A program made the position numbers and the translations under genes. From Synechococcus sp. PCC 7335 (GTDB lineage: Bacteria > Cyanobacteriota > Cyanobacteriia > Phormidesmidales > Phormidesmidaceae), in NCBI RefSeq assembly GCF_000155595.1, contig NZ_DS989904.1, forward strand, positions 3,738,786 to 3,802,785: a stretch of DNA of 64,000 bases, in the 5' to 3' direction. The notes beneath the pieces were generated by a model. It was given only the letters and a program-made list of their open reading frames with translations. It had not been told where the DNA came from and ran no database searches. Shown one piece after another: positions 1 to 64,000 of the stretch; positions within the stretch are counted from its first letter, which is position 1, and every line of letters starts with the position of its first letter.

Positions 1-152
1 ATTCCAAAAGAAGACGGTGCTAGCACTAAACTCTGTTCTAACGCGTGCCAAACATCGTCTGGAATTTTTTTGTCCGGATTGAACGCTTTGGTCGCATAGC
101 GCCAGTTGAGCGTTTGAATAATTTGATCTGGAGAAAGGATAGGTTTACTCAT
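1..152 (-). CDS. Nitroreductase family oxidoreductase (N-terminus only, cut by window edge)
   Basis: The minus-strand frame starts at ATG 152-150 and runs off the left edge. The 50 visible residues include an NWRYATKAFN segment and end in LAPSSFG, which match the N-terminus of NfsB/YdgI-type FMN nitroreductases (NAD(P)H-dependent). The FMN-binding and catalytic parts lie outside the window, so substrate cannot be judged. The next gene upstream, the RidA-like gene, is on the same strand about 120 bp away. Confidence 0.8.
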   Translation of the reverse strand, partial: MSKPILSPDQIIQTLNWRYATKAFNPDKKIPDDVWHALEQSLVLAPSSFG

Positions 153-273
153 AAGAAGTGGTGTTGTTGAAAAGACGAACGTTGTTGATAAAGACGAACG
201 ATTAATAGGCTAACAGAACTTAGCAACTAAAAAAGCAACGGTAGACAGGGGGACTATCTTTGGTAGGACTGTT

Positions 274-687
274 CTAAGCAGGTGAGATGGCAGTGATCGC
301 ATCAATTTCAAAGAGCATATCATCGCCCGCTAGCCGGGGAACCGGAATGAGTGTGCTAGCGGGTTTGACTAGCTTGTCTGGCCACAAAGCGTTCCGTTCA
401 GCCGAGATGAGTTTCTGTTTATCAGCATTATGATCAACCGAGAGCACGGTGATCTTGACAACATCTTCTGGAACAGCACCTGCAGCAGCTAAACCTGTTC
501 GCAAGTTTTCAAAAGCCTGCTTGAGCTGCGTCTCAAAACTACCCATTCGTCCCTGCTGGTCTCTACCGCCCTGTCCCGACAAAAAGATTAGAGTTTTCCC
601 CGTAGGAACGACTACAACATTCGTGAATCCATAACTAGAAGGATCGCCAAGATCTGAAGGGTTGATTCGTTGAATTTCCTGAGTCAT
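274..687 (-). CDS. RidA/YjgF family protein lacking the usual catalytic arginine
   Basis: This 137-aa protein is the usual size for the RidA (YER057c/UK114) family, which forms trimers with the active site between subunits. Classical RidA hydrolyses reactive enamine/imine intermediates from PLP enzymes. The family C-terminal block is recognisable (PASTLIPVPRL, then FEIDAITA). The conserved PARS segment that carries the catalytic Arg reads PAST here, so classical imine deaminase activity is doubtful and this is probably another Rid subfamily. It lies between a nitroreductase and an EamA exporter on the same strand. Family assignment is firm; function is open. Confidence 0.85.
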   Translation of the reverse strand: MTQEIQRINPSDLGDPSSYGFTNVVVVPTGKTLIFLSGQGGRDQQGRMGSFETQLKQAFENLRTGLAAAGAVPEDVVKITVLSVDHNADKQKLISAERNALWPDKLVKPASTLIPVPRLAGDDMLFEIDAITAISPA

Positions 688-724
688 CAGATCTATCCTC
701 TTCGTTGTATTCTTCCGTTTTTTG

Positions 725-1621
725 TTATCTCTGATTTGTTTTTAACCTGCGCATCAGCTTATGTTGCGACTGACTCTCTTGGCCAATAGCAACGCTAAGT
801 AGCACAATCGCAATGCCAAATGTCTGGCCAACTGAGAAAGTTTCTTGTAAAAAGACATATCCAATCAGCGTGGCTACAACCGGACTTAGTAATCCGAGAT
901 AGGAAGCGGCGGTAGGATTGAGTCTATCGATGCCGCGAAACCAAAGCGCGTAGGCGAGTGCAGTTCCGACTAGCCCTAGATAAATAAATCCCCACAGGTT
1001 CATTCTAGTGATTTCAGCAAAAGGCCCTTCTACAACTAGTGCAATAGGAAGCAGCATCAGCCCTCCAATTGCAAGCTGCCAAGCAGTGAAAACAATTAGA
1101 GAAACCGGGGGATGCCAGCGCTTGACTAATACTGTGCCTAAACCCATCGCACCTGCGCCTGCCAACGCTGCGATGATGCCAATCGTATCCAGCTGAGCGC
1201 CCGGTCCAAGAACAAGTAAGCCAACGCCGATAAAGCCCATGAACGCAGCTATCACAGAAAGACTAGAAGGTTTTTGATTTAATATTGTCCAGGCAAATAG
1301 TCCTACTAGCAAAGGCTGAATAGCTCCTGTGGTCGCAGCTACACCTCCCGGCAAACGATAGGCTGCGACAAACAGTAGGGCTTGAAAAACGCCAATGTTT
1401 AAGCCGCCCAAAACCAGCATTCGCCACCACCAAATACCTTTTGGCAGCTTACGCAGACCAATAGTGAGCAAAAGGCCAATGGGTAGTGATCGCATTGAAG
1501 CAACTAGCAGAGGATGACCTGATGGCAAGAGCTCAGTCGCCACTACATAAGTTGTGCCCCAAAAGAGTGGAGCTAAAGCTGTCAGCAGAATATCTGCTGG
1601 GCGAGAAGACGTAGAATTCAT
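725..1621 (-). CDS. EamA/DMT superfamily transporter (probable metabolite exporter)
   Basis: This 298-aa, strongly hydrophobic protein has about ten membrane segments arranged as two EamA repeats (roughly residues 10-140 and 150-285), the standard DMT fold. The PLFWGTTYVVATELLP N-terminus is typical of the RhaT/YdcZ-like drug/metabolite transporters, which sit in the cytoplasmic membrane and usually export amino acids or other small metabolites. It is divergent from a MarR regulator, and the shared intergenic region holds repeated AGATACTTT boxes, so it is probably that regulator's target. The substrate cannot be predicted. Confidence 0.85.
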   Translation of the reverse strand: MNSTSSRPADILLTALAPLFWGTTYVVATELLPSGHPLLVASMRSLPIGLLLTIGLRKLPKGIWWWRMLVLGGLNIGVFQALLFVAAYRLPGGVAATTGAIQPLLVGLFAWTILNQKPSSLSVIAAFMGFIGVGLLVLGPGAQLDTIGIIAALAGAGAMGLGTVLVKRWHPPVSLIVFTAWQLAIGGLMLLPIALVVEGPFAEITRMNLWGFIYLGLVGTALAYALWFRGIDRLNPTAASYLGLLSPVVATLIGYVFLQETFSVGQTFGIAIVLLSVAIGQESQSQHKLMRRLKTNQR

Positions 1622-1636
1622 TTAATCTCGACGATA

Positions 1637-1699
1637 AGATACTTTATATCAAGATATTAGCATATTTATCTTAGCATCGAGATACTTTCAATCATGATA
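1637..1699. promoter_or_regulatory. Paired MarR-type operator candidates between EamA and marR genes
   Basis: Two 20-bp boxes, 1637-1656 and 1680-1699, agree at 17 of 20 positions (AGATACTTT-n3-TCA-n-GATA) and are spaced 43 bp apart. Between them, TATCT at 1667-1671 pairs with AGATA at 1680-1684. The region separates the divergent EamA gene (start 1621) and the MarR gene (start 1757). MarR proteins commonly bind such AT-rich imperfect palindromes to repress themselves and a divergent target. The binding assignment is inferred from position and repetition. Confidence 0.5.
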
Positions 1700-1756
1700 G
1701 TTAGATTTACCTGAGTGGTAGAATTGCTCTCATATAGCTTCAGACATCTTGCTCTA

Positions 1757-2278
1757 ATGGCTTCAGGCACTGTCAATAATGATTCAACTCCTAAAGATCC
1801 CGTTGATACCATACTGGCGCAGTGGGCAAAAGAGCGGCCTGACCTCGACGTATCGCCGATGGGGCTAATCGGCAGAACTACTAGGCTTGCTCACCACTTC
1901 CGTAAAGCAATTGGTGCAACGTTTGCAGAATTTGGCCTACAGCTCGGTGAGTTTGATGTGCTAGCAACGCTCCGTCGTTCAGGCGCACCTTATCAGCTTT
2001 CGCCTACAGAGCTATTTAGATCGATGATGGTCTCTTCTGGCACAATGACCAACCGGATTGATCGACTAGAAAAGGCAGGGCTAGTCGAACGGGTGCCGGA
2101 TAAACGCGATCGCAGAGGTACGCTGATTCATCTAACAGACAAAGGTTTCGATCTAATCGAATCTGCTGTCACCGCGCATGTTGACAACGAGCATCGCGTA
2201 TTGGGTGGGTTAGATGAAGCAGACCGAAAAACTCTATCCGACCTGCTACGCAAGCTGTTGCTTTCTTTAGAAAAGTAA
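1757..2278 (+). CDS. MarR family transcriptional regulator
   Basis: The reading frame is open from a GTG at 1715, but ATG 1757 (MASGTVNN) is the better start and gives 173 aa. Winged-helix MarR features follow: a dimerisation helix, LGEFDVLATLRRSG, a recognition-helix region (SSGTMTNRIDRLEKAGLVERV), and the wing with PDKRDRRGTLIHLTDKG. MarR dimers usually act as ligand-responsive repressors. Its partner is probably the divergent EamA exporter; the repeated boxes at 1637-1699 lie just upstream. The ligand is unknown. Confidence 0.88.
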   Translation: MASGTVNNDSTPKDPVDTILAQWAKERPDLDVSPMGLIGRTTRLAHHFRKAIGATFAEFGLQLGEFDVLATLRRSGAPYQLSPTELFRSMMVSSGTMTNRIDRLEKAGLVERVPDKRDRRGTLIHLTDKGFDLIESAVTAHVDNEHRVLGGLDEADRKTLSDLLRKLLLSLEK

Positions 2279-2373
2279 TTGGGCCGAAGAGATAGAAGAT
2301 TCTCCGGTTCAAATGATCATGGGAAGATCTGTTCCAAGATACCTGTAATTAAAGATACCCGTGCTACAAGAAC

Positions 2374-3447
2374 CTATAGGGTACCTACAAGCTCGTTAGC
2401 CTGTATATCTTCAACAAAGGCCAACTGCTCGTTAGTGTCAGTAAGACTAATCAAAGTGCCGCCTAAACCTTGAGTTATTAAAATATCAACAGAGTTTATT
2501 CCATCTAGAATAAACTCATCTACTCCGACTCGAAAAGCAGTGATCGTATCAAGCCCATCACCGGCTCGCAGTACAAACCTATCAGCGCCTCCACCACCAA
2601 ATAGATGGTCGTTTCCAACCCCTCCATCTAGTAGATCATTTCCTACCCCACCGTTTAGGAAGTCTCGGCCCCTACCTCCGATAAGATTATCATTGCCGCC
2701 TTTTCCAAACAGTTTGTCATTGCCAATACCCCCGTTGAGTAGGTCATCACCTCCTCCACCATCGAGTTTATCTCGACCATTCCCTCCAAAAAGCTTGTCA
2801 TTGCCACCGTTGCCGAAGAGCCTATCATTACCTCCGTCACCATTAAGCAGGTCATTACCAGCTTTGCCAACCAGCTGATCTTTGCCCAAAAATCCATTAA
2901 TGATATCGATCCGACTAGAGCCTAAAAGCTTATCGTCTGCGTTAGTGCCGTTGATAGGAGAAAGCGGAGACTCGCTAACTTTTATAGAGAAGGTGTATTT
3001 AGCAGTTCGAAATTCTCCGGCATCTAATACACCTGCTAAAGAGCCTTGGCTGACTTTATAGCGACCAGATGCCAACGGCAAAAATTCATTAAATAAGTTG
3101 AGACTTTTAGAAGGAATATCCACTTGTGCCTTCGGATTTCCCCCTACAGACGCAGCACCGATAAGGAAAATGCTTGTTTGGGAGAAAGTCCCTGCACCTA
3201 CAGGCAACAGCCCAATATCTAAAGAAACTGACTCCAAGACAGTACCGGCCGGAACGTGGAAGGAAAAGGCATCAAAGTCAGTGTCAATAGGCACAGGCGC
3301 ATCATTGTTTGAGAATGAGGTTTCGCCAATTACAATATTTGTGCCTACGCCAAAAGCAAAGTCCGGTGAATTACCACCGCTAGGTAAGTCACCATCCACA
3401 GCTTCGTCGTATGTAAATGGAGCGGATATTTGTGAGTCTAATGACAT
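2374..3447 (-). CDS. RTX-type calcium-binding protein (hemolysin-type repeats)
   Basis: This 357-aa protein has no classical signal peptide. Residues about 1-160 are a Ser/Gly/Asp-rich region with a beta-sandwich-like pattern. Residues about 175-300 are a tandem series of nonapeptides of the GGxGxDxLx type ([29 protein letters not shown] and so on), which fold into a Ca2+-binding beta-roll. A short C-terminal block ([18 protein letters not shown]) resembles the secretion signal of type I substrates. It is therefore probably secreted through a TolC-type channel, but no exporter is nearby. No enzymatic domain is seen. Confidence 0.85.
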
Positions 3448-3552
3448 AATGAGTTCTCAGGATATAAGGTTATTGAAGTCAACTTATTAAGTCGATTCTG
3501 TTGTAAAAATTGCCGAGACAAACTCATTCCTATTAGTCACTCTGCTACCTAA

Positions 3553-3587
3553 GCGATGAGCGTAGCAATGAGCGTAGCAATGAGCGA
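3553..3587. repeat. 12-bp tandem repeat, about three copies
   Basis: The unit GCAATGAGCGTA occurs in a row at 3553-3564 (one A-to-G change), 3565-3576 and 3577-3587 (last copy cut). It lies in a non-coding region upstream of the RTX gene. It looks like slippage-generated sequence; no function is proposed. Confidence 0.85.
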
Positions 3588-3984
3588 CACCATTAGGTGA
3601 TGCTTTGATACAGCAATAGGTCAGTACCAATGGACTAAGTAACTGAGAAAGAGCGGTTAAGAGAGTTTGAACACATCTGAACTAGAAAAGCGATCGCTTT
3701 CTATGGACTCTGTTGAAGTAGGTAAGCACACCCCATCGCTGGAGAATAACTTTTTTTGATCAACAATCTATTTATTCCGCAAAAAATCTACTTATTCTTC
3801 TAAAATTCCACTGTAGTAATACAAATAAAATAAGGCAAAAGTTGTCTGCTGATCTTGGTATAATCTTCGAAAATATCCTGAAACTAAGGAACATAGATTA
3901 GGGCGACAGAGACTGCAAAGATAGAGCAAGAACAGTTGAATTCTATTTATGCGTCTCCTTGTGATGTGTATTCAAGATCTTCGT

Positions 3985-4014
3985 GTATCTAAGCTCCTAG
4001 TATCTAAGCTCCTA
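3985..4014. repeat. Perfect 15-bp tandem duplication
   Basis: GTATCTAAGCTCCTA at 3985-3999 is repeated exactly at 4000-4014 within the intergenic region upstream of the solute-binding lipoprotein gene. It could be a regulator site or simple slippage. Confidence 0.85.
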
Positions 4015-4292
4015 AAGTTAACCAGCCAGCTTCCATACCTAAATTCTATGTGAAACAAACTAAGGAAAATAGTACCCTTATAGGTACTGTTTTTGTAGAG
4101 AAAAGGTAGCTACACAATCGCGCTCTTTAGTAGCAGAAAACTTAATAACCTACAGGATTGCTTCAGCAGACAGATTGAAGTATACACAGCTAGTTAAAGA
4201 TACATTGCCATACAGTGAGAAAAAAGCTTGATCGATATCACAATAGATAGTTGACTATATTTTAAAGAGACCTTGAAATCTGTCTGACTGTC

Positions 4293-5699
4293 ATGGTGAA
4301 CTGCCTAAACTATCGACTCAAAAAAACAGGCTATGGTTTATTGGCTCTACTAGCCTTGCTGAGCGTTGTTGCCTGCTCTCAGTCAGTGCTGATATCTGAA
4401 CGACCTGCTAGTGAAGTTAATTCAGAGGCTTTGGTAGTCCTTTGGGATAAAGGCTATGTCATCGAAGAGGACGAAGCCATTCGGCAAGTGGTAGAAGATT
4501 GGGTAGCGAATGGTGGACTGCCGGTCAAACTATCTTTTTTTAATTCGGGGGAAACCGCACCAAAAACGCTAAGAGCTAGTCGGTCAGGGGCTTCTCCAGA
4601 TATCCTATTTGCTGCAAAGTCGGTCTATCCTGTTTCTGAGTGGGAAGGCAGGCTGGCTGATGTGACGGATGTCGTAGCTCCACTGGCAGACAGCTACACC
4701 GCAGATGCTTTGCAAGCGGCTAAAGTTTACGGCAGCGAAAAGTCTGGCAGTCAAAAAGGCGATCGCTACTACGCAGTACCGCTCAATCAATCAACTATCC
4801 ATATCTACTACTGGAAAGATCTGCTGCAGGAGGCAGGCTACACACCAGAAGATATTCCAACAGACTGGGATGGCTTTTGGCGGTTTTGGCAGCAGGTGCA
4901 GACTAACCTTAGCGACAATCACCCTAACTTACGCAGCATCGGCTTGCCTTATTCTGCCGATGCGACCGATACCTATCATGCCTTCGAACAGGTGCTAGCC
5001 GCTTACGATGTAAAGCTCTTAGATGATAGCGGGAATCTCCGTCTAGACGATCCTAAAATCAAGTCTAGAATTGCCCAGTGTTTAGACTGGTATCTTCAGT
5101 TTTATCGAGAAGGCTATGTGCCTGAGAGTGCGGTCAACTGGCTAGATCCTGAAAACAATCGAAATCTGTTAGATCGTGACGTGGTAATGACACCTAATCC
5201 AACGATGTCAATTCCAGCGGCGGTTCGCAATGATGAGGATATTTATTTTAAGAAATTAGGGTCGATTGAATTTCCAAACACTGTGCGTGGTCTGCCTTCA
5301 CCCCATTTTGTGAGCATTCGTCAAGCGGTTGTATTCAACGACGCGCCTCATCAACAAGCGGCAAAAGACTTTCTATCTTATTTAGTTCAGCCTGAAGTAC
5401 TCAACACCTTTTTGAAAACATCTTATGGGCGATACGTTCCCCCCGGTCTAAGTCAAATAGAGGCTGATGATTACTGGCATGATTCTAATGATCCGCACGT
5501 CTCAACCGTGATCAAAACAATCACTGAAGGTCGAACGCTGCCTTCTTATAATGCATTAAATCCTGACTATGGCACGGTGATGGAAAGAAATATTTGGGGG
5601 CAAATAATTCATAAGATGGCGGTTGACAAACTTTCAGCTCAGCAAGCAGCTGAAGAAGCCATTGAGGCGATCGAAGCAATCTTTCGCGATCGCCTATGA
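4293..5699 (+). CDS. Extracellular solute-binding lipoprotein (family 1) coupled to a sensor kinase
   Basis: This 468-aa protein has an N-terminal signal segment ending in the lipobox LSVVAC (Cys near residue 28). The rest has the layout of ABC-type family 1 (sugar-type) binding proteins: an early beta strand (ALVVLWDKGY), YYAVPLNQSTIHIYYWKDL in the hinge region, and a long helical C-terminus. No ABC permease or ATPase is near. Its stop overlaps the start of the downstream kinase by 4 bp (ATGA), so it is probably a periplasmic ligand sensor feeding that kinase rather than a transport component. The ligand is unknown; carbohydrate is the family default. Confidence 0.85.
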   Translation: MVNCLNYRLKKTGYGLLALLALLSVVACSQSVLISERPASEVNSEALVVLWDKGYVIEEDEAIRQVVEDWVANGGLPVKLSFFNSGETAPKTLRASRSGASPDILFAAKSVYPVSEWEGRLADVTDVVAPLADSYTADALQAAKVYGSEKSGSQKGDRYYAVPLNQSTIHIYYWKDLLQEAGYTPEDIPTDWDGFWRFWQQVQTNLSDNHPNLRSIGLPYSADATDTYHAFEQVLAAYDVKLLDDSGNLRLDDPKIKSRIAQCLDWYLQFYREGYVPESAVNWLDPENNRNLLDRDVVMTPNPTMSIPAAVRNDEDIYFKKLGSIEFPNTVRGLPSPHFVSIRQAVVFNDAPHQQAAKDFLSYLVQPEVLNTFLKTSYGRYVPPGLSQIEADDYWHDSNDPHVSTVIKTITEGRTLPSYNALNPDYGTVMERNIWGQIIHKMAVDKLSAQQAAEEAIEAIEAIFRDRL

Positions 5700-8254
5700 C
5701 ACCCAAAGCTATTCACTCTCAACCGCATCATACTCAGCCTGGTCAATCTGGCTTTGCAGCTCGGATTGCTCGCTCTTTTCTGCTACTAGCGCTGATCGCT
5801 GTAGGAATGGTCGGCACAGTAGCCTATGTTCGGGGGCGCCGGGCGCTTGAAGAGGCTGCCTACAATAGGTTGAGCGTTACTGCCACCCTCAAAGAAAAAG
5901 AAATCACCCGCTGGCTAGTCGCTTGTGAAGAAGACTTCCTACTGATTGCTTCGTTTCCAACTGTAGAAACAGAATTGCAGACGCTGCTCACTAATCCAGC
6001 AGAATCGGCAGCCTATCAGCGGGCCTATCAGCGACTATCAGCCTATCTAGAAGAAATTCAAAATCAAAAGCCAAAGTTTACAGACATTTCTATTCAAAAT
6101 CGGGCGAATCAAATCGTACTATCAACAAATCCCGAGCTAGAAGGAAAGTATGAGATTTCAACGAATCTAACTGAGGTAGAAGAAGTAGAGGCAGGAGAGA
6201 CATTTGCACCTATCTTCTATGTTTCTCCTAAAACTGGAAAACCCGCCATTACCTACGCGACCAAAGTATTGGATACAGAAGGCAATCGCCAAGGGATGAT
6301 TTTAGCTAATCTCAACCTAAAGCGGATCGACGATATCATCTCGGAGCGAACTGGCCTTTCCGATACAGGGGAAACTTATCTGGTTGGTCTGCTAGCCAAT
6401 AAAACAGCTTTCATCTCACGCGAGGGCACCGACAACCCCCTTGCCCAGTCTCCTCAGAGTGAAGGAATTGCTGCTGCCTTCGAGCGACAGAATGGAGAAG
6501 GGCTCTATGACAATTATCTAGGTAAGCCTGTAATTGGGGTCTATCGTTGGCTATCCGGTCAAGACCTCGCTTTGCTAGCAGAGATGAGTCAGCAAGAAGC
6601 ATTTTTACCTGCCCGTCGTTTGGCGATTACTTTGACGATAGTTGGCTTAGGATCAGCGGCTATTCTACTGCTTGGTGTGAACCGATTAGTGCGTCAGCTT
6701 AGCCGTTCTCGTCTGCAGATTGAAAGCTATAGCCAGCAGTTAGAAAAAACGGCGCTAGCTGCAAATACGGCCAACAAGGCAAAAAGTGAGTTTTTAGCAA
6801 ATATGAGCCATGAACTAAGAACCCCGTTGAATGCGATTCTTGGATTTACTCAGCTCATGCAAAGCGATCACGCTAACACAACCTATTTTCAAAAGGAGCG
6901 CTCTTCTGACTACAACAACTATCTTGGGATCATCAGTCGTAGTGGTGGTCATTTATTGACACTGATCAACGACGTACTCTCGATGTCCAAAATTGAAGCA
7001 GGGCGGCTAACACTTGATCCTACCTGTTTCGATTTACGCTATCTGCTACGCACACTTGAAGAAATGCTTTCTATGCGAGCAGAAGCTAAAGCGATTACGT
7101 TATCTGTGCAGGTTGATCAAGCAGTTCCTCAATTTGTTAAGACCGACGAGGCTAAGCTTCGACAGGTGCTGGTAAATCTAGTAGGCAACGCAATTAAGTT
7201 TACGCCCACAGGCAGCGTAACGCTATCGGTTTCCTGTGAAAATATCCCTTCATTATACCGACTTAATTTCAGCATTGTAGATACAGGCGTCGGTATCTCT
7301 GCTGAAGATCTCTCATGCCTTTTCGATCCCTTTTTTCAGGCGTCTAGAACCCGAACGGCTCATCAGGGAACTGGTTTAGGTCTAGCGATCAGTCAGCGCT
7401 TTGTACAGATGATGGGCGGTGAGATCAACGTCGAGAGCATCGTTGATCAAGGCTCGACGTTCTCCTTCTCTATTCAAGCGCAGCCCGCAGAGCTAGACGA
7501 GCTGCCGACCGCTCCTATCGGCACGGTGGTGTCACTAGCGCCTGGTCAGCGGACCTATCGAATTTTGGTGGTAGAAGATGTGGATTCAGCTCGAAGTCTG
7601 ATGCTGGCGCTGCTATCCCCGATAGGGTTTGAGGTGCAGGCAGTGACCAATGGTGAAGAGGCGATCGCAGCTTTCAAGTCCTGGTGCCCTGATCTAATCT
7701 GGATGGATATGCGGATGCCCATTATGGACGGCTACGAGGCGACTAAACAGATTCGAGCGATCGCTGCCAACCAAGATATTTCTACCAAGATTATTGCCGT
7801 CACAGCTAGCGCCTTTGAAGAAGAACGCGCTCAGGCTTTGGCCTGCGGATGCGATGATCTCGTGCGTAAGCCATTTGATACTCAGACCATCTTTGAAAAA
7901 ATGACTGAGCAGCTAGGCGTGCAATACCTGTATAGCTATGACCTGGCTAGATATAGCTCAAGCAGTGATATTCCTACACTACCTCAAAACCTGAGCGCTC
8001 CAAGCTTAGCCGCACATGAGCCAAACGACCAGTCGGCTTCATTTTCCCGTCCAGCCAAACCGCTGCAGCCAGAAGATATGACTGTCATGCCCGCTGCCTG
8101 GCGAGCCAAGTTCCAGAAGGCGGCCATAGCAGTCGATGCCGAACAACTCTATCAACTCATCAGCCAAATTCCAGAGAGCAACGATCAGCTAGCCGCCTCG
8201 CTTACCCAAATGACTCAAAACTTTTGCTTCGATGAGCTTATTGAATTGACCTAA
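5696..8254 (+). CDS. Hybrid sensor histidine kinase with extracytoplasmic dCache domain
   Basis: This 852-aa membrane protein has TM1 at about 28-46, an extracytoplasmic double-Cache sensor at about 47-305, TM2 at about 306-328, then a short linker with no obvious HAMP. HisKA follows with phospho-acceptor His372 (NMSHELRTPLN), then HATPase_c (N box NLVGNAIKFTP, GTGLGLAIS) and a C-terminal receiver with phospho-acceptor Asp671 (WMDMRMPIMDG). About 100 residues follow the receiver. It is translationally coupled to the preceding binding lipoprotein, which suggests that the liganded lipoprotein docks on the Cache domain. Phosphate probably passes to the downstream REC proteins. Confidence 0.92.
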   Translation: MTPKAIHSQPHHTQPGQSGFAARIARSFLLLALIAVGMVGTVAYVRGRRALEEAAYNRLSVTATLKEKEITRWLVACEEDFLLIASFPTVETELQTLLTNPAESAAYQRAYQRLSAYLEEIQNQKPKFTDISIQNRANQIVLSTNPELEGKYEISTNLTEVEEVEAGETFAPIFYVSPKTGKPAITYATKVLDTEGNRQGMILANLNLKRIDDIISERTGLSDTGETYLVGLLANKTAFISREGTDNPLAQSPQSEGIAAAFERQNGEGLYDNYLGKPVIGVYRWLSGQDLALLAEMSQQEAFLPARRLAITLTIVGLGSAAILLLGVNRLVRQLSRSRLQIESYSQQLEKTALAANTANKAKSEFLANMSHELRTPLNAILGFTQLMQSDHANTTYFQKERSSDYNNYLGIISRSGGHLLTLINDVLSMSKIEAGRLTLDPTCFDLRYLLRTLEEMLSMRAEAKAITLSVQVDQAVPQFVKTDEAKLRQVLVNLVGNAIKFTPTGSVTLSVSCENIPSLYRLNFSIVDTGVGISAEDLSCLFDPFFQASRTRTAHQGTGLGLAISQRFVQMMGGEINVESIVDQGSTFSFSIQAQPAELDELPTAPIGTVVSLAPGQRTYRILVVEDVDSARSLMLALLSPIGFEVQAVTNGEEAIAAFKSWCPDLIWMDMRMPIMDGYEATKQIRAIAANQDISTKIIAVTASAFEEERAQALACGCDDLVRKPFDTQTIFEKMTEQLGVQYLYSYDLARYSSSSDIPTLPQNLSAPSLAAHEPNDQSASFSRPAKPLQPEDMTVMPAAWRAKFQKAAIAVDAEQLYQLISQIPESNDQLAASLTQMTQNFCFDELIELT

Positions 8255-8259
8255 GACCT

Positions 8260-9864
8260 ATGCTTGATCCTTCATCGCTTCCTGTCAATCCGACAGCTGT
8301 CAAGACTACCCACCTAAGCCAGAGGCACTCAACAGAGGTCAGGCCAATCAAAGCCGACATTCTTGTCATTGATGACACCCCTGAAAACCTACACCTACTC
8401 TCCACCATGCTCAGCGAACGGCAGTATAAGGTGCGTAGTGTGACGAAGGGATCAACAGGATTAAGAGGGGCGATCGCCGCGCCGCCCGACTTAATTTTGC
8501 TAGATATCAACATGCCTGAAATGAATGGCTATGAGGTTTGTGAGCAGCTAAAGGCCCATGAAACCACTTGTGATATTCCCGTCATCTTTATCAGCGCTCT
8601 AGGCGACGTTCTAGATAAAGTCAACGCCTTCAACGTCGGTGGTGTTGATTTTATCACCAAGCCTTTCCATGTAGATGAAGTCCTCGCTCGCATTCAAACC
8701 CATCTCACTCTGCACCGTCTACAGCAGCAGCAACAGGCTCATACGCTACGCTTACAGCAAGAGATAGACAACCGTCGGCGCGCTGAAGAAACCTTCAAAA
8801 AGTCTTTTAACGCTAGCCCTAGTCCGATTGCGGTTACCAGACTCAGTGATGACACTTTCATCGCTGTTAATCCTAGCTTTTTGCGTTTGAGCGGATACTC
8901 GCAGCCTGAGATAATGGGGAAAACAACTGCTGAACTAGCGATGTGGCAAGACCAATCCCATTATCAAGCAGCGATTTCTCAAGTCTCTTTGAACGATTCT
9001 TTTGACAACGAAGAACTAGAGTATAAGACCAGACAAGGAGACTTAAGAATTGTGCTGGCCTCGATCAAGAAAATCGTACTTGATGGCGAACCCTGCGCTT
9101 TGACCATTATCAACGACATCACCGAGCGTAAACGATTGGAGAACGAGTTTATTTCTGTCGTTAGCCACGAGCTACGTACCCCTATGCACTCGCTTGCAGG
9201 CGCATTAGATCTGCTGAGCACTGGCGAGCTAGGCGTGCTAACAGAGCAGGGCCAGCAAATTCTCTCAGTAGCGACTACGAACGCAGAGCGACTGATTCGC
9301 CTAGTTAATGACATCCTCGATTTAGAGCGGCTAAAGTCCGGCAAAATGAGCGTCAATCGCTCTAATTGCAATATCGCCAATTTAGTCACGCAGGCGGTAG
9401 AGTCAATGCAAGCCATGGCAGATAATGCTCAAGTGCAACTGCAGGTACAGTCGATGTCCGTACCTGTGACTGTAGATTGCGATCGCATTCTCCAAACCCT
9501 GACTAATCTGCTGAGCAATGCCATCAAATTCTCTCCCGCTGGTGGCACAGTACTGCTAACAGTTGAGTTGGATAAACCTACTCTAGAAGAACCTGCTTCG
9601 AGCAACACGCTTCAAACAGTTCCTCAGCTTCATATCACCCTAAGCGATCAAGGTAGAGGAATTCCCTTTGAGCAATTAGAAACTATTTTTGAAAGATTTC
9701 AGCAAGTGGATGCGTCCGACTCTCGCAGAAAAGGCGGAACTGGACTAGGGCTCGCCATCTGTCGCCAGATTCTCCAGCAGCATGGAGGTCGAATTTGGGC
9801 AGAAAGCACACTAGGTCAAGGCAGTACTTTTCACGTTTGTCTGCCTACAGGCTCACCTGTCTAG
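8260..9864 (+). CDS. REC-PAS-histidine kinase (cytoplasmic hybrid kinase)
   Basis: This 534-aa protein has no membrane segments. Order: receiver at about 30-145 with Asp82 (LLDINMPEMNG), a Gln-rich coiled coil at about 150-180, a PAS domain at about 180-290, HisKA with His303 (VVSHELRTPMHS), and HATPase_c (NLLSNAIKFSP, GTGLGLAICRQIL). It begins 5 bp after the upstream hybrid kinase, so the two are cotranscribed. The N-terminal receiver is the natural acceptor for phosphate from that kinase, giving a two-step relay. The PAS ligand or cofactor is not evident. Confidence 0.92.
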   Translation: MLDPSSLPVNPTAVKTTHLSQRHSTEVRPIKADILVIDDTPENLHLLSTMLSERQYKVRSVTKGSTGLRGAIAAPPDLILLDINMPEMNGYEVCEQLKAHETTCDIPVIFISALGDVLDKVNAFNVGGVDFITKPFHVDEVLARIQTHLTLHRLQQQQQAHTLRLQQEIDNRRRAEETFKKSFNASPSPIAVTRLSDDTFIAVNPSFLRLSGYSQPEIMGKTTAELAMWQDQSHYQAAISQVSLNDSFDNEELEYKTRQGDLRIVLASIKKIVLDGEPCALTIINDITERKRLENEFISVVSHELRTPMHSLAGALDLLSTGELGVLTEQGQQILSVATTNAERLIRLVNDILDLERLKSGKMSVNRSNCNIANLVTQAVESMQAMADNAQVQLQVQSMSVPVTVDCDRILQTLTNLLSNAIKFSPAGGTVLLTVELDKPTLEEPASSNTLQTVPQLHITLSDQGRGIPFEQLETIFERFQQVDASDSRRKGGTGLGLAICRQILQQHGGRIWAESTLGQGSTFHVCLPTGSPV

Positions 9865-9913
9865 AGAATATTGTCTAAAGAAGATAGAAACGATTTAGGA
9901 GAAAGGGCAGCTG

Positions 9914-10291
9914 ATGTCTAAAACCGTGTTGATTGTAGATGATGAAGCGGATGCCCTAGCGATCGCCGTGCTAGCCCTACAGATGAAAACTGACTGGATA
10001 TTGCTCCAGGCTAGCAGCGGACACCAGGCCTTGGAAATTATCCTAGAGCAAAAGCCGGATCTAATCTTGCTCGATATGATGATGCCAGATATGGACGGCC
10101 GCGCCACGCTGAAAAAAATTAGAGAAAAGTATGACTCCCAGGCCCTGCCGGTGATCTTAGTAACAGCTAAAGTTCAGCCAATTTCTCAAACGGGTATTGA
10201 TCCAAACGATGTTACCACTGTGTTTATCAAGCCCTTTCGCCCGCTAGAACTAGCCGACCAGATTCGAACCGTCTTAGGTTGGTCAAACTAA
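9914..10291 (+). CDS. Single-domain response regulator (CheY-like)
   Basis: This 125-aa protein is only a receiver. The acidic pair is in IVDDEAD, the phospho-acceptor is Asp54 (LLDMMMPDMDG), the switch Thr is in VTAK and the conserved Lys is in IKPFRP. It has no output domain, so it acts through protein contact. It lies 49 bp after the REC-PAS kinase on the same strand and is the last gene of the unit, probably the terminal acceptor or a phosphate sink. Confidence 0.92.
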   Translation: MSKTVLIVDDEADALAIAVLALQMKTDWILLQASSGHQALEIILEQKPDLILLDMMMPDMDGRATLKKIREKYDSQALPVILVTAKVQPISQTGIDPNDVTTVFIKPFRPLELADQIRTVLGWSN

Positions 10292-10425
10292 CTGAGCTAT
10301 TTCTGTCCTAGTGGAAGTGAAACGAACGTGTTGGTAGCCGACTACCGTGATCAGAGCGAATAACAGAAACCTTTCGCGAAGTAAGCATGCATACAGATGC
10401 TATACCTCTTACCTCCATCATCTTT

Positions 10426-11190
10426 CTAATCACGGCAGAAGACCCAGCTATCCGTTGTTGAAAGCGATTTGTTGAAAGTGTAGCCATCGCTATCGAATCC
10501 TTTGATAAGTGTGGGGTTATCGATGCGATTGCGAATTACAAAATCTACCATCAGTCCTCTAGCTCGCTTAGCGTGGATAGCGATAGTTTTATAGATGCCC
10601 GCTTTGTTTTCCTTGAACTCAATATTTAGGATTTTCGCCTTGATAGACTTTTGTTGAATTGCCTTGAAATATTCGTTCGAGGCCAGATTCAATAGACAGG
10701 GTTCGCTTTCTTTTACTAGCTCAGCATTGATCAGATCAGAGATTCGTTCACCCCAAAATTCGTAGAGATTCTTACCTTTCTTGGTTGCTAGCTTGGTACC
10801 CATCTCTAAGCGATAGGGCTGCATTAGATCGAGTGGACGCAGAACGCCGTAGAGACCTGATAAGATTCTTAGATGATCTTGGGCAAACGTGAGATCGTCT
10901 TCGTCATAGTCCTCTATATGGATGCCTTTATAAACATCTCCATCAAAAACTAGCAGAGCCTGTTTAGCATTCTCTAGGGTAAAGGGCGTTTGGAAGTCTT
11001 GGTAGCGCTGGTAGTTTAACTGGGCCAGCTTATCGCTAATCTTCATTAGCTCTGAGAGCTGCGCTTGATCGTAGCTGCGGAGTTCTTTGACAAGCTGTTC
11101 GCTTTGGTCTAGAACGACAGGCTGAGTGAAGTGAGGATAGTTAGCTCCTGTGTAGTTTAAAGTTTTGGCAGGGGAAATGACCGTCAACAT
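10426..11190 (-). CDS. yaaA: Peroxide stress protein YaaA (DUF328)
   Basis: Start ATG 11190 gives MLTVISPAKTLN, the classic YaaA N-terminus; the ten codons that extend the frame upstream are not conserved in the family. At 254 aa it is the family length. Conserved segments include LSGLYGVLRPLD and a Lys-rich GTKLATKKGKNLYEFW. YaaA binds DNA and in E. coli lowers free iron during H2O2 stress. It stands alone between a signalling unit and a TPR gene transcribed the other way. Confidence 0.92.
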   Translation of the reverse strand: MLTVISPAKTLNYTGANYPHFTQPVVLDQSEQLVKELRSYDQAQLSELMKISDKLAQLNYQRYQDFQTPFTLENAKQALLVFDGDVYKGIHIEDYDEDDLTFAQDHLRILSGLYGVLRPLDLMQPYRLEMGTKLATKKGKNLYEFWGERISDLINAELVKESEPCLLNLASNEYFKAIQQKSIKAKILNIEFKENKAGIYKTIAIHAKRARGLMVDFVIRNRIDNPTLIKGFDSDGYTFNKSLSTTDSWVFCRD

Positions 11191-11277
11191 CGATACCGAC
11201 TCCTTTGAACCGCTTTGCACTAGCGCTAGATTACACCGCGGTACAATACAGGATGATAGCTATTTTGATGATTATCC

Positions 11278-11952
11278 ATGACCTTGGAGCCAGGGCAAAT
11301 CCCCCAGCCTGATACTTCGACTTCTGATGATGTCCGATTGAATGATGGTGAAAGAGACGGTAGAGAGAATGACATAAGCAGTCTAACTACTTCAGATGAC
11401 AAGCCGGACACTACCCGCTCAGCGCTCAACCGATTGAACAATGCCGAAAAGAAAGCCCAGGCGGATGCTGAAATGGCTAGCGGACAGTTTCTCTTTGAAA
11501 GAGGACGCTACAAACAAGCGATCACGCATTTTCAGACTGCCCTATCCCTTTCTAACCCGGTAGGTAGCCGAGGGGGTGAAATCCAGCTATGGCTAGTCAA
11601 CGCCTATATCGCTAGCGGTAGGGAGGAAGAAGGACTAGCCCTTTGCCGCAAGCTAATTATGCACCCTGATCTAGATACCAAACAGCAGAGCAAACGTATC
11701 CTCTACATTCTAGAAGCTCCTGAGCTAGAGCTAAAGCCAGAGTGGGTGACGAAGATCCCAGATTTGGCAAATATGGATGACGATACCCAGATTCGCTACG
11801 CCCAAAGGCCTAAGAGGCCTCGCCGTCGTAAGCCTAAGTCCGAACCAGAACCGCTTGATCTAAGCGAGGTAAACACTGCCGATAATCAATTTGTCTGGAT
11901 TGCCCTACTCGGTATCGCCTTGACCCTAGGCGGTCTGTTCTGGCTCAGCTAG
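11278..11952 (+). CDS. Tetratricopeptide-repeat protein with C-terminal membrane anchor
   Basis: This 224-aa protein has an acidic, disordered N-terminus (about 1-55). TPR-like helices follow at about 60-135 (GQFLFERGRYKQAITHFQTAL is a clear TPR helix A/B). A basic KRPRRRKPK linker is at about 180-190. One hydrophobic segment ends the chain at about 205-223 (FVWIALLGIALTLGGLFWL). The layout suggests a cytoplasmic TPR scaffold anchored by its tail. No partner is evident; it is divergent from yaaA. Confidence 0.7.
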   Translation: MTLEPGQIPQPDTSTSDDVRLNDGERDGRENDISSLTTSDDKPDTTRSALNRLNNAEKKAQADAEMASGQFLFERGRYKQAITHFQTALSLSNPVGSRGGEIQLWLVNAYIASGREEEGLALCRKLIMHPDLDTKQQSKRILYILEAPELELKPEWVTKIPDLANMDDDTQIRYAQRPKRPRRRKPKSEPEPLDLSEVNTADNQFVWIALLGIALTLGGLFWLS

Positions 11953-12155
11953 CTGTCCCTATTTAGCGCTTTTTAGCGCTTGGATACCTAGCCAACTTTA
12001 TAGAAGCCTCTACAGAGGCTATTTATGTAGGCAGCGGGCAAGTGTAGGGACAAAATGAACGTACGTACGGTGAGTTAGATCTTTGGCTAAGTCGACCCAG
12101 ATACGGAGTTTGACGGCATCTTTAGCATAGGGCTGCTGGATAAAAAGGGCAGGCT

Positions 12156-13337
12156 TTACGCGATCCGATGGCCGCTTTTTATGACTCGAGTAAGGCGAGG
12201 GACAGGCGCTTTGTGCGCCGGGCTATATCCCACACAGAGAAGGTCGGCGAGTTTGTCCGTTTCGAGGCTGCCGCGATCACTCTCTAGCTGAATGGCGATC
12301 GCACCGTTAATCGTTACTGGCTTCATAGTCTCGTAGATAGGTTTACCCGTCACTTCAGCCATCACAAAAACAGATTGCAGCAAACTATGCGGCACATAGT
12401 CCGATGAAATTAGATCGACAAGATCTCGCTTCACTAGCTCCATTGCCGACACGTTCCCAGAATGAGAACCGCCTAAGACCAGGTTTGGCGCACCCATCAG
12501 AACCTGAAGATTATGAGATCTAGCTGCTTTGGCGGCGGTGAGTGTAGTCGGAAACTCAGAGATATTTACCCCTTCGCTAACGGCTTGCTCAACATGTTCT
12601 ACGGTGGCATCGTCGTGGCTAGCGATAGAGAGCTGATGTTTGCTAGCTAGAGAAATGAGACCTTTTCGGCTTTTGTCCGCGTATATCTTCTGCGCTTCGA
12701 TTCTCTCTTTAATGAACTCATCAACTTGGTCAGCGCGAAGGCCGTGCTTGCCCATATAGTATTCTCTGAACTTGTCAAGCTTAGCAAACTGACGTTGACC
12801 TGGCGTGTGGTCCATCAGCGAGATGAGCGAAAGCGCAGGATAGTCTACATAGTCACTGACAATATCAGCAACCATCTCGTAGGCAAGTTCGCAGCGCAGG
12901 TGCAGGCGATGGTCAATTAAGAGTTCCTCGGCCGCTTGGCGATCGCGCACCGCTTGAATCATATTGTCGTAGTCTGTTTTGCGAACCGATTCGCCAGGGG
13001 TGACATCACCGATGGCGATCGCATCACAAACTGTCGTAATACCTGCAGCAGCAAGATCTCTATCGTGATAGGTAACCGCCGCTTCGAGCGGCCAGCGAAT
13101 GCCAGGGCGCGGAGTGATACAGCGCTCTAGATTATCGGTATGCAGCTCTATCAGGCCTGGTAGGAGATAGTCCCCCTCTCCATCGATGATGTGGCTGTTG
13201 TTGAGGTGACTACTATTAGAAGAGGGCAATAAGTCAGGCTGAATATCGGCAATCAGACCATCTCGAACAACCAGCGTTCCTAGAACTTCTTCGGTGGGGA
13301 GCTGAAGGCGATAGTTCGTGTAGATACTTTCTTTCAT
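12156..13337 (-). CDS. phnM: Alpha-D-ribose 1-methylphosphonate 5-triphosphate diphosphatase PhnM
   Basis: This 393-aa amidohydrolase-fold protein starts MKESIYTNYRL. Metal-binding signatures are present: GLIELHTDNLERC (HxD type) early, and the later SHDDATVEH. PhnM releases pyrophosphate from the phosphonylated ribose triphosphate made by PhnGHIL, giving the 5-phosphate substrate of PhnJ. It is last in the phnGHIJKLM run, 61 bp behind phnL. No phnN or phnP follows, so the cyclic ribose phosphate formed later must be handled elsewhere in the genome. Confidence 0.95.
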   Translation of the reverse strand: MKESIYTNYRLQLPTEEVLGTLVVRDGLIADIQPDLLPSSNSSHLNNSHIIDGEGDYLLPGLIELHTDNLERCITPRPGIRWPLEAAVTYHDRDLAAAGITTVCDAIAIGDVTPGESVRKTDYDNMIQAVRDRQAAEELLIDHRLHLRCELAYEMVADIVSDYVDYPALSLISLMDHTPGQRQFAKLDKFREYYMGKHGLRADQVDEFIKERIEAQKIYADKSRKGLISLASKHQLSIASHDDATVEHVEQAVSEGVNISEFPTTLTAAKAARSHNLQVLMGAPNLVLGGSHSGNVSAMELVKRDLVDLISSDYVPHSLLQSVFVMAEVTGKPIYETMKPVTINGAIAIQLESDRGSLETDKLADLLCVGYSPAHKAPVPRLTRVIKSGHRIA

Positions 13338-13398
13338 AGTTGGTAGCTGGTACGGTTCTATCTAGATTTAGCTATTCGGCTAGCGCAATCAGGAAGTC

Positions 13399-14154
13399 TC
13401 AATCATGCAGTGCGAAGGTTAAGGATTGGTTGCAAACCTGATTTCTCACGGACTCATCGTGGAAGATTCCAATCAGCGCACAGCCTTGTTGCTTCTTTTC
13501 TTCTATGAGCTGGACAATGACCCTACGATTATCAGCATCTAAGGCCGAGGTGGGTTCATCTAAAAGCAGGATGGGATAGTCGTCTGCAAAGGCTCTAGCA
13601 ACGTTGACGCGCTGCTTCTCACCGCCGGAGAATGTTGTTGGAGAAACGCTCCACAGTCGTTCGGGCAGATTGAGACGAGAGAAAAGAGATCGCACCTTCT
13701 CCTTTGCCATCGCAGGTGAAATACCAGAATCTACCAGGGGCTCTGCGGCGACATCTATTGCCGATACGCGAGGAATTACTCTTAGAAATTGACTCACATA
13801 CCCGAGAGAATAGCGCCGAATATCCATCAGTTCATGTGTCTGAGCGGTCACAACGTCGTGCCACTGGCCTCTGTGCTTGATCCAAACTTCGCCCCTGTCT
13901 ACTTGGTAGTTAGCGTAGAGCGATCGCATAAAAGTCGACTTTCCCGATCCTGATGCCCCTTCTAGCGCAACGCAATCACCCGGCTTCACGGTCAGCGAAA
14001 CCCCTTCCAACACCGGAAAGTGGATACCGCCTTGATTATGAAGCGTGAATCCTTTGTATAGGCTGCGGGCGCAAAGCAGTGCTTCATCAGGGAGCAGCGG
14101 CGGCACAGGAGAAGATATAGGTAAGCGTTCGAGTAGCTGAGCTGGATCGGACAT
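13399..14154 (-). CDS. phnL: C-P lyase system ATP-binding protein PhnL
   Basis: This 251-aa ABC-type ATPase has Walker A GASGSGKST, signature FSGGEKQRVNVARAF and Walker B LLLDEPTSALD. PhnL works with PhnGHI to place the phosphonate on ribose triphosphate. It ends 11 bp after phnK and precedes phnM in the same orientation. No transmembrane partner is expected, because the C-P lyase core is cytosolic. Confidence 0.94.
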   Translation of the reverse strand: MSDPAQLLERLPISSPVPPLLPDEALLCARSLYKGFTLHNQGGIHFPVLEGVSLTVKPGDCVALEGASGSGKSTFMRSLYANYQVDRGEVWIKHRGQWHDVVTAQTHELMDIRRYSLGYVSQFLRVIPRVSAIDVAAEPLVDSGISPAMAKEKVRSLFSRLNLPERLWSVSPTTFSGGEKQRVNVARAFADDYPILLLDEPTSALDADNRRVIVQLIEEKKQQGCALIGIFHDESVRNQVCNQSLTFALHD

Positions 14155-14165
14155 GCTGTAAAGAC

Positions 14166-14945
14166 CTATGGGACGAGCGTAGCGCTGATAAGCGATTGAG
14201 TATACGGATGGTGCGGGTCGTCGAGGACTTGATCGGTAAGCCCTTGTTCTACGACTTTGCCGCGATTCATCACGAGCAGACGATGGGCGAGCAAGCGAAT
14301 AACGCCGATATCGTGGGTAACTAGAATGACGCTAAGATTGAGGCTGCGCACAAGCTGACGCATTAGATCCAACAGTCTGGCCTGCACCGATACGTCTAGC
14401 CCCCCTGTCGGTTCGTCCATCAGTACAAGACGAGGCTGAGTGACCAGAACGCGGGCAAGCTGAAGGCGCTGCTGCATCCCACCAGAAAACGTACCAGGCA
14501 AATCGTCCATTCGACTGGTTGGAATCTCCACCTGTTCGAGCCAGCGTCTCGCTTCGGTGCGGATGTTGCCATAGTGCCGATGCCCCACATCCATTAAGCG
14601 TTCGCCAATGTTCGCACCTGCGGTCACTTTCATTCGCAGTCCGTCGGAAGCGTGTTGGCGCACAAACCCCCATTCGTTTCGCATTAGCCAGCGGCGGTCG
14701 GATTCAGAAATGCTGAAGATATCGAGCGCTTTGTCGCTGCCGTTCCGAGGGCTGCGGTAGGTGACTTGGCCGCTATCCGCAGGAATATGACGAGCGATCA
14801 CACTTAACAGAGTGGACTTACCCGAACCGGATTCACCAATAATGCCGAGAATTTGTCCTGGATAGAGAGAAAAGGAAATGCGATCGCACGCCCGCACCGA
14901 GCCATATGTTTTACTGATGTTGCTCACTTCTAAAAGCGGTTTCAT
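14166..14945 (-). CDS. phnK: C-P lyase system ATP-binding protein PhnK
   Basis: This 259-aa ABC-type ATPase has Walker A GESGSGKST, signature FSGGMQQRLQLARVL and Walker B LVLMDEPTGGLD. In E. coli, PhnK docks on PhnJ of the PhnGHIJ core. Here its start overlaps the phnJ stop by 4 bp, consistent with coupled translation of these two subunits. Confidence 0.94.
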   Translation of the reverse strand: MKPLLEVSNISKTYGSVRACDRISFSLYPGQILGIIGESGSGKSTLLSVIARHIPADSGQVTYRSPRNGSDKALDIFSISESDRRWLMRNEWGFVRQHASDGLRMKVTAGANIGERLMDVGHRHYGNIRTEARRWLEQVEIPTSRMDDLPGTFSGGMQQRLQLARVLVTQPRLVLMDEPTGGLDVSVQARLLDLMRQLVRSLNLSVILVTHDIGVIRLLAHRLLVMNRGKVVEQGLTDQVLDDPHHPYTQSLISATLVP

Positions 14946-15826
14946 TTCTCACCTGCCTGTTTAATCGCAGTCTGCATACGGTTGCAATAGTCCGTATCAG
15001 AACAAATCCACAAACGCCCACCATCGTTATCAACGACGACCTCGTCCAGATAGCTTGCTGTAGAACCGCAAAACTCACAGGGCTTGTCCCACCGCTCTAC
15101 GCTGAACGGATGGTCCTCAAAGCCCAAGCTTTTTACAGAGGTGTAGGGTGGCACTGCATACAGCCTCTTCTCCCTACCCGCCCCAAAAAGCTGCAGCGCC
15201 GGATTCATATCTAGCTTGGGATTATCAAAGCGAGGAATTGGGCTAGGCCGCATCATATAGCGATCATTTACTATCACCGGATAGTCATAGGCAGTGGCGA
15301 TATGCCCAAAGCGCGTGATATCTTCGTAGAGCTTCACGTGCATTGCACCGTATTCACTCAAAGAATGCATTTTGCGCGTTTCTACTTCCGAGGGTTCAAT
15401 CCACCGCAGCGGCTCTGGAATTGGAACCTGATAAACTATCGTTTGTCCTTCTTTTAGCGGCGTCTCGGGAATGCGATGGCGAGTTTGAATCACGGTCGCT
15501 TCTGTTGTTTTTTCAGTCGTTTCTATGCCGCACACTTTCACAAAAAAGCGTCGAATATTCACCGCATTGGTCGTATCGTCCGCACCTTGGTCAATCACTT
15601 TGAGCGTATCGTTTGCGCCAATCACAGAAGCGGTGACCTGAATACCCCCAGTTCCCCACCCATAAGACATCGGCATCTCACGCGAGCTAAACGGGATTTG
15701 ATGGCCGGGAATAGCAATAGCTTTAAGCAGACTACGGCGAATAGATCGTTTTGTTTGCTCATCCAAGTAAGCAAAGTTAAAACCTGGCTCTACGCTGCTT
15801 GTCGCGTCAGGCAACTTTGTTATCAT
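14942..15826 (-). CDS. phnJ: Alpha-D-ribose 1-methylphosphonate 5-phosphate C-P lyase PhnJ
   Basis: Start at ATG 15826 (MITKLPDATSS) gives 294 aa; the upstream extension is not conserved. PhnJ is the radical SAM subunit that breaks the C-P bond and, from methylphosphonate, releases methane. The C-terminal Cys cluster CEFCGS, then WICSDTDYC, supplies the four Cys that in the E. coli enzyme ligate the 4Fe-4S cluster and form the thiyl radical. The conserved MPMSYGWGTGGIQ is intact. It overlaps phnI by 20 bp and phnK by 4 bp. Confidence 0.96.
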   Translation of the reverse strand: MITKLPDATSSVEPGFNFAYLDEQTKRSIRRSLLKAIAIPGHQIPFSSREMPMSYGWGTGGIQVTASVIGANDTLKVIDQGADDTTNAVNIRRFFVKVCGIETTEKTTEATVIQTRHRIPETPLKEGQTIVYQVPIPEPLRWIEPSEVETRKMHSLSEYGAMHVKLYEDITRFGHIATAYDYPVIVNDRYMMRPSPIPRFDNPKLDMNPALQLFGAGREKRLYAVPPYTSVKSLGFEDHPFSVERWDKPCEFCGSTASYLDEVVVDNDGGRLWICSDTDYCNRMQTAIKQAGEK

Positions 15827-16964
15827 GACTAATACCTCCATCCGATACGCCAATCTGCTGAGAATCTATCTGCTGAGATGACGACTTATCAGCTTCGTAC
15901 TCTTCTCTCATCTTGCGAACCAGATTCAGCTCCGCTTGGAAGTCAATATAGTGCGGCAGCTTCAGGTGTTGAACAAACCCCTGCGCCTCGACGCTATCAC
16001 TATGAGAAAGAACGAACTCCTGCTGCTGGGCTGGTCCTTTAATCTCCTCTCCAAATTCCTTTGCTCTCAGCGAGCGATCGACTATCGCCATTGCCATTGC
16101 CTTGCGTTCGTTGTAGCCAAAGGTTAGACCATACCCCCGTGTGAACTGGGGCGCTAGCTGCTTCGATCCTTTAAACTGATTCACCATTTGCACCTCGGTC
16201 ACGGCTACTGTACCAAGGCAAACTTCAAATCCTAGCTCTTCTGGGCAAATCACAACCTCCACTTCACCCATCCGAATCTCGCCCGCGAACGGATGACTGT
16301 TGCCATAGCCACGTTGCGAGGAGTAGGCCAGACTGAGCAGAAACCCCTCGTCAGCGCGGGTAAGATTTTGCAGGCAAGCATCACGAGAAGCTGGAATGTG
16401 CAAAGGCTGACGGGTCAGATCGAAGGGTTCTGGCACCGAGTTCTCATCTAGTGGTGGCTCTGACTGGATGAGTCCTTCATGCCCAAGCACATCTAATGCT
16501 CTAGGTGTTTCTGTAGATGACGACTCTTTTCTGGGGAAAGTCGGCATATTATCTTCGGCCGCAAGCTTAAAATCTAGCAGTCGGTGAATGTAGTCAAAGG
16601 TAGGACCAAGCATCTGACCACCTGGAATATCTTTGAAGATAGAAGAGATCCGGCGTTGGATAGACATTGCATTGGTGTCTATCGGCTGACTGTAGTAGAA
16701 GCGGGGAAGTGTGGTGCGGTAGGCTCGCAGTAAAAAGATAGCTTCAACAAGGTCGCCCCAGGATTGTTTGATAGCTAGAGCGGCTAAGTCTGGGTCGTAG
16801 AGGCTGCCTTCGCACATGACTCGATCTACAGCCAGACTCATCTGTTGTTTTATTTGGGAAAGGCTGAGTTCAGGAAGGGTATGTTCGCCCCTGCGACGGG
16901 CCTTTAGCAAAGCTTCCGCATTCCGAATTGCCTTTTCGCCCCCTTTTACAGATACGTAGGACAT
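15807..16964 (-). CDS. phnI: C-P lyase core subunit PhnI
   Basis: The frame is open back to 17213, but the conserved N-terminus MSYVSVKGGEKAI starts at ATG 16964. That start also removes a long overlap with phnH (phnH stop at 16969, 4-bp gap), so 16964 is preferred. The 385-aa product contains LAVDRVMCEGSLYDPDLAA and EAIFLLRAYRTTLPR, typical of PhnI, the nucleosidase that exchanges the adenine of ATP for phosphonate together with PhnG, H and L. It is slightly longer than the E. coli protein, mainly at the C-terminus. Confidence 0.95.
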   Translation of the reverse strand: MSYVSVKGGEKAIRNAEALLKARRRGEHTLPELSLSQIKQQMSLAVDRVMCEGSLYDPDLAALAIKQSWGDLVEAIFLLRAYRTTLPRFYYSQPIDTNAMSIQRRISSIFKDIPGGQMLGPTFDYIHRLLDFKLAAEDNMPTFPRKESSSTETPRALDVLGHEGLIQSEPPLDENSVPEPFDLTRQPLHIPASRDACLQNLTRADEGFLLSLAYSSQRGYGNSHPFAGEIRMGEVEVVICPEELGFEVCLGTVAVTEVQMVNQFKGSKQLAPQFTRGYGLTFGYNERKAMAMAIVDRSLRAKEFGEEIKGPAQQQEFVLSHSDSVEAQGFVQHLKLPHYIDFQAELNLVRKMREEYEADKSSSQQIDSQQIGVSDGGISHDNKVA

Positions 16965-16968
16965 AGGC

Positions 16969-17553
16969 TTAACTGTGAACGTGAGTAGTACGAGGCAGAC
17001 CAGCAACAGAATCATGAGCAAACATAAAGCAGTCCAGGCCACGAGGATAGAGAGTATTGTTTTCGGGCCACTGCTTCCAAAAGGCAGCAGGCAATCTAGG
17101 CGAAAAAGAAAGACTTCCCAAAATGCCAGGACCATTAAGTTGCTTAGATTCACCACCATCAAGTCCTTTGACCTGAACAAGTAGCGTCGTGGAGCGTTCA
17201 GGACATTCAGCACTTCCCCAATTGAAAGCGCTCAAATCAATTTCTGAAGAAAAGTTTGCAACAACGGCGAAATCGGCCTCACTGGGGTCTGTTGTAAATC
17301 GGCATCCCGTATGAAAACGCAGCCAGTTTCGCACCGACGTTGGTAAGCTAGGCTGCAACCAAACAGCGGTTTCTATATCAACAAGTGAAAGGCAAGCCGC
17401 GGCGCAAATAGGGGTAAGACCATCAGGTGCAGTGATATCTACTCGAAGGCGGTAAGGACGCCCGGGATGAGAGAGCGCTTCTAACAGATTTTTGAAGGTA
17501 CATTGAGCGTCATGGACTGTGTCTTGGAAGCCAGGCAGTATCGCTGCGCTCAT
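16969..17553 (-). CDS. phnH: C-P lyase core subunit PhnH
   Basis: This 194-aa protein starts MSAAILPGFQDTVHDAQ, and LLEALSHPGRPYRL follows as in the PhnH family, whose fold is related to PLP transferases without binding PLP. PhnH is a structural subunit of the PhnG2H2I2J2 core. It sits 2 bp after phnG and 4 bp before phnI, so the core subunits are tightly coupled. Confidence 0.95.
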   Translation of the reverse strand: MSAAILPGFQDTVHDAQCTFKNLLEALSHPGRPYRLRVDITAPDGLTPICAAACLSLVDIETAVWLQPSLPTSVRNWLRFHTGCRFTTDPSEADFAVVANFSSEIDLSAFNWGSAECPERSTTLLVQVKGLDGGESKQLNGPGILGSLSFSPRLPAAFWKQWPENNTLYPRGLDCFMFAHDSVAGLPRTTHVHS

Positions 17554-17555
17554 GA

Positions 17556-18026
17556 CTACTCTCCTCTAAGCAAGGTGAAGAACTCGACTTGCGTAGCGGC
17601 TGTCTGCTGCTGAGTTTCCCGACTGTGACGCTGATAGGCTGCTTGCAGCGGCGCTATGACAGTGGACTTTATCTGGTAATGCCACCGATGCTGCTGTAGT
17701 AGTGCGTCACAGACAGCGGCAAGCTCAGCGTGGATTTGAGAGCGGCCCGCCACATATCCAAACCCAGATGATTCTTCATCTGATTTTGTGCCTACAGATG
17801 TTGTGAGCTGAACGACACATCGGGTCACTGTCATCTCTCCTAAATTAAAGGCCTCACCCCCGCCGCCTGCCCTGCCGCGTACCATCGTCAGGCCGACTTC
17901 GGGCGATCTCAAAAAACGATACTTAGGTAAATCACCCAAATTTCTCACACACTGCTCTAATAGGTCCAAAGGCGCTTTCGCTAATACAGCCATCCATGCC
18001 TGTCTGTCTGCTCTATTCATAGTCAT
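17556..18026 (-). CDS. phnG: C-P lyase core subunit PhnG
   Basis: This 156-aa protein has the PhnG signatures RQAWMAVLAKAP near the start, VGLTMVRGRAGGGGEAFNLGE in the middle, and GYVAGRSQIHAELAAVCDAL. PhnG is part of the PhnGHI(L) nucleosidase complex. It is first in the phnGHIJKLM run; the upstream gap to the divergent phnF contains a GTATAGAC operator candidate. Confidence 0.95.
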   Translation of the reverse strand: MTMNRADRQAWMAVLAKAPLDLLEQCVRNLGDLPKYRFLRSPEVGLTMVRGRAGGGGEAFNLGEMTVTRCVVQLTTSVGTKSDEESSGFGYVAGRSQIHAELAAVCDALLQQHRWHYQIKSTVIAPLQAAYQRHSRETQQQTAATQVEFFTLLRGE

Positions 18027-18066
18027 AGATACTCTAGTTGTAACCGGCTAGACTAATTAGCCTAGA

Positions 18067-18076
18067 TGTATAGACA
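18067..18076. promoter_or_regulatory. PhnF (HutC-type GntR) operator candidate
   Basis: TGTATAGACA at 18067-18076 contains GTATAGAC, an exact fit to the HutC-subfamily GntR consensus GT-n-TA-n-AC. It lies between phnG (start 18026, minus) and phnF (start 18185, plus), where PhnF would control both. An inverted repeat GGCTA/TAGCC (18046-18062) sits beside it. Only this one good copy was found. Confidence 0.55.
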
Positions 18077-18184
18077 ATTTGGATTAGGATTAGAGTATGC
18101 CGTATGCTTTCAAATTCTGCAAGACTTTCTCGGCACTAAGTGTTGTCGAATACATCTCGACTCAAATACATTTTGACTAAATTG

Positions 18185-18940
18185 ATGATTCACTCCGCCG
18201 CACCGCTATACGTGCAGATTGCACAGCAGCTCCGCAACAACATTCAGGCGGGTGTGTACAAAGTGGGCGATCGCCTTCCTCCAGAATCACAGCTATCACA
18301 GCAGTTCAGTGTCAACCGCAACACCATCCGACAGGCCATATCACTGCTCAAGCAAGAAGGACTGCTGCGCTCCCAACGCGGTAGCGGCACCTTTGTGGCC
18401 GCGCCCATCCGCTACGCCATCGGTCAGCGAGTGCGTTACAACGAAGCGCTCAAAGCGCAGGGACATAGTGCCGCTTTTACTCTTATCAGAGCAGTTGAAG
18501 TCTCAGCTGATGTCTCGGTAGCGAAGAAATTGAGTATCGAGCAAGGCGCGCCTGTTGCTCATGTAGAGCGCTTAGGAACGGCAGACGACGAACCGATCAG
18601 CGTCGGCAGTGGCTACTTCCCGCTGGCACGATTCCCCGATCTATTGAGCGAAGAGAGCATATCGTATTTGGTAGAAGTTGGCTCGATTTCTCGGTGGCTA
18701 CGTGATCGCTACGCAATAGACCATATCCGCCTAAGCACGTCAGTATCCGCAAGGCTTGTACAGCCGCGCGATGCCAAAATGCTAGAGCTGCCACTCAATC
18801 AAGCTATCTTACTGGCAGAGTCGGTGAACGCAGACCAGCAAGGACGACTGATTGAATACGGCGTCGCTAGACTAAGGGGCGATCGCATGGAAATGGTGTT
18901 TGATAACGTCGCAAAAGCGAGCAAGGCAACCCACGACTAA
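18185..18940 (+). CDS. phnF: GntR family phosphonate regulator PhnF
   Basis: ATG 18185 (MIHSAAPLYVQIAQQL) fits the family start; a GTG at 18140 is a weaker alternative. The 251-aa protein has an N-terminal GntR winged helix (GDRLPPESQLSQQF, then VNRNTIRQAISLLKQEGLL, RGSGTFVA) and a C-terminal UTRA ligand domain (about 90-245). It belongs to the HutC/PhnF group, which represses phn genes until a phosphonate or phosphate-linked signal binds. It is divergent from phnG and converges with arsP, 30 bp apart. Confidence 0.92.
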   Translation: MIHSAAPLYVQIAQQLRNNIQAGVYKVGDRLPPESQLSQQFSVNRNTIRQAISLLKQEGLLRSQRGSGTFVAAPIRYAIGQRVRYNEALKAQGHSAAFTLIRAVEVSADVSVAKKLSIEQGAPVAHVERLGTADDEPISVGSGYFPLARFPDLLSEESISYLVEVGSISRWLRDRYAIDHIRLSTSVSARLVQPRDAKMLELPLNQAILLAESVNADQQGRLIEYGVARLRGDRMEMVFDNVAKASKATHD

Positions 18941-18970
18941 GGACAACGGAAGATTGGACAAAAGCCAAGA

Positions 18971-20011
18971 TTAGATAACAGCGCTAAAGACAAGACCCGC
19001 TAGAACAGAGCCTATAAAGGCAAAGCCGAGATACGCGAAAAAAACAGGACGACGTGCTAATGCAAACACTGCAATCATCGCCGGGATGCTAGTCGCCCCA
19101 CCTGCTAGCAAGAAAGCCATACCTGCACCAGGATTCATTCTCTGAGAGATGAGTCCATCGACCAGCGGTAGGGCCGCATATCCATTGAGATAGGCAGGCG
19201 CACCGATAAAAGCAGCCACAACGATTGAAAATAAGCTATCATCCCCACCCACTGCGCCGATCCAACCATCAGGCACATACGCCAGCATCAGAGTCTCTAG
19301 CAGAAAAGCGAGAGCTAGCCACTTGCCCAAAAACCAGGCGCTCTTGCGCGCTCCCTTCCAAAACTTCTGCCAACGCTTCTTCTCTAGCCAGAACCACCAG
19401 ACGACAGGCTTTGGATTCCGAACGCTGCTGCCAGCACAGCCGCCATCATTTGCACCTTCTTTGAGCGGATCGAAGAAAGACGCTTTTGCAACGCCTAGGC
19501 GAATGAGCAATAGTGTGCCAAAACCGCCGAGCAGCCCAATGGCGACAGTTGCGACAGCCTTAGCGATCGCAAACTTTAACCCCAATGTGCCTAACGTCAG
19601 CACAAACATAGAAGGATCCATCAGCGGTGATGATAACCAAAAAGCCATAACGCCCGCCACCGGAACCCCTATCGTCAACAGCGCAGCAATTAGCGGAATA
19701 ACGCCGCAAGAGCAAAAAGGAGAGAGTGCACCAAATAGTGACGCGATTGGAATCATGACAGCAACGCGGCCTTGAAATGCTTTTCCAATCAGATTATCGG
19801 CGCCGCTAGCCTGGGCAGAAGCAGCAATCCCAATAGAGAGCAGTAGAAAAGGCGTGACCTCGACAAGATGCCAAAGGGTAGCAGTAAGGCTGACGTTAGC
19901 TTGCGCAGGATCAATAAACGTGAGCGCTAAGACGATCAATGCCATTGCTAAAAACACGCTATCTAGTCGCCGCACGCTGCGGTTCAATCGAGTGAGCACA
20001 CTAACAGCCAT
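18971..20011 (-). CDS. arsP: Permease of the ArsP/YraQ family (probable organoarsenical efflux)
   Basis: This 346-aa protein has 8-10 membrane segments. The loop GALSPFCSCGVIPLIAALL is the signature of the DUF318/ArsP permease family, whose Cys residues bind trivalent metalloids. ArsP exports methylarsenite and aromatic arsenicals; other family members are linked to other metals, so the symbol rests on context. It lies 81 bp downstream of arsI and arsR on the same strand, which favours organoarsenical export. Confidence 0.8.
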   Translation of the reverse strand: MAVSVLTRLNRSVRRLDSVFLAMALIVLALTFIDPAQANVSLTATLWHLVEVTPFLLLSIGIAASAQASGADNLIGKAFQGRVAVMIPIASLFGALSPFCSCGVIPLIAALLTIGVPVAGVMAFWLSSPLMDPSMFVLTLGTLGLKFAIAKAVATVAIGLLGGFGTLLLIRLGVAKASFFDPLKEGANDGGCAGSSVRNPKPVVWWFWLEKKRWQKFWKGARKSAWFLGKWLALAFLLETLMLAYVPDGWIGAVGGDDSLFSIVVAAFIGAPAYLNGYAALPLVDGLISQRMNPGAGMAFLLAGGATSIPAMIAVFALARRPVFFAYLGFAFIGSVLAGLVFSAVI

Positions 20012-20092
20012 AAGTTATCTCCTGAGTTAAGTAAGTACACTTAGATAAGTACTGGTTTGTAGCTGAAAGACGACCTTGGAAAAATCGACGGT

Positions 20093-20554
20093 TTACCTGC
20101 AGCAAGTGGGAGCGCAGTAATCTTTCTCAGCGGTTTCAGGTTGGCTAAAAGCCGTATCGATATTCAGTTCAGGTGCAGTATCTGCAACGTGGACTACGAA
20201 AATTTCCCAGAAATTACCATCCGGATCACTAATCCAGGCTTTGTCTTGTAGGGCATAGCAGCAGTCTGTGTTGAACTCTTCTGAGGGGTTGAGTCCGGCG
20301 GCTTTTAGTCGGGCGATCGCGCTAACCACTGAGTCTGCACTATCCACCTGAATCCCAAAATGGGATAGCTTCCCGGTCTGCAGAGGCGTACCAGTAGCGT
20401 TCAGCGTTAAATTTAAAGATGGATTCTCAATATCAAGCTTGGCATAGCCTACCTTGTGCTTAGTAGGTGGAGTCTCAAATAGAGCTTGATAGAACGCAAC
20501 AGAACGCTCTACATCAAAAACTTTCAATGCAATATGGGTTTTGTAGGTTGCCAT
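20093..20554 (-). CDS. arsI: ArsI-type C-As lyase (VOC family dioxygenase)
   Basis: This 153-aa protein has the vicinal-oxygen-chelate fold. ArsI is an Fe(II)-dependent dioxygenase that cleaves the carbon-arsenic bond of trivalent organoarsenicals. Visible features: early IALKVFDVERSVAFYQ with the first metal His, the vicinal Cys pair in NTDCCYALQDKAW that binds arsenic, and the metal Glu in DPDGNFWEIFV. A Cys-rich tail (DYCAPTCC) may help metal handling. CadI-type VOC proteins are close relatives. An operator candidate (20570-20589) precedes it. Confidence 0.88.
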   Translation of the reverse strand: MATYKTHIALKVFDVERSVAFYQALFETPPTKHKVGYAKLDIENPSLNLTLNATGTPLQTGKLSHFGIQVDSADSVVSAIARLKAAGLNPSEEFNTDCCYALQDKAWISDPDGNFWEIFVVHVADTAPELNIDTAFSQPETAEKDYCAPTCCR

Positions 20555-20569
20555 TATTTCTCCTTAGAC

Positions 20570-20589
20570 ATTTCTAGAAATATCGAAAT
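20570..20589 (-). promoter_or_regulatory. ArsR operator candidate upstream of arsI
   Basis: On the minus strand this 20-mer begins ATTTCGAT and ends AAAT. It matches the box at 21019-21038 upstream of arsR at 15 of 20 positions and contains the palindrome TTTCTAGAAA. It lies 15 bp ahead of arsI. Confidence 0.45.
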
Positions 20590-20637
20590 AAGAATAAGAA
20601 GGTGCTATCTTGCTAACGCCATCTCGCTAAATAGAAG

Positions 20638-21018
20638 TCAGTCACAGCAGCCAGGATTCGATGCGCTGTTAGCAATGGTCTGACCAACATGCTCGATGCT
20701 CACGACGTGGTTGCGCGTGCAGCACTCCTCAAACAAAAAGTCAATTAAGCGAGTTAGCGACTTTTCTTCAGCGCGGTACCAAATCCACTGCCGATCCTTT
20801 TTAGAGGTCACAATGCCTACCTGACGCAGCTTATCAAGATGGTGGGATAGCGTTGCGCCTGCAATCCCTAGCTCCTTCTGAATTTCCCCAACAGGCAAGC
20901 CTTCAGGATAAGCAGACAGCAGCAGACGCACAATTCTCAGCCGTGACGGCTGACCTAAAGCGGCAAATGCATCTGCTAGATCCTCAAGCGATGACTCGTC
21001 CATAGCACTTACTTCCAT
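20638..21018 (-). CDS. arsR: ArsR/SmtB family arsenic-responsive repressor
   Basis: The open frame extends upstream to 21180 into the phnE end, but ATG 21018 (MEVSAMDESS) or ATG 21003 fits the family length (about 126 aa). The ArsR winged helix is clear: FAALGQPSRLRIVRLLL, IAGATLSHHLDKLRQVGIV, DRQWIWYR. There is no classical N-terminal ELCVCDL Cys box. Instead, the Cys residues are in the C-terminal part (FLFEECCTRNH and a final GCC), as in ArsR proteins that sense trivalent (methyl)arsenic by C-terminal sites. It is first of arsR-arsI-arsP and probably self-regulated. Confidence 0.9.
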   Translation of the reverse strand: MEVSAMDESSLEDLADAFAALGQPSRLRIVRLLLSAYPEGLPVGEIQKELGIAGATLSHHLDKLRQVGIVTSKKDRQWIWYRAEEKSLTRLIDFLFEECCTRNHVVSIEHVGQTIANSASNPGCCD

Positions 21019-21038
21019 ATTTTCATAATAATCGAAAT
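21019..21038 (-). promoter_or_regulatory. ArsR operator candidate upstream of arsR
   Basis: On the minus strand this 20-mer begins ATTTCGAT and ends AAAAT, directly before the arsR start. The related box at 20570-20589 sits before arsI (15 of 20 identical). Repetition before two genes of one unit supports a shared regulator; binding is inferred. Confidence 0.45.
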
Positions 21039-21155
21039 GGAGGATGCTAGGAAAAAATTGACCAATATCTACAATGGTTAGACCGATGGCACAGAGGCTG
21101 GCACGTTTTGATCGAAGTCCTATGCTCGCGACTCTGCTAGCAAAAACTCTCTGCA

Positions 21156-22031
21156 CTAGATAAACTGTCGTCGCAGCCACGCAGACGCTGCATCAATCAA
21201 ACCGACTGCCACAATAAGAATCAGTAAAATTGCACACACTTTCGTGTAGTCAAAAGAGCGAAAGCTTTGATAGAGAGAGACGCCAATACCCCCTGCACCG
21301 ACAATGCCAAGCACGGTAGCCGAGCGTACATTAGACTCAAACCGATAGAGCACAAAGGAAATCCAGAGTGGAATTACCTGAGGAACCACACCAAAGAGAA
21401 TCTCTTGAAGTTTGCTAGCACCTGTAGCGCGTACGCCTTCGATTTGTCCAACATCTATATTCTCAATCGCTTCAGAAAAGAGCTTTCCTAAAATACCAGC
21501 AGTATGAACGAAGATAGCAAGTACGCCTGCAAAAGGGCCTAAGCCAACAGCTACAACGAATACCAACGCAAACACAATCTCATTGATGGCTCTCATCGCG
21601 TCCAATAGTCTTCTTGTGGGCTGCACAATCCAAAAGGGACAGAGATTACTAGAGGCTAGGATAGAGAGCGGCGCGGCCACAAATACGGCAAGTAGCGTTC
21701 CCCATATACCCATACCGATAGTTTCGATGATGTCAGCAAGATAGGATGACCAGTCGGAAAAATCTGGTGGAAAGTAGCGGCCGACATACTCTCCCATCGT
21801 ACCGCCACCCTCGAGTAGCTCCGCGAGGTCAATCTCACTAACGACACCGGCGTACCAGAGCATGGCGATAGTTGTGGTGATGCCTGCTAGCCGTCTAACA
21901 ACTTGAGCTGAGGTTAGGCGATCACGCTTTTGCATCTCCAAAACAGCAGGCGATACTGATAGCTCATACTGTTCAGTAAAGTTTTTGTCTGAGTCATTCA
22001 GAGAAGATTTCTTATCAGTAAAAAGAGACAT
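21156..22031 (-). CDS. phnE: Phosphonate ABC transporter permease PhnE
   Basis: This 291-aa permease has about six membrane segments. The binding-protein-dependent transport loop EAIENIDVGQIEGVRATGAS, typical of PhnE, contacts the ATPase. The extended N-terminus (about 45 residues, polar) is cytoplasmic. It is third in phnC-phnD-phnE and follows a hairpin in the phnD-phnE gap (22057-22100). Only one phnE copy is present. Confidence 0.92.
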   Translation of the reverse strand: MSLFTDKKSSLNDSDKNFTEQYELSVSPAVLEMQKRDRLTSAQVVRRLAGITTTIAMLWYAGVVSEIDLAELLEGGGTMGEYVGRYFPPDFSDWSSYLADIIETIGMGIWGTLLAVFVAAPLSILASSNLCPFWIVQPTRRLLDAMRAINEIVFALVFVVAVGLGPFAGVLAIFVHTAGILGKLFSEAIENIDVGQIEGVRATGASKLQEILFGVVPQVIPLWISFVLYRFESNVRSATVLGIVGAGGIGVSLYQSFRSFDYTKVCAILLILIVAVGLIDAASAWLRRQFI

Positions 22032-22056
22032 ATAACAAAACGTTCTTTAATGACAT

Positions 22057-22100
22057 AAACCGACCTAGCTTTTCTTTTCACAAGAGGTCTAAGTCGGTTT
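22057..22100 (-). terminator. Hairpin in the phnD-phnE gap
   Basis: AAACCGAC at 22057-22064 pairs with GTCGGTTT at 22093-22100, with further partial pairing inside. It follows the phnD stop and precedes phnE, with no strong T-tract. It is probably an mRNA-stabilising or partial-termination structure that lets the binding protein be made in excess over the permease. Confidence 0.5.
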
Positions 22101-22119
22101 GTTTGTAGGTAGCTAGCGC

Positions 22120-23181
22120 TTATTTGACTGCTTCTAACGCTTGATTTAGCGCTTCTAAACGAGCTTCTTTAGCAGCTGTATCCAAACTGTCGTCGTTTTG
22201 AACTTCTAGAATAGTCTTTCCGATCTCTAGTTCGCGTACGGTGTTCCAAGTCGTGTCGTCAGCTTCGTCAAAGCCACTCCATTCCAAGGGGCCAAGGACT
22301 GTCTCGTCGTTGTAGCTATAGAAGAAGTCTTGAATCTCTCCTTTCAAGCAATCTGGTAAATCACTACGGTACGCGATAGGATCGCTAGGAATCTCAGGAG
22401 AAGTCCAAACGACTTGAATATTTTCGAACGCTTCGGGATCGTTCTTTTCAACTTCTACGAGCGATTCACTGTTGTTGGTAGCAACGTCTACTTGATCGTT
22501 GGCAACTGCTAGGGCAGTCGCTTCGTGGCTACCTGCGAACACCAACTCGCTAAACGCTTCTTCAGGATTCACATCGTTCTGAGCGAATACATAGTAGCTA
22601 GGCACCAAGAAACCGGAGGTAGAGTTAGGGTCGTTAAAAGCGAAGGTTAGATTTCCTGCGTTTTCAACAACGTACTCGTCGCCGTTGCCAGCTTCTACAT
22701 CGATATCAGCCAGGATAGGATTCTCTTTGTTCGTGATTAGATAAGCGTAGTAGCCTTTACTGCCGTCAGAGCCAACGGTCTGAGCAAACGCTTCTGCATC
22801 AGAGCGCTCAGCGGCTTCAATGTAAGATTTACCGCCGAACCAAGCCATCTGAACTTTGCCTGCGCCCATCGCTTCGATGACGCCTGCGTAGTCCGTCGCA
22901 TAAGACGCATTTACGTCACGACCAAGTGCATCAGAAAGTGCAGCGACGAAGGGTTCCCACTTTGGCTTTTGGTTTGCTTGAGACTCAGTAGAGATGATTC
23001 CGAACTCGAGTTCGGTTAGTTCAGGTGCGCAAGCGCCACCGGTGGCGACAGGATCCGCAGAGGTTTGTTCATCTACAGTGGCACTACCGCTACAGCTAGC
23101 CAGTACGGTAGTGCTAAAGAGCACAGCAGAGCAGAACGTTGCACATTTCGTGAACGTGGTGTTTTTGATAGGGTTTCGCAT
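22120..23181 (-). CDS. phnD: Phosphonate-binding periplasmic lipoprotein PhnD
   Basis: ATG 23181 (MRNPIKNTTF) is preferred; a TTG at 23211 gives ten more residues. The 353-aa precursor has a signal peptide ending in TVLASC, a fair lipobox. The body follows the PhnD fold: ELEFGIISTESQ, GAGKVQMAWFGGKSY in the cleft, FAFNDPNSTSGFLVP (the anion-binding Ser/Thr loop) and VDVATNNSES. It delivers phosphonate, possibly phosphite, to PhnE/PhnC. Confidence 0.92.
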   Translation of the reverse strand: MRNPIKNTTFTKCATFCSAVLFSTTVLASCSGSATVDEQTSADPVATGGACAPELTELEFGIISTESQANQKPKWEPFVAALSDALGRDVNASYATDYAGVIEAMGAGKVQMAWFGGKSYIEAAERSDAEAFAQTVGSDGSKGYYAYLITNKENPILADIDVEAGNGDEYVVENAGNLTFAFNDPNSTSGFLVPSYYVFAQNDVNPEEAFSELVFAGSHEATALAVANDQVDVATNNSESLVEVEKNDPEAFENIQVVWTSPEIPSDPIAYRSDLPDCLKGEIQDFFYSYNDETVLGPLEWSGFDEADDTTWNTVRELEIGKTILEVQNDDSLDTAAKEARLEALNQALEAVK

Positions 23182-23261
23182 GGGAGTTATCGAGGATTCC
23201 TGTAGGTTCAAATAAAAAATTTAGGCAGTAGGAAAAATACTAGTAAAACGCTAAGCAAAGG

Positions 23262-24113
23262 CTATCTGGTTAGAATTTCGGCGTGACCACGGTGAACGAG
23301 CTCTTCAGCAGCAGCGCCATATATATTGCTGAGGCGATCGTCTAGAAGATCAACAATAGGTCCGTCGTATTGAACGGTTCCGTCTCGTAGGGCGATCGCG
23401 CGATCACAATAGAATCGAACCATCTGCACCTGGTGCAAAGAGGTAATCACTGTCAACCCGCCTGTCCGGTTGAGTTCGACTAGCAGCTCCATCACCCGTC
23501 TTGCCGATTCTGGATCGAGCGAAGCGATAGGTTCGTCGGCTAAGATTATCTTTGCCCCTTGCATCAAGCAGCGGGCGATCGCCACCCGCTGCTGCTGTCC
23601 GCCTGAAAGCAGCGCAGCTCTTTTATAGGCTTGGTTCAAAATTCCAACTCTATCTAACGCTGATAAAGCCCTTATTTTTTCCGTCTTGCTGAAAAGACGA
23701 AAAGCTGAGCGTAAAGGTGAAACCTGAGACAAGTTGCCAATCAGTACATTCTCTAAAACGCTGAGACGATTGACGAGATTAAACTGCTGAAAAATAAAGC
23801 CAACTTGACTACGCAATCGTCGCGCTTTTGAATGGAGTTTTCCATCTGCCTGCAACGGCGTATCAAATATCTTTATCTCACCACTATCTGCAAGCTGCAA
23901 ACCGTTCATCGTTCTAAGCAGCGTAGACTTCCCGGAGCCAGATGCGCCCACTAGCGCCACCATCTCTCCGACTTTAATAGTCAAATCAACACCGCACAAC
24001 GCTGGAATATTACGGAAGCTTTTACTAAGGCGAGACACTGCTACCGCTGACAGGGTCGGTGGTGCAAAGTCAGACTTAGAAGTATCTACACTTTCGTTTT
24101 TGACAGAAACCAA
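23262..24113 (-). CDS. phnC: Phosphonate ABC transporter ATP-binding protein PhnC
   Basis: This 283-aa ATPase has Walker A GASGSGKST, QVGFIFQQFNLVNRLSVLEN (PhnC-like Q-loop region), signature LSGGQQQRVAIARCL and Walker B IILADEPIASLD. It is first of phnC-phnD-phnE. Its upstream region contains a Pho-box-like array (24187-24216). About 25 residues precede the usual start; an internal start is possible. Confidence 0.93.
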   Translation of the reverse strand: MVSVKNESVDTSKSDFAPPTLSAVAVSRLSKSFRNIPALCGVDLTIKVGEMVALVGASGSGKSTLLRTMNGLQLADSGEIKIFDTPLQADGKLHSKARRLRSQVGFIFQQFNLVNRLSVLENVLIGNLSQVSPLRSAFRLFSKTEKIRALSALDRVGILNQAYKRAALLSGGQQQRVAIARCLMQGAKIILADEPIASLDPESARRVMELLVELNRTGGLTVITSLHQVQMVRFYCDRAIALRDGTVQYDGPIVDLLDDRLSNIYGAAAEELVHRGHAEILTR

Positions 24114-24523
24114 AACATTTGCATCGCAACGTCCTCAACACTCAATCACAGAGACTTATACGATGATTTAAGCTTTAGTAGTCTAAAGATTATTGAGAAG
24201 TAAAATCGTGGTTAAGATACAGAACAGTGAGTACTTCTAAAGTGAAACCACAAAAGAACTAAGGTCCAAAAACCACCCCAAAACGTAGGCTAGGGCCATG
24301 GGCTCTCCAACTCATCAGTCATCTAGACCCGCACTCTCATCAGAGACTACAGCACGGAATCTGCAATCCTTATTTCCTTATCAAAGTGAAATGATCGCTT
24401 ATCGGTCTACTCAATCTATACGGCTAGATCTATACAGCTGCGAAAGGGCTAAGCCTACAGCAAATCGCTATACTTCTCTTCCCAGCAGTATGATGGTTTG
24501 GAACCCTTTCTCGTCCTAGCTTT
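24114..24523. other. 410-bp divergent gap between phnC and upp
   Basis: Apart from the Pho-box-like array, nothing firm is seen. A 73-codon frame at 24298-24519 has no recognisable protein character and probably is not a gene. The stretch must hold the phnC promoter (leftward) and the upp promoter (rightward). Confidence 0.5.
24187..24216 (-). promoter_or_regulatory. Pho-box-like array upstream of phnC
   Basis: Read on the minus strand, three 8-mers follow one another with 3-bp gaps: CTTAACCA (24216-24209), TTTTACTT (24205-24198) and AATAATCT (24194-24187). The first is one base off the cyanobacterial PhoB (SphR) unit CTTAACCT; the others are weaker. Position (about 75 bp before phnC) and 11-bp periodicity fit SphR control of phosphonate uptake under phosphate starvation. 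Confidence 0.45.
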
Positions 24524-25174
24524 ATGGCTCCGCAACTGCGTATTCACGTTCCACCTCATCCCTTGATCAAGCATTGGTTAGGCGTTGTCCGTAGCGCCAC
24601 TACACCAACAGGCGTCTTTCGCAGCGGAATGACAGAGTTAGGACGCTGGCTAGCCTACGAAGCAGTGCGCGACTGGCTACCAACTACGGATATGACAATA
24701 GAAACACCTCTGACAACATGTCCGGCGACTTTTGTTGACCCAGATGTACCAGTCGTTGTAATTCCTATTTTGCGTGCGGGTTTAGCGCTAGTAGAGGGCA
24801 TTCAGAGCGCGTTACCGAATAGCTATACTTATCATATTGGGTTGGCTAGGAATGAGGAAACACTCGAACCTTTCTGGTATCTCAACAGGCTGCCAGAAAG
24901 GTTCGAGCCAAACACTAGAGTGGTGATCAGTGAGCCCATGATGGCAACAGGCGGCACGATGATGGCGACAATGGCTGAATTGACCCAGCGGGGCGCAGAC
25001 CCAGCACTGGTGAGAATCATTTCGGTAGTCGTTGCCCCACCTGCCTTGCAAAAGATTGCTGAGTCGTATCCAACGGTGGGGGTGTATACAGCGATTATCG
25101 ATGAGGGATTAGATGAGAATGGATTTATTGTGCCAGGGTTGGGCGACGCAGGCGATCGCACTTTTGGCACATAA
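24524..25174 (+). CDS. upp: Uracil phosphoribosyltransferase
   Basis: This 216-aa type I PRTase starts MAPQLRIHVPPHPLIKHWL. The family blocks are visible: GRWLAYEAVRDWLPT, VVVIPILRAGLALVEG, the PRPP loop SEPMMATGGTM (most relatives have DPMLATGG, so the first acidic residue is Glu here) and the uracil-binding IIDEGLDENGFIVPGLGDAGDR. It makes UMP from uracil and PRPP in pyrimidine salvage. Confidence 0.93.
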   Translation: MAPQLRIHVPPHPLIKHWLGVVRSATTPTGVFRSGMTELGRWLAYEAVRDWLPTTDMTIETPLTTCPATFVDPDVPVVVIPILRAGLALVEGIQSALPNSYTYHIGLARNEETLEPFWYLNRLPERFEPNTRVVISEPMMATGGTMMATMAELTQRGADPALVRIISVVVAPPALQKIAESYPTVGVYTAIIDEGLDENGFIVPGLGDAGDRTFGT

Positions 25175-25342
25175 TCTCTCGACACATCGTTTTTTGGTTT
25201 GATGCCTTAAATACAAGCGTCATCTCTCAGCTATGTCATTGCCAGCTTGTTAAGAGTCCATTTATAAATTTATGAAGCCCGTCTCAAAAACGCTATTGAT
25301 ATCTACAGACATAAAGAGAGGAAGTCAGAATTAAGGAGAGTC

Positions 25343-25699
25343 ATGAGTCAGAATAACTTTGCGGGTGGATTTGTCGCCGGAGCTTTTGTAGGAGGAATCA
25401 TTGGCGGCATTGTTGGTGTGCTCGCTAGCAATCGCCTACGCCTTGACGAAACCGATACTTTTGCCCAAATCTCGGATGAGAACCGGCGCCACTTTGAAGG
25501 AGCTAGCGCTGAAGAAAAAATGGAAATTGCCAGACGCGGCCTAGAAGATAAAATCTCCCAGCTAAACATGGCTATTGAAGATGCTCGCTTGCAAATGGGA
25601 AGAGTCAACGATGATGCTCCCAACGCTCAAGCATCTTCTGGACTTAGGACCAGCCTACAAGATCAATCTGTCCAAGCGCGAAATGATTCAATTCTGTAG
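25343..25699 (+). CDS. Small membrane protein with glycine-rich TM segment
   Basis: This 118-aa protein has one N-terminal, Gly-rich membrane span (about 8-28, GGFVAGAFVGGIIGGIVGVL). It is followed by an acidic amphipathic helix (about 50-85) resembling the coiled coils of YtxH-type proteins, and a disordered tail. It is most like conserved cyanobacterial proteins of unknown function. It precedes the yggT gene on the same strand by 122 bp. Confidence 0.65.
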   Translation: MSQNNFAGGFVAGAFVGGIIGGIVGVLASNRLRLDETDTFAQISDENRRHFEGASAEEKMEIARRGLEDKISQLNMAIEDARLQMGRVNDDAPNAQASSGLRTSLQDQSVQARNDSIL

Positions 25700-25821
25700 T
25701 GAATTAGGGGTTACCCCCCGATTGCGAGCCGATCAGTTAAAATACAAGTCATTATTTGGACCTTACGCTTCTTTTAGACGCTAAGACTACTTACACACTT
25801 TGACGCTTATCCTATAGACCT

Positions 25822-26127
25822 ATGCCCGCACAGATTATCGCTCCTATCATTCAAGGAGTGTCTACATTCCTTAGTATCTACCTTGTACTAATCTTTATTC
25901 GTATCTTACTCAGTTGGTTTCCCAATATTGACTGGTCTAATTCTGTATTTTCTACGCTTTCGCAGCTTACGGACCCATATTTGAACATATTTCGCGGCAT
26001 CATACCGCCAATCGGTGGCCTGGATCTTTCTGCCATCATCGCTATCTTTGCGCTACAGATACTTTCTGGATTAGTAGCCAGCGCGGGTAATCAAATTGTT
26101 GCAATGGCTTACTATTCTGCTTACTGA
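25822..26127 (+). CDS. YggT family membrane protein
   Basis: This 101-aa protein has two membrane segments (about 12-32 and 70-92) around a loop with ILLSWFPNIDW and LTDPYLNIFRGIIPP, the YggT/Ycf19 signature. Relatives are linked to osmotic tolerance and, in plastids, to thylakoid membrane functions (CCB3). Exact role here is unknown. Confidence 0.85.
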   Translation: MPAQIIAPIIQGVSTFLSIYLVLIFIRILLSWFPNIDWSNSVFSTLSQLTDPYLNIFRGIIPPIGGLDLSAIIAIFALQILSGLVASAGNQIVAMAYYSAY

Positions 26128-26239
26128 CTACTCTGCCTATTAACCAAGGCTAAACTTTGCTACTCGATCCATCTAAAAGCTCGCTTAGACACCCTTTAGC
26201 CGAACTTTTAGATGGGTCATCACTACAATAAACAACCAA

Positions 26240-27211
26240 TTAATAGCTATTGCGGCTGACGTTGGCACCCAGTGCTTCTAGAAAGCTAGATAGATTTACA
26301 TTCCCTCCACAAATCAGCACGCCAATCTTTTCTCCTGGTTGCGGCACGTACCGCTTTGAGATCAAAGCAGCAATCGGTACAACTCCCGCAGGCTCTGCTA
26401 CGATCCGCCACTGATCCCATAGTAGCTGTTGAGCCTTTACTATCGAATCTTCATCAACTAGGACACATTCACCTACGTATTGCTGGGCGATTGGAAACAT
26501 CATCTGACCAACTTGCCTAGCGCCTAAAGCGTCTGCTGCAATACCGCCGACTTCTACAATCGCTCGCTCACCTATTGCCATAGAATCATGTAGAGTTGGC
26601 GCTCTTTCTGGCTCTATGCTTACGACCTTACAGTGACCTTGATACCAGGCGGCGATCCCTCCAATCAAACCACCCCCGCCTACCGATACCAAAATAGTAT
26701 CGAGATCAGGAGACTGTTTCTCGAACTCCAGCCCTACTGTCCCCTGCCCAGCAATGACTTCCCACTGATCAAAAGCATGGATGACTAAGGCATTCGTTTG
26801 TGCGGCTCGAACATAGCTTTTGTCCAAGGCTTCGAAGTAGTCACAGCCACCTATAGAAAGGAACGCACCGTAGTTCCTAATCCGATCTACCTTAGTTGTA
26901 GAAGAAACGGTTGGCACAAAGATTTCAGCTGGATAGCCCAGTTTTTTTGCTGCGTAGGCAACTGCCGCACCATGGTTGCCTCCTGATGCCGCAATCACCC
27001 CAGCTAATGGCACAGCGCTATTCAAAAGTTTGGAGAAGGCACCTCTTGTTTTGAAAGAGCCCGCGTGCTGAAACAGCTCTAACTTTAGAACAAGATCAGC
27101 ATCTAGACCAAAGCTACCTGTTTTTGACCTAATAACTGGAGTTTCTCGAACGTAGGGAGAAATAATGCTGTAGACGTTTTCAATGAGCGGTTTAAACTCT
27201 TCCGGCTTCAT
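26240..27211 (-). CDS. PLP-dependent threonine/serine dehydratase family enzyme
   Basis: This 323-aa fold-type II PLP enzyme has the Schiff-base Lys in GSFKTRGAF and the phosphate-cradle loop VSVGGGGLIGG. A substrate loop AASGGNHGAAVAY is also present. It has no ACT domain, so it is not the feedback-regulated IlvA form. It could be a catabolic threonine/serine dehydratase or a serine racemase-like enzyme. It lies downstream of glgP on the same strand, with a hairpin between. Confidence 0.85.
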   Translation of the reverse strand: MKPEEFKPLIENVYSIISPYVRETPVIRSKTGSFGLDADLVLKLELFQHAGSFKTRGAFSKLLNSAVPLAGVIAASGGNHGAAVAYAAKKLGYPAEIFVPTVSSTTKVDRIRNYGAFLSIGGCDYFEALDKSYVRAAQTNALVIHAFDQWEVIAGQGTVGLEFEKQSPDLDTILVSVGGGGLIGGIAAWYQGHCKVVSIEPERAPTLHDSMAIGERAIVEVGGIAADALGARQVGQMMFPIAQQYVGECVLVDEDSIVKAQQLLWDQWRIVAEPAGVVPIAALISKRYVPQPGEKIGVLICGGNVNLSSFLEALGANVSRNSY

Positions 27212-27225
27212 TTCTTTATTTAACC

Positions 27226-27259
27226 CAAAGGCCTTCGATCGAGAAACCGAAGGCCTTTG
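27226..27259 (-). terminator. Hairpin downstream of glgP
   Basis: A perfect 12-bp inverted repeat, CAAAGGCCTTCG at 27226-27237 with its complement at 27248-27259 and a 10-base loop. It lies after the glgP stop and just before the dehydratase start. The U-tract is weak (GGTTAAATAAAG follows), so it may terminate poorly or act in the leader of the next gene. Confidence 0.6.
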
Positions 27260-27321
27260 TTCACATCTCCTGAAATATCAACTTTCGCTTAAGGCAGTCT
27301 CTTCTAAGCTGAGAGACTCTG

Positions 27322-29880
27322 CTATACGGGTAGGCGAGTGCTGTTATCTGTCATCATCGATAGAGTTTTGGTGTACTCCTGTAGCTCCACAGGAACAGGC
27401 TTAATGTTCCAGATCTGATCGCAGTATTCTTGAATAGCTCGATCAGAAGAGAACTTACCCATACGAGCCGCGTTCAAAATTGACATGCGAACCCAGTTAT
27501 CTTGGTCTTTATAAGCGGCGTCTACCTGTTTTTGACAATCGACATAGGCTTGATAATCAGCTAGGACCATAAATCTATCTTGATTCAAGAGATTATCAAT
27601 TAACGGTTTGAACATCTTTGTATCTCCGCTGGAGAAGACACCAGAGCCAATCAGGTCGATGACGGTACGGAGCCCTTCATTTTCCTCATAATACTTACGG
27701 GGACTGTAGCCCGTGGCTTTGAGCTCAGCAACTTCGTGTGCCTGAAGTCCGAACAAGAAGAAATTATCATCGCCAACTTCTTCGCGAATCTCAACGTTGG
27801 CACCGTCTAAAGTTCCAATAGTCAGTGCGCCGTTCATAGCAAATTTCATATTGCCTGTACCGGATGCTTCAAAACCTGCGGTCGAAATTTGCTCTGAAAG
27901 ATCAGAGGCAGGGTAAATAGGTTGTGCGTTCGTAACGTTGTAGTTCGGATAGAAAACGACTTTAAGCTGATCGCGAATGTCTGGGTCGCGGTTGACTACA
28001 CGGCCCACAGAGGTGATGAGCTTGATGATGAGCTTAGCCATAAAGTAGCCCGGCGCTGCCTTACCCGCAAAGATAAAGGTGCGTGGCGTAATGTTTAGAT
28101 CCGGATTGCTCTTGAGCTGGTGGTAGAGCGAAATGATGTGCAGTGCGTTGAGCTGCTGACGCTTGTACTCATGAATACGCTTGATCTGTACGTCAAACAT
28201 CGAGGTAGGGCTAACTTTGACGCCAGTTGCCCTTTCAATGCGTACGGCTAAGGCTTCTTTGTTTGCTTGCTTGATCTGTCGCCATTCAGTGCGAAAGCCC
28301 GGATCATCGGCAAACGATTCTAACTGCTTGAGTTGAAACAGGTCGGTGGGCCACTCGTCGCCAATGCGCTGATTGATCAACCGAGTAAGTTTAGGATTGC
28401 TGAGTACCATCCAGCGACGAGGCGTGACACCGTTGGTTTCGTTGATAAATTTCTCTGGGAAGAGCTGATAGAAGTCATTAAGTACAGTTTCTTTGAGTAG
28501 CTCTGTGTGAAGGGCCGCAACACCGTTAATGGCATGACTACCCACACAAGCAAGATTAGCCATGCGAACATAGCGACCACCGCTCTCGTCAATCAAAGAC
28601 ATGCGGGATATGCGCTCGTTGTCCTGGCCAAATTTGAGTCTGACATCTTCTAGGAAGTGACGGTTGATTTCGAAAATAATCTCAAGATGGCGGGGAAGTA
28701 AGTTGCCAAACAAGCCAATAGGCCAGCGTTCTAAGGCTTCGGGCAGAAGGGTGTGGTTGGTATAGGCAAGGGATTTTTGGGTGATTTCCCAGGCTTTATC
28801 CCATTCAAATTCGTGAACGTCGATGAGTAGACGCATGAGTTCTGCGACGGCGATCGCAGGGTGCGTATCGTTCATTTGCAGCGTATATTTTTCTGGGAAT
28901 TGTTCTAGGGGAATGCCATCGCGCAGCATGATTCGAATCATGTCTTGCAAAGAGCAAGAGACAAAGAAGTACTGCTGCTCTAGGCGTAGCTGCTTACCTT
29001 CTAGGTGCTCATCATTGGGATAGAGCACTTTGGAGATGTTTTCAGAGACTACCTTGGAATTGACCGCACCGGAGTAGTCGCCGTGGTTAAAAGCTTCAAA
29101 GTCGAAAGCATCAGGCGATTCAGCTTTCCACAGACGGAGCGTAGTGGCTGTGTTGACTTTATAGCCAAGAATAGCTGTGTCGTAAGGGACGCCCTTAACG
29201 ACGCGATCGCACACCCATTCTACCCGGTAGCTGCCTTTGTTATCGGTATATGCTTTGGTATAGCCACCTAGCTTAACTTCTTGAGCCCACAGCGGCCGAA
29301 CAATTTCCCAAGGATTACCATTAGCTAGCCACTTGTCGGTGCGCTCAATCTGCCAGCCATCTTGAAGTTCTTGCTTAAAGATGCCGAACTCGTAGCGAAT
29401 ACCATAGCCTAGAGAGGGAATTTGTAGCGTTGCCATCGAATCTAGATAGCAGGCCGCTAGTCGACCCAAACCACCGTTGCCTAGACCAGGCTCTTGCTCT
29501 TGCGCCATAATTTCGGGCAAACTTAGGCCCAGATCAGCCATGGCTTCGTCTACTACATCGTATAGACCTAGGTTGATCAGGTTGTTTCCTAGATACGGCC
29601 CCATCAAAAACTCTGCTGATAAATAGACCGCTGTCCGCGACTTTTGAGCCCGGTAGGTGCTTGCCGAGCTGAGCCAGTGGTGCAGCATGCGATCGCGCAC
29701 CGTATAGGCCAATGCCATATAGTAGTCCTGTATAGAGGCAATCTCCGGCGATTTCCCCTGTACATAGAACAAGTTGTCTAGAAACGCCCGTTTTAGTGTT
29801 TCTGGCGTTAGACCAGTACGATCATCTTCCACTCGGATAGTGGAACGTACTTGTGGTGTGTTGATCTCTTTGGATTGCAT
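27322..29880 (-). CDS. glgP: Glycogen/starch phosphorylase
   Basis: This 852-aa GT35 phosphorylase releases glucose-1-phosphate from glycogen. The PLP-binding motif EASGTGNMKFAMNGALTIGT (GTGNMKxxxNG) is intact near residue 680, and so are EQEPGLGNGGLGRLAACYLDS and NDTHPAIAVAELMRLL. The length fits bacterial GlgP. It is a single gene with its own upstream region of 447 bp. Confidence 0.95.
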   Translation of the reverse strand: MQSKEINTPQVRSTIRVEDDRTGLTPETLKRAFLDNLFYVQGKSPEIASIQDYYMALAYTVRDRMLHHWLSSASTYRAQKSRTAVYLSAEFLMGPYLGNNLINLGLYDVVDEAMADLGLSLPEIMAQEQEPGLGNGGLGRLAACYLDSMATLQIPSLGYGIRYEFGIFKQELQDGWQIERTDKWLANGNPWEIVRPLWAQEVKLGGYTKAYTDNKGSYRVEWVCDRVVKGVPYDTAILGYKVNTATTLRLWKAESPDAFDFEAFNHGDYSGAVNSKVVSENISKVLYPNDEHLEGKQLRLEQQYFFVSCSLQDMIRIMLRDGIPLEQFPEKYTLQMNDTHPAIAVAELMRLLIDVHEFEWDKAWEITQKSLAYTNHTLLPEALERWPIGLFGNLLPRHLEIIFEINRHFLEDVRLKFGQDNERISRMSLIDESGGRYVRMANLACVGSHAINGVAALHTELLKETVLNDFYQLFPEKFINETNGVTPRRWMVLSNPKLTRLINQRIGDEWPTDLFQLKQLESFADDPGFRTEWRQIKQANKEALAVRIERATGVKVSPTSMFDVQIKRIHEYKRQQLNALHIISLYHQLKSNPDLNITPRTFIFAGKAAPGYFMAKLIIKLITSVGRVVNRDPDIRDQLKVVFYPNYNVTNAQPIYPASDLSEQISTAGFEASGTGNMKFAMNGALTIGTLDGANVEIREEVGDDNFFLFGLQAHEVAELKATGYSPRKYYEENEGLRTVIDLIGSGVFSSGDTKMFKPLIDNLLNQDRFMVLADYQAYVDCQKQVDAAYKDQDNWVRMSILNAARMGKFSSDRAIQEYCDQIWNIKPVPVELQEYTKTLSMMTDNSTRLPV

Positions 29881-30327
29881 AAGTCACCAGATAGATGGAT
29901 GGGGGGCAATATAAGCAGGTTGGCTGAGGTCTGTTTATCGACGCTGTTCCCTTGAATTTTTGCTTGAGTTAATAGCTAAAAGACTTAATTTAAGTCAAAT
30001 TTCAATCACTCAAGGTTATATGGACATTTGCCTCCTAGGGTTTAACCTACATAAAGTCATAAGATGCAGCGACAAACGGTAAAGCTAACTACTAAAGCTA
30101 GGTAATTATGCCCACTGGCGATCGCTATTAACTCTTTCCTAGCGTGTCGTTTGCGTTTGCGGGCTCATAGAACTAAAGAAAAAAGAATAGGAAAGCAAAA
30201 CTTTCAGCTACCGTGCGGTCTACAAGTGAAAGCCCAGTAGTATCTGTTCTGACTACTGGGCTATTCCTAGATTGGGTGGATACTATGTATATCTACGACG
30301 TGATCGCTGAGCGCGTAAGGTAAGCAT
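29881..30327. other. 447-bp gap between glgP and a DNA-encoded small protein gene
   Basis: No gene is seen. It carries the glgP promoter on the left side and the terminator hairpin of the 30328-30729 gene on the right (30231-30262). No further motif was found. Confidence 0.5.
30231..30262 (-). terminator. Terminator-like hairpin after the 133-aa protein gene
   Basis: AGCCCAGTAG at 30231-30240 pairs perfectly with CTACTGGGCT at 30253-30262 (12-base loop). It lies 65 bp past the stop of the minus-strand gene at 30328. The following bases on that strand are TTCACTTG, so the U-tract is poor. Confidence 0.55.
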
Positions 30328-30729
30328 CTAGCGAGGTTTATCCGCAGGACCATCATCTTTTTGAGATTGCTCTAGCAGGCGTTCAAAACGCTCTTTACTC
30401 CAGCGATCGGTAGCATAGGAAATAGCGCTAATTTCCTCTAAACGAATTAGCCAAACAGTGCGCTGGTAGGGGTCGTCAGGTAATTCCTCGTCCTCGAATC
30501 CCTCAGCCACATCAACATCGACCACCTCGACATATTCTGCGTCTAGATAGATAGGTATGCCCACTAAGCGTGTCCCTGGCATACGAAACCAAACTTCGCT
30601 ACCGGCGTGGAGGGCTTCTTCTAATCGGCGGTACAGTCGGCTCGAAGAATTTGAAGTGGCGGCGGCGGCAGGTCGAGTGCTAGTAGACTGCTCCTGACGG
30701 GCGGTGTTCTTCATCATGCCTTCTGTCAT
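30328..30729 (-). CDS. Conserved cyanobacterial protein of unknown function
   Basis: This 133-aa acidic protein has a Ser/Ala-rich N-terminus (about 1-30), then a compact beta-rich region (SEVWFRMPGTRLVGIPIYLD, YVEVVDVDV, RTVWLIRLEEISAISY) and a helical tail. The pattern recalls a small barrel, but no named family is recognised. ATG 30714 (MKNTARQ) is an alternative start. No operon partner. Confidence 0.65.
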   Translation of the reverse strand: MTEGMMKNTARQEQSTSTRPAAAATSNSSSRLYRRLEEALHAGSEVWFRMPGTRLVGIPIYLDAEYVEVVDVDVAEGFEDEELPDDPYQRTVWLIRLEEISAISYATDRWSKERFERLLEQSQKDDGPADKPR

Positions 30730-31181
30730 AATCTTCCTCCTCTTAATATGCTGCTTGCTTCTGTGTCCTACTTCATTCGACTTACTAGCTTAGTGTTTAG
30801 ATTTCGTTAGTTCTGCTAGTTATTAGGATACAAAGATGTTTGTTCCGTCAGTTCAGGTGATGCTTTGGCACAGCATACCGTGCCAACTAAAGATGAGTCA
30901 TCTTAATTCACAAGGATTATCCGACTGTAGAGAACCGCGCATCTACGACTGATCACCCCTAACTGATTGCGCCTAGTAGATGCCTTCTGTAGGCAAGTGG
31001 CATGCAATATCACTACAACATAGCAAATCCCTACTTAATTGGTCGCTTTAATTGATCGCTTTAGTTTAGTGAGTATTAGCTTTGGTTAGATATAGCTTTT
31101 CTACAGTTTTTGACAAAAGTGAATTTGAGCAGCCTACTACTAAGTGGGCTTAAGTGGGTTGAAAGAATAGGCTGGAAAAAC
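30730..31181. other. 452-bp gap without gene, holding a small hairpin and dispersed repeat
   Basis: No gene is seen. TTGGCAC at 30865-30871 pairs with GTGCCAA at 30880-30886. The stretch 30855-30875 matches 3595-3615 at 19 of 21 positions. It is downstream of accB and upstream of the 133-aa protein gene. Confidence 0.5.
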
Positions 31182-31679
31182 TTACTTAGCAAGTTTTACT
31201 CGCATCAGTGGCTGTCCAAATTCGATCGGTTCAGCATTTTCTACCAGAATGGCTACAATTTCGCCAGACACTTCGGCTTCTAGCTCGTTCATTAGCTTCA
31301 TTGCCTCGATGATGCATACTGTTTGACCCGACTGGATGCGATCGCCTACTTCTACGAAGGCAGACTCATCCGGCGCGGGCGATCGATAGAACGTACCGAC
31401 CATTGGCGAGGTGATCTCGACTAAAGACGCATCAATCGCTGGTGTAGACGGAGTAGTAGGCTCTGCTGGCGTACTAATAGGAGCCGGCGGCGAGATTGGT
31501 GCTGCTGGCTCAATGGGCGCGGCGGGCGTAGTACTTGGAGCTGCGCTAAGAACAACTTCTGGCTGGAGCGCAGAAGGTTTACGAAGCGTCAGTTCAAATT
31601 CATCGTTTTTTAGGGTTAGCTCAGCGATGTCAGTCTGGTCTATAGCCGTTACCAACTCGCAGAGTTCTTTAAAGTTCAC
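31182..31679 (-). CDS. accB: Biotin carboxyl carrier protein of acetyl-CoA carboxylase
   Basis: This 165-aa protein has an N-terminal assembly domain ([21 protein letters not shown]), a long Pro/Ala/Thr hinge (about 45-85) and the C-terminal biotinyl domain with the biotin Lys in EAMKLMNE. It carries CO2 between AccC and AccAD in fatty-acid synthesis. It follows efp by 53 bp, a common arrangement in cyanobacteria. Confidence 0.96.
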
Positions 31680-31732
31680 CTGTAAAATCCCATATTAAAA
31701 ATGTTCATAGCTAGTGCGCAAATCATACAACC

Positions 31733-32293
31733 TTAGGTTTCACGACCTAGATAGGTATCGTTACGAGTGTCGATTTTGATTCTTTCACCCTGAGAAATGA
31801 ACAGCGGTACCATCACCTGAGCGCCCGTTTCAACGGTGGCAGGTTTGGTTCCTCCAGTAGCCGTATCACCCTTGACTCCTGGATCAGTCTGAGTGATCTC
31901 TAAAACGACAGTGTTGGGCAGTTCTACTTCTAGAACTCGCTCATCCCAAGTCAAAACGGTTACTTCCATTTCTTCTTTGAGATACTTCACAGCATCACCA
32001 ATTTGATCAGCGTTGAGCCGACTTTCCTCGTAAGTTTCCATATCCATAAAGACGTATTGATCGCCGTCTCTATAGGTGTATTGCTTGTTTCTCTTTTCAA
32101 GTATTGCCTGAGGCACCATCTCGCCCGCCCTAAAAGTCCGTTCGAGCGTGTTGCCTGTCTGCGCATTTTTCAGCTTAGTACGCACAAAAGCAGAGCCTTT
32201 GCCAGGTTTGACGTGCAAAAACTCAACGACGCGCCACACGGAGCCATCGATTTCGATACTGGTACCGGTGCGGAAATCATTGCTAGAGATCAT
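31733..32293 (-). CDS. efp: Elongation factor P
   Basis: This 186-aa protein has the three EF-P barrels. The tip of domain I reads [14 protein letters not shown], with Lys32 at the position that is modified in other bacteria. EF-P relieves ribosome stalling at polyproline stretches. It is first in efp-accB. Confidence 0.96.
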
Positions 32294-32546
32294 GATGATA
32301 GCTAAAAGGTGCTAAGGCAATCGGCAATCATTGTACAGCTCGGCGGTTAGTTGCCTGCTAATTATGCTCCATAAATTAACAGCCTCACTACGGGCTAGAC
32401 CTGCTGATAAAGTTAGCTAGCTGATGGCAGATAGTGTGAGCGTACTAATTGATAACAAGGGTTACAGCATCGGCGGGTGACTGGGGGTGAGGGACCCAGA
32501 CTATGGCAAGATCAAAGCTGAACGCCAAAAGTCTCCCAATCAAGCC

Positions 32547-33674
32547 ATGAATTTGCGAAAGCTTAAAAGTCTGATCAAAGCCGCTTGTTTTAGTCTGTTG
32601 CTATCCGCGATGTGTCTATTGACATCCGTGATGCCTGCACAGGCGATCGCGCTTAATCCGGTTCTAGCGCCTGTCCTAGCTGGGCTGCCGCCAGGAAATG
32701 CAATCACAGACGGTGCGGCTCTACTACGCTACGCTTTACCGATTGACAATAAGGAGATCCGGTCGATTCAAGGCGACTTAGAAGAGATTTCTGAATGGCT
32801 GCGCAGTAAGCGCTGGGGACCCATGAAGAAAGACGTTAATAAAGTAGAACGAGTACTCAATAGAAAGCGAGACGCGATTCTAGCTAGCGTGCCAGAAGAT
32901 CGCCAAGCGCAGGCCAATCAGATTCTCGATAGTTTAGCAGGCGGACTAGAGCCTATTCGTGAAGCAATCGAGGCCGAAGACAAAGAAGGCGTTTGGACTG
33001 AGCGTAAGCAGCTGCTAGATCAAGTCGGCGAGCTAGAAGAGCTGATGGTAGACGGCTTTCCGTTTGAAGTGCCGGCTGAATATGATAATTTGCCCCAGCT
33101 TAAAGGTAGAGCGACGGTTAAGTTCGAGACGACTAAAGGCGATGTGACTGTTGTTGCAGATGGCTACAGCGCCCCGGTTACTGCTGGTAACTTTGTTGAT
33201 CTAGTCAATAAGAAATTCTATGACGACATGCCATTTATCCGCGCTGAAGACTTTTATGTCTTGCAAACAGGCGATCCAGAAGGACCAGATGCGGGCTATA
33301 TCGATCCAGAAACGGGCGAGTATCGGGCGATCCCCATGGAAATTCTGGTTAAAGGCGATGATGAACCGATCTATGGCTTCACGCTAGAGGAAATTGGTCA
33401 GTATATGGACGAGCCGGTTCTACCGTTCAACTCCTATGGCAGCTTGGCTCTTGCTAGACCTAGCAACGACAACAACGGTGGGTCTTCGCAGTTTTTCTTC
33501 TTCTTGTTTGAAGCGGAGCTAACCCCTGCAGGTCGCAATATGCTAGACGGACGCTATGCAGTCTTTGGCTATACAATCGATGGCAAAGAGGTCTTGCGAT
33601 CGCTCAGCCAAGACGACAAAATTATCTCTGCTAGCGTGATTGACGGACTTGAAAACCTTGAACAGCCAGGTTAG
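32547..33674 (+). CDS. Lumenal/periplasmic cyclophilin-type peptidyl-prolyl isomerase (TLP40-like)
   Basis: ATG 32547 (MNLRKLKSL) is preferred over GTG 32487, because a signal peptide follows directly, ending near MPAQAIA. The 375-aa protein has an N-terminal helical bundle (about 45-165, ALLRYALPIDNKEIRSIQGDLE) and a C-terminal cyclophilin domain (about 190-365: TKGDVTVVADGYSAPVTAGNF, GGSSQFFFF). This matches the chloroplast lumenal TLP40/CYP38 layout, implicated in photosystem II assembly. thiL starts 5 bp after its stop. Confidence 0.88.
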   Translation: MNLRKLKSLIKAACFSLLLSAMCLLTSVMPAQAIALNPVLAPVLAGLPPGNAITDGAALLRYALPIDNKEIRSIQGDLEEISEWLRSKRWGPMKKDVNKVERVLNRKRDAILASVPEDRQAQANQILDSLAGGLEPIREAIEAEDKEGVWTERKQLLDQVGELEELMVDGFPFEVPAEYDNLPQLKGRATVKFETTKGDVTVVADGYSAPVTAGNFVDLVNKKFYDDMPFIRAEDFYVLQTGDPEGPDAGYIDPETGEYRAIPMEILVKGDDEPIYGFTLEEIGQYMDEPVLPFNSYGSLALARPSNDNNGGSSQFFFFLFEAELTPAGRNMLDGRYAVFGYTIDGKEVLRSLSQDDKIISASVIDGLENLEQPG

Positions 33675-33679
33675 TTCAA

Positions 33680-34768
33680 TTGGCAGCTACAGACCAAAGT
33701 TGCGATTCTTCTGACATCGAATCTCAAGCTGAAGCACTTGCCCCTACGGTCGCAGATATTGGTGAGCTAGCTCTCATCGAACGGCTAAAGCCATATTGTG
33801 CAACTGGGGCCATCGGTGACGATGCTGCGACTTTAAACATTCGGCCAAACCACAAGCTAGTGACTACGACTGATATGTTAGTCGAGGCCGTTCACTTTAG
33901 CGATCGCACAACCCCGCCTTATTCAGTTGGGTGGCGAGCGGTAGCGGCTAACCTATCTGATTTAGCCGCTATGGGCGCAGAGCCACTAGCAGTGACGGTT
34001 GGACTAGGTTTGCCTAGTGATACACCGCTGAGCTGGGTGGAAGCACTTTACCAGGGCATGTCGGACTGCTTAAGCACGTATGGTGGTGAGATTGTGGGCG
34101 GCGATCTTTGTCGCGCAAGCTGCCAGACAGTATCGGTTACAGCGTTAGGAGAAGTCCAGCCATCACAGGTGATTTGTCGAAATACGGCAATACCAGGAAT
34201 GACAGTCGTAGTTACAGGTGCCCATGGAGCCTCTCGGGCTGGACTAGCGGTTTTGCTAGGTGAGCTGACCTTAGATGAACCAATAGCACCTAACGGAGAG
34301 ATAGCCGCGTTCGTAGCCACCTGGATCAAGGCGCACCAGGAGCCAGTGCCTCGATTTGATGCGATCGCTACTCTTCACCAAATTATTAAAGATCAAATGC
34401 TAGCTACCTCTGATACTTATCCAGTAGTTGCGGGGATGGACAGCAGTGATGGCTTGGCCAATGCGCTATTGCAGCTGAGTAGCAGCAGCGGAATTGGGAT
34501 GAATATTGGGCAATCACAAATCCCGCTTGCAGCTGGGCTGACTGCTATCGTCGGCGCTAAAACTGCCTTAGACTGGGCTCTCTATGGAGGAGAAGACTTT
34601 GAGCTCGTGCTATGCTTGCCACCGTCTCTAGCCAAGGTATTCACCCAGACCTCTCTTGGCATCGCCATTGGTACTACAACAGATACCGGCACCGTCTACC
34701 TATGTTCTGCATCATATGGTCAAGAGAAGCGCACCCCCCTTTCTCATCAAGGCTTTGAGCACTTCTAA
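33680..34768 (+). CDS. thiL: Thiamine-monophosphate kinase
   Basis: This 362-aa frame starts at TTG 33680; no ATG precedes the conserved region, so the start is uncertain. ThiL phosphorylates thiamine phosphate to thiamine diphosphate with ATP. Signatures: ELALIERLKPY, the Mg-ATP loop GAIGDDAATL, TTDMLVEAVHF, NLSDLAAMGAEPLAVTVGLG, GGDLCRA, and GMDSSDGLANAL near the C-terminus. It follows the cyclophilin gene closely and may be cotranscribed. Confidence 0.92.
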   Translation: MAATDQSCDSSDIESQAEALAPTVADIGELALIERLKPYCATGAIGDDAATLNIRPNHKLVTTTDMLVEAVHFSDRTTPPYSVGWRAVAANLSDLAAMGAEPLAVTVGLGLPSDTPLSWVEALYQGMSDCLSTYGGEIVGGDLCRASCQTVSVTALGEVQPSQVICRNTAIPGMTVVVTGAHGASRAGLAVLLGELTLDEPIAPNGEIAAFVATWIKAHQEPVPRFDAIATLHQIIKDQMLATSDTYPVVAGMDSSDGLANALLQLSSSSGIGMNIGQSQIPLAAGLTAIVGAKTALDWALYGGEDFELVLCLPPSLAKVFTQTSLGIAIGTTTDTGTVYLCSASYGQEKRTPLSHQGFEHF

Positions 34769-34916
34769 ACTTGATCCTTAGTTAGGTCTCTCTCAATGTG
34801 GTTTGCTCGATTTGGCCTCTTAGCCTCATTTGGCCTCTTTGAACTGCCTCTTTGAACTTAAGTGCAATAGTGTACTACACTAGCAAAGTTGTTCAATTCC
34901 ACAAATTATTACGCTT

Positions 34917-35093
34917 ATGGCGGTTCCAAAGAAGAAAACTTCCAAATCCAAGCGGGACAGTCGTAGAGCTACCTGGAACCGCAAAGCAGCTATCCAAGCG
35001 CAGCGAGCGCTCTCTCTAGGTAAGTCTGTACTGACCGATCAATCTAACAGCTTTGAGTATCCTTCCAAAGACGATGAAGAGGATGATGAATAG
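34917..35093 (+). CDS. rpmF: 50S ribosomal protein L32
   Basis: This 58-aa ORF, below the usual length cut-off, reads [18 protein letters not shown], the L32 signature. It lacks the Cys zinc ribbon (C- form), and its tail is acidic (DDEEDDE). A strong terminator follows at 35164-35194. Confidence 0.95.
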
Positions 35094-35163
35094 GGATAGA
35101 TAGAGCTTTTTGTCACACGGCTTTAGTCAATCCCAGAAGCGATTATCATTTGTTACAATTTTT

Positions 35164-35194
35164 AAAGGTAGAGTCTTAGGCTCTGCCTTTTTTA
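35164..35194 (+). terminator. Rho-independent terminator after rpmF
   Basis: AAAGGTAGAG at 35164-35173 pairs with CTCTGCCTTT (35181-35190, one G-U pair) across a 7-base loop and is followed by further T residues. This is the clearest intrinsic terminator in the window. Confidence 0.8.
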
Positions 35195-35225
35195 ATAAAA
35201 ACACACATTTGATTTCCTAGAAGAC

Positions 35226-35471
35226 ATGGTGAGGCCAAAAAGAACTGTCAAACGTATGCAATTGACGCTGGCTCAGCAGCGGTGTCGTACCGTCGCCATG
35301 CGGGTTGCGTTAATTGTAGGGACAGTTCTCTTTACCATCAATCACGGTCAGGCTTTAGTGCAAGATGAAATGAGCCCTAGCCGCTGGTTTGCCGCCCTAC
35401 TGACGTATTGTGTACCGTTCATGGTGAGCATCCATGGCCAGAGTAGCCAGCGGGCTAGCCGACTTTCTTAA
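35226..35471 (+). CDS. NrtS-type small nitrate/nitrite transport protein
   Basis: This 81-aa protein has two membrane segments (about 24-42 and 54-71). The blocks VALIVGTVLFTINHGQAL and SRWFAALLTYCVPFMVSIHGQ match NrtS, the two-subunit nitrate/nitrite transporter first described from marine Synechococcus-type cyanobacteria. Only one gene is present here; NrtS is often a pair. Met11 is an alternative start. No NtcA box was found upstream. Confidence 0.72.
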   Translation: MVRPKRTVKRMQLTLAQQRCRTVAMRVALIVGTVLFTINHGQALVQDEMSPSRWFAALLTYCVPFMVSIHGQSSQRASRLS

Positions 35472-35610
35472 GTAGATCGCGATCCGGCCTATAAGTTAGC
35501 CGGATCGATTGCGATCGCACTTATTTAAATACACGATCAAACAAGTGCAGGCGTACGCCAGATCGTTTGTATTGGTATGATAGGAACCTGATTATGTGCG
35601 ATCGCACCGC

Positions 35611-38600
35611 ATGGTTCCAAAACAGCTAAAGCTCCAAAATTTCTTGAGCTACCAGGAGGTAGTGCTAGATTTTGCCGGACTGCATGTGGCTTGTGTGTGT
35701 GGGCCAAACGGAGCGGGAAAATCATCGCTGTTAGAGGCGATCGCCTGGTGTATCTGGGGACAGAGCCGCGTTAGCGCCGAGGACGATATTGTCCGTCAGG
35801 GTAGTCTAGAAGCTCAGGTCAGCTTTTGCTTCGAGCAAGGCGGACAAAGCTATCGAATTATTCGGACTCGCCGCCGTTGTCAAAATAGCACCTTAGAGTT
35901 TCAGATAGAAACGGCAGCAGGCTTTCGAAGCCTGACTCAAAAAGGCGTCCGTGCTACTCAACAATACATTTCTCAGCAGCTAAAGATAGACTACGAAACC
36001 TTTGTCAACGCTGCCTATCTACGTCAGGGTCGCGCTGACGAATTTATGCTGAAGCGCCCTGCTGAGAGAAAGCAGGTACTAGCTGATTTATTAGGGCTAG
36101 GCCGTTACGATCAGCTTTCTGAACAGGCTAAAGCCCAGGCCAAAGACTATAAGGCCCAAATTCAGCCGATAGCACTTTTGGTAGATCAGCTCTCGAGCCA
36201 GCTAGAGACCCGTGCTGCGATCGAGCAAGACTATCGTCAGCTACAAGCTCAGATCGACGCAGGAAAGGCAGCACAAAGTCTCAAAATAAAAGCGCTTAAT
36301 CAGCTGAGAAAGCATCAAGAAAAGCGGCTTCACCTTCAGCAGCAGCTAGCGCTACTAGACCAAGAACAACGCCATCAACAGGATGTTCTAAGTACGGTAG
36401 GCAACGCCCTCGAACAAGCGCAGACTCAGCTATCTAGCATTGAGCAGATACTGAAGAATGCGCCCACCATTCAGCAGCAATATGAGCAGCTTGAGGAACT
36501 ACGTAGGCTAGAGGAAGAACAGTCAAAGCAGTTTCAACGCTATCAGCGTATTCAATCTAAGCGACTACGCTATCAGCAGCAGCACACTCAGAGGGTGCAA
36601 ACGCGTCAACTCCGCCTAGCTCAGATAGAGACTCAGTTCAGCGAACTGACGCAGCAAGAAAATTCGCTCCAACAATCGTTAGAGCAAAAAGCAGAAATAT
36701 CGCGTCGCTTAGAAGCACTCAAAGTAGCTAAAGCGCAGCTCAGACAGTTTGATATAACACAGGCTAAAAGCGCGCCGCTGCGACAGCGCTTCCAACAACT
36801 TCAAGGTCAAATTGCTCAGGCTAGAACTCGTTTGGCTACTCGCATAGAAGAGTTAGGAAGTCGCCGGGAACAAATCTTGACTCAGCAGGTGCAAGCGCCC
36901 CAGCTGGCAGAAAGCGCGACGGAAATTTCTCATCGACTAGCGTATCTAGAACAAAGAAAGAAATATCAGGAGGCGGTACGAGAGAAGGGAGTAGAGCGGC
37001 GCAGTTTTATGGAAAGGCTACGCGAGAGCCAGCGAAACTGTGAGGTAGAACTTGGCAAACTCGATCAGACCCTAGCGTTACTAGAAGATCCAGACGAGTC
37101 CCACTGTCCACTGTGTGCCCAGGCCTTGGAAGGCGCAAACTGGCAAAAGCTAGGCGATCGCGTCCGAGAACAAAGAGAGGACGTCCAGAACCAAATCTGG
37201 GCTATTCGTGAACAGCTAGCGGTTTCAGAGAGCGAAATTCAAGTGCTGCGTCAGGAATATCGTGCTTTGGAAGCAGAATTAGCGAGCTACTCTTCTTTTC
37301 TAGAAGAAAAAGGACAGCTAAAGGAAAAGCTTGCTTCTGTAGATACTTGGCAAGGGCAGCTACAAGAGATGGGCGCAGAGCGGGCTCAGCTAGAGCGGTG
37401 CCTACAGGAAAACGACTACGCTGAAGAACTGCAGGGTGAGCTTCAACGGATCGAAAAGCAGCTAGCGGAGATTAGCTACGATGATCGCGATCATGCTTTA
37501 GTGCGATCACAAGTCGAAAGACTTCGCTGGAGTGAACTCAAGCATAGTGAGCTCAAGCAAGCCGAGCGTCGGTTGATACAGATTCAAGCCCAGCGATCGC
37601 AGCTAGAGGTAGAAGCTCAATCAGTCCACGCTGCTATAGAAGCAGCGGACCATCACCCTACTGCAAAGGAGCTAAAAGAATTAGACCAGCAGCTAGCAGC
37701 CACTCGCTATAGTCTGAGCAAACACAACCAGATTAGAGATGAACTGAAGCAAGCTAGACAGTGGGAAAGTAAATATCAGCGATTGCAGCAGGCACAGATG
37801 CAACATATCGAAGCTGCGCGCAAAGTTAACCTGCTAAGCACAGACTACGCTACCCAAACCACAAAGCTGAAGGCGGTTATAGAAAAAGTGACTACTTGTA
37901 CTCAGCAGGTCTTTGAGCTACGAGATGTCACAGGAGATATTGAGGCACTACAGGCATGGCTAGATAGCTACCGAGAAAGCCGCGATCAGCAACTTTCTAC
38001 GCTAGGTCGGCTTGATCAAAAGCTTTCTCAGCTAGACGTTGTCCAAGAACAGCATCAAGCACAACAGAAGAAACTAGCTGATTTTCAGCACCGGTATCTG
38101 GTCTATAAATCGCTAGCGGATGCCTTTGGCCGCAATGGTATTCAAGCGCTGATGATCGAGAATCTACTACCCCAGTTAGAAGCTACAACCAATCAGATTC
38201 TGGGTAGGTTGAGCCACTACCAGCTACATGTGCGGTTTGTGACGCAGCGGACCGGGCGGGACAAGAAAAAACTGATCGACACGCTAGACATTTTAATTGC
38301 TGATGCCAAAGGCACCCGGCCCTATGAAACTTACTCAGGCGGTGAGGCGTTTAGGGTAAACTTTGCGATTCGTTTAGCGATCGCTAGACTACTGGCCCTG
38401 CGGTCTGGCACAGCCCTACAGATGTTGATTGTCGATGAAGGTTTTGGCACTCAAGATAAAGCCGGATGTGAGCGACTAATTGCCGCGATAGAGGCGATCG
38501 CACCTGACTTTGCCTGCATTCTTACCATCACCCACATGCCGCACTTTCGCGAGGCCTTCCAGACCCGTATAGACGTGTACAAAGACAACGATGGCTCTCA

Positions 38601-38619
38601 TATTCTGATTTCAGAATAG
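35611..38619 (+). CDS. sbcC: SbcC exonuclease subunit (SMC-like ATPase)
   Basis: ATG 35611 (MVPKQLKLQNFLSYQ) is preferred over GTG 35596. The 1002-aa SMC-like protein has Walker A CGPNGAGKSS near residue 33 and long Gln/Glu-rich coiled coils. The Zn hook is C499-P-L-C502. The C-terminal ATPase lobe has TYSGGEAFRVNFAIRLA and LIVDEGFGTQD. With SbcD it cleaves hairpin and cruciform DNA. No sbcD is adjacent. Its stop is 136 bp from the last attC of the integron, and it converges with the cassettes. Confidence 0.94.
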   Translation: MVPKQLKLQNFLSYQEVVLDFAGLHVACVCGPNGAGKSSLLEAIAWCIWGQSRVSAEDDIVRQGSLEAQVSFCFEQGGQSYRIIRTRRRCQNSTLEFQIETAAGFRSLTQKGVRATQQYISQQLKIDYETFVNAAYLRQGRADEFMLKRPAERKQVLADLLGLGRYDQLSEQAKAQAKDYKAQIQPIALLVDQLSSQLETRAAIEQDYRQLQAQIDAGKAAQSLKIKALNQLRKHQEKRLHLQQQLALLDQEQRHQQDVLSTVGNALEQAQTQLSSIEQILKNAPTIQQQYEQLEELRRLEEEQSKQFQRYQRIQSKRLRYQQQHTQRVQTRQLRLAQIETQFSELTQQENSLQQSLEQKAEISRRLEALKVAKAQLRQFDITQAKSAPLRQRFQQLQGQIAQARTRLATRIEELGSRREQILTQQVQAPQLAESATEISHRLAYLEQRKKYQEAVREKGVERRSFMERLRESQRNCEVELGKLDQTLALLEDPDESHCPLCAQALEGANWQKLGDRVREQREDVQNQIWAIREQLAVSESEIQVLRQEYRALEAELASYSSFLEEKGQLKEKLASVDTWQGQLQEMGAERAQLERCLQENDYAEELQGELQRIEKQLAEISYDDRDHALVRSQVERLRWSELKHSELKQAERRLIQIQAQRSQLEVEAQSVHAAIEAADHHPTAKELKELDQQLAATRYSLSKHNQIRDELKQARQWESKYQRLQQAQMQHIEAARKVNLLSTDYATQTTKLKAVIEKVTTCTQQVFELRDVTGDIEALQAWLDSYRESRDQQLSTLGRLDQKLSQLDVVQEQHQAQQKKLADFQHRYLVYKSLADAFGRNGIQALMIENLLPQLEATTNQILGRLSHYQLHVRFVTQRTGRDKKKLIDTLDILIADAKGTRPYETYSGGEAFRVNFAIRLAIARLLALRSGTALQMLIVDEGFGTQDKAGCERLIAAIEAIAPDFACILTITHMPHFREAFQTRIDVYKDNDGSHILISE

Positions 38620-38754
38620 TCTGGACATCATTAGCGAACGCTTTCCACACACTCTCAAAATTCATGCCCTTCGATACTCTGTTGAAAGTATGTCTCAAAA
38701 TATGTCTCAGAATCGATTTCTCGAAAAGCCTAAGAGATTGTAAGACACGTTCCT

Positions 38755-38840
38755 ACTTAACGTTCCTGGTCAACGGTTGCCAAGATTTTTGCAACGCCAC
38801 AAGAGGCTTGGGTCGATCCGCTGCACCAGGGTTGTTAGCC
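38755..38840 (-). other. attC: Integron attC site 4 (end of cassette 4)
   Basis: 86-bp recombination site. Read in cassette direction (minus), it opens with GGCTAAC (38840-38834) and closes with GTTAAGT (38761-38755), a perfect GTTRRRY core. Between them, CCTGGT (38764-38769) pairs with ACCAGG with an extra G in one arm, the usual extrahelical base of attC. The opening core is the exact complement of the core at the cassette-4 start (GTTAGCC at 39853-39847). Confidence 0.88.
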
Positions 38841-38847
38841 TGCATGG

Positions 38848-39186
38848 CTAGTCTCCACTGATTTCTACTAATGTCTCGCCAGTAGCTAAAATTTTCAAAG
38901 CTTTAGGTAACGTCTCGCTCAGAATTTCGCGTAACTTCGCATTGGAGGTATTGCCACAAGTCAACCAAATAATTTGTGGCGGCGAACCCAACCGCTCGAC
39001 CAGATCCACAAAGTCGCTGTCTTTTGTCATCACAATAGCTTTTTGGTCTTTTGCAGCCTCAAAGATTTCAGGGTCTTCAGCATCTCTTAGCTCAAGATCG
39101 CGCAAGGCTATTGCTTTAAACCCAAACGTGCCGGTGATCCAAGTCGCTATTGCTGGAGACAGGTGTGCATCCACCCAAATAGTCAT
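38848..39186 (-). CDS. DUF5615 PIN-like toxin candidate (cassette 4)
   Basis: This 112-aa protein has acidic residues in PIN-like positions (VDAHLSP at the start, TKDSDFVDLVE in the middle) as in the DUF5615/Mut7-C family, which pairs with DUF433 as a predicted toxin-antitoxin system. It overlaps the DUF433 gene by 4 bp. It is the last gene before attC 4, so it moves with cassette 4. Nuclease activity is predicted only. Confidence 0.85.
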   Translation of the reverse strand: MTIWVDAHLSPAIATWITGTFGFKAIALRDLELRDAEDPEIFEAAKDQKAIVMTKDSDFVDLVERLGSPPQIIWLTCGNTSNAKLREILSETLPKALKILATGETLVEISGD

Positions 39187-39407
39187 GCCACTAAAACTGG
39201 ATGGTTAAGTTTCCGCGAAGCATACGAAAGTGACGCCTTCAAATCATCTGCTTCAAGATCGGGCATTTCCTCTAAAATCTCTCCTGCACTAAGACCTGCT
39301 GCGAACAGATCCAACACATCTGACACTCGGATCCTCATCCCTCGAATACAGGGGCGACCACCGCATTGCTTGGGGTTAATAGTAATTCTTTCAAGTAAGG
39401 ATGGCAT
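39183..39407 (-). CDS. DUF433 antitoxin (cassette 4)
   Basis: This 74-aa protein has the family signature RITINPKQCGGRPCIRGMRIRVSD followed by a small helix-turn-helix (DVLDLFAAGLSAGEILEEMP). DUF433 proteins are the antitoxin/regulator partners of DUF5615 proteins. It overlaps the toxin gene by 4 bp, indicating translational coupling. Confidence 0.88.
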   Translation of the reverse strand: MPSLLERITINPKQCGGRPCIRGMRIRVSDVLDLFAAGLSAGEILEEMPDLEADDLKASLSYASRKLNHPVLVA

Positions 39408-39568
39408 AGAGTGTATCTCAGTAGTTGCTTTTCCTCTAGTATGAATGAAGTTTGCCCACCTGAAACCTAAAGGGAAGGGGGCAAAGCCCCTGCCTATATC
39501 TACATCATCATTTACTACAGCATTCCCTTTCCACGTAGAAATGCCAGAGCAGTCGCTACAACTTCATT

Positions 39569-39760
39569 CTATCCAAATCGACTTCCATGACGAGAATCGG
39601 ATGAATGATAATCGACGATATTGCATTGACTATCGAAGCTCACAATGAAGTGAGGATAGTCATCATTCGATGGATATTTACCAGCTCCACAGATCATGAG
39701 TTGTCCACGCTTTGTGACCTTCGCTTCTAGTTTGTTACCAGCAGATTACCAACCGCTCAT
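39569..39760 (-). pseudogene. Small cassette ORF interrupted by an in-frame stop at codon 5
   Basis: Minus-strand ATG 39760 reads MSGW, then TAA, then continues in the same frame for 58 residues to TAG 39571-39569 (SAGNKLEAKVTKRGQLMIC, GAGKYPSNDDYPHFIVSFDSQ, and so on). The continued frame looks like a folded small protein, so a nonsense change is likely. ATG 39697 could give a 42-residue product instead. It occupies the start of cassette 4. No family was recognised. Confidence 0.5.
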
Positions 39761-39846
39761 ACTCCATCCTCCATAGACAAGCTCAAAGTTTTAGTCTCAA
39801 TAGGAACGAATCAATGCTCCTAATCGAAAGAGTGCCTAGAATTGCA

Positions 39847-39932
39847 GGCTAACGGCTCAAATCAGCGGCGGCAGACAATCCCGAAACGGCATCAGTAGAT
39901 TTCATCCATCCGCTGCATTTGAATTGTTAGCT
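39847..39932 (-). other. attC: Integron attC site 3 (end of cassette 3)
   Basis: 86 bp. Read on minus, it opens with AGCTAAC (39932-39926) and closes with GTTAGCC (39853-39847). The arms TCAAATCAGCGG and CCGCTGCATTTGA pair with a single extrahelical G. AGCTAAC is the exact complement of GTTAGCT, the core at the cassette-3 start (40495-40489). Confidence 0.9.
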
Positions 39933-40361
39933 CTCTGGTAGCCAGTTTTCTGCCAAGACGACTTCTAGAGAGTATGGGCACACTTCTGGAAATGTCGAAA
40001 TTTCCATTCCCGTTTGCTTGGCAGCTTGACGACGGGCACGTTGATAACTCCCTTCAAGTTGCTCTACCGTATAGCTCCTTAGGCTAGGACTATCTTCAAT
40101 CGTCAATTCGATCTGAGTACGCGCATCAGTGATAGAGTCAAGCCAACTATCTGAGCGGCGCTGAGGTTGATATTGCCACTTGAGCAGATGCAGTAAAAGA
40201 CGAGTTAGCTGGCTAGCAATCCCTCGCCGTTCACTTTTTCCCAAATCTTCAACCTCTTCAATCAAATTTGGTACATCGATTTCATGCCAACGACGCTCAC
40301 GTAACAGTTGAGCTGTTTGGTTAATCCACGAACTAAAATCCGTTAAATATGTCTTGCTCAT
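39927..40361 (-). CDS. DUF29 domain protein (cassette 3)
   Basis: ATG 40361 (MSKTYLTDFSSWINQTA) is preferred to the extended frame. The 144-aa protein matches DUF29: RRWHEIDVPNLIEEVEDLGKSERR, LLLHLLKWQYQPQRR, LRSYTVEQLEGSYQRARR. DUF29 genes are abundant in cyanobacteria and have no established function. Its stop codon overlaps the first core of attC 3, as is common in cassettes. Confidence 0.9.
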   Translation of the reverse strand: MSKTYLTDFSSWINQTAQLLRERRWHEIDVPNLIEEVEDLGKSERRGIASQLTRLLLHLLKWQYQPQRRSDSWLDSITDARTQIELTIEDSPSLRSYTVEQLEGSYQRARRQAAKQTGMEISTFPEVCPYSLEVVLAENWLPES

Positions 40362-40488
40362 GTTCAACCTGACCTTTCGCAGTTGCAGCACCTACTTACG
40401 AAGCCTTGCACCTCAATAATAGCGCTCAAACTCGTAGACTTTACTGGGAAGTACAGATCCTCGAACTACTCCCTAAACCGTATATGAA

Positions 40489-40573
40489 AGCTAACGCCCT
40501 GTATCAGCGAAAGCAAAAATCAGTAGCGAGAGTAACGGGGCTTCTTGATTTTCGCTGAATGCTTTTGTTAGAC
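40489..40573 (-). other. attC: Integron attC site 2 (end of cassette 2)
   Basis: 85 bp. Read on minus, it opens with GTCTAAC (40573-40567), a perfect RYYYAAC, and closes with GTTAGCT (40495-40489). ATCAGCGAAA and the mirrored TTTTCGCTGA form the stem. GTCTAAC is complementary at 6 of 7 bases to GTTAGCC, the cassette-2 start core (41229-41223). Confidence 0.88.
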
Positions 40574-41191
40574 GATGGTTTCTACTGATTTCATGGGTAC
40601 GGTTTGCGCTACCAAGTGGGCAAACTCTTTGATTTCAGCGCTTGAGCACAGGCGAATAAACCGGATATGGTCCCATCGTGGATCTAAGTGGTATGCAAGC
40701 ATTCTTTGGCGTTTGGGCTGGTATTGAGTGAGAATCCACCACAACAAGGAATCTTCTTTACGCCAAACCATCAACTGCGGCCAGAACTTTTCATAGTTAG
40801 TTCCCCACAGCAATTCATTTGTTCGCCAGCGATGCCATGAGCGCTTGAGCACACGCCAAACTAACTGATAAAGAGGTAGGTCAAGCCATACGATTGTTTC
40901 AAGTCGAGGCCAAAAGACTTGTTGAGAAAACTTGGTATAAGAACCTGCGACTACCCAACTATCACCCACTGTAGCTTTTTGTATGCGTCGAATAAACTTG
41001 TCGGGATTAGTGTCGTTTAAGCTAACCCAATTCGGCTCCCAATTTAATGCATCTAATTCAACAAAAGACACATTCAATGAAGCAGCCAGCTGACTACCTA
41101 AAGTGCTCTTACCAGAGCAGCTATTGCCAGTAATTAAGATCCGCTGCCCAATAGTGTTGGCTTGAATAGCAGGACTATGCTTCTCTGTCAT
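40568..41191 (-). CDS. P-loop nucleotide kinase-like protein (cassette 2)
   Basis: This 207-aa protein has Walker A GNSCSGKSTLG near residue 17, then FVELDALNWEPNW, and a Trp/Arg-rich C-terminal half (VLKRSWHRWRTNELLW). This is the layout of the adenylate-kinase-like FlaR/topology-modulation group of small P-loop kinases. Substrate is unknown. Its stop lies within the first core of attC 2. Kinase-like genes occur in cassettes of other integrons, but no role is established. Confidence 0.8.
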   Translation of the reverse strand: MTEKHSPAIQANTIGQRILITGNSCSGKSTLGSQLAASLNVSFVELDALNWEPNWVSLNDTNPDKFIRRIQKATVGDSWVVAGSYTKFSQQVFWPRLETIVWLDLPLYQLVWRVLKRSWHRWRTNELLWGTNYEKFWPQLMVWRKEDSLLWWILTQYQPKRQRMLAYHLDPRWDHIRFIRLCSSAEIKEFAHLVAQTVPMKSVETIV

Positions 41192-41222
41192 TTTGTCATT
41201 TCAGAATCGAAGAACTTAACTC

Positions 41223-41309
41223 GGCTAACGTTCCCAATCACCCGCCGCAGATAATCTTGAATTCGAACAGATAACCTATCAACGGTCGGGTGCATTGGGG
41301 TTGTTATGC
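41223..41309 (-). other. attC: Integron attC site 1 (end of cassette 1)
   Basis: 87 bp. Read on minus, it opens with GCATAAC (41309-41303) and closes with GTTAGCC (41229-41223). CCCAATCACCCG pairs with CGGGTGCATTGGG, with one extrahelical G. GCATAAC is the exact complement of GTTATGC at 42416-42410, which places the start of cassette 1 there. Confidence 0.9.
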
Positions 41310-41320
41310 GGCGATCTCTA

Positions 41321-41752
41321 CTAACCTTTTGCTGGATAAAGTAAATGTTCGGGATCTAACCAAACAATATAAAAGACTTCATCAATAAGAAATCCATGAA
41401 CTCTACCGTGCTCGTTTGAAGAGAGGGAAAACTGGTAAGGAGTGTCTACCAACTGTTCCTCGTTCGGTAATCCAAACCCATTTTCGCTTGTATCTTCCCA
41501 TTTGATTGGATGGCATCGAAGAGAACTGCTACGATTCACTAATAGTTCTCGATTAGACAAACCTGATAAAGCCTTTAGGCGATCAATTAGCGTTAGCCAG
41601 TATATAGTTATTCTGTCATTACAATAAAACTTATCGTGTCCGTCTTGATAATACTTAAACGAAAAGCTGATGCCTTGCGGCTTCAGCTTTGTTGATTCAA
41701 TCCCAGATGTACTATTCTTCGGGATTTTAGTCTTCTTAATCTTCTTCGACAC
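41321..41752 (-). CDS. Candidate toxin paired with a Panacea antitoxin (cassette 1)
   Basis: This 143-aa protein starts at GTG 41752 and overlaps the upstream Panacea gene by 17 bp. The N-terminus is Lys/Thr-rich. The C-terminal half (FGLPNEEQLVDTPYQF, SSNEHGRVHGFLIDEVFYIVWLDP) ends with a strand-turn pattern reminiscent of RelE-like folds. No named family is recognised. Position downstream of a Panacea antitoxin in one cassette suggests a toxin. Confidence 0.6.
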   Translation of the reverse strand: MSKKIKKTKIPKNSTSGIESTKLKPQGISFSFKYYQDGHDKFYCNDRITIYWLTLIDRLKALSGLSNRELLVNRSSSLRCHPIKWEDTSENGFGLPNEEQLVDTPYQFSLSSNEHGRVHGFLIDEVFYIVWLDPEHLLYPAKG

Positions 41753-42182
41753 GTGCCCCGTAGTACTCCTTCATCCACTCTTTCTTGATGACTTCATTGG
41801 AAGACGCATCTGAGGGTAAATCTCCTCTAGCCCAGTCCCAGGGAGCTTCAGCATGAGTCATTTGCTCTAGCTCATAGGCATCACAAGCAAAGTACTCTTC
41901 CGCAACTTCGTCAAGGAATTGAAAAACATCTTCAGGAAGCTTAGGATCAGCGTCTTCCAGAATTGGTTGCCATCCAAAGGTCTTATACTTTTGATATAAA
42001 GATGGGATGACCGGTCCATGCACCCAAGCCTGAAAATCTTCTGCAAAGAGAGGATCGTCATAGAGTGCGATATGCCAAGCCTGAGCATAGTAAACAAGCT
42101 TTTGAAGCTTTAAGTTACTAATGAAGGAGCCAGTTTCGTTCGCTAGCCAAATAAAATAGTCTGCTATGTCAAAGCAGGACAT
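41736..42182 (-). CDS. Panacea-domain (DUF4065) antitoxin (cassette 1)
   Basis: ATG 42182 (MSCFDIADYFIW) is well placed after AAGGGGG; a GTG lies at 42194. The 148-aa protein matches Panacea/SocA: DIADYFIWLANETG, LKLQKLVYYAQAWHIALY, FQAWVHGPVIPSLY. Panacea proteins neutralise many unrelated toxins through protein binding (SocA also acts as a protease adaptor). It is first in cassette 1, nearest the integrase. Confidence 0.88.
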   Translation of the reverse strand: MSCFDIADYFIWLANETGSFISNLKLQKLVYYAQAWHIALYDDPLFAEDFQAWVHGPVIPSLYQKYKTFGWQPILEDADPKLPEDVFQFLDEVAEEYFACDAYELEQMTHAEAPWDWARGDLPSDASSNEVIKKEWMKEYYGARVEED

Positions 42183-42476
42183 CACTAAGCTCACCCCCTT
42201 AATTACAAAGCCCTGGAAAGACTCATAGGCTTACATACCCAGTTTATACAGTTCTTGCAGCAGAAGCTATGAGGAATTCCCCAGCCTCATAGTTTACTTG
42301 TACTATTATAAACTTTTGGCTAAGCAACTGCATAAAAAATTACCAAATTCCAGCAAGTTCACCTCGCCAACAAATTCCAACATGTGTCCCCGACAGGTAG
42401 CCTCAAGCCGCATAACTATATATTCAGTGTCAGATTTGCTGTATAACCTCCTTATCTAGGATCTTAAATGTCAAGG

Positions 42477-42516
42477 TTGACAGATAACTACCCTGTCCAC
42501 AGAAGTTATCTGTCAA
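42477..42516. repeat. Perfect 13-bp inverted repeat in the attI region
   Basis: TTGACAGATAACT at 42477-42489 and its exact complement at 42504-42516 flank a 14-base loop. The arms contain the core-like GTTATCT. It may be an integrase-binding or regulatory palindrome; no U-tract, so not an obvious terminator. Confidence 0.8.
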
Positions 42517-42535
42517 TTCTGCTGGATAAGTCCGT

Positions 42536-42581
42536 AGAAGTAGGGTGTTATTTATCACAGAAGTAGGGTGTTATTTATCAC
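42536..42581. repeat. Perfect 23-bp tandem duplication upstream of intI
   Basis: The 23-mer at 42536-42558 (AGAAGTAGGG...TTATCAC) is repeated without change at 42559-42581. Each unit holds GTTATTT, similar to the integron core GTTRRRY. Candidate direct repeats for integrase binding, as in attI1. Confidence 0.85.
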
Positions 42582-42671
42582 ATCTGAAGGTTTAAGTAGA
42601 GTATGCGGTGCTTATACAGCAAGTTTGCTGTGCAAGTGCCCAGATATTTGCTTATTACCACACTAAAAAGT

Positions 42672-42740
42672 ATGCCATGCCAGCAACCACCGCGCCTACT
42701 CGACTAGGTTAGGGAGGCAATCAGGCTGAAGCACTTTAGC
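42672..42740 (+). other. Upstream part of the intI frame with an amber codon
   Basis: From ATG 42672 the integrase frame reads MPCQQPPRLLD, then TAG (42705-42707), then [16 protein letters not shown] directly into the integrase. Homologous integrases have LLDQVR or VLDQLR at this place, so TAG stands where CAG (Gln) is expected. With a readthrough residue the protein would be 325 aa, the normal IntI length. Confidence 0.8.
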
Positions 42741-43649
42741 TTGTCAACGGAAAAGTCGTACGTCTACTACATCCGCGACTACATTCTTTTTCATAACAAG
42801 CAGCATCCAAAGAAGATGGGAGCCTCTGAGATCAGAGCATATCTATCGCATTTAGCGACCGTCCGCCATGTTGCAGCCTCGACCCAAACCGTCGCTCTCA
42901 GCGCTTTACTGTTTCTCTATCGCCAGGTTTTAGGGATAGAGCTGCCATACATAGACAACATCGAACGAGCGAAGCGGCCTCAGCGTCTGCCAGTTGTCTT
43001 TACTCGCTCTGAGGTGATGCGAATCCTAGCCAATCTAGATGGAATCAATCACCTGGTTGTTAGTCTTCTATACGGTACGGGCATGCGACTGATGGAGGGC
43101 TTACGATTGCGGGTAAAGGACATTGACTTTGAGTACCGCCACATTACGGTGCGAGATGGCAAGGGCAAAAAAGATCGCCATACGCTGCTGCCAGAATCTG
43201 TAATACAGCCACTTCAGCACCAGCTCAAGAAAGCCAAGCATCTGCATGAACAAGATTTGGCAGTGGGATACGGCACTGTAGAGCTGCCCTATGCGTTGGC
43301 ACGAAAATATCCTAGTGCGCACAAGGAGTGGAAATGGCAATTTGTGTTTCCTTCCGGGAAGCGGTCACTCGATCCAAGATCCAAAGTCGTTCGCAGGCAC
43401 CATTTGTATGAGCAATCTGTCCAACGCGCTGTAAAGAAAGCAATACAGAAAGCTGAAATCACTAAAAACGGAGGCTGTCATACATTGCGGCACAGCTTTG
43501 CAACTCACTTGCTCGAAGATGGCTACGATATCCGTACGGTACAAGAACTACTTGGACACAAGGATGTGAAAACAACGATGATTTACACTCATGTCTTGAA
43601 CAAAGGTGGACATGGTGTACAGAGTCCCCTGGACAAAGAGTTTGCATAA
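42741..43649 (+). CDS. intI: Integron integrase IntI (tyrosine recombinase), N-terminus interrupted
   Basis: The catalytic tyrosine-recombinase set is complete: Arg in [41 protein letters not shown] with the nucleophile Tyr. The IntI-specific insert ([24 protein letters not shown], then [15 protein letters not shown]) separates it from XerC/XerD and marks it as an integron integrase. The coordinates use TTG 42741 (302 aa); the full 325-aa frame from ATG 42672 has an amber codon. It is divergent from the cassettes, the standard integron orientation. Confidence 0.9.
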
Positions 43650-44297
43650 ACACTATAGCTATTCAAATCACAATCGCGGCTGACTGTTCTTCAAAGTCAA
43701 ACCATAGAGCATGCTCAGCAACAACTGCTCATTATCTCATTATCAAGATAAGTTCGTAACTGCGCAGTGTACTACTGTCTCATAACGACCTTTTGCAAGA
43801 CAAGTGATGAAAGTTATAACGATTCATAGGTAAGGTGTAACCAGAATATCTTTGTAAAGATGGGGAGAACTCACCATAACCGCAGGTCTTACTTTGGAAT
43901 TCAACAGATCCGAAAATGGCTAGCGAACCAGCACAATATCATGCTTAGAGTAGCTGGGCATACAGATATCCTCAGTGTTGTTTCACACAACATCTAACAA
44001 CATTTGACCTTCATACAGCTAAGACTCAGTTTCATCATCAGGTAGCAGCGTGACTAGTACTCTCGTTCCTTCGAGAACTTCATTGACTCCAAAAGTTCAA
44101 ATCTGCCTTGGCGGATTTTAGCCCAAAGAGTCTGCAACCTGTTCTCCACCGATAGAGTCAGACCTTGACTGTATACATCCATAATTCTGACGACGCTCTA
44201 TAGAGAGAACTTCAAAGCATTATCTCCACCGACAGCTTGAAGGTTGGTTACATAATAGTGTTTAATACTTGTTTACTGAAAAGCAAATAGAGCCTTC
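43650..44297. other. 648-bp region downstream of intI, mostly non-coding
   Basis: No intact gene is seen. It contains an antitoxin remnant (44019-44149, minus) and a short palindrome ATCTTTGTAAAGAT (43848-43861). No attC-like site was found on this side, so the array does not extend past intI. Confidence 0.55.
44019..44149 (-). pseudogene. Remnant of a small cyanobacterial antitoxin, frameshifted
   Basis: From GTG 44149 the minus strand reads VENRLQTLWAKIRQGRFELLES, then a shift of frame, then EVLEGTRVLVTLLPDDETES and a stop (44021-44019). The two pieces join as one small antitoxin of the type AKIRQGKIELLE...PEGTRVLVTLLPDDE. No toxin gene remains beside it. Confidence 0.45.
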
Positions 44298-45548
44298 TTA
44301 TGCTGACCTCGTTTCTGAAAAGATAGCTCTACCTGACTCATCATCAAATAGATGAATTTTTTCAGTCGGAAAGCTAAGCTGTAGCACGCTGCCCTGCTCA
44401 ATTGGCAGATCGGCAGATATTCTTACCTGCAGCGATTGACTAGCGGCTCTGTCCACATTACGACTACCTGCACTCTGCGCTAGCGTTACTACCGCGAAGG
44501 TTTCACTGCCCAAGGCTTCGAACTGTATGACGGTTGCTGGAAACGCGCCGGGAGTTTGACCAACTGCGATATGCTCCGGGCGAATGCCTAGTGTGATTTG
44601 CTGATTGTTGTAGGTGTGTAGCGGCCAGTCGTCAGGGACAGCGACTGTGAAACTAGGGTGAACGAGCTGCCCCGCTTTGACAGTCACTGGCAAAAAGTTC
44701 ATCGGCGGCGAACCAATAAAGGCAGCAACGAAACGATTGGCTGGCTGACGATAGAGTGCTAGTGGCGGATCGACCTGCTGGATTTTGCCTGCGTTCATCA
44801 CAGCAATGCGATCGCCCATTGTCATTGCTTCAGTTTGATCGTGCGTCACGTAGATAGTGGTCGTTCCCAGCTCTTTTTGCAGACTGACAATCTGCGCTCT
44901 AGTTTCTGTGCGAAGCTTGGCATCTAGATTGGATAGTGGCTCATCCATCAAAAAGACTTGTGGGTCGCGGGCCATGGCTCTACCCAGGGCAACTCTTTGC
45001 TTTTGTCCACCAGAAAGCTGTTTGGGGAGACGAGTGAGTAACGCTTCAATCTGTAGCATTTTAGCGACGCTGTGTACTCTCTTTGAGATCTGTTGTTCGG
45101 CAGCGGACTGATAGCGTAGAGCGCTAGGAAGTCTGCGAGTGAGGCTAACTAGGGCACTAGAAAGTAGGCTAGGGCGCTGAGCTGTCGTCGTAGGCCGAGC
45201 CCGTCTTAGCCCGAAGGCGAGATTGTCGTAAACGCTGAGATGCGGATAGAGCGCGTAGCTTTGAAACACCATGGCAATGTCTCGTTGCTTGGGGGGAAGC
45301 GCATCGACGTTGCGATCGCCTACCCAAATCTCGCCGCCTGTCAGTGTTTCAAGCCCTGAGATCAGCCGCAGTAGCGTACTCTTTCCACAGCCAGAGGGTC
45401 CCACTAGAACCATGAACTCACCGTCGGCAATCGTTAAGTTGATATTTTCTAGAACAGGACGATCAATATCTCTTGGGCGAGCTTCAGCCTTAGTAGCAGC
45501 CTCTGGTGGAAAGATCTTGGTGATGTTTTTAAGAAGAACAGAAGCCAA
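44298..45548 (-). CDS. ABC transporter ATP-binding protein, MalK/UgpC type
   Basis: This 416-aa ATPase has Walker A GPSGCGKST, Q-loop MVFQSYALYPHLSVYDNLAFGL, signature LSGGQKQRVALGRAM and Walker B VFLMDEPLSNLD. A C-terminal TOBE domain follows (about 280-400, LGIRPEHIAV). A roughly 35-residue insert (about 130-165) lengthens the helical domain, so the chain is longer than the usual 360-380 aa. It serves carbohydrate or glycerol-phosphate importers. No permease is adjacent; it may be shared with uptake systems elsewhere. Confidence 0.9.
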   Translation of the reverse strand: MASVLLKNITKIFPPEAATKAEARPRDIDRPVLENINLTIADGEFMVLVGPSGCGKSTLLRLISGLETLTGGEIWVGDRNVDALPPKQRDIAMVFQSYALYPHLSVYDNLAFGLRRARPTTTAQRPSLLSSALVSLTRRLPSALRYQSAAEQQISKRVHSVAKMLQIEALLTRLPKQLSGGQKQRVALGRAMARDPQVFLMDEPLSNLDAKLRTETRAQIVSLQKELGTTTIYVTHDQTEAMTMGDRIAVMNAGKIQQVDPPLALYRQPANRFVAAFIGSPPMNFLPVTVKAGQLVHPSFTVAVPDDWPLHTYNNQQITLGIRPEHIAVGQTPGAFPATVIQFEALGSETFAVVTLAQSAGSRNVDRAASQSLQVRISADLPIEQGSVLQLSFPTEKIHLFDDESGRAIFSETRSA

Positions 45549-45713
45549 AGGGTAAACGGTGAAAGGTGAGCGATGAAAATCGAAAGCTAAAAGACAAACT
45601 ATGGACGAAAATTAGCACAAAGCAAATTGATGATATCAAGCCGATGCATAGCAGCGCAGCCCTACTTCATTATTTATCACTTCATCCATCGTGCCTTTAG
45701 CACCCTTTGCTAG

Positions 45714-48212
45714 TCACTTCTCACTCTCAGGCATATCAGTGACTAGCGTTTCGACAATCGTTTCAGTGCGTTCAGGCGTCACCAGTCGAGCACAGGGTTG
45801 AGATCGCCCTTGAAGCGGAACACTATCTATCGCAATTTTAGCCGCGCGACCCTGATCGGTTAGCACAGTGAGATTCGCTTCTGGTACTGCAACATTAAGG
45901 GAGACTAGAGCATCGCTTTTGAGATTGAATTTAAAGGATTGAGAGCCAATACCGCCGCGGTTAGAAGTCTTGAAGGTGCTGACTAGAATGCGTTTTCCGT
46001 AGCCCTTATTAGAAACTAGAATCAACGTATCCTTTGGACTGACAGGAATGCAACCGACTAGGCGCTCGCTTTTGGGTAGCCGAATACCCTGTGGACCCTG
46101 AGCCGTTCGGCTCATCTCCGGCAGCTGATCCGCATCGATTCTAAAGCGCAACACTCTGCCGCCAGATGAGGCGAGTACCAAATCGCTTCCCATAGGCGCA
46201 ATGAACGCATGCTTTAGCAGATCGTCGTCTTTAAGTTTGACGGCGGTTAGTCCACGACCGGTTAGGTTTGACATTTCGCTAGCAGGTAAGCGTTTCACTC
46301 GGCCTTTAGCAGTCACCAAAATAAGCTGTTGAGCTAGCCTTGCTTCACTCAGGACAATCTGGGTGACGACGCTATCAGGCGTACTTCCAACCGCGTCAGG
46401 CAATAGGCCAATGAGCGGAACACCTTTGCTTTGCCTTTGGGCAATCGGAACATCGCTGACGCTAAGCGTAAAGGCTTTGCCCTCTTGGGTCAGAACAAGT
46501 ACTTCCTCAGTTGGATTCGTTATCTCTGTTTGGATAGTAACATCATCAAACTCTTCTAGGGCTTTAGTGGGCCCGCTAGCGTCTTTACGCCGAGTGCGGG
46601 TTTTAGGAGAGGCACGGCGAACGTAGCCCTTTCGAGTAAATTCTAAAATGAATTCTTCTTCGCTTTCTTCGGCGGCAATCTCGGCAAGTACTTGTTCTTC
46701 TTTGACCCGTTCAGCTTCGGTCTGGATGCGAGTACGGCGGCGATCGCCAAATTTCTTTTTGAGCGCGCGCAGCTCTTTTTTGAGCGATTTCATCAACACA
46801 TTGCGATCGCTCACCAATGTCTCTAGCTGATTGATGCGTTCGTCAAGTTCATCACTCTCGTCTCGTAGCTTCTGCTGCTCAAGGCCAGTCAAACGCCGTA
46901 GCGGCATGGCGAGGATGCTGTCGGCTTGGCGATCGCTAAGGTCAAACGCTTCGATCATCTCTACTTTTGCGGTCGTGCCATCGGGCGCGTTACGTAAGAT
47001 GTCGATGATGTCATCTAGGCTATCTAGGGCGATCAAAAGCCCTTCGACGATGTGAAAGCGGTTACGCTTTTGTTCTAGCTCATGGCTGTACTGACGAATC
47101 AGCGTACTCTCTCTGAAGTTAAGAAACGCTTCTAAGATCTCTTTAAGCGAAAGCTGCCTGGGCTGACCGTCTTCAATGGCTAGCATGAGCGCACCGAAGT
47201 TGGTCTGCAAAGCCGTCATCTTGTAAAGATCGTTTAAGATCAGCTGGGGTTGAGCTTCTCGCTTTAGCTCAATGACGACTCGCATGCCCTCGCGATCACT
47301 TTCGTCGCGAATATCAGAAATACCGTCAATCCGTCCTTGATTGACTAGGCTAGCAATTTTGGTGATCCAACTTGCTTTATTAACCTGATAGGGTAGCTCT
47401 GTGACAACAATCGCCTGACGCGATCGCTTTCCCTTTCCTGGCCGGATCTCTTCAAAATTAGCAATTCCTCGAATTGGAATACTGCCTCGTCCGGTCCGAT
47501 AGGCATCATGAATGCCCTTCGTATCAATAATCTCTGCGCCTGTGGGAAAGTCTGGTCCCGGAATCAGCTTAAATAGCGATTCATTTGAAAGATTGGGACG
47601 ATCAACTAGTGCAATCAACCCATCGACTACCTCGCCCAAGTTGTGCGGTGGAATATTAGTCGCCATACCCACTGCAATGCCTGAGCTGCCATTCAAAATC
47701 AGATTAGGTAGCTGAGCAGGGAGCACAATTGGCTCCTGCTGAGAGCTGTCAAAGTTATCAATAAAATCAACAGTTGCTTCGCTAACTTCGCCGAGTAGTG
47801 CAGCATGACCAATCTCTGCTAAGCGCGTTTCGGTATAGCGCATGGCCGCAGGCGGATCATTATCAACTGAACCAAAGTTGCCGTGGCCGGCTAACAACGG
47901 ATAGCGACTAGAAAAATCTTGAACCATCCGCACTAGCGCGTCATATACCGCCTGATCGCCATGGGGATGATATTTTCCTAGCACGTCTCCCACAACGCGG
48001 GCGCACTTACGAAAAGGTCGATCGGGAACCAACCCTAGCTCGTGCATAGCATACATGATGCGTCGATGCACTGGCTTGAGGCCATCGCGAACATCAGGCA
48101 GCGCTCGCCCAACGATTACACTCATGGCGTATTCCAAATATGATCGCTGTACCTCGGTATGCAAGGAAATTGGCACGATCTGCTCTTCGGAAGATTTTAA
48201 CTGTTTCGCCAT
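45714..48212 (-). CDS. gyrA: DNA gyrase / topoisomerase IV subunit A
   Basis: This 832-aa protein starts with the GyrA N-terminus ([32 protein letters not shown]). The catalytic Tyr is in [12 protein letters not shown] coiled-coil region (about 400-500) and the six-bladed C-terminal domain follow. The canonical GyrA box (QRRGGKG) is not seen; the nearest match is NRGGIGSQ late in the domain. This leaves open whether it is the gyrase or a topoisomerase IV-like paralogue. gyrB is not in the window. Confidence 0.88.
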
Positions 48213-48956
48213 GAATGGGGCCTGTGAATGAATAGGTGCTTAAGCAAGCATTAGGTGGACGTGAGTATCGCTAGCGGTGAAGGCTAACCACGTAGCTAGA
48301 TACGAACTCTAGCGATGTGAGACTAAAACTGGCGATGTGAGGGATAATTAGCTCCTCGACGTTGGCCGGTTTGAAGCAGAGTAGTTCAAGCGATAGTTCA
48401 AGTGAGAAATAGGTGTAACAATGCTGTACGTTACACGGAAGTGTTGAAAAGTCGCAACACCTAAAGCTGAACTTCTTAGGGCCTCCAGATCTAGGAGTCA
48501 ACTTTAGATCTAGGCACTCAGGCTTCTTACTTAGTTTGAGTCACTTATTTTGAGTCATTTAGTGAAACTTTCACATTTAGGATTTGGAGATAAGGAAATA
48601 TACCAGCTCTAAGAGGATCTACTGAATACATCCGCCGGACTTCTAAGCAGTTAACCCTATTTAGTACTGCAATTTAGCGCAGGTTGTGTCTTTCGATAAA
48701 GGGTAGGCTAAAGGTAAGGGTAATCATGGCTACCATATGTGAACAAATCGCTCAGGCACTGAATGATTTTAGACAGAGCATGGCTTAGTTTTTGGAAGAT
48801 TTAGTTTTTGGAAGATAGTTCTATGTCTAAAGAGTACTGGTCGCGCGAAAATGGTGGTCTTATGAAAACTTATCTTGATAGTTTCGATAGAGAGCATCGC
48901 CACCCGAAAGGTTGTAAGTTGTCTAGCGAGACGTCATCACTGGGGTAGATAACGCT
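48213..48956. other. 744-bp gap between gyrA and a response regulator
   Basis: No firm gene. A 41-codon ORF (48823-48948) ends 8 bp before the response regulator. The left part must carry the gyrA promoter. No other motif was recognised. Confidence 0.5.
48823..48948 (+). CDS. Possible 41-aa leader peptide upstream of a response regulator
   Basis: ATG 48823 opens a 41-residue frame (MSKEYWSRENGGLMKTYLDS...) ending at TAG 48946-48948, eight bases before the regulator start. The composition is protein-like, but there is no clear ribosome site and no family match. It could be a leader peptide or chance. Confidence 0.3.
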   Translation: MSKEYWSRENGGLMKTYLDSFDREHRHPKGCKLSSETSSLG

Positions 48957-49355
48957 ATGAGAACCGTTTTGATTGTGGAAGACGATATGGTGAACGCCCG
49001 TGTCTTCTCGAAGATTCTGACAAAACGAGGAGGGCTGAACGTAAAACACACAGAGAATGTGGATGAAGTTATCAGCACTGCTCAAAACAAAGAGGCAGAT
49101 GTTATCTTGATGGATGTTTCGCTCTCTCATAGCATGTATCAAGGTAAGCCAGTCGATGGCATCGAGATTACTCAATTACTAAAGGGTGATCCACAAACTT
49201 CAGATGTCCCTGTGATCTTAGTAACAGCCCATGCCATGGATGGAGATAGAGAGACCTTTCTAAGCCAGAGCGGAGCAGATGGCTACATCTCTAAACCAGT
49301 AGTAGATCATCAGCAGTTTATAGATGAGATTGCGGCTAGGATTCCTGCTGAGTGA
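48957..49355 (+). CDS. Single-domain response regulator (CheY-like)
   Basis: This 132-aa receiver has the acidic pair in IVEDDMVNA, phospho-acceptor Asp53 (ILMDVSL), VTAHAMDGD and SKPVV. An extra loop after the Asp (SHSMYQGKPVDG) is typical of a group of cyanobacterial PatA-like/CheY receivers. There is no output domain and no adjacent kinase. Confidence 0.9.
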   Translation: MRTVLIVEDDMVNARVFSKILTKRGGLNVKHTENVDEVISTAQNKEADVILMDVSLSHSMYQGKPVDGIEITQLLKGDPQTSDVPVILVTAHAMDGDRETFLSQSGADGYISKPVVDHQQFIDEIAARIPAE

Positions 49356-49590
49356 TAAGCACTAAATACTGGATATAGTCATCCTTAGATGTAGTTCGTT
49401 TGTATTATATCGCATTCACATACGATCGCTTCATCTGTAGAGTCTGTTCATACCCTATTACCTTTGCCAGGTCAGCTAGAATCGGTGCTTCTTGCTTCTT
49501 ATCTCGCATATTATGCACAACCTGGCTACCGGGCCTTGTCGGAAAAGATAAGTAGGCCATAGCTTGGATATGAGGCTTTTGCTGAGAGAT

Positions 49591-50472
49591 CTAGAGCTGT
49601 TCTAGCAGTGCTTGTAGTTGTGGAGTGCTGAAGAACTCTTGAGTCGCGGCAATCAGCTGATCACCCCAAAGATTTTCTTCGAGAAATTCGATTTGTGCGT
49701 AGCGAGGATCGCGCTCTAGGCTAGCGATCGCACTTTCTATATTAGTTGAGCTTCGATTCCCCTGACTGTATTTAGCAACGGCGATCGCGAGTATTGGTTC
49801 GGTCTCCTCGTTGCCTGTCAAGCTCAATGCTTCTTGCCACTTCGCAATCGCTCCGTCGGTATCACCCCGCTCATACATCACCAGGCCAATGTTGTTCACA
49901 GCTGGCCACATAGCAGCATCACTGCTAATCGCTTTTTCATATTGAGCGATCGCCTGGTCAAAGCGATTGAGCTTGTAATAAACGTTACCTAGATCGAATA
50001 GCGCACTAGGATTGTCCGGCGATAGCTTCAGTCCATCCTCGATTGAACGGGCAGCCTGCCAATAGTAAGCTTCACTAAAGTAAGCTGTACCCAGATTAAA
50101 CAGAATTAGAGGATCGTTTGGTTCGAGATCTTTCGCTCGCTCTAGACTATCGATTGCCTTCCTAGGCTCTGGCTCACTAGCGCGCAGGTATAGGTTGCCA
50201 AGCAGCGCTAATATGGTTGGTTCGTTTGGCAGAAGCTGAGCAGCAAGCTGCGCTCTAGCAAGTGCTTCATCGAATTGCTGAAACTGGGCAAGCTGAACGG
50301 CATCTTGTGCCAACAGTTCACCATCTGCACGCAGACGTTCTTCGTCTAGGGGTAGCGTATAGGGCAGCAGCGCCTGAGCCTTTGCTGGTCTAGCGCCGCC
50401 TAAACTACTTCCTAAGACACTCGTCAAAGCGCTTAGAAACAGGAGTAGCGAGAGAGTAGATCGTTTGAACAC
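49591..50472 (-). CDS. Secreted TPR-repeat protein
   Basis: This 293-aa protein has an N-terminal signal peptide (about 1-30, STLSLLLFLSALTSVLGSS). Four to five TPR repeats follow at about 60-230 (NDPLILFNLGTAYFSEAYYWQAA, NPSALFDLGNVYYKLNRFDQAI, AVNNIGLVMYERGDTDGAI). It is likely periplasmic or lumenal and acts as a scaffold. No partner is evident; the nearest same-strand gene is tamB, 320 bp upstream. Confidence 0.85.
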   Translation of the reverse strand: MFKRSTLSLLLFLSALTSVLGSSLGGARPAKAQALLPYTLPLDEERLRADGELLAQDAVQLAQFQQFDEALARAQLAAQLLPNEPTILALLGNLYLRASEPEPRKAIDSLERAKDLEPNDPLILFNLGTAYFSEAYYWQAARSIEDGLKLSPDNPSALFDLGNVYYKLNRFDQAIAQYEKAISSDAAMWPAVNNIGLVMYERGDTDGAIAKWQEALSLTGNEETEPILAIAVAKYSQGNRSSTNIESAIASLERDPRYAQIEFLEENLWGDQLIAATQEFFSTPQLQALLEQL

Positions 50473-50795
50473 AGGTTGCTTCAGTAGAGAACTTTTGGAG
50501 GACTAACTTCAAGAGATTGCTAAGCACTTAGTTTAGATCTAGCCATTTAGCTGGCTCTAAAAGAACCTCATCAAATAGAGATTGTAGCTTTTGATAGCGT
50601 GGCAAGCTAAGGGTAGGTGACTATATTGTATCTGGCCAGTTAGTTTAGCCAATACATAATCTCTAAGGGTCTTGGCCTAGTGTAGACTTTGCTACCGACA
50701 GCCAGTCTAGAATGAATAAGGTGTCTTCAGTATAGAGTTCAATAGAGTTCAGTTGATTGCGGTCAGAATTGATAGCGAAGCCAAGTTAAAAACCA
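50473..50795. other. 323-bp gap between tamB and the TPR gene
   Basis: No ORF, hairpin or repeat of note. It should hold the TPR gene promoter. Confidence 0.5.
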
Positions 50796-53700
50796 TTAAA
50801 ACCTTATCCGATATTCCAAGAAAACTTGGTTGATATCGTCAAGGTTCGTGTTTGAACGTACTGTAAATGAGTCGCTAAGGCGATAGTTGAGACCAAACTC
50901 AGGGTTGGTGCTATCGGTCAAGATTTTTGCAATGCTTAGCGAGAAATCATCTGTTACATCAAAACCAACTTCAGCCGCTAGATCTATTCCGGTGTCGTTG
51001 TCTTCTTCAGAAAGGGTACGGCTAGCAGCGGTGACCGGAAACAGCCGAAACTCACTGAGATTGAGGGGACCAACAACGAAATCTTGCACGTTATTAAGCA
51101 AGGCACCCCCAACCAGATTGATCAGACCACTGAAGCTATCGCCACCGCCCGAGAGCGAGCCGACGGTTGACTCTAGAGCGGTGACTACACCACTACCAAT
51201 GAGTCCTAAAAGTTCGGTTTGCGATCGCGGTGGCGTACTGCTTAGCTCTAGGTTCTCAAAGATCCTATTTGCTGGTCCCTCAACGTCTGCCCGCACGCGA
51301 ATCGTTCGTAAAGAACCCGTACTTTCAAAACCTGGATTGGTATCATCTACAATCTCGGAACGGGCAAACGGTGAACTGGCAATAGGGGCTGTTCTGTTTA
51401 CCTCAGACACAGAAGCTCGTAAGGAAACATCTAGATCTGGATTTTGCAGCCCTGTTTCCGGCGTAAAAGTCGCGGTATTATCGTCTCCATTTAGCCGGAA
51501 CAGTGTAGTAAATAAATTGACTCGACCTGAGCGAAGACTGATTGTCCCTTGAGGACTCAGTGCGGTAAGCGCACCGTCTAGCACTATGGTGCCATCGGCA
51601 ATAAAGTTCAGCAGCGTACCCTGAGTAATCTGAATAGAGTCACCAAGGGTGAGCTGGAGATTGCGGAAAGTCGGTGAGCGGCGATTATTTGCTAAACTGA
51701 CCGTGCCCGGAGTGCGTGGAATCGGCCTTTGCGTAGGCAGCTCAAACTCAGAGTCGCTGCGGTCTTCGGCTAGCTCGGCTTCAGCATCTGCTTCTGCCAC
51801 TGTTTCAGGTTCGTCACCATTAGGAAGCAAAATCCGGCCATCGCTAAGCAAGACTTGACCACCAATTTCTGTACCACCCGCTAGGCTACCTCCGATCACA
51901 AGCTGGCCGTCGACGCCCCCGTTATAAGTGTTTGCTAGAGAAAGGCGGATATCGTCTAGGTTCACACGTAGCGGACGACTACTAGCTGCCGAGTCTTCTA
52001 GTAGCGGTGCGATCGATCCACCGTTCTTCCGCAAAGGCAGCGTTCCGGCAGCTGTCACCTGTCCTTGTCCAATTTGACCTTTCAGGGCATCTACAACGAT
52101 CAGATCGCCTAAGAATCGAGCCTCGCCAGTGACCTCTATCAGCGGTTCTGGTAGGATCTGAGCGCTAAGTACCGCTTCTGAAAGTGAGGCAGACCCAGCA
52201 ATCACCGGTTTGGCTAAGGTGCCATCTACCGTCAGATTCACCTCACCACTGCCTGATTCAAATGCGACTTGATCATTGAAGATATTCAGTAGCGCCAGCC
52301 CTTCGTTTTCGACACTAATATCAATATCTAGTTGATCAGTTGAAGGCTCGACACTCATAAAGTCGAATGCATAGGGAATTCGACCCGTTAGTAGCAGTGG
52401 CCGCTCTGGTGTAGAAGCGGTCAAAGTGCTTTGCAGACTGAGGATGGCATTTTGGTAAACAAAAGCGGCTGAGGCGGTCTCTAAAGGGGTGCCATTGATC
52501 TGCGCAGATGAGAGAGTTGCTCTACCTCTAAGCTGTGGGTTTGAAAGATCACCTCCAAGCGTAGCAGTAGCACTCGCTAGCCCTTCGATATCAAAAGGTA
52601 GCTCAAAAAGACTATCCAATATGCCAGCATCGATGTTGTTGGCGGTAGCTTGGAGATCGGATTTGAGTTCGGTGTCCTGACCGAACACAATTTGTCCCAC
52701 TAGGTTGACAATGGCTTCGTCACCTGGACTTAGGATATCCGGACTCTCAGCTAGATTCTCAGCAGAAACGACCGAGGTAAATCGAACCGGCTGTAGCACT
52801 AAGAGATTTGGCGTCAGGCTGCCTACGGCAACGACATTATCAGCGCTGTAGTCATCTCCCCACCGCCAGTTTGTACCCACTAGGTCAAACCCTAGATCAA
52901 ATTCACGACCGATGCCCTCTAGCTGAAAAGTTCCGGCAAAAGGACCTTCTAGTTCGCTTAGCGGTGGCAGTAGGTTACTTTCATTGGCGATCGCACTTTC
53001 TGCCTGGAGCTCTTGAATTTCGGCTAGCCGATTGAGCTGATCGTTGAGTTCAAACGGTTGAGCAGCGTCGGAATCATTAACGCTGACAGTATTGAGTAAG
53101 CGACCCAAATCAGCCTCAGAAATCGGATCGCTGAGCCAATCAGGTGAAGTCAAACCGCGATTAAAATCCTCTAAGCGATAAATCGAAGCGGCGCTCAAGA
53201 GACTATTGATGCTGCCTGCTTGGGTGGTAAGCGTAGCGCTGTAGACCGGCTCTGGTCCATTTAAGTTCAGCTCTCCAGCTAGCTGGTAAGTCGTATTATT
53301 TTCCGGGTTATTATCACCTTTGTTTAAGATGAGCTGGCCATTAGTGATCGTCGCTATGCTATTGGCATGGCTGACTTGTCCGACTAGCTGGCCGCCGGAG
53401 ATGTAGCCAAGACCTAGCTGATCGATTCTGATATCGCCTTCAAGCGACTGAGTGACTAGATTGAAAGCTAGCTGGTTAGTTGAAAGCGTCCCCCGGAGCT
53501 GACCAATCTCAGCAATGCCATCAGTGGGAAAGTTGAGGGTTGCCAATGGAAAATCTTTTGCTGTTAGGGTGAGCACATCACCTTGGGTTTGGCCGCTAGC
53601 GGTTGCCCCTTTCCAGGCAACGGCAAAGTCAAAGCTAGGTGGACTATCTTGGCCTAGCAGTGGGCCTGTATTGACTAGGATGCTTTCGCCGCCACCCACG

Positions 53701-56063
53701 ACATCTAAGGCTACGCCGGTCCTGGAGGCATAAGCAACTCGGCCTGTAAGGGGAGATTCGAAGGGCAAACTGTTGACGACGAGGTTGGTAAGGCTCACAC
53801 GGCCCTCAACGGTGGGATCGGTAGGGCTGCCTGTGATGGTGCCGTCGAAGTCGGTGCGACCTTTGACGGCGAGGATAGAGGGTAGCTCGAAAGGCAGCTC
53901 GGCGATCGCATAGTCTCTAGCGTTCACCTGCAGATCTAGTCGCTCGATGCTAAACCCATTCTCAAAGTTGGGAGTAAGGGTGCCGCTAGCCCTAGCGCGA
54001 TCCGAGTTTGCTTCGATCACCTGAATCTCCTCACCGTTCCAAGCGACCTGGGCCGTGAGCGGCTCACTAAAGCCGTTGAGTTGACGGCTGAAGCTAGCGA
54101 GTCCTTGAGAAAAGGCAATGTCCCCTTCAGCGGTAAGGGTATCTAATCCTAAGTTGTCTGTTGATCCACTGAGCGTGAACTGTCCGCTGACATCTCCACG
54201 CAGATCGGGTGAAAACGATCCTAGCTGCACACCTGATAGGGCCACATCACTTTCAAAAAAACCATTGGTAAGGGTGCCAGCGCCGCTGAGCGTACCGCCG
54301 CCTACCGCAAAAACCGTATTGCGAAAAACTAGATCTGTCCCTCGAATGTCGATCGTGCCTGATCCAGCATATTCAGCATTCGGTGCGTCCCATTCTACCG
54401 TGGTATCCACTGCCCCATCGCGGCCTACCACGGTGGTATCAGTTGACACTCGCCCGATCTGAAAATTGGTCTCTACACCGTAAAGAGAAGCGATCGCATT
54501 GGCGGGTAAATTGCGCCCGGCAAATTGAAAGGAGAAGGGTGAGCCTTTTCCTAAGAAGACCTCACCCGTACCTTGTAACGAGCCGCCGACGCTCGGCGTG
54601 GCGAAAATATCATTGAGATAAAGATCTTGACCCTGTAGCTGAAATCCAGTAGAGGCCGTGTCAAAGACAACTTCATCGACCATAACTTGGCTAGTTGAGG
54701 TTGCTAGCCCTGTAAATACAGGCTTGTCTAATGAGCCATCGACTCTGGCAACTGCCTCAAACACACCCGCAGCAGGGACGGGCAAATCTAAATCAACAGT
54801 CTCGACAAACTCTGCGACCGTCACATCTTTTGTCTGAGCTGCTAGGTCGTAATAGCCCTCATTGAAATTAATCTGTCCTTCGGCGATCGCATCAATCAGG
54901 CCATAGTCAGCCGAGACTCGATCAATTACCCACACATTGTCTTTGAACTGGGTCTGTCCGTTGATGTTCTCTACTGGCAGCGGCAAAATGCTAGTTGCCA
55001 GCTCGCCCTCTTTGACACTGACTGTACCGGAATACTCAACGTCCGCCTGCGGTCGAAAGTTTAGATCTAGAGTGCCACTCACATCACCCGCGTTAATTCC
55101 CACGGTGTTGGTTTGCAGCTTTAAGGTAGAGAGCGTAAAGCTAAGTATGTCTGAGAGCGGAGCCTCGTCCGCTTGCACCACTAAATTGGTCGCAAAAGCG
55201 AGCGCTGTGTCCTCGGCTGAATCGACAACGTCCGCCTGGTCGGTTGCATCCTCACTGAGCAGCTCATCAACCACTTCCTCGTTGGGTTCATCATCGCTAT
55301 CATCTAGCTGATCGTCCTCGTCCGTGAGGCTTTCAATGACCACCGGAGCAATCATGGGTTGGACCTCCCCTTTAAGCCCGATGCTGCCACCCTTAATAGG
55401 ATCGCCGTCTGCCTCAAATCGAACGGCAAAAACGTCTTTGCCAGCAATCTCTACTTCATCGAGTGCTAGCTGCCCTGATACGTTTTCTAGAAAGATGGGT
55501 TCAGGTTCTTCATTCGGAACAGGCAACGGTACTAAGGTCAGCTGAGACTCTTCAAGATAGACTTCATCGAGGCGAATTTTAAATCGACTTTCTGGCCTCT
55601 CTTCTTTTTGAGGAAAAACATAGTTAAGCCAACCTCTTTCGAGATCTTGAGCTAGGTAGCCCTCTGCATCAACCACTATCAGATCTAGGCTCAGCTCAAA
55701 AGTAAGCAGCGTTTTGAGCAGGTCGAATTCGACAATGACGCTCTCGGCATCTAGTGTCGTAGGGTCTAAGGCTGAAGCGCTGACTGTAGAAGGCCCCACG
55801 CGAATGCTGCCAATGCCTACTTGTTCAACTTCGCCTAGCGCGACTGGACGCTCTAGGTAGTTAGTCAAGATCCTTGAAATCAAAGGAGAGAGGTCTTTAT
55901 GAATATACAGCCAGCCCCAAATGGCTAGACTTAGGCCAACTGCGCCGATTACCGACCCTGTGAAAGCACCCAGCCAGAACCAAGAGAATCGACGCGGTAA
56001 GCGGCCATCACTTGGGTTCTCGGGTTGCTCTAAATGAGAATCTGGAGGATCGATTTGAGGCAC
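50796..56063 (-). CDS. Translocation/assembly module TamB family protein
   Basis: This 1755-aa protein has one N-terminal membrane anchor (about 26-52), then a very long series of beta-rich repeats (DUF748/AsmA-like) and a C-terminal TamB (DUF490) domain. The domain is recognisable by GTISLRSGRVNLFTTLFRLNG, SSTPPRSQTELLGLIGSG and a final porin-like strand. TamB forms a hydrophobic groove between the inner and outer membrane for lipid transport or beta-barrel assembly. An acidic low-complexity stretch lies at about 245-285. The end has the usual aromatic beta-strand (FLEYRIRF). Confidence 0.9.
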   Translation of the reverse strand: MPQIDPPDSHLEQPENPSDGRLPRRFSWFWLGAFTGSVIGAVGLSLAIWGWLYIHKDLSPLISRILTNYLERPVALGEVEQVGIGSIRVGPSTVSASALDPTTLDAESVIVEFDLLKTLLTFELSLDLIVVDAEGYLAQDLERGWLNYVFPQKEERPESRFKIRLDEVYLEESQLTLVPLPVPNEEPEPIFLENVSGQLALDEVEIAGKDVFAVRFEADGDPIKGGSIGLKGEVQPMIAPVVIESLTDEDDQLDDSDDEPNEEVVDELLSEDATDQADVVDSAEDTALAFATNLVVQADEAPLSDILSFTLSTLKLQTNTVGINAGDVSGTLDLNFRPQADVEYSGTVSVKEGELATSILPLPVENINGQTQFKDNVWVIDRVSADYGLIDAIAEGQINFNEGYYDLAAQTKDVTVAEFVETVDLDLPVPAAGVFEAVARVDGSLDKPVFTGLATSTSQVMVDEVVFDTASTGFQLQGQDLYLNDIFATPSVGGSLQGTGEVFLGKGSPFSFQFAGRNLPANAIASLYGVETNFQIGRVSTDTTVVGRDGAVDTTVEWDAPNAEYAGSGTIDIRGTDLVFRNTVFAVGGGTLSGAGTLTNGFFESDVALSGVQLGSFSPDLRGDVSGQFTLSGSTDNLGLDTLTAEGDIAFSQGLASFSRQLNGFSEPLTAQVAWNGEEIQVIEANSDRARASGTLTPNFENGFSIERLDLQVNARDYAIAELPFELPSILAVKGRTDFDGTITGSPTDPTVEGRVSLTNLVVNSLPFESPLTGRVAYASRTGVALDVVGGGESILVNTGPLLGQDSPPSFDFAVAWKGATASGQTQGDVLTLTAKDFPLATLNFPTDGIAEIGQLRGTLSTNQLAFNLVTQSLEGDIRIDQLGLGYISGGQLVGQVSHANSIATITNGQLILNKGDNNPENNTTYQLAGELNLNGPEPVYSATLTTQAGSINSLLSAASIYRLEDFNRGLTSPDWLSDPISEADLGRLLNTVSVNDSDAAQPFELNDQLNRLAEIQELQAESAIANESNLLPPLSELEGPFAGTFQLEGIGREFDLGFDLVGTNWRWGDDYSADNVVAVGSLTPNLLVLQPVRFTSVVSAENLAESPDILSPGDEAIVNLVGQIVFGQDTELKSDLQATANNIDAGILDSLFELPFDIEGLASATATLGGDLSNPQLRGRATLSSAQINGTPLETASAAFVYQNAILSLQSTLTASTPERPLLLTGRIPYAFDFMSVEPSTDQLDIDISVENEGLALLNIFNDQVAFESGSGEVNLTVDGTLAKPVIAGSASLSEAVLSAQILPEPLIEVTGEARFLGDLIVVDALKGQIGQGQVTAAGTLPLRKNGGSIAPLLEDSAASSRPLRVNLDDIRLSLANTYNGGVDGQLVIGGSLAGGTEIGGQVLLSDGRILLPNGDEPETVAEADAEAELAEDRSDSEFELPTQRPIPRTPGTVSLANNRRSPTFRNLQLTLGDSIQITQGTLLNFIADGTIVLDGALTALSPQGTISLRSGRVNLFTTLFRLNGDDNTATFTPETGLQNPDLDVSLRASVSEVNRTAPIASSPFARSEIVDDTNPGFESTGSLRTIRVRADVEGPANRIFENLELSSTPPRSQTELLGLIGSGVVTALESTVGSLSGGGDSFSGLINLVGGALLNNVQDFVVGPLNLSEFRLFPVTAASRTLSEEDNDTGIDLAAEVGFDVTDDFSLSIAKILTDSTNPEFGLNYRLSDSFTVRSNTNLDDINQVFLEYRIRF

Positions 56064-56136
56064 AAAAGTCGCTCAAAACCTGACTACTCAGTTACTTTAG
56101 CAACTTTGGCCAGCCCTTTTATGAGGATGTGGCAGT

Positions 56137-57159
56137 TTGGTTATCGGCGATCATTGTCTGCGCCCAAAACCGCACGGAATAGAGCAGATAACAGTGCTCA
56201 AAGGTTTCTATAATGGTTGGATTGAGCATGTGCCGACGGCTAGGTTTGAACCCTTGACTAATCCATTTTTGACCTTGAGAAGTCGCTATTTGGTACTAGG
56301 TGCGTACGTAGTGGCGAGTTTAGGCATTGGATTTGGATATAGCTATCTAGGGATGTTGCAGCTATTGCCGTGGGATCGTGACGATCCGCTCTCAGTACCG
56401 GTGCTATCGATTGCGATTTGGACGGTACTACTAGCGGTAGTATGGCGAGAAAGTCGTCGCCACGGACTACAAGTGCGATCGCTATTCGGGGAGGAGATGC
56501 CACAGTTTTCTCTAACGTATGCGGCGGTACTGGTGATCAGCGCGCTCATTTTTTCTCTTGGCAGCTTTTCAGTTGTCTTCTATTTCTTGTCGCTAAGCTT
56601 TCCTAACTATGCAACACAGATCCTAGAGTCTGATCTATTAGGCGGTGGGCTCAACAGCCAGTACCCTCAGCTATATAACGTACTGATGCTGTTTCTATTA
56701 TTGGTGTATGCGCCGCTAGTAGAAGAGTTAGTATTTCGTGGGTTTTTGCTACAGCGCTGGGCATCAAAGTGGGGACTAAGAAGCGGTCTAATTGTGTCTT
56801 CTTTGCTCTTCGGGATTCTGCATTTGAATAATCCAGTAGGGCTAACGCTATTTGGCCTATTGATGGGCTTGTTGTATGTGCGATCGCGTAGTCTGTGGAT
56901 CCCGATTGCCTGTCACAGCCTCAACAATCTGGCTGCCGTTGGCATCGATGGCCTTTCTAAGTGGATAAGTGGCGATCGCTCTGAAGCTGTGACTGTCACT
57001 AGCTTGCAAGAGAGCTGGTGGACAGGACTTATTTTGATTGCTATCTCAACGCCCTTACTATGGCAATTTATCAAACGCAGCTGGCCAAAAGCTGGAGATA
57101 ACATTCCCTACTTGCTAAATGCCCGAAAATTAGCCGCTCTAGAAGACAATACAGAATAA
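56137..57159 (+). CDS. CPBP family intramembrane metalloprotease
   Basis: The frame opens at TTG 56137; GTG 56230 may be the real start, since homology-like character begins near FEPLTNPFL. The CPBP/Rce1 motifs are complete: EELVFRGFLLQRW, FGILHLNNPVG and HSLNN near the C-terminus. About eight membrane segments. Members cleave CAAX-type or bacteriocin-related substrates, or act as adapters. trmB starts 24 bp downstream, probably in the same transcript. Confidence 0.88.
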   Translation: MVIGDHCLRPKPHGIEQITVLKGFYNGWIEHVPTARFEPLTNPFLTLRSRYLVLGAYVVASLGIGFGYSYLGMLQLLPWDRDDPLSVPVLSIAIWTVLLAVVWRESRRHGLQVRSLFGEEMPQFSLTYAAVLVISALIFSLGSFSVVFYFLSLSFPNYATQILESDLLGGGLNSQYPQLYNVLMLFLLLVYAPLVEELVFRGFLLQRWASKWGLRSGLIVSSLLFGILHLNNPVGLTLFGLLMGLLYVRSRSLWIPIACHSLNNLAAVGIDGLSKWISGDRSEAVTVTSLQESWWTGLILIAISTPLLWQFIKRSWPKAGDNIPYLLNARKLAALEDNTE

Positions 57160-57183
57160 CTTAAGCGTAATTCTTGCTTGGCT

Positions 57184-57849
57184 ATGCCTCCTATTCGCCG
57201 CGTTCGTCAGCACGTCAATCCGCTCAGCCACAAATATGCTACCCCTGCGCTTGCGCCAGATTGGAGCAAGGTCTTTACTAACCCTCAGCTGCCTTTGCAT
57301 CTAGATATTGGCTGTGCTAAGGGAGATTTTGTCAGAGAAATGGCGCACAAAGTACCAGATTGGAATTTTTTGGGGCTAGAAATTAGAGCGCCCTTAGTCG
57401 AGAAGGCACTGACCAGACGCGATCTTGACCGTCAGGGCAATCTCCATTTTGTCTTTTGCAATGCTAATAACTCACTAAGGTCCCTGTTAGAAAGCTATCC
57501 ATCAGCATTGCGTTGTGTCAGCATCCAGTTTCCCGATCCGTGGTTCAAAAAGCGGCATCAGAAACGCAGAGTAGTCCAACCAGAGCTGGTAAACGTGATT
57601 GCCGATCTGATGGTAGTCGGCGGAAAAGTGTGGCTGCAGTCGGATATTGAGGAAGTCTGCCAAGAGATGTGTGATCGCTTCGCTGAGAATGCATCTTTTG
57701 AAAGATCATATAGAGGAGTCTTCGAGCAGCCAGCCAACCAATGGCTAGGGGCAAGCCCTTTCCCTGCCAAGACTGATCGAGAACAGGTCAGTGAGGAAAA
57801 AGGGCTACCCGTGTATCGAGCGATGTATTTCCGCCGGGATCTGCCTTAA
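57184..57849 (+). CDS. trmB: tRNA (guanine-N7-)-methyltransferase
   Basis: ATG 57184 (MPPIRRVRQHVNPLS) is preferred over TTG 57178. The 221-aa Rossmann-fold methyltransferase has the SAM motif LDIGCAKGDFVREMA, NFLGLEIR and the TrmB signature SIQFPDPWFKKRHQKRRVV. It makes m7G46 in tRNA. Confidence 0.94.
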   Translation: MPPIRRVRQHVNPLSHKYATPALAPDWSKVFTNPQLPLHLDIGCAKGDFVREMAHKVPDWNFLGLEIRAPLVEKALTRRDLDRQGNLHFVFCNANNSLRSLLESYPSALRCVSIQFPDPWFKKRHQKRRVVQPELVNVIADLMVVGGKVWLQSDIEEVCQEMCDRFAENASFERSYRGVFEQPANQWLGASPFPAKTDREQVSEEKGLPVYRAMYFRRDLP

Positions 57850-57890
57850 AACGATGTAAACTTTTATGAACGACCTACCCTGTGAAAGTT

Positions 57891-58319
57891 ATGGCAGAGC
57901 CAGTTGGATTTGGCAAGAAGACCCCCAAAAAACCTAAGTCTGAGCGAACGAAGCAGCGCGAAAAAGCTTCTAAGCAGTACGACAAAATGAAAACAAAAGG
58001 GTTGCCGGAGTATGAGGTGTATGTGCGAGGCGTGGGCTCAAAACAGTGGTATCCGATTGGGGCGATCGCCGTTCGTCGATCTAGCCAGATTAGCCGCGCT
58101 ATCTACCATAGCGAGAAGGACCTGCTACAAGGTGCGTTTCGAGCCTTTCCGGTTCTAAAAAAGAGTAGAGACAACCTAGAGTATGGTTATCGACTCAAAG
58201 GTGAGACCGAAGACGACATTGAACTTGCTGTAAAACAACGCGATCGATCTGAACGTGGCTTGTTAGGTTTAGTGAATAGTGTCAAAGGGCTGTTTGGCCA
58301 GAAGAAAGCAGCCGACTGA
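57891..58319 (+). CDS. HHL1-like protein
   Basis: ATG 57891 (MAEPVGFGKKTPKKPKSERTK) is preferred over GTG 57882. The 142-aa basic protein has a charged N-terminus and the block LPEYEVYVRGVGSKQWYPIGAIAV. It matches the HHL1 family (hypersensitive to high light 1), whose plant member helps protect and repair photosystem II. The cyanobacterial role is inferred. It follows trmB. Confidence 0.7.
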   Translation: MAEPVGFGKKTPKKPKSERTKQREKASKQYDKMKTKGLPEYEVYVRGVGSKQWYPIGAIAVRRSSQISRAIYHSEKDLLQGAFRAFPVLKKSRDNLEYGYRLKGETEDDIELAVKQRDRSERGLLGLVNSVKGLFGQKKAAD

Positions 58320-58439
58320 TATCTCGACCGATATGCTTGCCATCTTCTTCTGTGATTCTATTGTTACCCTTTTACATTAGCTTGAGCGGTGTTTTCCAAG
58401 TTAGATTTTCTGCGTTACCTGTGCTAGTTTCTTCAAGAT

Positions 58440-58895
58440 ATGAGCAATCTCAACAAACCCTCACTCTCTTATTGGCATGTTTGGACAGATGACGAAGGTG
58501 TAAGTCATCAAACAGAATGCGAACTCACAGACTTCACCCAGGAAAGTATGGGCGGTGATGCTGCGCCACAGTGGAACAATCGACTCATGAATGACGATGC
58601 CGAAGTGTTGTTTGCCACTCTCCCAGTGGGCTGGGTTGGAGACTGGCATGAGAATCCTAGGCCGCAGTGGATTGTTCCAATTTCTGGTGTTTGGTACGTA
58701 GAAACTATGGATGGTATGCGAGTAGAAATGGGACCCGGTGAGATTTCTTTTGGAGCAGATCAAAACACAAAGGCAGATGCAAAAGGAAGAAAAGGTCATA
58801 CTTCTGGCTGTGTGGGCGATGAACCTGCAAAGCTGATGGTCGTGCAGCTAAAAGGTGACGACTATCTAGCGGCGCGGCCCGGAGACCTGAGCTAG
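58440..58895 (+). CDS. Cupin-fold protein
   Basis: This 151-aa protein has a single cupin barrel. The metal motif region DWHENPRPQWIVPISGVWYVE with a following GPGEISFGAD is the first cupin motif and strand pair. Later DEPAKLMVVQLKGDD ends it. Catalytic role is unknown. Confidence 0.75.
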   Translation: MSNLNKPSLSYWHVWTDDEGVSHQTECELTDFTQESMGGDAAPQWNNRLMNDDAEVLFATLPVGWVGDWHENPRPQWIVPISGVWYVETMDGMRVEMGPGEISFGADQNTKADAKGRKGHTSGCVGDEPAKLMVVQLKGDDYLAARPGDLS

Positions 58896-59083
58896 GTAGG
58901 CGTAGGGTTTGTACGCAACTATCCGTATGTAGCTTGTGCGTGAATAAGGCTGGTTGCGATTGGCTAAAGGTGATAGAAATCGTTAGCTTCGTACCTAGGT
59001 AGGTTTTCTTAAAGGTAGAGAAGACTGTATCTATTAGGTAAAAGCAAAGGTAGAAAGTAAGGAATGAAGAGTACGAAGTAGCT

Positions 59084-59491
59084 ATGCAGTCTAAACCGCA
59101 GTCTGAAACACTCAAGCAGGTCAATAAGAAACCTACCTTAGAGGAATTTAAGCTAGAAGAGTTTGATCTGCGGCATAAAGGAAACAAAGAGAATTCCAGT
59201 AGCCTAGCTGCTGATGTATCAGCCCATAGCAGACCAAATATAAAAGAATTAGAGGCAGCAACAGTTGATCGCGTCATTGAAATGGCTTGGGAAGACCGCA
59301 CTCCGTTTGGTGTAACTGAAGAACAGTTTGGGTTAAAAGAGAAAGATGTGATCGCACTCATGCGACGATATATGAAACGCTCAAGCTTCAAGATGTGGCG
59401 CAAACGAGTAGCGGGCCGTCAGACCAAGCATCAGAAGAAGCGAGCGTTTGAAGTAGGGCGATTTCGCTCTAGCAATCAGAAAAATTATTGA
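59084..59491 (+). CDS. TIGR03643 family protein (DUF2805)
   Basis: This 135-aa protein has a disordered N-terminus (about 1-60) followed by the family block VDRVIEMAWEDRTPFGVTEEQF and ALMRRYMKRSSFKMWRKRV. The basic C-terminal end suggests nucleic-acid contact. The function of the family is unknown. Confidence 0.85.
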   Translation: MQSKPQSETLKQVNKKPTLEEFKLEEFDLRHKGNKENSSSLAADVSAHSRPNIKELEAATVDRVIEMAWEDRTPFGVTEEQFGLKEKDVIALMRRYMKRSSFKMWRKRVAGRQTKHQKKRAFEVGRFRSSNQKNY

Positions 59492-59903
59492 TAAAGCTGC
59501 TGATATTCGCTAGATATTAAAAGTTTTCTAGAATGGTGGAAGTCTTCTAGAATGCTTGTTTTGTTGCGATAAGCAGCGTGGTCAGCGCGTTAGTTGATGC
59601 CTGGTGCCATAGCGATCGCCACAGTCGGCGACCCAAGCTTTGATGTTTAGTCAACGACGCTTCATCGACCAGAACTTGGCGGTTACTCTACTGCTCCTGA
59701 CCTCTGGCTCTAGCTTGGGAATAGCGTCTGATGCCTATAGCGATCTCCATTTAGCTCTATACATTCGTAGCTCTACACGGTCGCGGCTCTACACGGTCGC
59801 GATAGATAGAACCGCTCATGCATATGAGGCTAAGCGGTTAGCGACCACCGAATGCATTGAGCGATCGCTATTGCCATTAAAGAAAGCTGCTTGATTTCGG
59901 CGA
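59492..59903. other. 412-bp region upstream of umuDC
   Basis: No credible gene; an 84-codon frame at 59640-59894 appears to be chance. It holds two copies of TTCTAGAATG (59526-59535, 59545-59554) and a perfect 16-bp tandem duplication at 59770-59801. The umuDC promoter must lie here or just inside the annotated umuD start; no LexA box was found. Confidence 0.5.
59770..59801. repeat. Perfect 16-bp tandem duplication
   Basis: GCTCTACACGGTCGCG at 59770-59785 is repeated exactly at 59786-59801, about 100 bp before umuD. Confidence 0.85.
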
Positions 59904-60473
59904 TTGATTTGGGTAATCTATCAATTAGGGAGTAGTTCAAAAGTACTATTTTGTCATAGGGTTACGAAGTTTACTCCTATCCGTTTTCCTTTGGGGCTTA
60001 GTGTGTCTGATTCTGGACAGTTCAATTCATTGGGTGCGAACGTCGCAGATATATTTCTACAGGTAGCTGGCAGTAAAGTCGAACTACCTCTCTATAGCTG
60101 TCGACTTTCGGCTGGTTTTCCTTCGCCTGCTGATGACTACATCGAAAAGACTCTAGATCTTAATGCTCATCTAATCGAGAATCCTGCCGCTACTTTCTTC
60201 GCTCGTGCCTGTGGTGACTCAATGGAGCCAGGCGGAATCTTTGATGGGGATCTGCTAATTATTGATCGCAGCATTGAGCCTAGAAACGGTCGGGTGGTGG
60301 TGGTAGCGCTCAACGGAGAAATGTTAGTGAAGCGATTGCACACAACATTAGACAGAACGGTTCTCTCTGCTGATAACCGGAACTATCCACCGATAGAAGT
60401 CACAGAGTTTTGCAGCTTTCACTTTTGGGGAGTAGTCAAAGCTTCTATCCATATGATGGAAAGTAAGCAATGA
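59904..60473 (+). CDS. umuD: UmuD-type S24 auto-peptidase (polymerase V accessory)
   Basis: This S24/LexA-type protein has cleavage site Ala-Gly in RLSAGFPSPADDY, catalytic Ser in CGDSMEPGG, and Lys in GEMLVKRL. There is no DNA-binding domain, so UmuD rather than LexA. The frame opens at TTG 59904 (189 aa); GTG 60003 (VSDSGQFNSLG) gives 156 aa, nearer UmuD length. Its stop overlaps the umuC start by 4 bp. Cleaved UmuD2 activates UmuC for translesion synthesis. Confidence 0.9.
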   Translation: MIWVIYQLGSSSKVLFCHRVTKFTPIRFPLGLSVSDSGQFNSLGANVADIFLQVAGSKVELPLYSCRLSAGFPSPADDYIEKTLDLNAHLIENPAATFFARACGDSMEPGGIFDGDLLIIDRSIEPRNGRVVVVALNGEMLVKRLHTTLDRTVLSADNRNYPPIEVTEFCSFHFWGVVKASIHMMESKQ

Positions 60474-61729
60474 CAGTCTATGCCTTAGTTGATGTGAACA
60501 ACTTTTACATCGCTTGTGAAAGGGTGTTTGACCCGGCTCTGATCGGGCGACCGGCTATCACATTATCGAACAATGATGGTTGTGTTATTGCCAGATCACC
60601 TGAAGCAAAAGCTTTGGGTATCAAGATGGGAGAGCCCTGGCATCGACGTAAAGCTTTTTGTCAACAGCATGGGGTGGCTGTGTTCAGCTCGAACTATGCG
60701 CTGTATGGTGATATGTCGCAAAGGGTAATGCGATCGCTTGAAGGCTTTTCATCAGAGTTAGAGATCTATTCTATCGACGAAGCATTTTTGAAGCTAGATG
60801 GCTTCGAACAATTGAAGCTAGAGAAGTACGCGCAGCAGATTAGACAAAGAATCTATCAGTGGACAGGATTATCTGTGTGCGTTGGACTGGGGCCTACGAA
60901 GACCCTAGCAAAAGTTGCTAACTATGTTGCTAAACGGAGCGAAATGGGTGTGTTTGATCTTTCTTCTCCCCATGCGCAGGACACAACGCTACCGACTATT
61001 GCGGTAGAAGCGGTCTGGGGAATTGGACCAAGATGGGCTAAGAAGCTTGGTGCTATGGGTATCCAAACGGCACTCGATCTGCGCGATACGCCATCTAGTC
61101 TGATACAACAGAAGTTTAGTGTTGTTGCTGAGCGCGTTGTCCTGGAGCTGCGCGGCGTTAGCTGTTTGGGCCTAGAGACTGCTCAACCGAAGCAGAATAT
61201 TGTGGTCTCACGTTCGTTTGGAAAGGCAGTGATTAGTAAAGCAGAGCTGCTAGAAGCGATCGCTTGCTATGCGAGCAGAGCGACTGAGAAGCTTCGCGCT
61301 CAGCATAGTCGATGTGGAGCGCTACAGGTCTTTCTGACGACGAATCACTTTCGCGCAAGTGAGCCACAATATCAAGCAAATACTACATGGGTTTTTGATT
61401 GTTCAACAAATGATACGAGAGAGGTTGTTCACGCAGCGAGGGAGTGCCTAGGCAATCTGTATCGAGTAGGGTTTCGCTATGCCAAATGCGGTGTGATGCT
61501 CAATGCGATCGCCCCTGATAGTGACATACAAGGCAACTTATTCTATGCGCCTGACTATCACCGTAGCGAACGGCTAATGCAGGTAGTCGATCGGCTCAAC
61601 TCGCAAATGGGACGAGGGACGGTAACGTTTGCAGCGCAAGGTATCAATAGAAGCTGGCAGATGAGGCAGCAGTGGCGATCGCCACGCTATACAACAAGGT
61701 GGAATGAGCTAATGAAAGTACGCTGCTGA
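60470..61729 (+). CDS. umuC: UmuC, Y-family DNA polymerase V catalytic subunit
   Basis: This 419-aa Y-family polymerase starts VDVNNFYIACERVFDP (first catalytic Asp). YSIDEAFLKLDG holds the second Asp/Glu pair. The helix-hairpin-helix block WGIGPRWAKKLGAMGI and a little-finger domain follow. It overlaps umuD by 4 bp; the two form the SOS mutagenesis operon. Confidence 0.95.
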   Translation: MTVYALVDVNNFYIACERVFDPALIGRPAITLSNNDGCVIARSPEAKALGIKMGEPWHRRKAFCQQHGVAVFSSNYALYGDMSQRVMRSLEGFSSELEIYSIDEAFLKLDGFEQLKLEKYAQQIRQRIYQWTGLSVCVGLGPTKTLAKVANYVAKRSEMGVFDLSSPHAQDTTLPTIAVEAVWGIGPRWAKKLGAMGIQTALDLRDTPSSLIQQKFSVVAERVVLELRGVSCLGLETAQPKQNIVVSRSFGKAVISKAELLEAIACYASRATEKLRAQHSRCGALQVFLTTNHFRASEPQYQANTTWVFDCSTNDTREVVHAARECLGNLYRVGFRYAKCGVMLNAIAPDSDIQGNLFYAPDYHRSERLMQVVDRLNSQMGRGTVTFAAQGINRSWQMRQQWRSPRYTTRWNELMKVRC

Positions 61730-62105
61730 GCGGGTTCCAAAGGCTGTTATTTAGCTATGGCGATTGTTTATCCGTAGTAATTTACTCACCAGTAATTCAT
61801 TCACAAGTAATTGTTGTGACAATGTCTTCACTATATTTTTTAGAAGATAATCTTTAGAAACATTTCTTAGGCAAGATCTCTAAAGAACGCTTAGAAGACT
61901 TAAAGGTTGCTTAGGAAAATTAATTATTGATTCTCTTAAGCATCTATGGCTAACGCTACTCATATCAGTACTTATAGCGGTTTGACGAGAATGTGCTTTC
62001 TATATCTGGAAAGATGATTTCTTCATAAGGTACTGATTTACTCCTTCGCTATCGGCAGAATGTAAGTAGATCCACGTAAATTCCACATAACTGAGAGAAA
62101 GCGCA
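61730..62105. other. 376-bp gap before an OmpR-type regulator, with a 15-bp repeat series
   Basis: No gene is seen. AGTAATTTACTCACC (61776-61790) is followed by AGTAATTCATTCACA (61791-61805) and AGTAATTGTTGTGAC (61806-61820), three imperfect 15-bp units. They might be regulator sites for the following gene or umuDC read-through; not tested. Confidence 0.5.
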
Positions 62106-62888
62106 ATGGTGACCTCTTTACAGCAAGTTCCCTCTACAACAGCTCAGCAACAGTTATCTTGGCAAAGCAATCGTATTCAGGGCGGCGATCGCGCTAGAGT
62201 TCTCAAACATATTATTGTTATTTCCGATGCGATAGAACTCACAGAAGAAATTCAGACTGAGCTGTCCTATGAAGGATATCAAGTCAGCGTTATTCACGAT
62301 GGCCTACGAGGGCTGATGGCGGTTAAGCGGTTCTCTCCTGATCTGATCATCGTCGACTGGAATCCACCTAGATTAAGTGGGATAAGCATCTGTAAGCGAC
62401 TACGCTTGCATGATCGGGAAAAGCCGATCATCTTACTCACAAGTGAGAATGCTGTTCAAGAGAGAATTGAAGGATTTGAAGCAGGCGCCAACGACTGTAT
62501 TTCTCCCCCTTTTGTAAAGGCAGAATTCGTTGCTAGGATCAATGCTAAGTTAGCTCTTCGCCAGGTCTCTAACGACTCAGCAGCTATTCTAAGATGTGCT
62601 GATATTGTGCTCAATCGCGAGACAAGAGAAGTCTTTCGTGGGGGTGTTTCTATCCAGCTAACTGCGAAAGAATTTAGCTTGCTAGAGTTTCTAATGGACC
62701 ACTACTGTCAAGTGCTAACGAGGACTCAAATCCTAGAAGATGTGTGGGACTACGACTACACAGGCAACTCTAACACTATCGAGGTTTACATCCGATACTT
62801 ACGAAACAAGCTAGGAGATACTGATAAAAAGCGATTGATTCATACGGTCAGAGGCGTTGGGTATATGCTAAGAGAACAGTGCAGCTAA
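62106..62888 (+). CDS. OmpR/PhoB-type response regulator with altered receiver
   Basis: This 260-aa protein has a 35-residue N-terminal extension, a receiver at about 40-155 and a winged helix at about 165-258 (LTAKEFSLLEFLMDHY, NTIEVYIRYLRNKLG, VRGVGYML). Phospho-acceptor Asp84 is present (IVDWNPPRL). The acidic pair is reduced to one Asp (VISDAIEL), and the conserved Lys of the KPF motif is Pro (ISPPFVKAEF). Phosphorylation may be weak or lost. No kinase is adjacent. Confidence 0.88.
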   Translation: MVTSLQQVPSTTAQQQLSWQSNRIQGGDRARVLKHIIVISDAIELTEEIQTELSYEGYQVSVIHDGLRGLMAVKRFSPDLIIVDWNPPRLSGISICKRLRLHDREKPIILLTSENAVQERIEGFEAGANDCISPPFVKAEFVARINAKLALRQVSNDSAAILRCADIVLNRETREVFRGGVSIQLTAKEFSLLEFLMDHYCQVLTRTQILEDVWDYDYTGNSNTIEVYIRYLRNKLGDTDKKRLIHTVRGVGYMLREQCS

Positions 62889-62946
62889 CTGCTTGATAAT
62901 CTGCTGTAGGCGTAGCCTTTTTGAGTATGCATTCAACAGATTGATA

Positions 62947-62990
62947 TAGCCTCATCCATCAAGGGTTGTAGTACTTGACGGATGAGGCTA
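62947..62990 (+). terminator. Hairpin after the OmpR-type regulator
   Basis: TAGCCTCATCCATCAAG at 62947-62963 pairs with 62974-62990 (one G-U), loop of 10 bases, 58 bp past the stop. There is no T-tract, so termination strength is uncertain. Confidence 0.6.
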
Positions 62991-63116
62991 CAGCTCATCT
63001 CTAAATCCACTGTATCTGAGAAACTTAGAGAAACGTAGATAACTTGGCTAGTTGTTTTGCGAGCCTCTTAACCAAAGAGCTATACTCCCCAAGCAAGTGT
63101 CAAACGCAACAAGTGT

Positions 63117-63719
63117 TTAGGTGGGGCGCAAGTCTTCCTCGCTCCCATTGTCTACGGTGGCTATCAAAATCTGACGAACTAGAGCAGCTAGGTTGGTGCT
63201 TCCTTTGTGACGAACGCTGATGAAGAATGTTGGAGAATCGTCGACACCGTCCTTTGAGGCACTATCGATATCAGATTGAATACGCTGAAGATGGACGCTG
63301 TGAGTTATCTCGAAAAGAAACTGGGAGATGTCCAAATCGAGTTCACTGGCATATTCTACTAGAGAAGCATCGTCGAGAGCGTCTTGGTTCTCGAATAGTT
63401 TGTCGTGCATTTCCCAGAATTTTCCTTGACTGCCTGCTGCTTCGGCAGTTTCGGCTGCTGTTAGCGCCTGAGGGTAGCGCTCGGGTTGGGGAAAATGTCT
63501 AAAGATCAGGCAAAGCTGATTGCCTAAGGACTTTTGCAGTTCTTTGGTTGTTTTGTGAGCTTGGCCAGACTGAGGACATTGATAGCTACCGTAGGTCATG
63601 ATCGAAAGCGCAGCTGATAGCGAACCCCGGCTGTGGTCAACATCTCTGAGCGTCGGCATGTCATTCATATTGTTGAAGTTTGAGCGAGGGTTAGTCTTAT
63701 GGTGGGTTGTTCCACCCAT
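63117..63719 (-). CDS. DsbA-like thioredoxin-fold protein lacking the second active-site Cys
   Basis: This 200-aa protein has the DsbA-type fold: YGSYQCPQSGQAH at the CxxC position, FRHFPQPERYPQALTAAETAEAA, FWEMHDKLFENQ, and the cis-Pro strand DDSPTFFIS. The usual CPYC reads CPQS, so only one Cys remains and disulfide exchange is unlikely. No signal peptide. It may act as a chaperone or isomerase-like or glutathione-transferase-like member. Confidence 0.85.
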   Translation of the reverse strand: MGGTTHHKTNPRSNFNNMNDMPTLRDVDHSRGSLSAALSIMTYGSYQCPQSGQAHKTTKELQKSLGNQLCLIFRHFPQPERYPQALTAAETAEAAGSQGKFWEMHDKLFENQDALDDASLVEYASELDLDISQFLFEITHSVHLQRIQSDIDSASKDGVDDSPTFFISVRHKGSTNLAALVRQILIATVDNGSEEDLRPT

Positions 63720-64000
63720 CTTGGTTTTTTTCGAAGAACAGTACGACTACCTTTGACAAAGAATATTTGTGAGGCGATTACTCAGTTCTCTACCTGAGCG
63801 ATCGGCTAGGTATCGTATGCATATAAATACATTTGTACGCTTACAGGCGACTGGGTTCGCAGTAGCTAGCACCGGAAGCATGTTCAAACATGAGGCAACG
63901 CCTTTGCCGCCGTTGATTTCATCCCTACTCAGATCGCAGACTACGCAGCCATTGGGCACGTCGTGGTGGGCCACTGATAAACTACCACCAGCAAGCTATT

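Follow-up and report, generated by a model that had tools for sequence, protein, structure and literature searches.

A small chromosomal integron in a cyanobacterium, with a probably inactivated integrase gene and a cassette shared with a sister species

Introduction

Is the recombinase gene with its neighboring repeat-bounded genes in Synechococcus sp. PCC 7335 a true integron, a genetic device for collecting genes, and does it still work? The locus lies within the window, the 64,000-nucleotide stretch analyzed here (contig NZ_DS989904.1, positions 3,738,786 to 3,802,785), and is chromosomal because it is located on contig C1 at 3.74–3.80 Mb. A preliminary description of the window had called it a complete chromosomal integron. 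A four-cassette integron in this cyanobacterial chromosome is confirmed by the integrase profile, an attC model built without the genome itself, the attI site, a tree, and cassette junctions found elsewhere. We consider it very likely that the locus is a small chromosomal integron whose integrase carried cassette 1 from one related cyanobacterium to another once the species had split, whose intI gene was inactivated by an amber codon, and whose array is now probably frozen.

Results

The integrase

42672..43649, plus strand: intI, the integron integrase gene, with an in-frame amber codon at 42705–42707 (the twelfth codon, counted from the orthologous ATG at 42672)
42741..43649, plus strand: remaining IntI open frame, 302 aa from TTG, which was compared with the read-through version

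The 302-aa frame scores 460.5 bits against TIGR02249 (cut-off 265) and remains far below the cut-offs of XerC (144.5 bits against 335.15) and XerD (138.8 bits against 329.6). Its best PDB chain is IntI4 (VchIntIA, 2a3v; 300.8 bits), which we take to be the Vibrio cholerae integron integrase, followed by a XerC-like chain (111.6) and XerA (109.8). The alignment with IntI4 covers 312 residues with no large gap across the region in which the integron-specific insert presumably lies, in agreement with the earlier assignment of an IntI-type recombinase containing this insert. In a tree built without Escherichia coli XerC/XerD and without L017, L019, L020, L122, L123, and L124, which were too short, the window IntI falls within a set of 12 rows (7 labeled Cyanobacteriota, 5 unlabeled) and apart from the four Xer-like proteins of its own genome. 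The tree, named beforehand as a test, thus speaks against a mere Xer-type recombinase. Both the tree and the codon-change comparison below include L022, a relative with an internal stop of its own; the integrase frame of the close relative in L021 is open.

The amber codon

The integron is not intact, because an in-frame TAG lies between the orthologous intI start and the start of the listed open reading frame. At this position, the 20 relatives viewed (of 80 retrieved) have Q in 18 cases and R in 2. As a second IntI match is also lacking in the genome at E 1e-5 (genome estimated 95% complete), the word “complete” in the preliminary description is not supported. Judged from the reading frame, intI is probably inactivated by this premature codon. 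The rest of the frame is intact, and therefore intI either was inactivated very recently or is not inactivated at all. Dating the codon through codon-position changes was uninformative because third positions, 56–62% different from those of seven relatives, are near saturation. In five of six comparisons, the changes specific to the window include a slightly larger share of non-synonymous ones, with overlapping ranges of the non-synonymous/synonymous ratio (0.41–0.74, and 0.39–0.67 for the relatives in the same comparisons).

IntI might still be made and be active, either by read-through of the amber codon or from a start downstream of it, such as the TTG at 42741 or, closer to the stop, an unusual start codon preceded by GGGAGG at 42712. 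Such activity would fit the 302-codon frame, which is otherwise intact and aligns with IntI4 up to its end, and the absence of clear relaxation in the window-specific changes; however, with a start at 42741 both TIGR02249 and the N-terminal SAM-like domain lose their first 16 positions, a stretch kept in the 20 relatives viewed, and we regard continued activity as unlikely. A sequencing or assembly error, which would leave the integron complete, is distinctly less likely again. It would explain a single codon in an otherwise intact frame, and only one assembly is at hand, but internal intI stops are common: they occur in 5 of the 21 integrase matches of at least 290 aa in the genome search (the window's own stop lies upstream of the query used) and in the close relative L022, and 43–46% of intI homologues are predicted to be inactive in the excerpt consulted of PMC3108266. 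Inactivation by the amber codon is the preferred reading.

The attC sites

41223..41309, minus strand: attC of cassette 1, 87 bp (78.0 bits, E 6.3e-17, model R1)
40489..40573, minus strand: attC of cassette 2, 85 bp, the weakest (29.0 bits, E 6.9e-5, model R1)
39847..39932, minus strand: attC of cassette 3, 86 bp (65.9 bits, E 5.9e-14, model R1)
38755..38840, minus strand: attC of cassette 4, 86 bp, at the array end (63.4 bits, E 2.4e-13, model R1)

An Rfam search of the window at gathering scores gave no match, and the attC test therefore rests on R1, a covariance model built from 11 attC sites of other cyanobacterial genomes with the genome itself excluded. R1 omits six candidates found at loci that are not cyanobacterial (L047, L070, L080, two in L086, and L096) and sites passing in the plus-strand reading only (among them L004, L038, L073, L092, and L098). 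All four sites of 85–87 bp listed in the preliminary description are scored and none is rejected, the next-best match reaching 12.1 bits. The same four are the only window sites with at least 11 of 12 L''/L' matches (8 matches, each site once per strand), compared with 0, 2, 0, and 0 matches in four block shuffles. No site passed a first scan that demanded strict RYYYAAC/GTTRRRY cores paired within each site, because the outer cores of one array site derive from two cassettes; the scan was afterwards relaxed. By eye, three core pairs are exact (GTTATGC/GCATAAC, GTTAGCT/AGCTAAC, and GTTAGCC/GGCTAAC) and the fourth matches at 6 of 7 positions (GTTAGCC and GTCTAAC), as described previously.

The extrahelical G shared in the same position by attC 1, 3, and 4 is likewise borne out. 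The earlier view of a homogeneous set, as in sedentary integrons, does not extend to all four sites: three are alike, and attC 2 differs, scores far lower, and escaped detection when whole genomes were searched for attC. Single-strand folding is clearly better than in shuffles for sites 1 and 3 (z −4.1 and −3.4) and weakly so for sites 2 and 4 (z −1.1 and −1.6); both strands fold about equally well, and the bottom strand is not distinguished by its folding energy.

The attI site and the spacer

42414..42440, minus strand: attI core CTGACACTGAATATATAG^TT, whose crossover point separates G at 42416 from T at 42415
42477..42516: 13-bp inverted repeat without mismatches, TTGACAGATAACT / AGTTATCTGTCAA, between intI and attI
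42536..42581: tandem pair of 23-bp copies containing the GGGTGTTAT motif, which is found again between intI and attI in relatives

The attI site had not been named in the preliminary description and is identified here. Its conservation among relatives stops where the cassettes begin, at 42416/42415: in six relatives, chosen by the attI motif itself from ten aligned, 21–24 of 27 positions are identical before the junction, and in five of them 8–11 of 27 after it, the contig of the sixth ending at the junction. Of the other four, L023 has no sequence there, L024 is without the motif, and L027 and L030 have diverged forms.

The cassettes and their genes

41229..42415, minus strand: cassette 1, 1187 bp, core pair exact
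41736..42194, minus strand: SocA/Panacea-domain antitoxin-like ORF, 152 aa (PF13274, 9.8e-22; NF047745, 7.9e-20, under cut-off)
41321..41752, minus strand: 143-aa partner ORF, overlapping the SocA ORF (weak MAG6450-family match NF046006, 1.6e-5, under cut-off)
40495..41228, minus strand: cassette 2, 734 bp, core pair 6/7
40568..41191, minus strand: P-loop kinase-like ORF (AAA_18 or “DNA topology modulation” type), 207 aa (PF13238, 4.3e-7; NF005994, 2.7e-17, under cut-off)
39853..40494, minus strand: cassette 3, 642 bp, core pair exact
39927..40391, minus strand: DUF29 ORF, 154 aa (PF01724, 8.2e-52)
38761..39852, minus strand: cassette 4, 1092 bp, core pair exact
39183..39407, minus strand: DUF433 ORF, 74 aa (PF04255, 7.6e-25)
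38848..39186, minus strand: DUF5615 PIN-like ORF, 112 aa (PF18480, 4.9e-24)

The cassette spans, as given in the preliminary description, agree with cuts at G^TT. Cassettes 1 and 4 each resemble a toxin-antitoxin unit of two genes, cassette 2 resembles a small P-loop kinase cassette, and cassette 3 one encoding a DUF29 protein. The 143-aa ORF, which has no match in a Pfam search, is probably the toxin partner of the SocA-type ORF; in cassette 4, the DUF433 ORF is probably the antitoxin and the DUF5615 PIN-like ORF the toxin. Defense-system profiles gave two weak matches only, both on the N-terminal part of the kinase-like ORF. Similar genes to those of cassettes 2 and 3 occur elsewhere, and boundaries at core sites were seen for cassettes 1 and 4: the start of cassette 4 is common to G013 from G^TT onward, and its attC end is common to G020 and G060 up to the core.

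Cassette 1 in the sister species

38748..43772: segment missing from the same locus of the sister species G002, where an alpha/beta-hydrolase ORF is found; the left edge is set by a short match of 64 bp at 72% (E 0.003)

The suggested comparison with sister strains shows that G002 has no integron at this locus and carries cassette 1, 94.75% identical, inside a different multi-attC array. The homology is confined to 41221–42420 and ends within 2 and 5 bases of the core sites; the flanks differ, with attI beside cassette 1 in the window and the attC of another cassette in G002. At four-fold sites, cassette 1 differs from the G002 copy at 5 of 107 positions, compared with 452 of 913 in SbcC, UgpC, and GyrA, three host genes that are all from one region. 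This low divergence argues for a move of cassette 1, in one or another lineage, later than the separation of the species, and on the sequence comparison the transfer between species appears fairly recent. What the 95% identity dates is the shared origin of both copies; it reveals neither the direction of transfer nor the time of insertion into the window attI. That cassette 1 arrived without an integrase, through homologous recombination of the ordinary kind or within a larger transferred piece, is a slim alternative: neither carrier's assembly has an intact IntI (the amber codon in the genome studied here, two fragments in the 280-contig draft of G002), but the homology is that of one cassette, ending within a few bases of the cores, beside attI in the window and beside the attC of another cassette in G002. 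Integrase-mediated movement is therefore favored. That the locus is not an integron, and a Xer-type recombinase lies beside chance repeats, is opposed by the profile scores, tree, attC model, and cassette junctions, has nothing found in its favor, and deserves practically no weight.

Solo cassettes and scattered attC sites

The preliminary description noted that integrons are best known from Proteobacteria. The rarity suggested by this is overstated: integrase matches occur in 32 of 38 genomes searched (own included; some short or Xer-like), 20 of 22 genomes, again with the own one, have attC matches, and cyanobacterial integrons are already reported in excerpts of PMC2426708, PMC8352920, PMC8618304, and PMC9668308. 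In three few-contig genomes, 47 of 97 attC matches (17/32, 15/35, and 15/30) stand alone at 4-kb spacing, an overcount because 150 of ~1250–2020 first-look candidates were scored per genome and the window's own site 2 was missed. A second copy of cassette 1 (80%, G088) is solo between chromosomal genes, at a place unoccupied in the congeners G024 and G115; as a clean insertion it was rejected, having ~35–40 extra bases on each side. An attC on contig C2 (65.6 bits), which follows a presumably glyoxalase-type ORF and is flanked on either side by apparent transposase-like ORFs, was dropped as a possible off-target insertion, as the matches listed for six congeners were scattered and partial, with no clean empty site. 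A tentative idea, which we would not favor at present, is that integrons in these cyanobacteria may be hit-and-run devices, with IntI repeatedly gained and inactivated and individual cassettes dispersing along the chromosome and from one species to another.

Discussion

The locus has an IntI-type recombinase, paired-box attC sites with an extrahelical base, an attI adjoining intI, and core-bounded mobile cassettes; the integrase gene, which would be intact in a complete (functional) integron, carries the amber codon. With respect to sedentary integrons, it is chromosomal, is missing from G002 at the same locus, and has one attC unlike the other three. The integrase would bind each attC as a folded bottom strand and insert circular cassettes at attI. 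Since cassettes would enter next to intI, cassette 1 would be the latest arrival by position. Integrase action would have carried it between related cyanobacteria after the species split, with inactivation of intI by the amber mutation during or after that transfer, and the array is probably frozen now, barring an outside integrase or suppression of the amber codon. The element is of an ordinary kind, seen after it was probably switched off.

The comparative evidence is unusually clean, and the integron itself is of known type. What is new is that a cassette exchanged by cyanobacterial species can be delimited to within a few bases of the crossover, next to an integrase whose loss has probably only just occurred; therefore, the cause of the frequent inactivation of environmental integrases can be tested with a single pair of relatives. 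Work on a non-proteobacterial integron also gains concrete targets, namely the conserved attI block and the GGGTRTTAT motif that recurs.

Similar to the chromosomal integrons of Cyanobacteria and other phyla in the excerpts of the four papers cited above, the locus has a divergent intI, attI, attC sites, and toxin-antitoxin cassettes, but it has four cassettes only, is not at the sister's locus, and carries a premature amber codon; a Cyanobacteria attC covariance model is already available, as excerpted from PMC8352920. Broken intI genes are already in print: in the part of PMC2426708 consulted, intI pseudogenes, including intI2 of class 2 integrons, likewise have an internal stop with the cassettes still in place, whereas the present case is chromosomal and environmental. 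Relative to IntI4/VchIntIA (PDB 2a3v), to which the integrase aligns over the length given above, the array is small and the open frame truncated. The array may now act as a CALIN, an attC cluster without an integrase as described in excerpts of PMC8618304 and PMC9668308, and cassette 1 as found in G002 is CALIN-like, with further attC sites around it and no IntI match on its contig. Unlike CALINs, the present locus retains a near-intact intI and a conserved attI.

Identity of the Integrase and Its Host

The four-cassette integron at 38755–43649 is located on contig C1 of a genome of 5.97 Mb in 11 contigs and is composed of the following elements:

42741–43649 (+), open reading frame of the integrase gene, intI
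42416/42415, junction between attI and cassette 1
41223–41309 (−), attC 1, cassette 1: SocA/Panacea antitoxin domain and a 143-residue partner with a weak MAG6450-family match
40489–40573 (−), attC 2, cassette 2: P-loop kinase-like
39847–39932 (−), attC 3, cassette 3: DUF29
38755–38840 (−), attC 4, cassette 4: DUF433 and DUF5615

The recombinase is of the IntI type, as the preliminary description had proposed. In profile searches, the product of ORF 42741–43649 scores 460.5 bits against the integron integrase profile (cut-off 265), 144.5 bits against XerC (cut-off 335.15) and 138.8 bits against XerD (cut-off 329.6). The closest solved structure is IntI4 (2a3v; 300.8 bits, runner-up 111.6 bits), with which it aligns right across the part that holds the integron-specific insert. 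A tree of 102 rows places it inside a starred set of 12 members, of which 7 are Cyanobacteriota and 5 are unlabelled, far from the four Xer-like proteins of its own genome, which served as the outgroup, E. coli XerC and XerD being left out. The nearest named relatives are from filamentous cyanobacterium LEGE 07170, Adonisia turfae and Nodosilinea, and two genomes listed under the same family have exactly the integrases of Halomicronema sp. CCY15110 and a Leptolyngbyaceae MAG, which points to a cyanobacterial host.

Recombination Sites

When inner boxes that pair between GTT and AAC cores were sought with a threshold of 11 of 12 matches, precisely the four attC sites first described were recovered, as eight hits because each site counts on both strands; in four block-shuffled controls, the hits numbered 0, 2, 0 and 0. 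A covariance model built from 11 sites upstream of integrases in other cyanobacteria, the genome studied here being excluded, matched all four at 78.0, 65.9, 63.4 and 29.0 bits (next match 12.1 bits, E = 1); the 11 sites were picked for complementarity and their covariation is biased, a bias in which the window sites, unused in the model, had no part. The complementarity of start and attC cores is as claimed, exact in three cassettes and 6 of 7 in one. The first core pair departs from the usual purine/pyrimidine pattern yet matches, and is therefore stronger evidence than a mere consensus match. The odd site is attC 2, with three inner pairs broken and the extrahelical base at a different place. 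Relative to shuffles, attC 1 and 3 fold better and attC 2 and 4 marginally. Both strands fold about equally, so that it is what is known of other integrons, and not the folding test, that singles out the bottom strand as the putative recombining strand.

The attI site, absent from the preliminary description, was identified by aligning the sequence upstream of intI in the window with that of ten relatives: the block CTGAC..T.AATA.ATAGTT is conserved and ends abruptly. It is present in six of the ten; the sequence of L023 does not cover it, the block is missing from L024, and its forms in L027 and L030 have diverged. As far as the final TT, the six share 21–24 of 27 bases with the window, and beyond it the five with sequence there share 8–11 of 27; because the six were chosen by motif, the contrast at the junction is informative and the size of the former value is not. 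Conservation ends at 42416/42415, coinciding with the cassette start assigned previously.

Between intI and attI, GGGTRTTAT or its complement occurs 22 times in nine spacers (42413–42671 and those of L021–L026, L028 and L043), often at equal distances, versus 0.04 expected by shuffling, the spacers being homologous and the occurrences thus not independent events. In the window, the motif lies within a 23-bp tandem duplication adjoining a perfect 13-bp inverted repeat. These repeats are possibly binding sites for IntI or a regulator.

Cassette Contents and Movement

Domain content and gene overlap suggest that cassettes 1 and 4 encode toxin–antitoxin pairs. For 39410–39846, at the front of cassette 4, the ORF listing shows nothing long on the cassette strand, and this part may be a decayed gene; homology to a related copy in genome G013 skips 39459–39572.

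Array DNA was searched against 115 genomes, own included, and matched at least 78, a lower bound since two first-look candidates were scored per genome; many matches are single-gene or attC-sized. Cassette 1 alone was found in contig 274 of the sister genome, G002. With the whole window as query, this homology spans 41221–42420 (94.75%), stopping 2 bases past the attC end and 5 past the cassette start, and the sister copy is flanked by other attC sites. Four-fold sites changed between window and sister number 4 of 54 and 1 of 53 in the two cassette 1 genes, compared with 156 of 332 in SbcC, 96 of 208 in UgpC and 200 of 373 in GyrA; on this evidence, the two copies parted long after the species split. 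Cassette 1 is joined to attI in the window and to another cassette's attC in the sister, differing junctions that read as the pattern left by integrase action. A third copy (80%) stands alone in a genome of another family, G088; a search for an attC beside it gave no match, its junctions are unclean, and two congeners lack it. For cassette 4, the 5′ end is common to the window and G013 from G^TT onward, and the attC end, as far as its core, is common to the window, G020 and G060.

By the standard integron mechanism, IntI would insert a circular cassette at attI by recombination with its folded attC, and the cassette adjoining attI would be the newest. The data establish the parts, their boundaries and past movement; the mechanism, like the toxin–antitoxin roles and the loss of integrase activity, is inferred. 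Cassette 1 was likely captured at attI while some integrase worked.

An Amber Codon in intI

Upstream of ORF 42741–43649, in the same frame, homology of the translated sequence to relatives runs on to ATG 42672, the counterpart of the start codon in close relatives. Codon 12 from this ATG is TAG (42705–42707); at this position, 18 of 20 relatives viewed (80 fetched) have Gln and two have Arg. Reading through the stop extends the integron integrase profile match from positions 17–314 to 1–314 and the SAM-like domain match from 17–83 to 1–83. A single IntI match reaches E 1e-5 in the genome, whose completeness is estimated at 95%; four more XerD matches are distant Xer-like proteins, all under the cut-off. 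Given the amber codon, the sense codon at this position in relatives, the profile loss and the single IntI match, the integrase is probably inactive; translation from an internal start, or readthrough of the amber codon, may yet rescue it. The amber codon likely arose after capture of cassette 1, or the integrase that acted on the cassette came from elsewhere.

Broken intI genes are usual: internal stops occur in 5 of the 21 IntI matches of at least 290 residues in the genomes searched, and also in the close relative L022, and two papers give about one third (PMC2426708) and 43–46% (PMC3108266). Many relatives' genomes also hold short N- or C-terminal IntI-like pieces, beside or in place of full genes, some near contig ends and others resembling debris of lost integrons.

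The Sister Locus

In G002, of the same genus (82% and 90% amino acid identity in SbcC and UgpC), the same neighbours flank a stretch of about 1.2 kb that contains an alpha/beta-hydrolase ORF and in which no attC was matched at E 0.1. On the left, homology breaks off at 38747, 8 bases short of the outermost attC, an edge based on a short match (64 bp, 72%, E 0.003), and starts again on the right at 43773. The integron is therefore not fixed at this locus within the genus, the difference reflecting either gain in the window lineage or loss in G002. The shared stretch 43773–44200, adjoining the integron, reads on the minus strand MPSYSKHDIVLVR, a stop, then PFSDLSNSKVRPAV; at the sister locus, it makes up the first part of the hydrolase ORF, and it resembles a remnant of a PemK/MazF-type toxin gene.

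Relation to Known Integrons

Elsewhere in the same genome, a lone strong attC (65.6 bits) lies at C2:573331–573416 (L136, 7332–7417), within a stretch rich in transposases, where it follows what is presumably a glyoxalase-type ORF, and a weak one (30.8 bits) at C1:4115789–4115876. In G008, G013 and G030, attC matches are scattered over the chromosomes, 47 of 97 standing alone within 4 kb (150 candidates scored per genome). Insertion of cassettes outside integrons is known as the attG concept. Integrons in Cyanobacteria are mentioned in PMC2426708, PMC8352920, PMC8618304 and PMC9668308; no paper devoted to them was found by phrase or among titles listed, in a search covering few subscription journals. 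The integron described here is a further example of a kind already known.

Follow-up and report, generated by a model that had tools for sequence, protein, structure and literature searches.

The dif sites of the Xer system are built from 11-bp boxes that begin with TTAT and lie around a 6-bp centre, a geometry like that of the attI core; they have a single box pair, and to our knowledge lack a phased accessory array. In attI1, the recombination site of class 1 integrons, two accessory repeats (DR1 and DR2) are IntI1-binding sites that favour attI1 × attC recombination (PMC8946536, PMC8191803), and accessory repeats have been reported as absent from Vibrio cholerae attIA and from most other attI sites so far described (PMC8191803, PMC8946536).

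We analysed a 64,000-nucleotide stretch of the genome of Synechococcus sp. PCC 7335 (hereafter, the window), in which a simple L/R site adjoins intI, as in attIA and most described attI sites. Unlike attIA, however, cyanobacterial chromosomal integrons carry accessory repeats in most of the loci that we sampled. The site shares with attI1 an AAC core, a 6-bp centre, an L box and a box spacing of about two helical turns; but whereas the accessory boxes of attI1 number just two and share one orientation, there are about ten here, of a different sequence and alternating in orientation, arranged in 40–42-bp units up to intI (Table 1). We consider it fairly probable that this region is an attI that continues into a helically phased row of accessory boxes to which integrase binds. 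A search of the open literature returned no account of such an array, although one may exist elsewhere.

Table 1. Features of the integron, in window coordinates.
Feature	Positions	Strand	Remarks
attC4	38750..38848	(-)	foldable
attC3	39842..39934	(-)	foldable
attC2	40485..40577	(-)	foldable
attC1	41222..41314	(-)	R'' GCATAAC, R' GTTAGCC; folds, R and L boxes paired
attI R box / crossover GTTATGC	42410..42416	(-)	cut G^TT; the 4 bases past GTT belong to cassette 1
attI simple-site centre	42417..42422	.	6 bp, TATATA
attI L box	42423..42433	(+)	TTCAGTGTCAG; opening element of the box array
box f1	42436..42446	(-)	TTATACAGCAA; counterpart of the attI1 DR1 position
box r2	42464..42474	(+)	TTAAATGTCAA
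box f2	42477..42487	(-)	TTATCTGTCAA; left arm of 13-bp inverted repeat
box r3	42506..42516	(+)	TTATCTGTCAA; right arm of 13-bp inverted repeat
box f3	42519..42529	(-)	TTATCCAGCAG
box r4	42548..42558	(+)	TTATTTATCAC; within 23-bp copy 1 (42536-42558)
23-bp copy 2	42559..42581	(+)	private tandem duplication (half linker + box r4); absent from relatives
box f4	42584..42594	(-)	TAAACCTTCAG; eroded, 4.0 bits
box r5	42612..42622	(+)	TTATACAGCAA
box f5	42625..42635	(-)	TTGCACAGCAA; eroded, 1.5 bits
box r6, expected place	42655..42665	(+)	lost, -6.6 bits
intI, integron integrase	42672..43649	(+)	ATG 42672; TIGR02249, 460 bits

A preliminary description of this DNA had placed a candidate attI at 42409-42671 and had taken its crossover core, GTTATGC, to be set by complementarity with the first attC, and both proposals were borne out. 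The core reads TATATAG^TTATGC on the minus strand (with G at 42416), and there is a 10-bp complement between the start of cassette 1, GTTATGCGGC, and the R'' of attC1, GCCGCATAAC. The gene next to the site encodes an integron integrase, and on the minus strand four cassettes run leftward from the site, with four attC sites capable of folding. Relatives, which were gathered by IntI similarity (76–83% identity) and include Adonisia, Nodosilinea, Halomicronema, Phormidium and others, have in common the motif AACTAT[AG]TATT at the same place, on the strand reading toward intI. Because the next four bases, toward the cassette, vary between loci, and the cassette side is unrelated among relatives, this lineage-wide conservation stops at the crossover GTT, as it should in an attI. 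A simple score of attC complementarity was uninformative and was replaced by a test of R'' itself: in 23 of 39 loci, the core pairs with a cassette R'' ending in AAC at no fewer than 9 of 10 positions, compared with 44 of 377 swapped cores. Exact copies of the core were looked for in viral contigs, and none was found. By its sequence and setting, the site is a genuine attI.

The same description had singled out a perfect 13-bp inverted repeat and two exact 23-bp units, which it likened to the accessory integrase-binding direct repeats of attI1. Both are present: the inverted repeat occupies 42477-42489 and 42504-42516 around a 14-nt loop, and the 23-bp units, at 42536-42558 and 42559-42581, are identical. 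These two sites are the only occurrences of the 23-mer in the 64 kb, where other exact tandem duplications with periods of 15–59 bp do not exceed 16 bp and a single other locus has a perfect inverted repeat whose arms reach 13 bp or more around a loop of at most 20; neither element is therefore expected by chance. The tandem pair is absent from all relatives that were read. Moreover, the distance between the AAC of the crossover and the ATG of intI is 234–238 bp in seven close relatives versus 258 bp here, and since subtraction of 23 bp yields 235, the repeat is to be read as a recent duplication private to this genome. It supplies one extra box, about 2 bp off register, and a role for the tandem as a functional accessory repeat is ruled out both by its absence from relatives and by its equivalence to the excess length. 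The palindrome consists of boxes f2 and r3 facing each other across a linker, and the boxes that underlie it do occur in relatives. Thus, the idea of accessory repeats survives in spirit, with conserved units that are 11-bp boxes and not the 23-bp tandem.

Boxes of this kind, with the consensus TTATCCAGCAG, recur about every 21 bp from the L box to the start codon of intI, and as their orientation alternates, the array has a period of 42 bp; there are 10–11 of them. The attI L box is the first element of the array. Those of the window average 8.6 bits, against -5.8 ± 1.4 in shuffled sequence, and the ones proximal to intI are eroded. Units were compared by stacking them in the 42-bp register, MAFFT alignment of the whole region having misplaced them. 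Each consists of an imperfect version of the 24-bp palindrome TTATCCGTCAGATCTGACGGATAA and an 18-bp linker with CC...GG ends; T4 and A26 are invariant in all 35 of 35 units, and most loci keep the exact 42-bp register without indels. Across 18 clades, the offsets from the crossover are 9 (TTA), 29 (TAA), 49 (TTA) and 69 (TAA). No second copy of the array was found in the genome, and the region yielded no match to Rfam families and no sigma-70-like promoters or terminators. Variants of the array occur elsewhere: Leptolyngbya sp. Prado105 (L023), whose array lies apart from intI, has four near-identical 41-bp units in tandem upstream of that gene, which we interpret as a recent whole-unit expansion of the attI array, and LEGE 07170 (L003) has one unit fewer than its relatives and contains, inside the array, a perfect inverted repeat whose 30-bp arms flank a 4-nt loop.

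Autocorrelation between the L box and intI peaks at a lag of 42 in all nine relatives tested from the closest clade (z 6.3–11.3) and, after removal of one 23-bp copy, in the window (z 3.7); for these scores and for the survey that follows, shuffles keep base composition only. Over a fixed 225 bp upstream of intI, the strongest period falls at 38–43 bp in 71 of 80 cyanobacterial leaders versus 13 of 79 non-cyanobacterial ones (Fisher p 2e-21, for loci that are not independent), the window, with a strongest lag of 23, being left out of the counts. The cyanobacterial loci comprise 27 of 28 from the order of the window, 21 of 25 from that of Calothrix and 23 of 27 others, and the remainder 3 of 24 from Gammaproteobacteria, 5 of 27 from Chloroflexota and 5 of 28 others, with about 11% expected by chance. 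These frequencies describe the present sample, whose loci were picked for their similarity to this IntI or for their family score. Within the 225 bp scanned, periodicity is missing from a few cyanobacterial loci, and strong exceptions outside the phylum are one gammaproteobacterial and three Chloroflexota loci. The latter (L156, L176 and L178) have a strong 40-bp period upstream of intI, which could reflect either horizontal transfer or an older origin. In a quick IntI tree with many weak forks, both large cyanobacterial groups include loci with the trait. A contig labelled Candidatus Gracilibacteria (L054), whose IntI falls inside the cyanobacterial group and which has a 40-bp array, probably comes from a cyanobacterium and was mis-binned.

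The array keeps register with the attI L box, and it resembles that box in sequence: array boxes match the L box of their own locus at a mean of 9.06 of 13 positions, whereas pairings with L boxes of other lineages give 8.28 ± 0.13, and none of 20,000 permutations was as high. The kinship emerges from 19 clades taken together; locus by locus, and in the window too, it is weak or missing. When attI1, as recorded in a plasmid sequence, is measured in the same way, its L-box TTA lies at 9, the TAA of DR1 at 31 and the TAA of DR2 at 50, compared with 9, 29–30 and 49–51 in cyanobacteria, such that in both cases roughly two helical turns separate the first accessory box from the L box. The likeness to the attI1 repeats that had been proposed for this site hence extends to the spacing of the first box, and the sequence differs, as had been stated; but the boxes alternate and are not direct repeats, and DR2 is oriented opposite to the third cyanobacterial box.

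From these sequence patterns, we infer IntI binding, autoregulation and an influence on recombination. Outside the L and R boxes of the crossover site, some ten L-box-like 11-bp elements, one per ~21 bp (two helical turns) and alternating up to the start codon of intI, would allow IntI monomers to load cooperatively on a single face of the DNA, starting at the core and proceeding outward, and to form a nucleoprotein tract. Such a tract could concentrate integrase at attI and favour attI × attC insertion. In this clade the intI leader lies under the array, so the tract might also restrain transcription of intI.

Alternatively, the array could serve a different protein that prefers the same boxes, or its main effect could be on transcription. 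That it is chiefly an operator, through which IntI (alone or with a host factor) represses or times intI and cassette-promoter transcription while contributing little to recombination directly, is rather unlikely, although it is the rival that we take most seriously: the last box lies only a few bp from the intI ATG in the clade of the window, and any intI promoter would consequently be in or beside the array. However, in another cyanobacterial clade (L019, L022, L023 and L030) some 100–150 bp of non-array leader separate the array from intI, no sigma-70-like promoter was found in the window, and both the L-box register and a geometry near-identical to that of attI1 DR1 point to recombination. 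If the boxes were bound by a host regulator or nucleoid protein in place of IntI, the 24-bp palindromic pairs, which look like dimeric operators, would be accounted for, but not the start of the array in L-box register or the way in which box sequence and attI L box change in step from lineage to lineage, and we regard this as improbable.

Still less credible is the view that the inverted repeats form hairpins, either in the intI mRNA leader or as extruded attC-like DNA. Strand folds do beat those of shuffled sequence (z -4.2 in the window and -4.9 in L006), but palindrome partners are alike at 4.31 of 8 positions and boxes from other units of the same locus at 4.56 of 8, which indicates that the arms do not co-vary, a pattern that would better fit independent protein sites. 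Hairpins, moreover, would not need units of a constant 42 bp, and comparison with Rfam gave no match. We attach equally little credence to a functionless minisatellite evolving neutrally: whole units have been gained or lost (arrays are shorter in L003 and L005, and L023 has its near-identical 41-bp copies) and the 23-bp duplication is private, but the old, roughly half-diverged units keep their invariant positions, orientation and period across cyanobacteria.

In this genome, the proposed integrase-binding system appears to be decaying, as would be signalled by the private duplication with its one out-of-phase box, the eroded distal boxes and a nonsense codon near the start of intI. The codon, an in-frame TAG at 42705-42707, is codon 12, where every close relative has Gln (RLLDQVR), and the intact integrase of a functional integron is accordingly missing. 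The natural start is ATG 42672, and initiation at TTG 42741 would drop the first 23 codons. Outside codon 12, intI is intact and conserved, and relaxed selection on the remainder was rejected, as dN and lineage-specific changes match those of relatives, in a test made weak by the saturation of dS. Given that the remaining IntI is without extra decay, the TAG is probably a recent nonsense change, though it may be an assembly error. Together with the eroded intI-proximal boxes, it suggests that this copy of the integron was probably silenced recently. Inactivation of integrases is frequent in general, with an estimated 43–46% of homologues affected (PMC3108266).

Cassette 1 (41321-42194, minus strand) has a gene for an antitoxin-like protein with a SocA/Panacea domain and, after it, a small overlapping ORF with weak similarity to the MAG6450 family, possibly a toxin-antitoxin pair within one cassette, and in cassette 4 (38848-39407, minus strand) a DUF433 and DUF5615/PIN-like pair constitutes a VapBC-like toxin-antitoxin module adjoining attC4.

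The array provides a sequence handle for the annotation of attI in cyanobacteria and supplies countable elements for tests of binding, phasing and insertion. A regular array that tracks lineage beside most sampled cyanobacterial integrases would show long accessory arrays to be the norm across a phylum whose integrons are sedentary. More tentatively, and with somewhat less than even confidence, we propose that cyanobacterial chromosomal integrons have a phylum-wide form of attI, on which integrase would polymerise along a phased array of about ten boxes and so confer a built-in nucleoprotein or topological control of cassette insertion, the two direct repeats of attI1 being its small counterpart. 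If true, this would overturn the view of accessory repeats as rare and as having arisen with mobile integrons.
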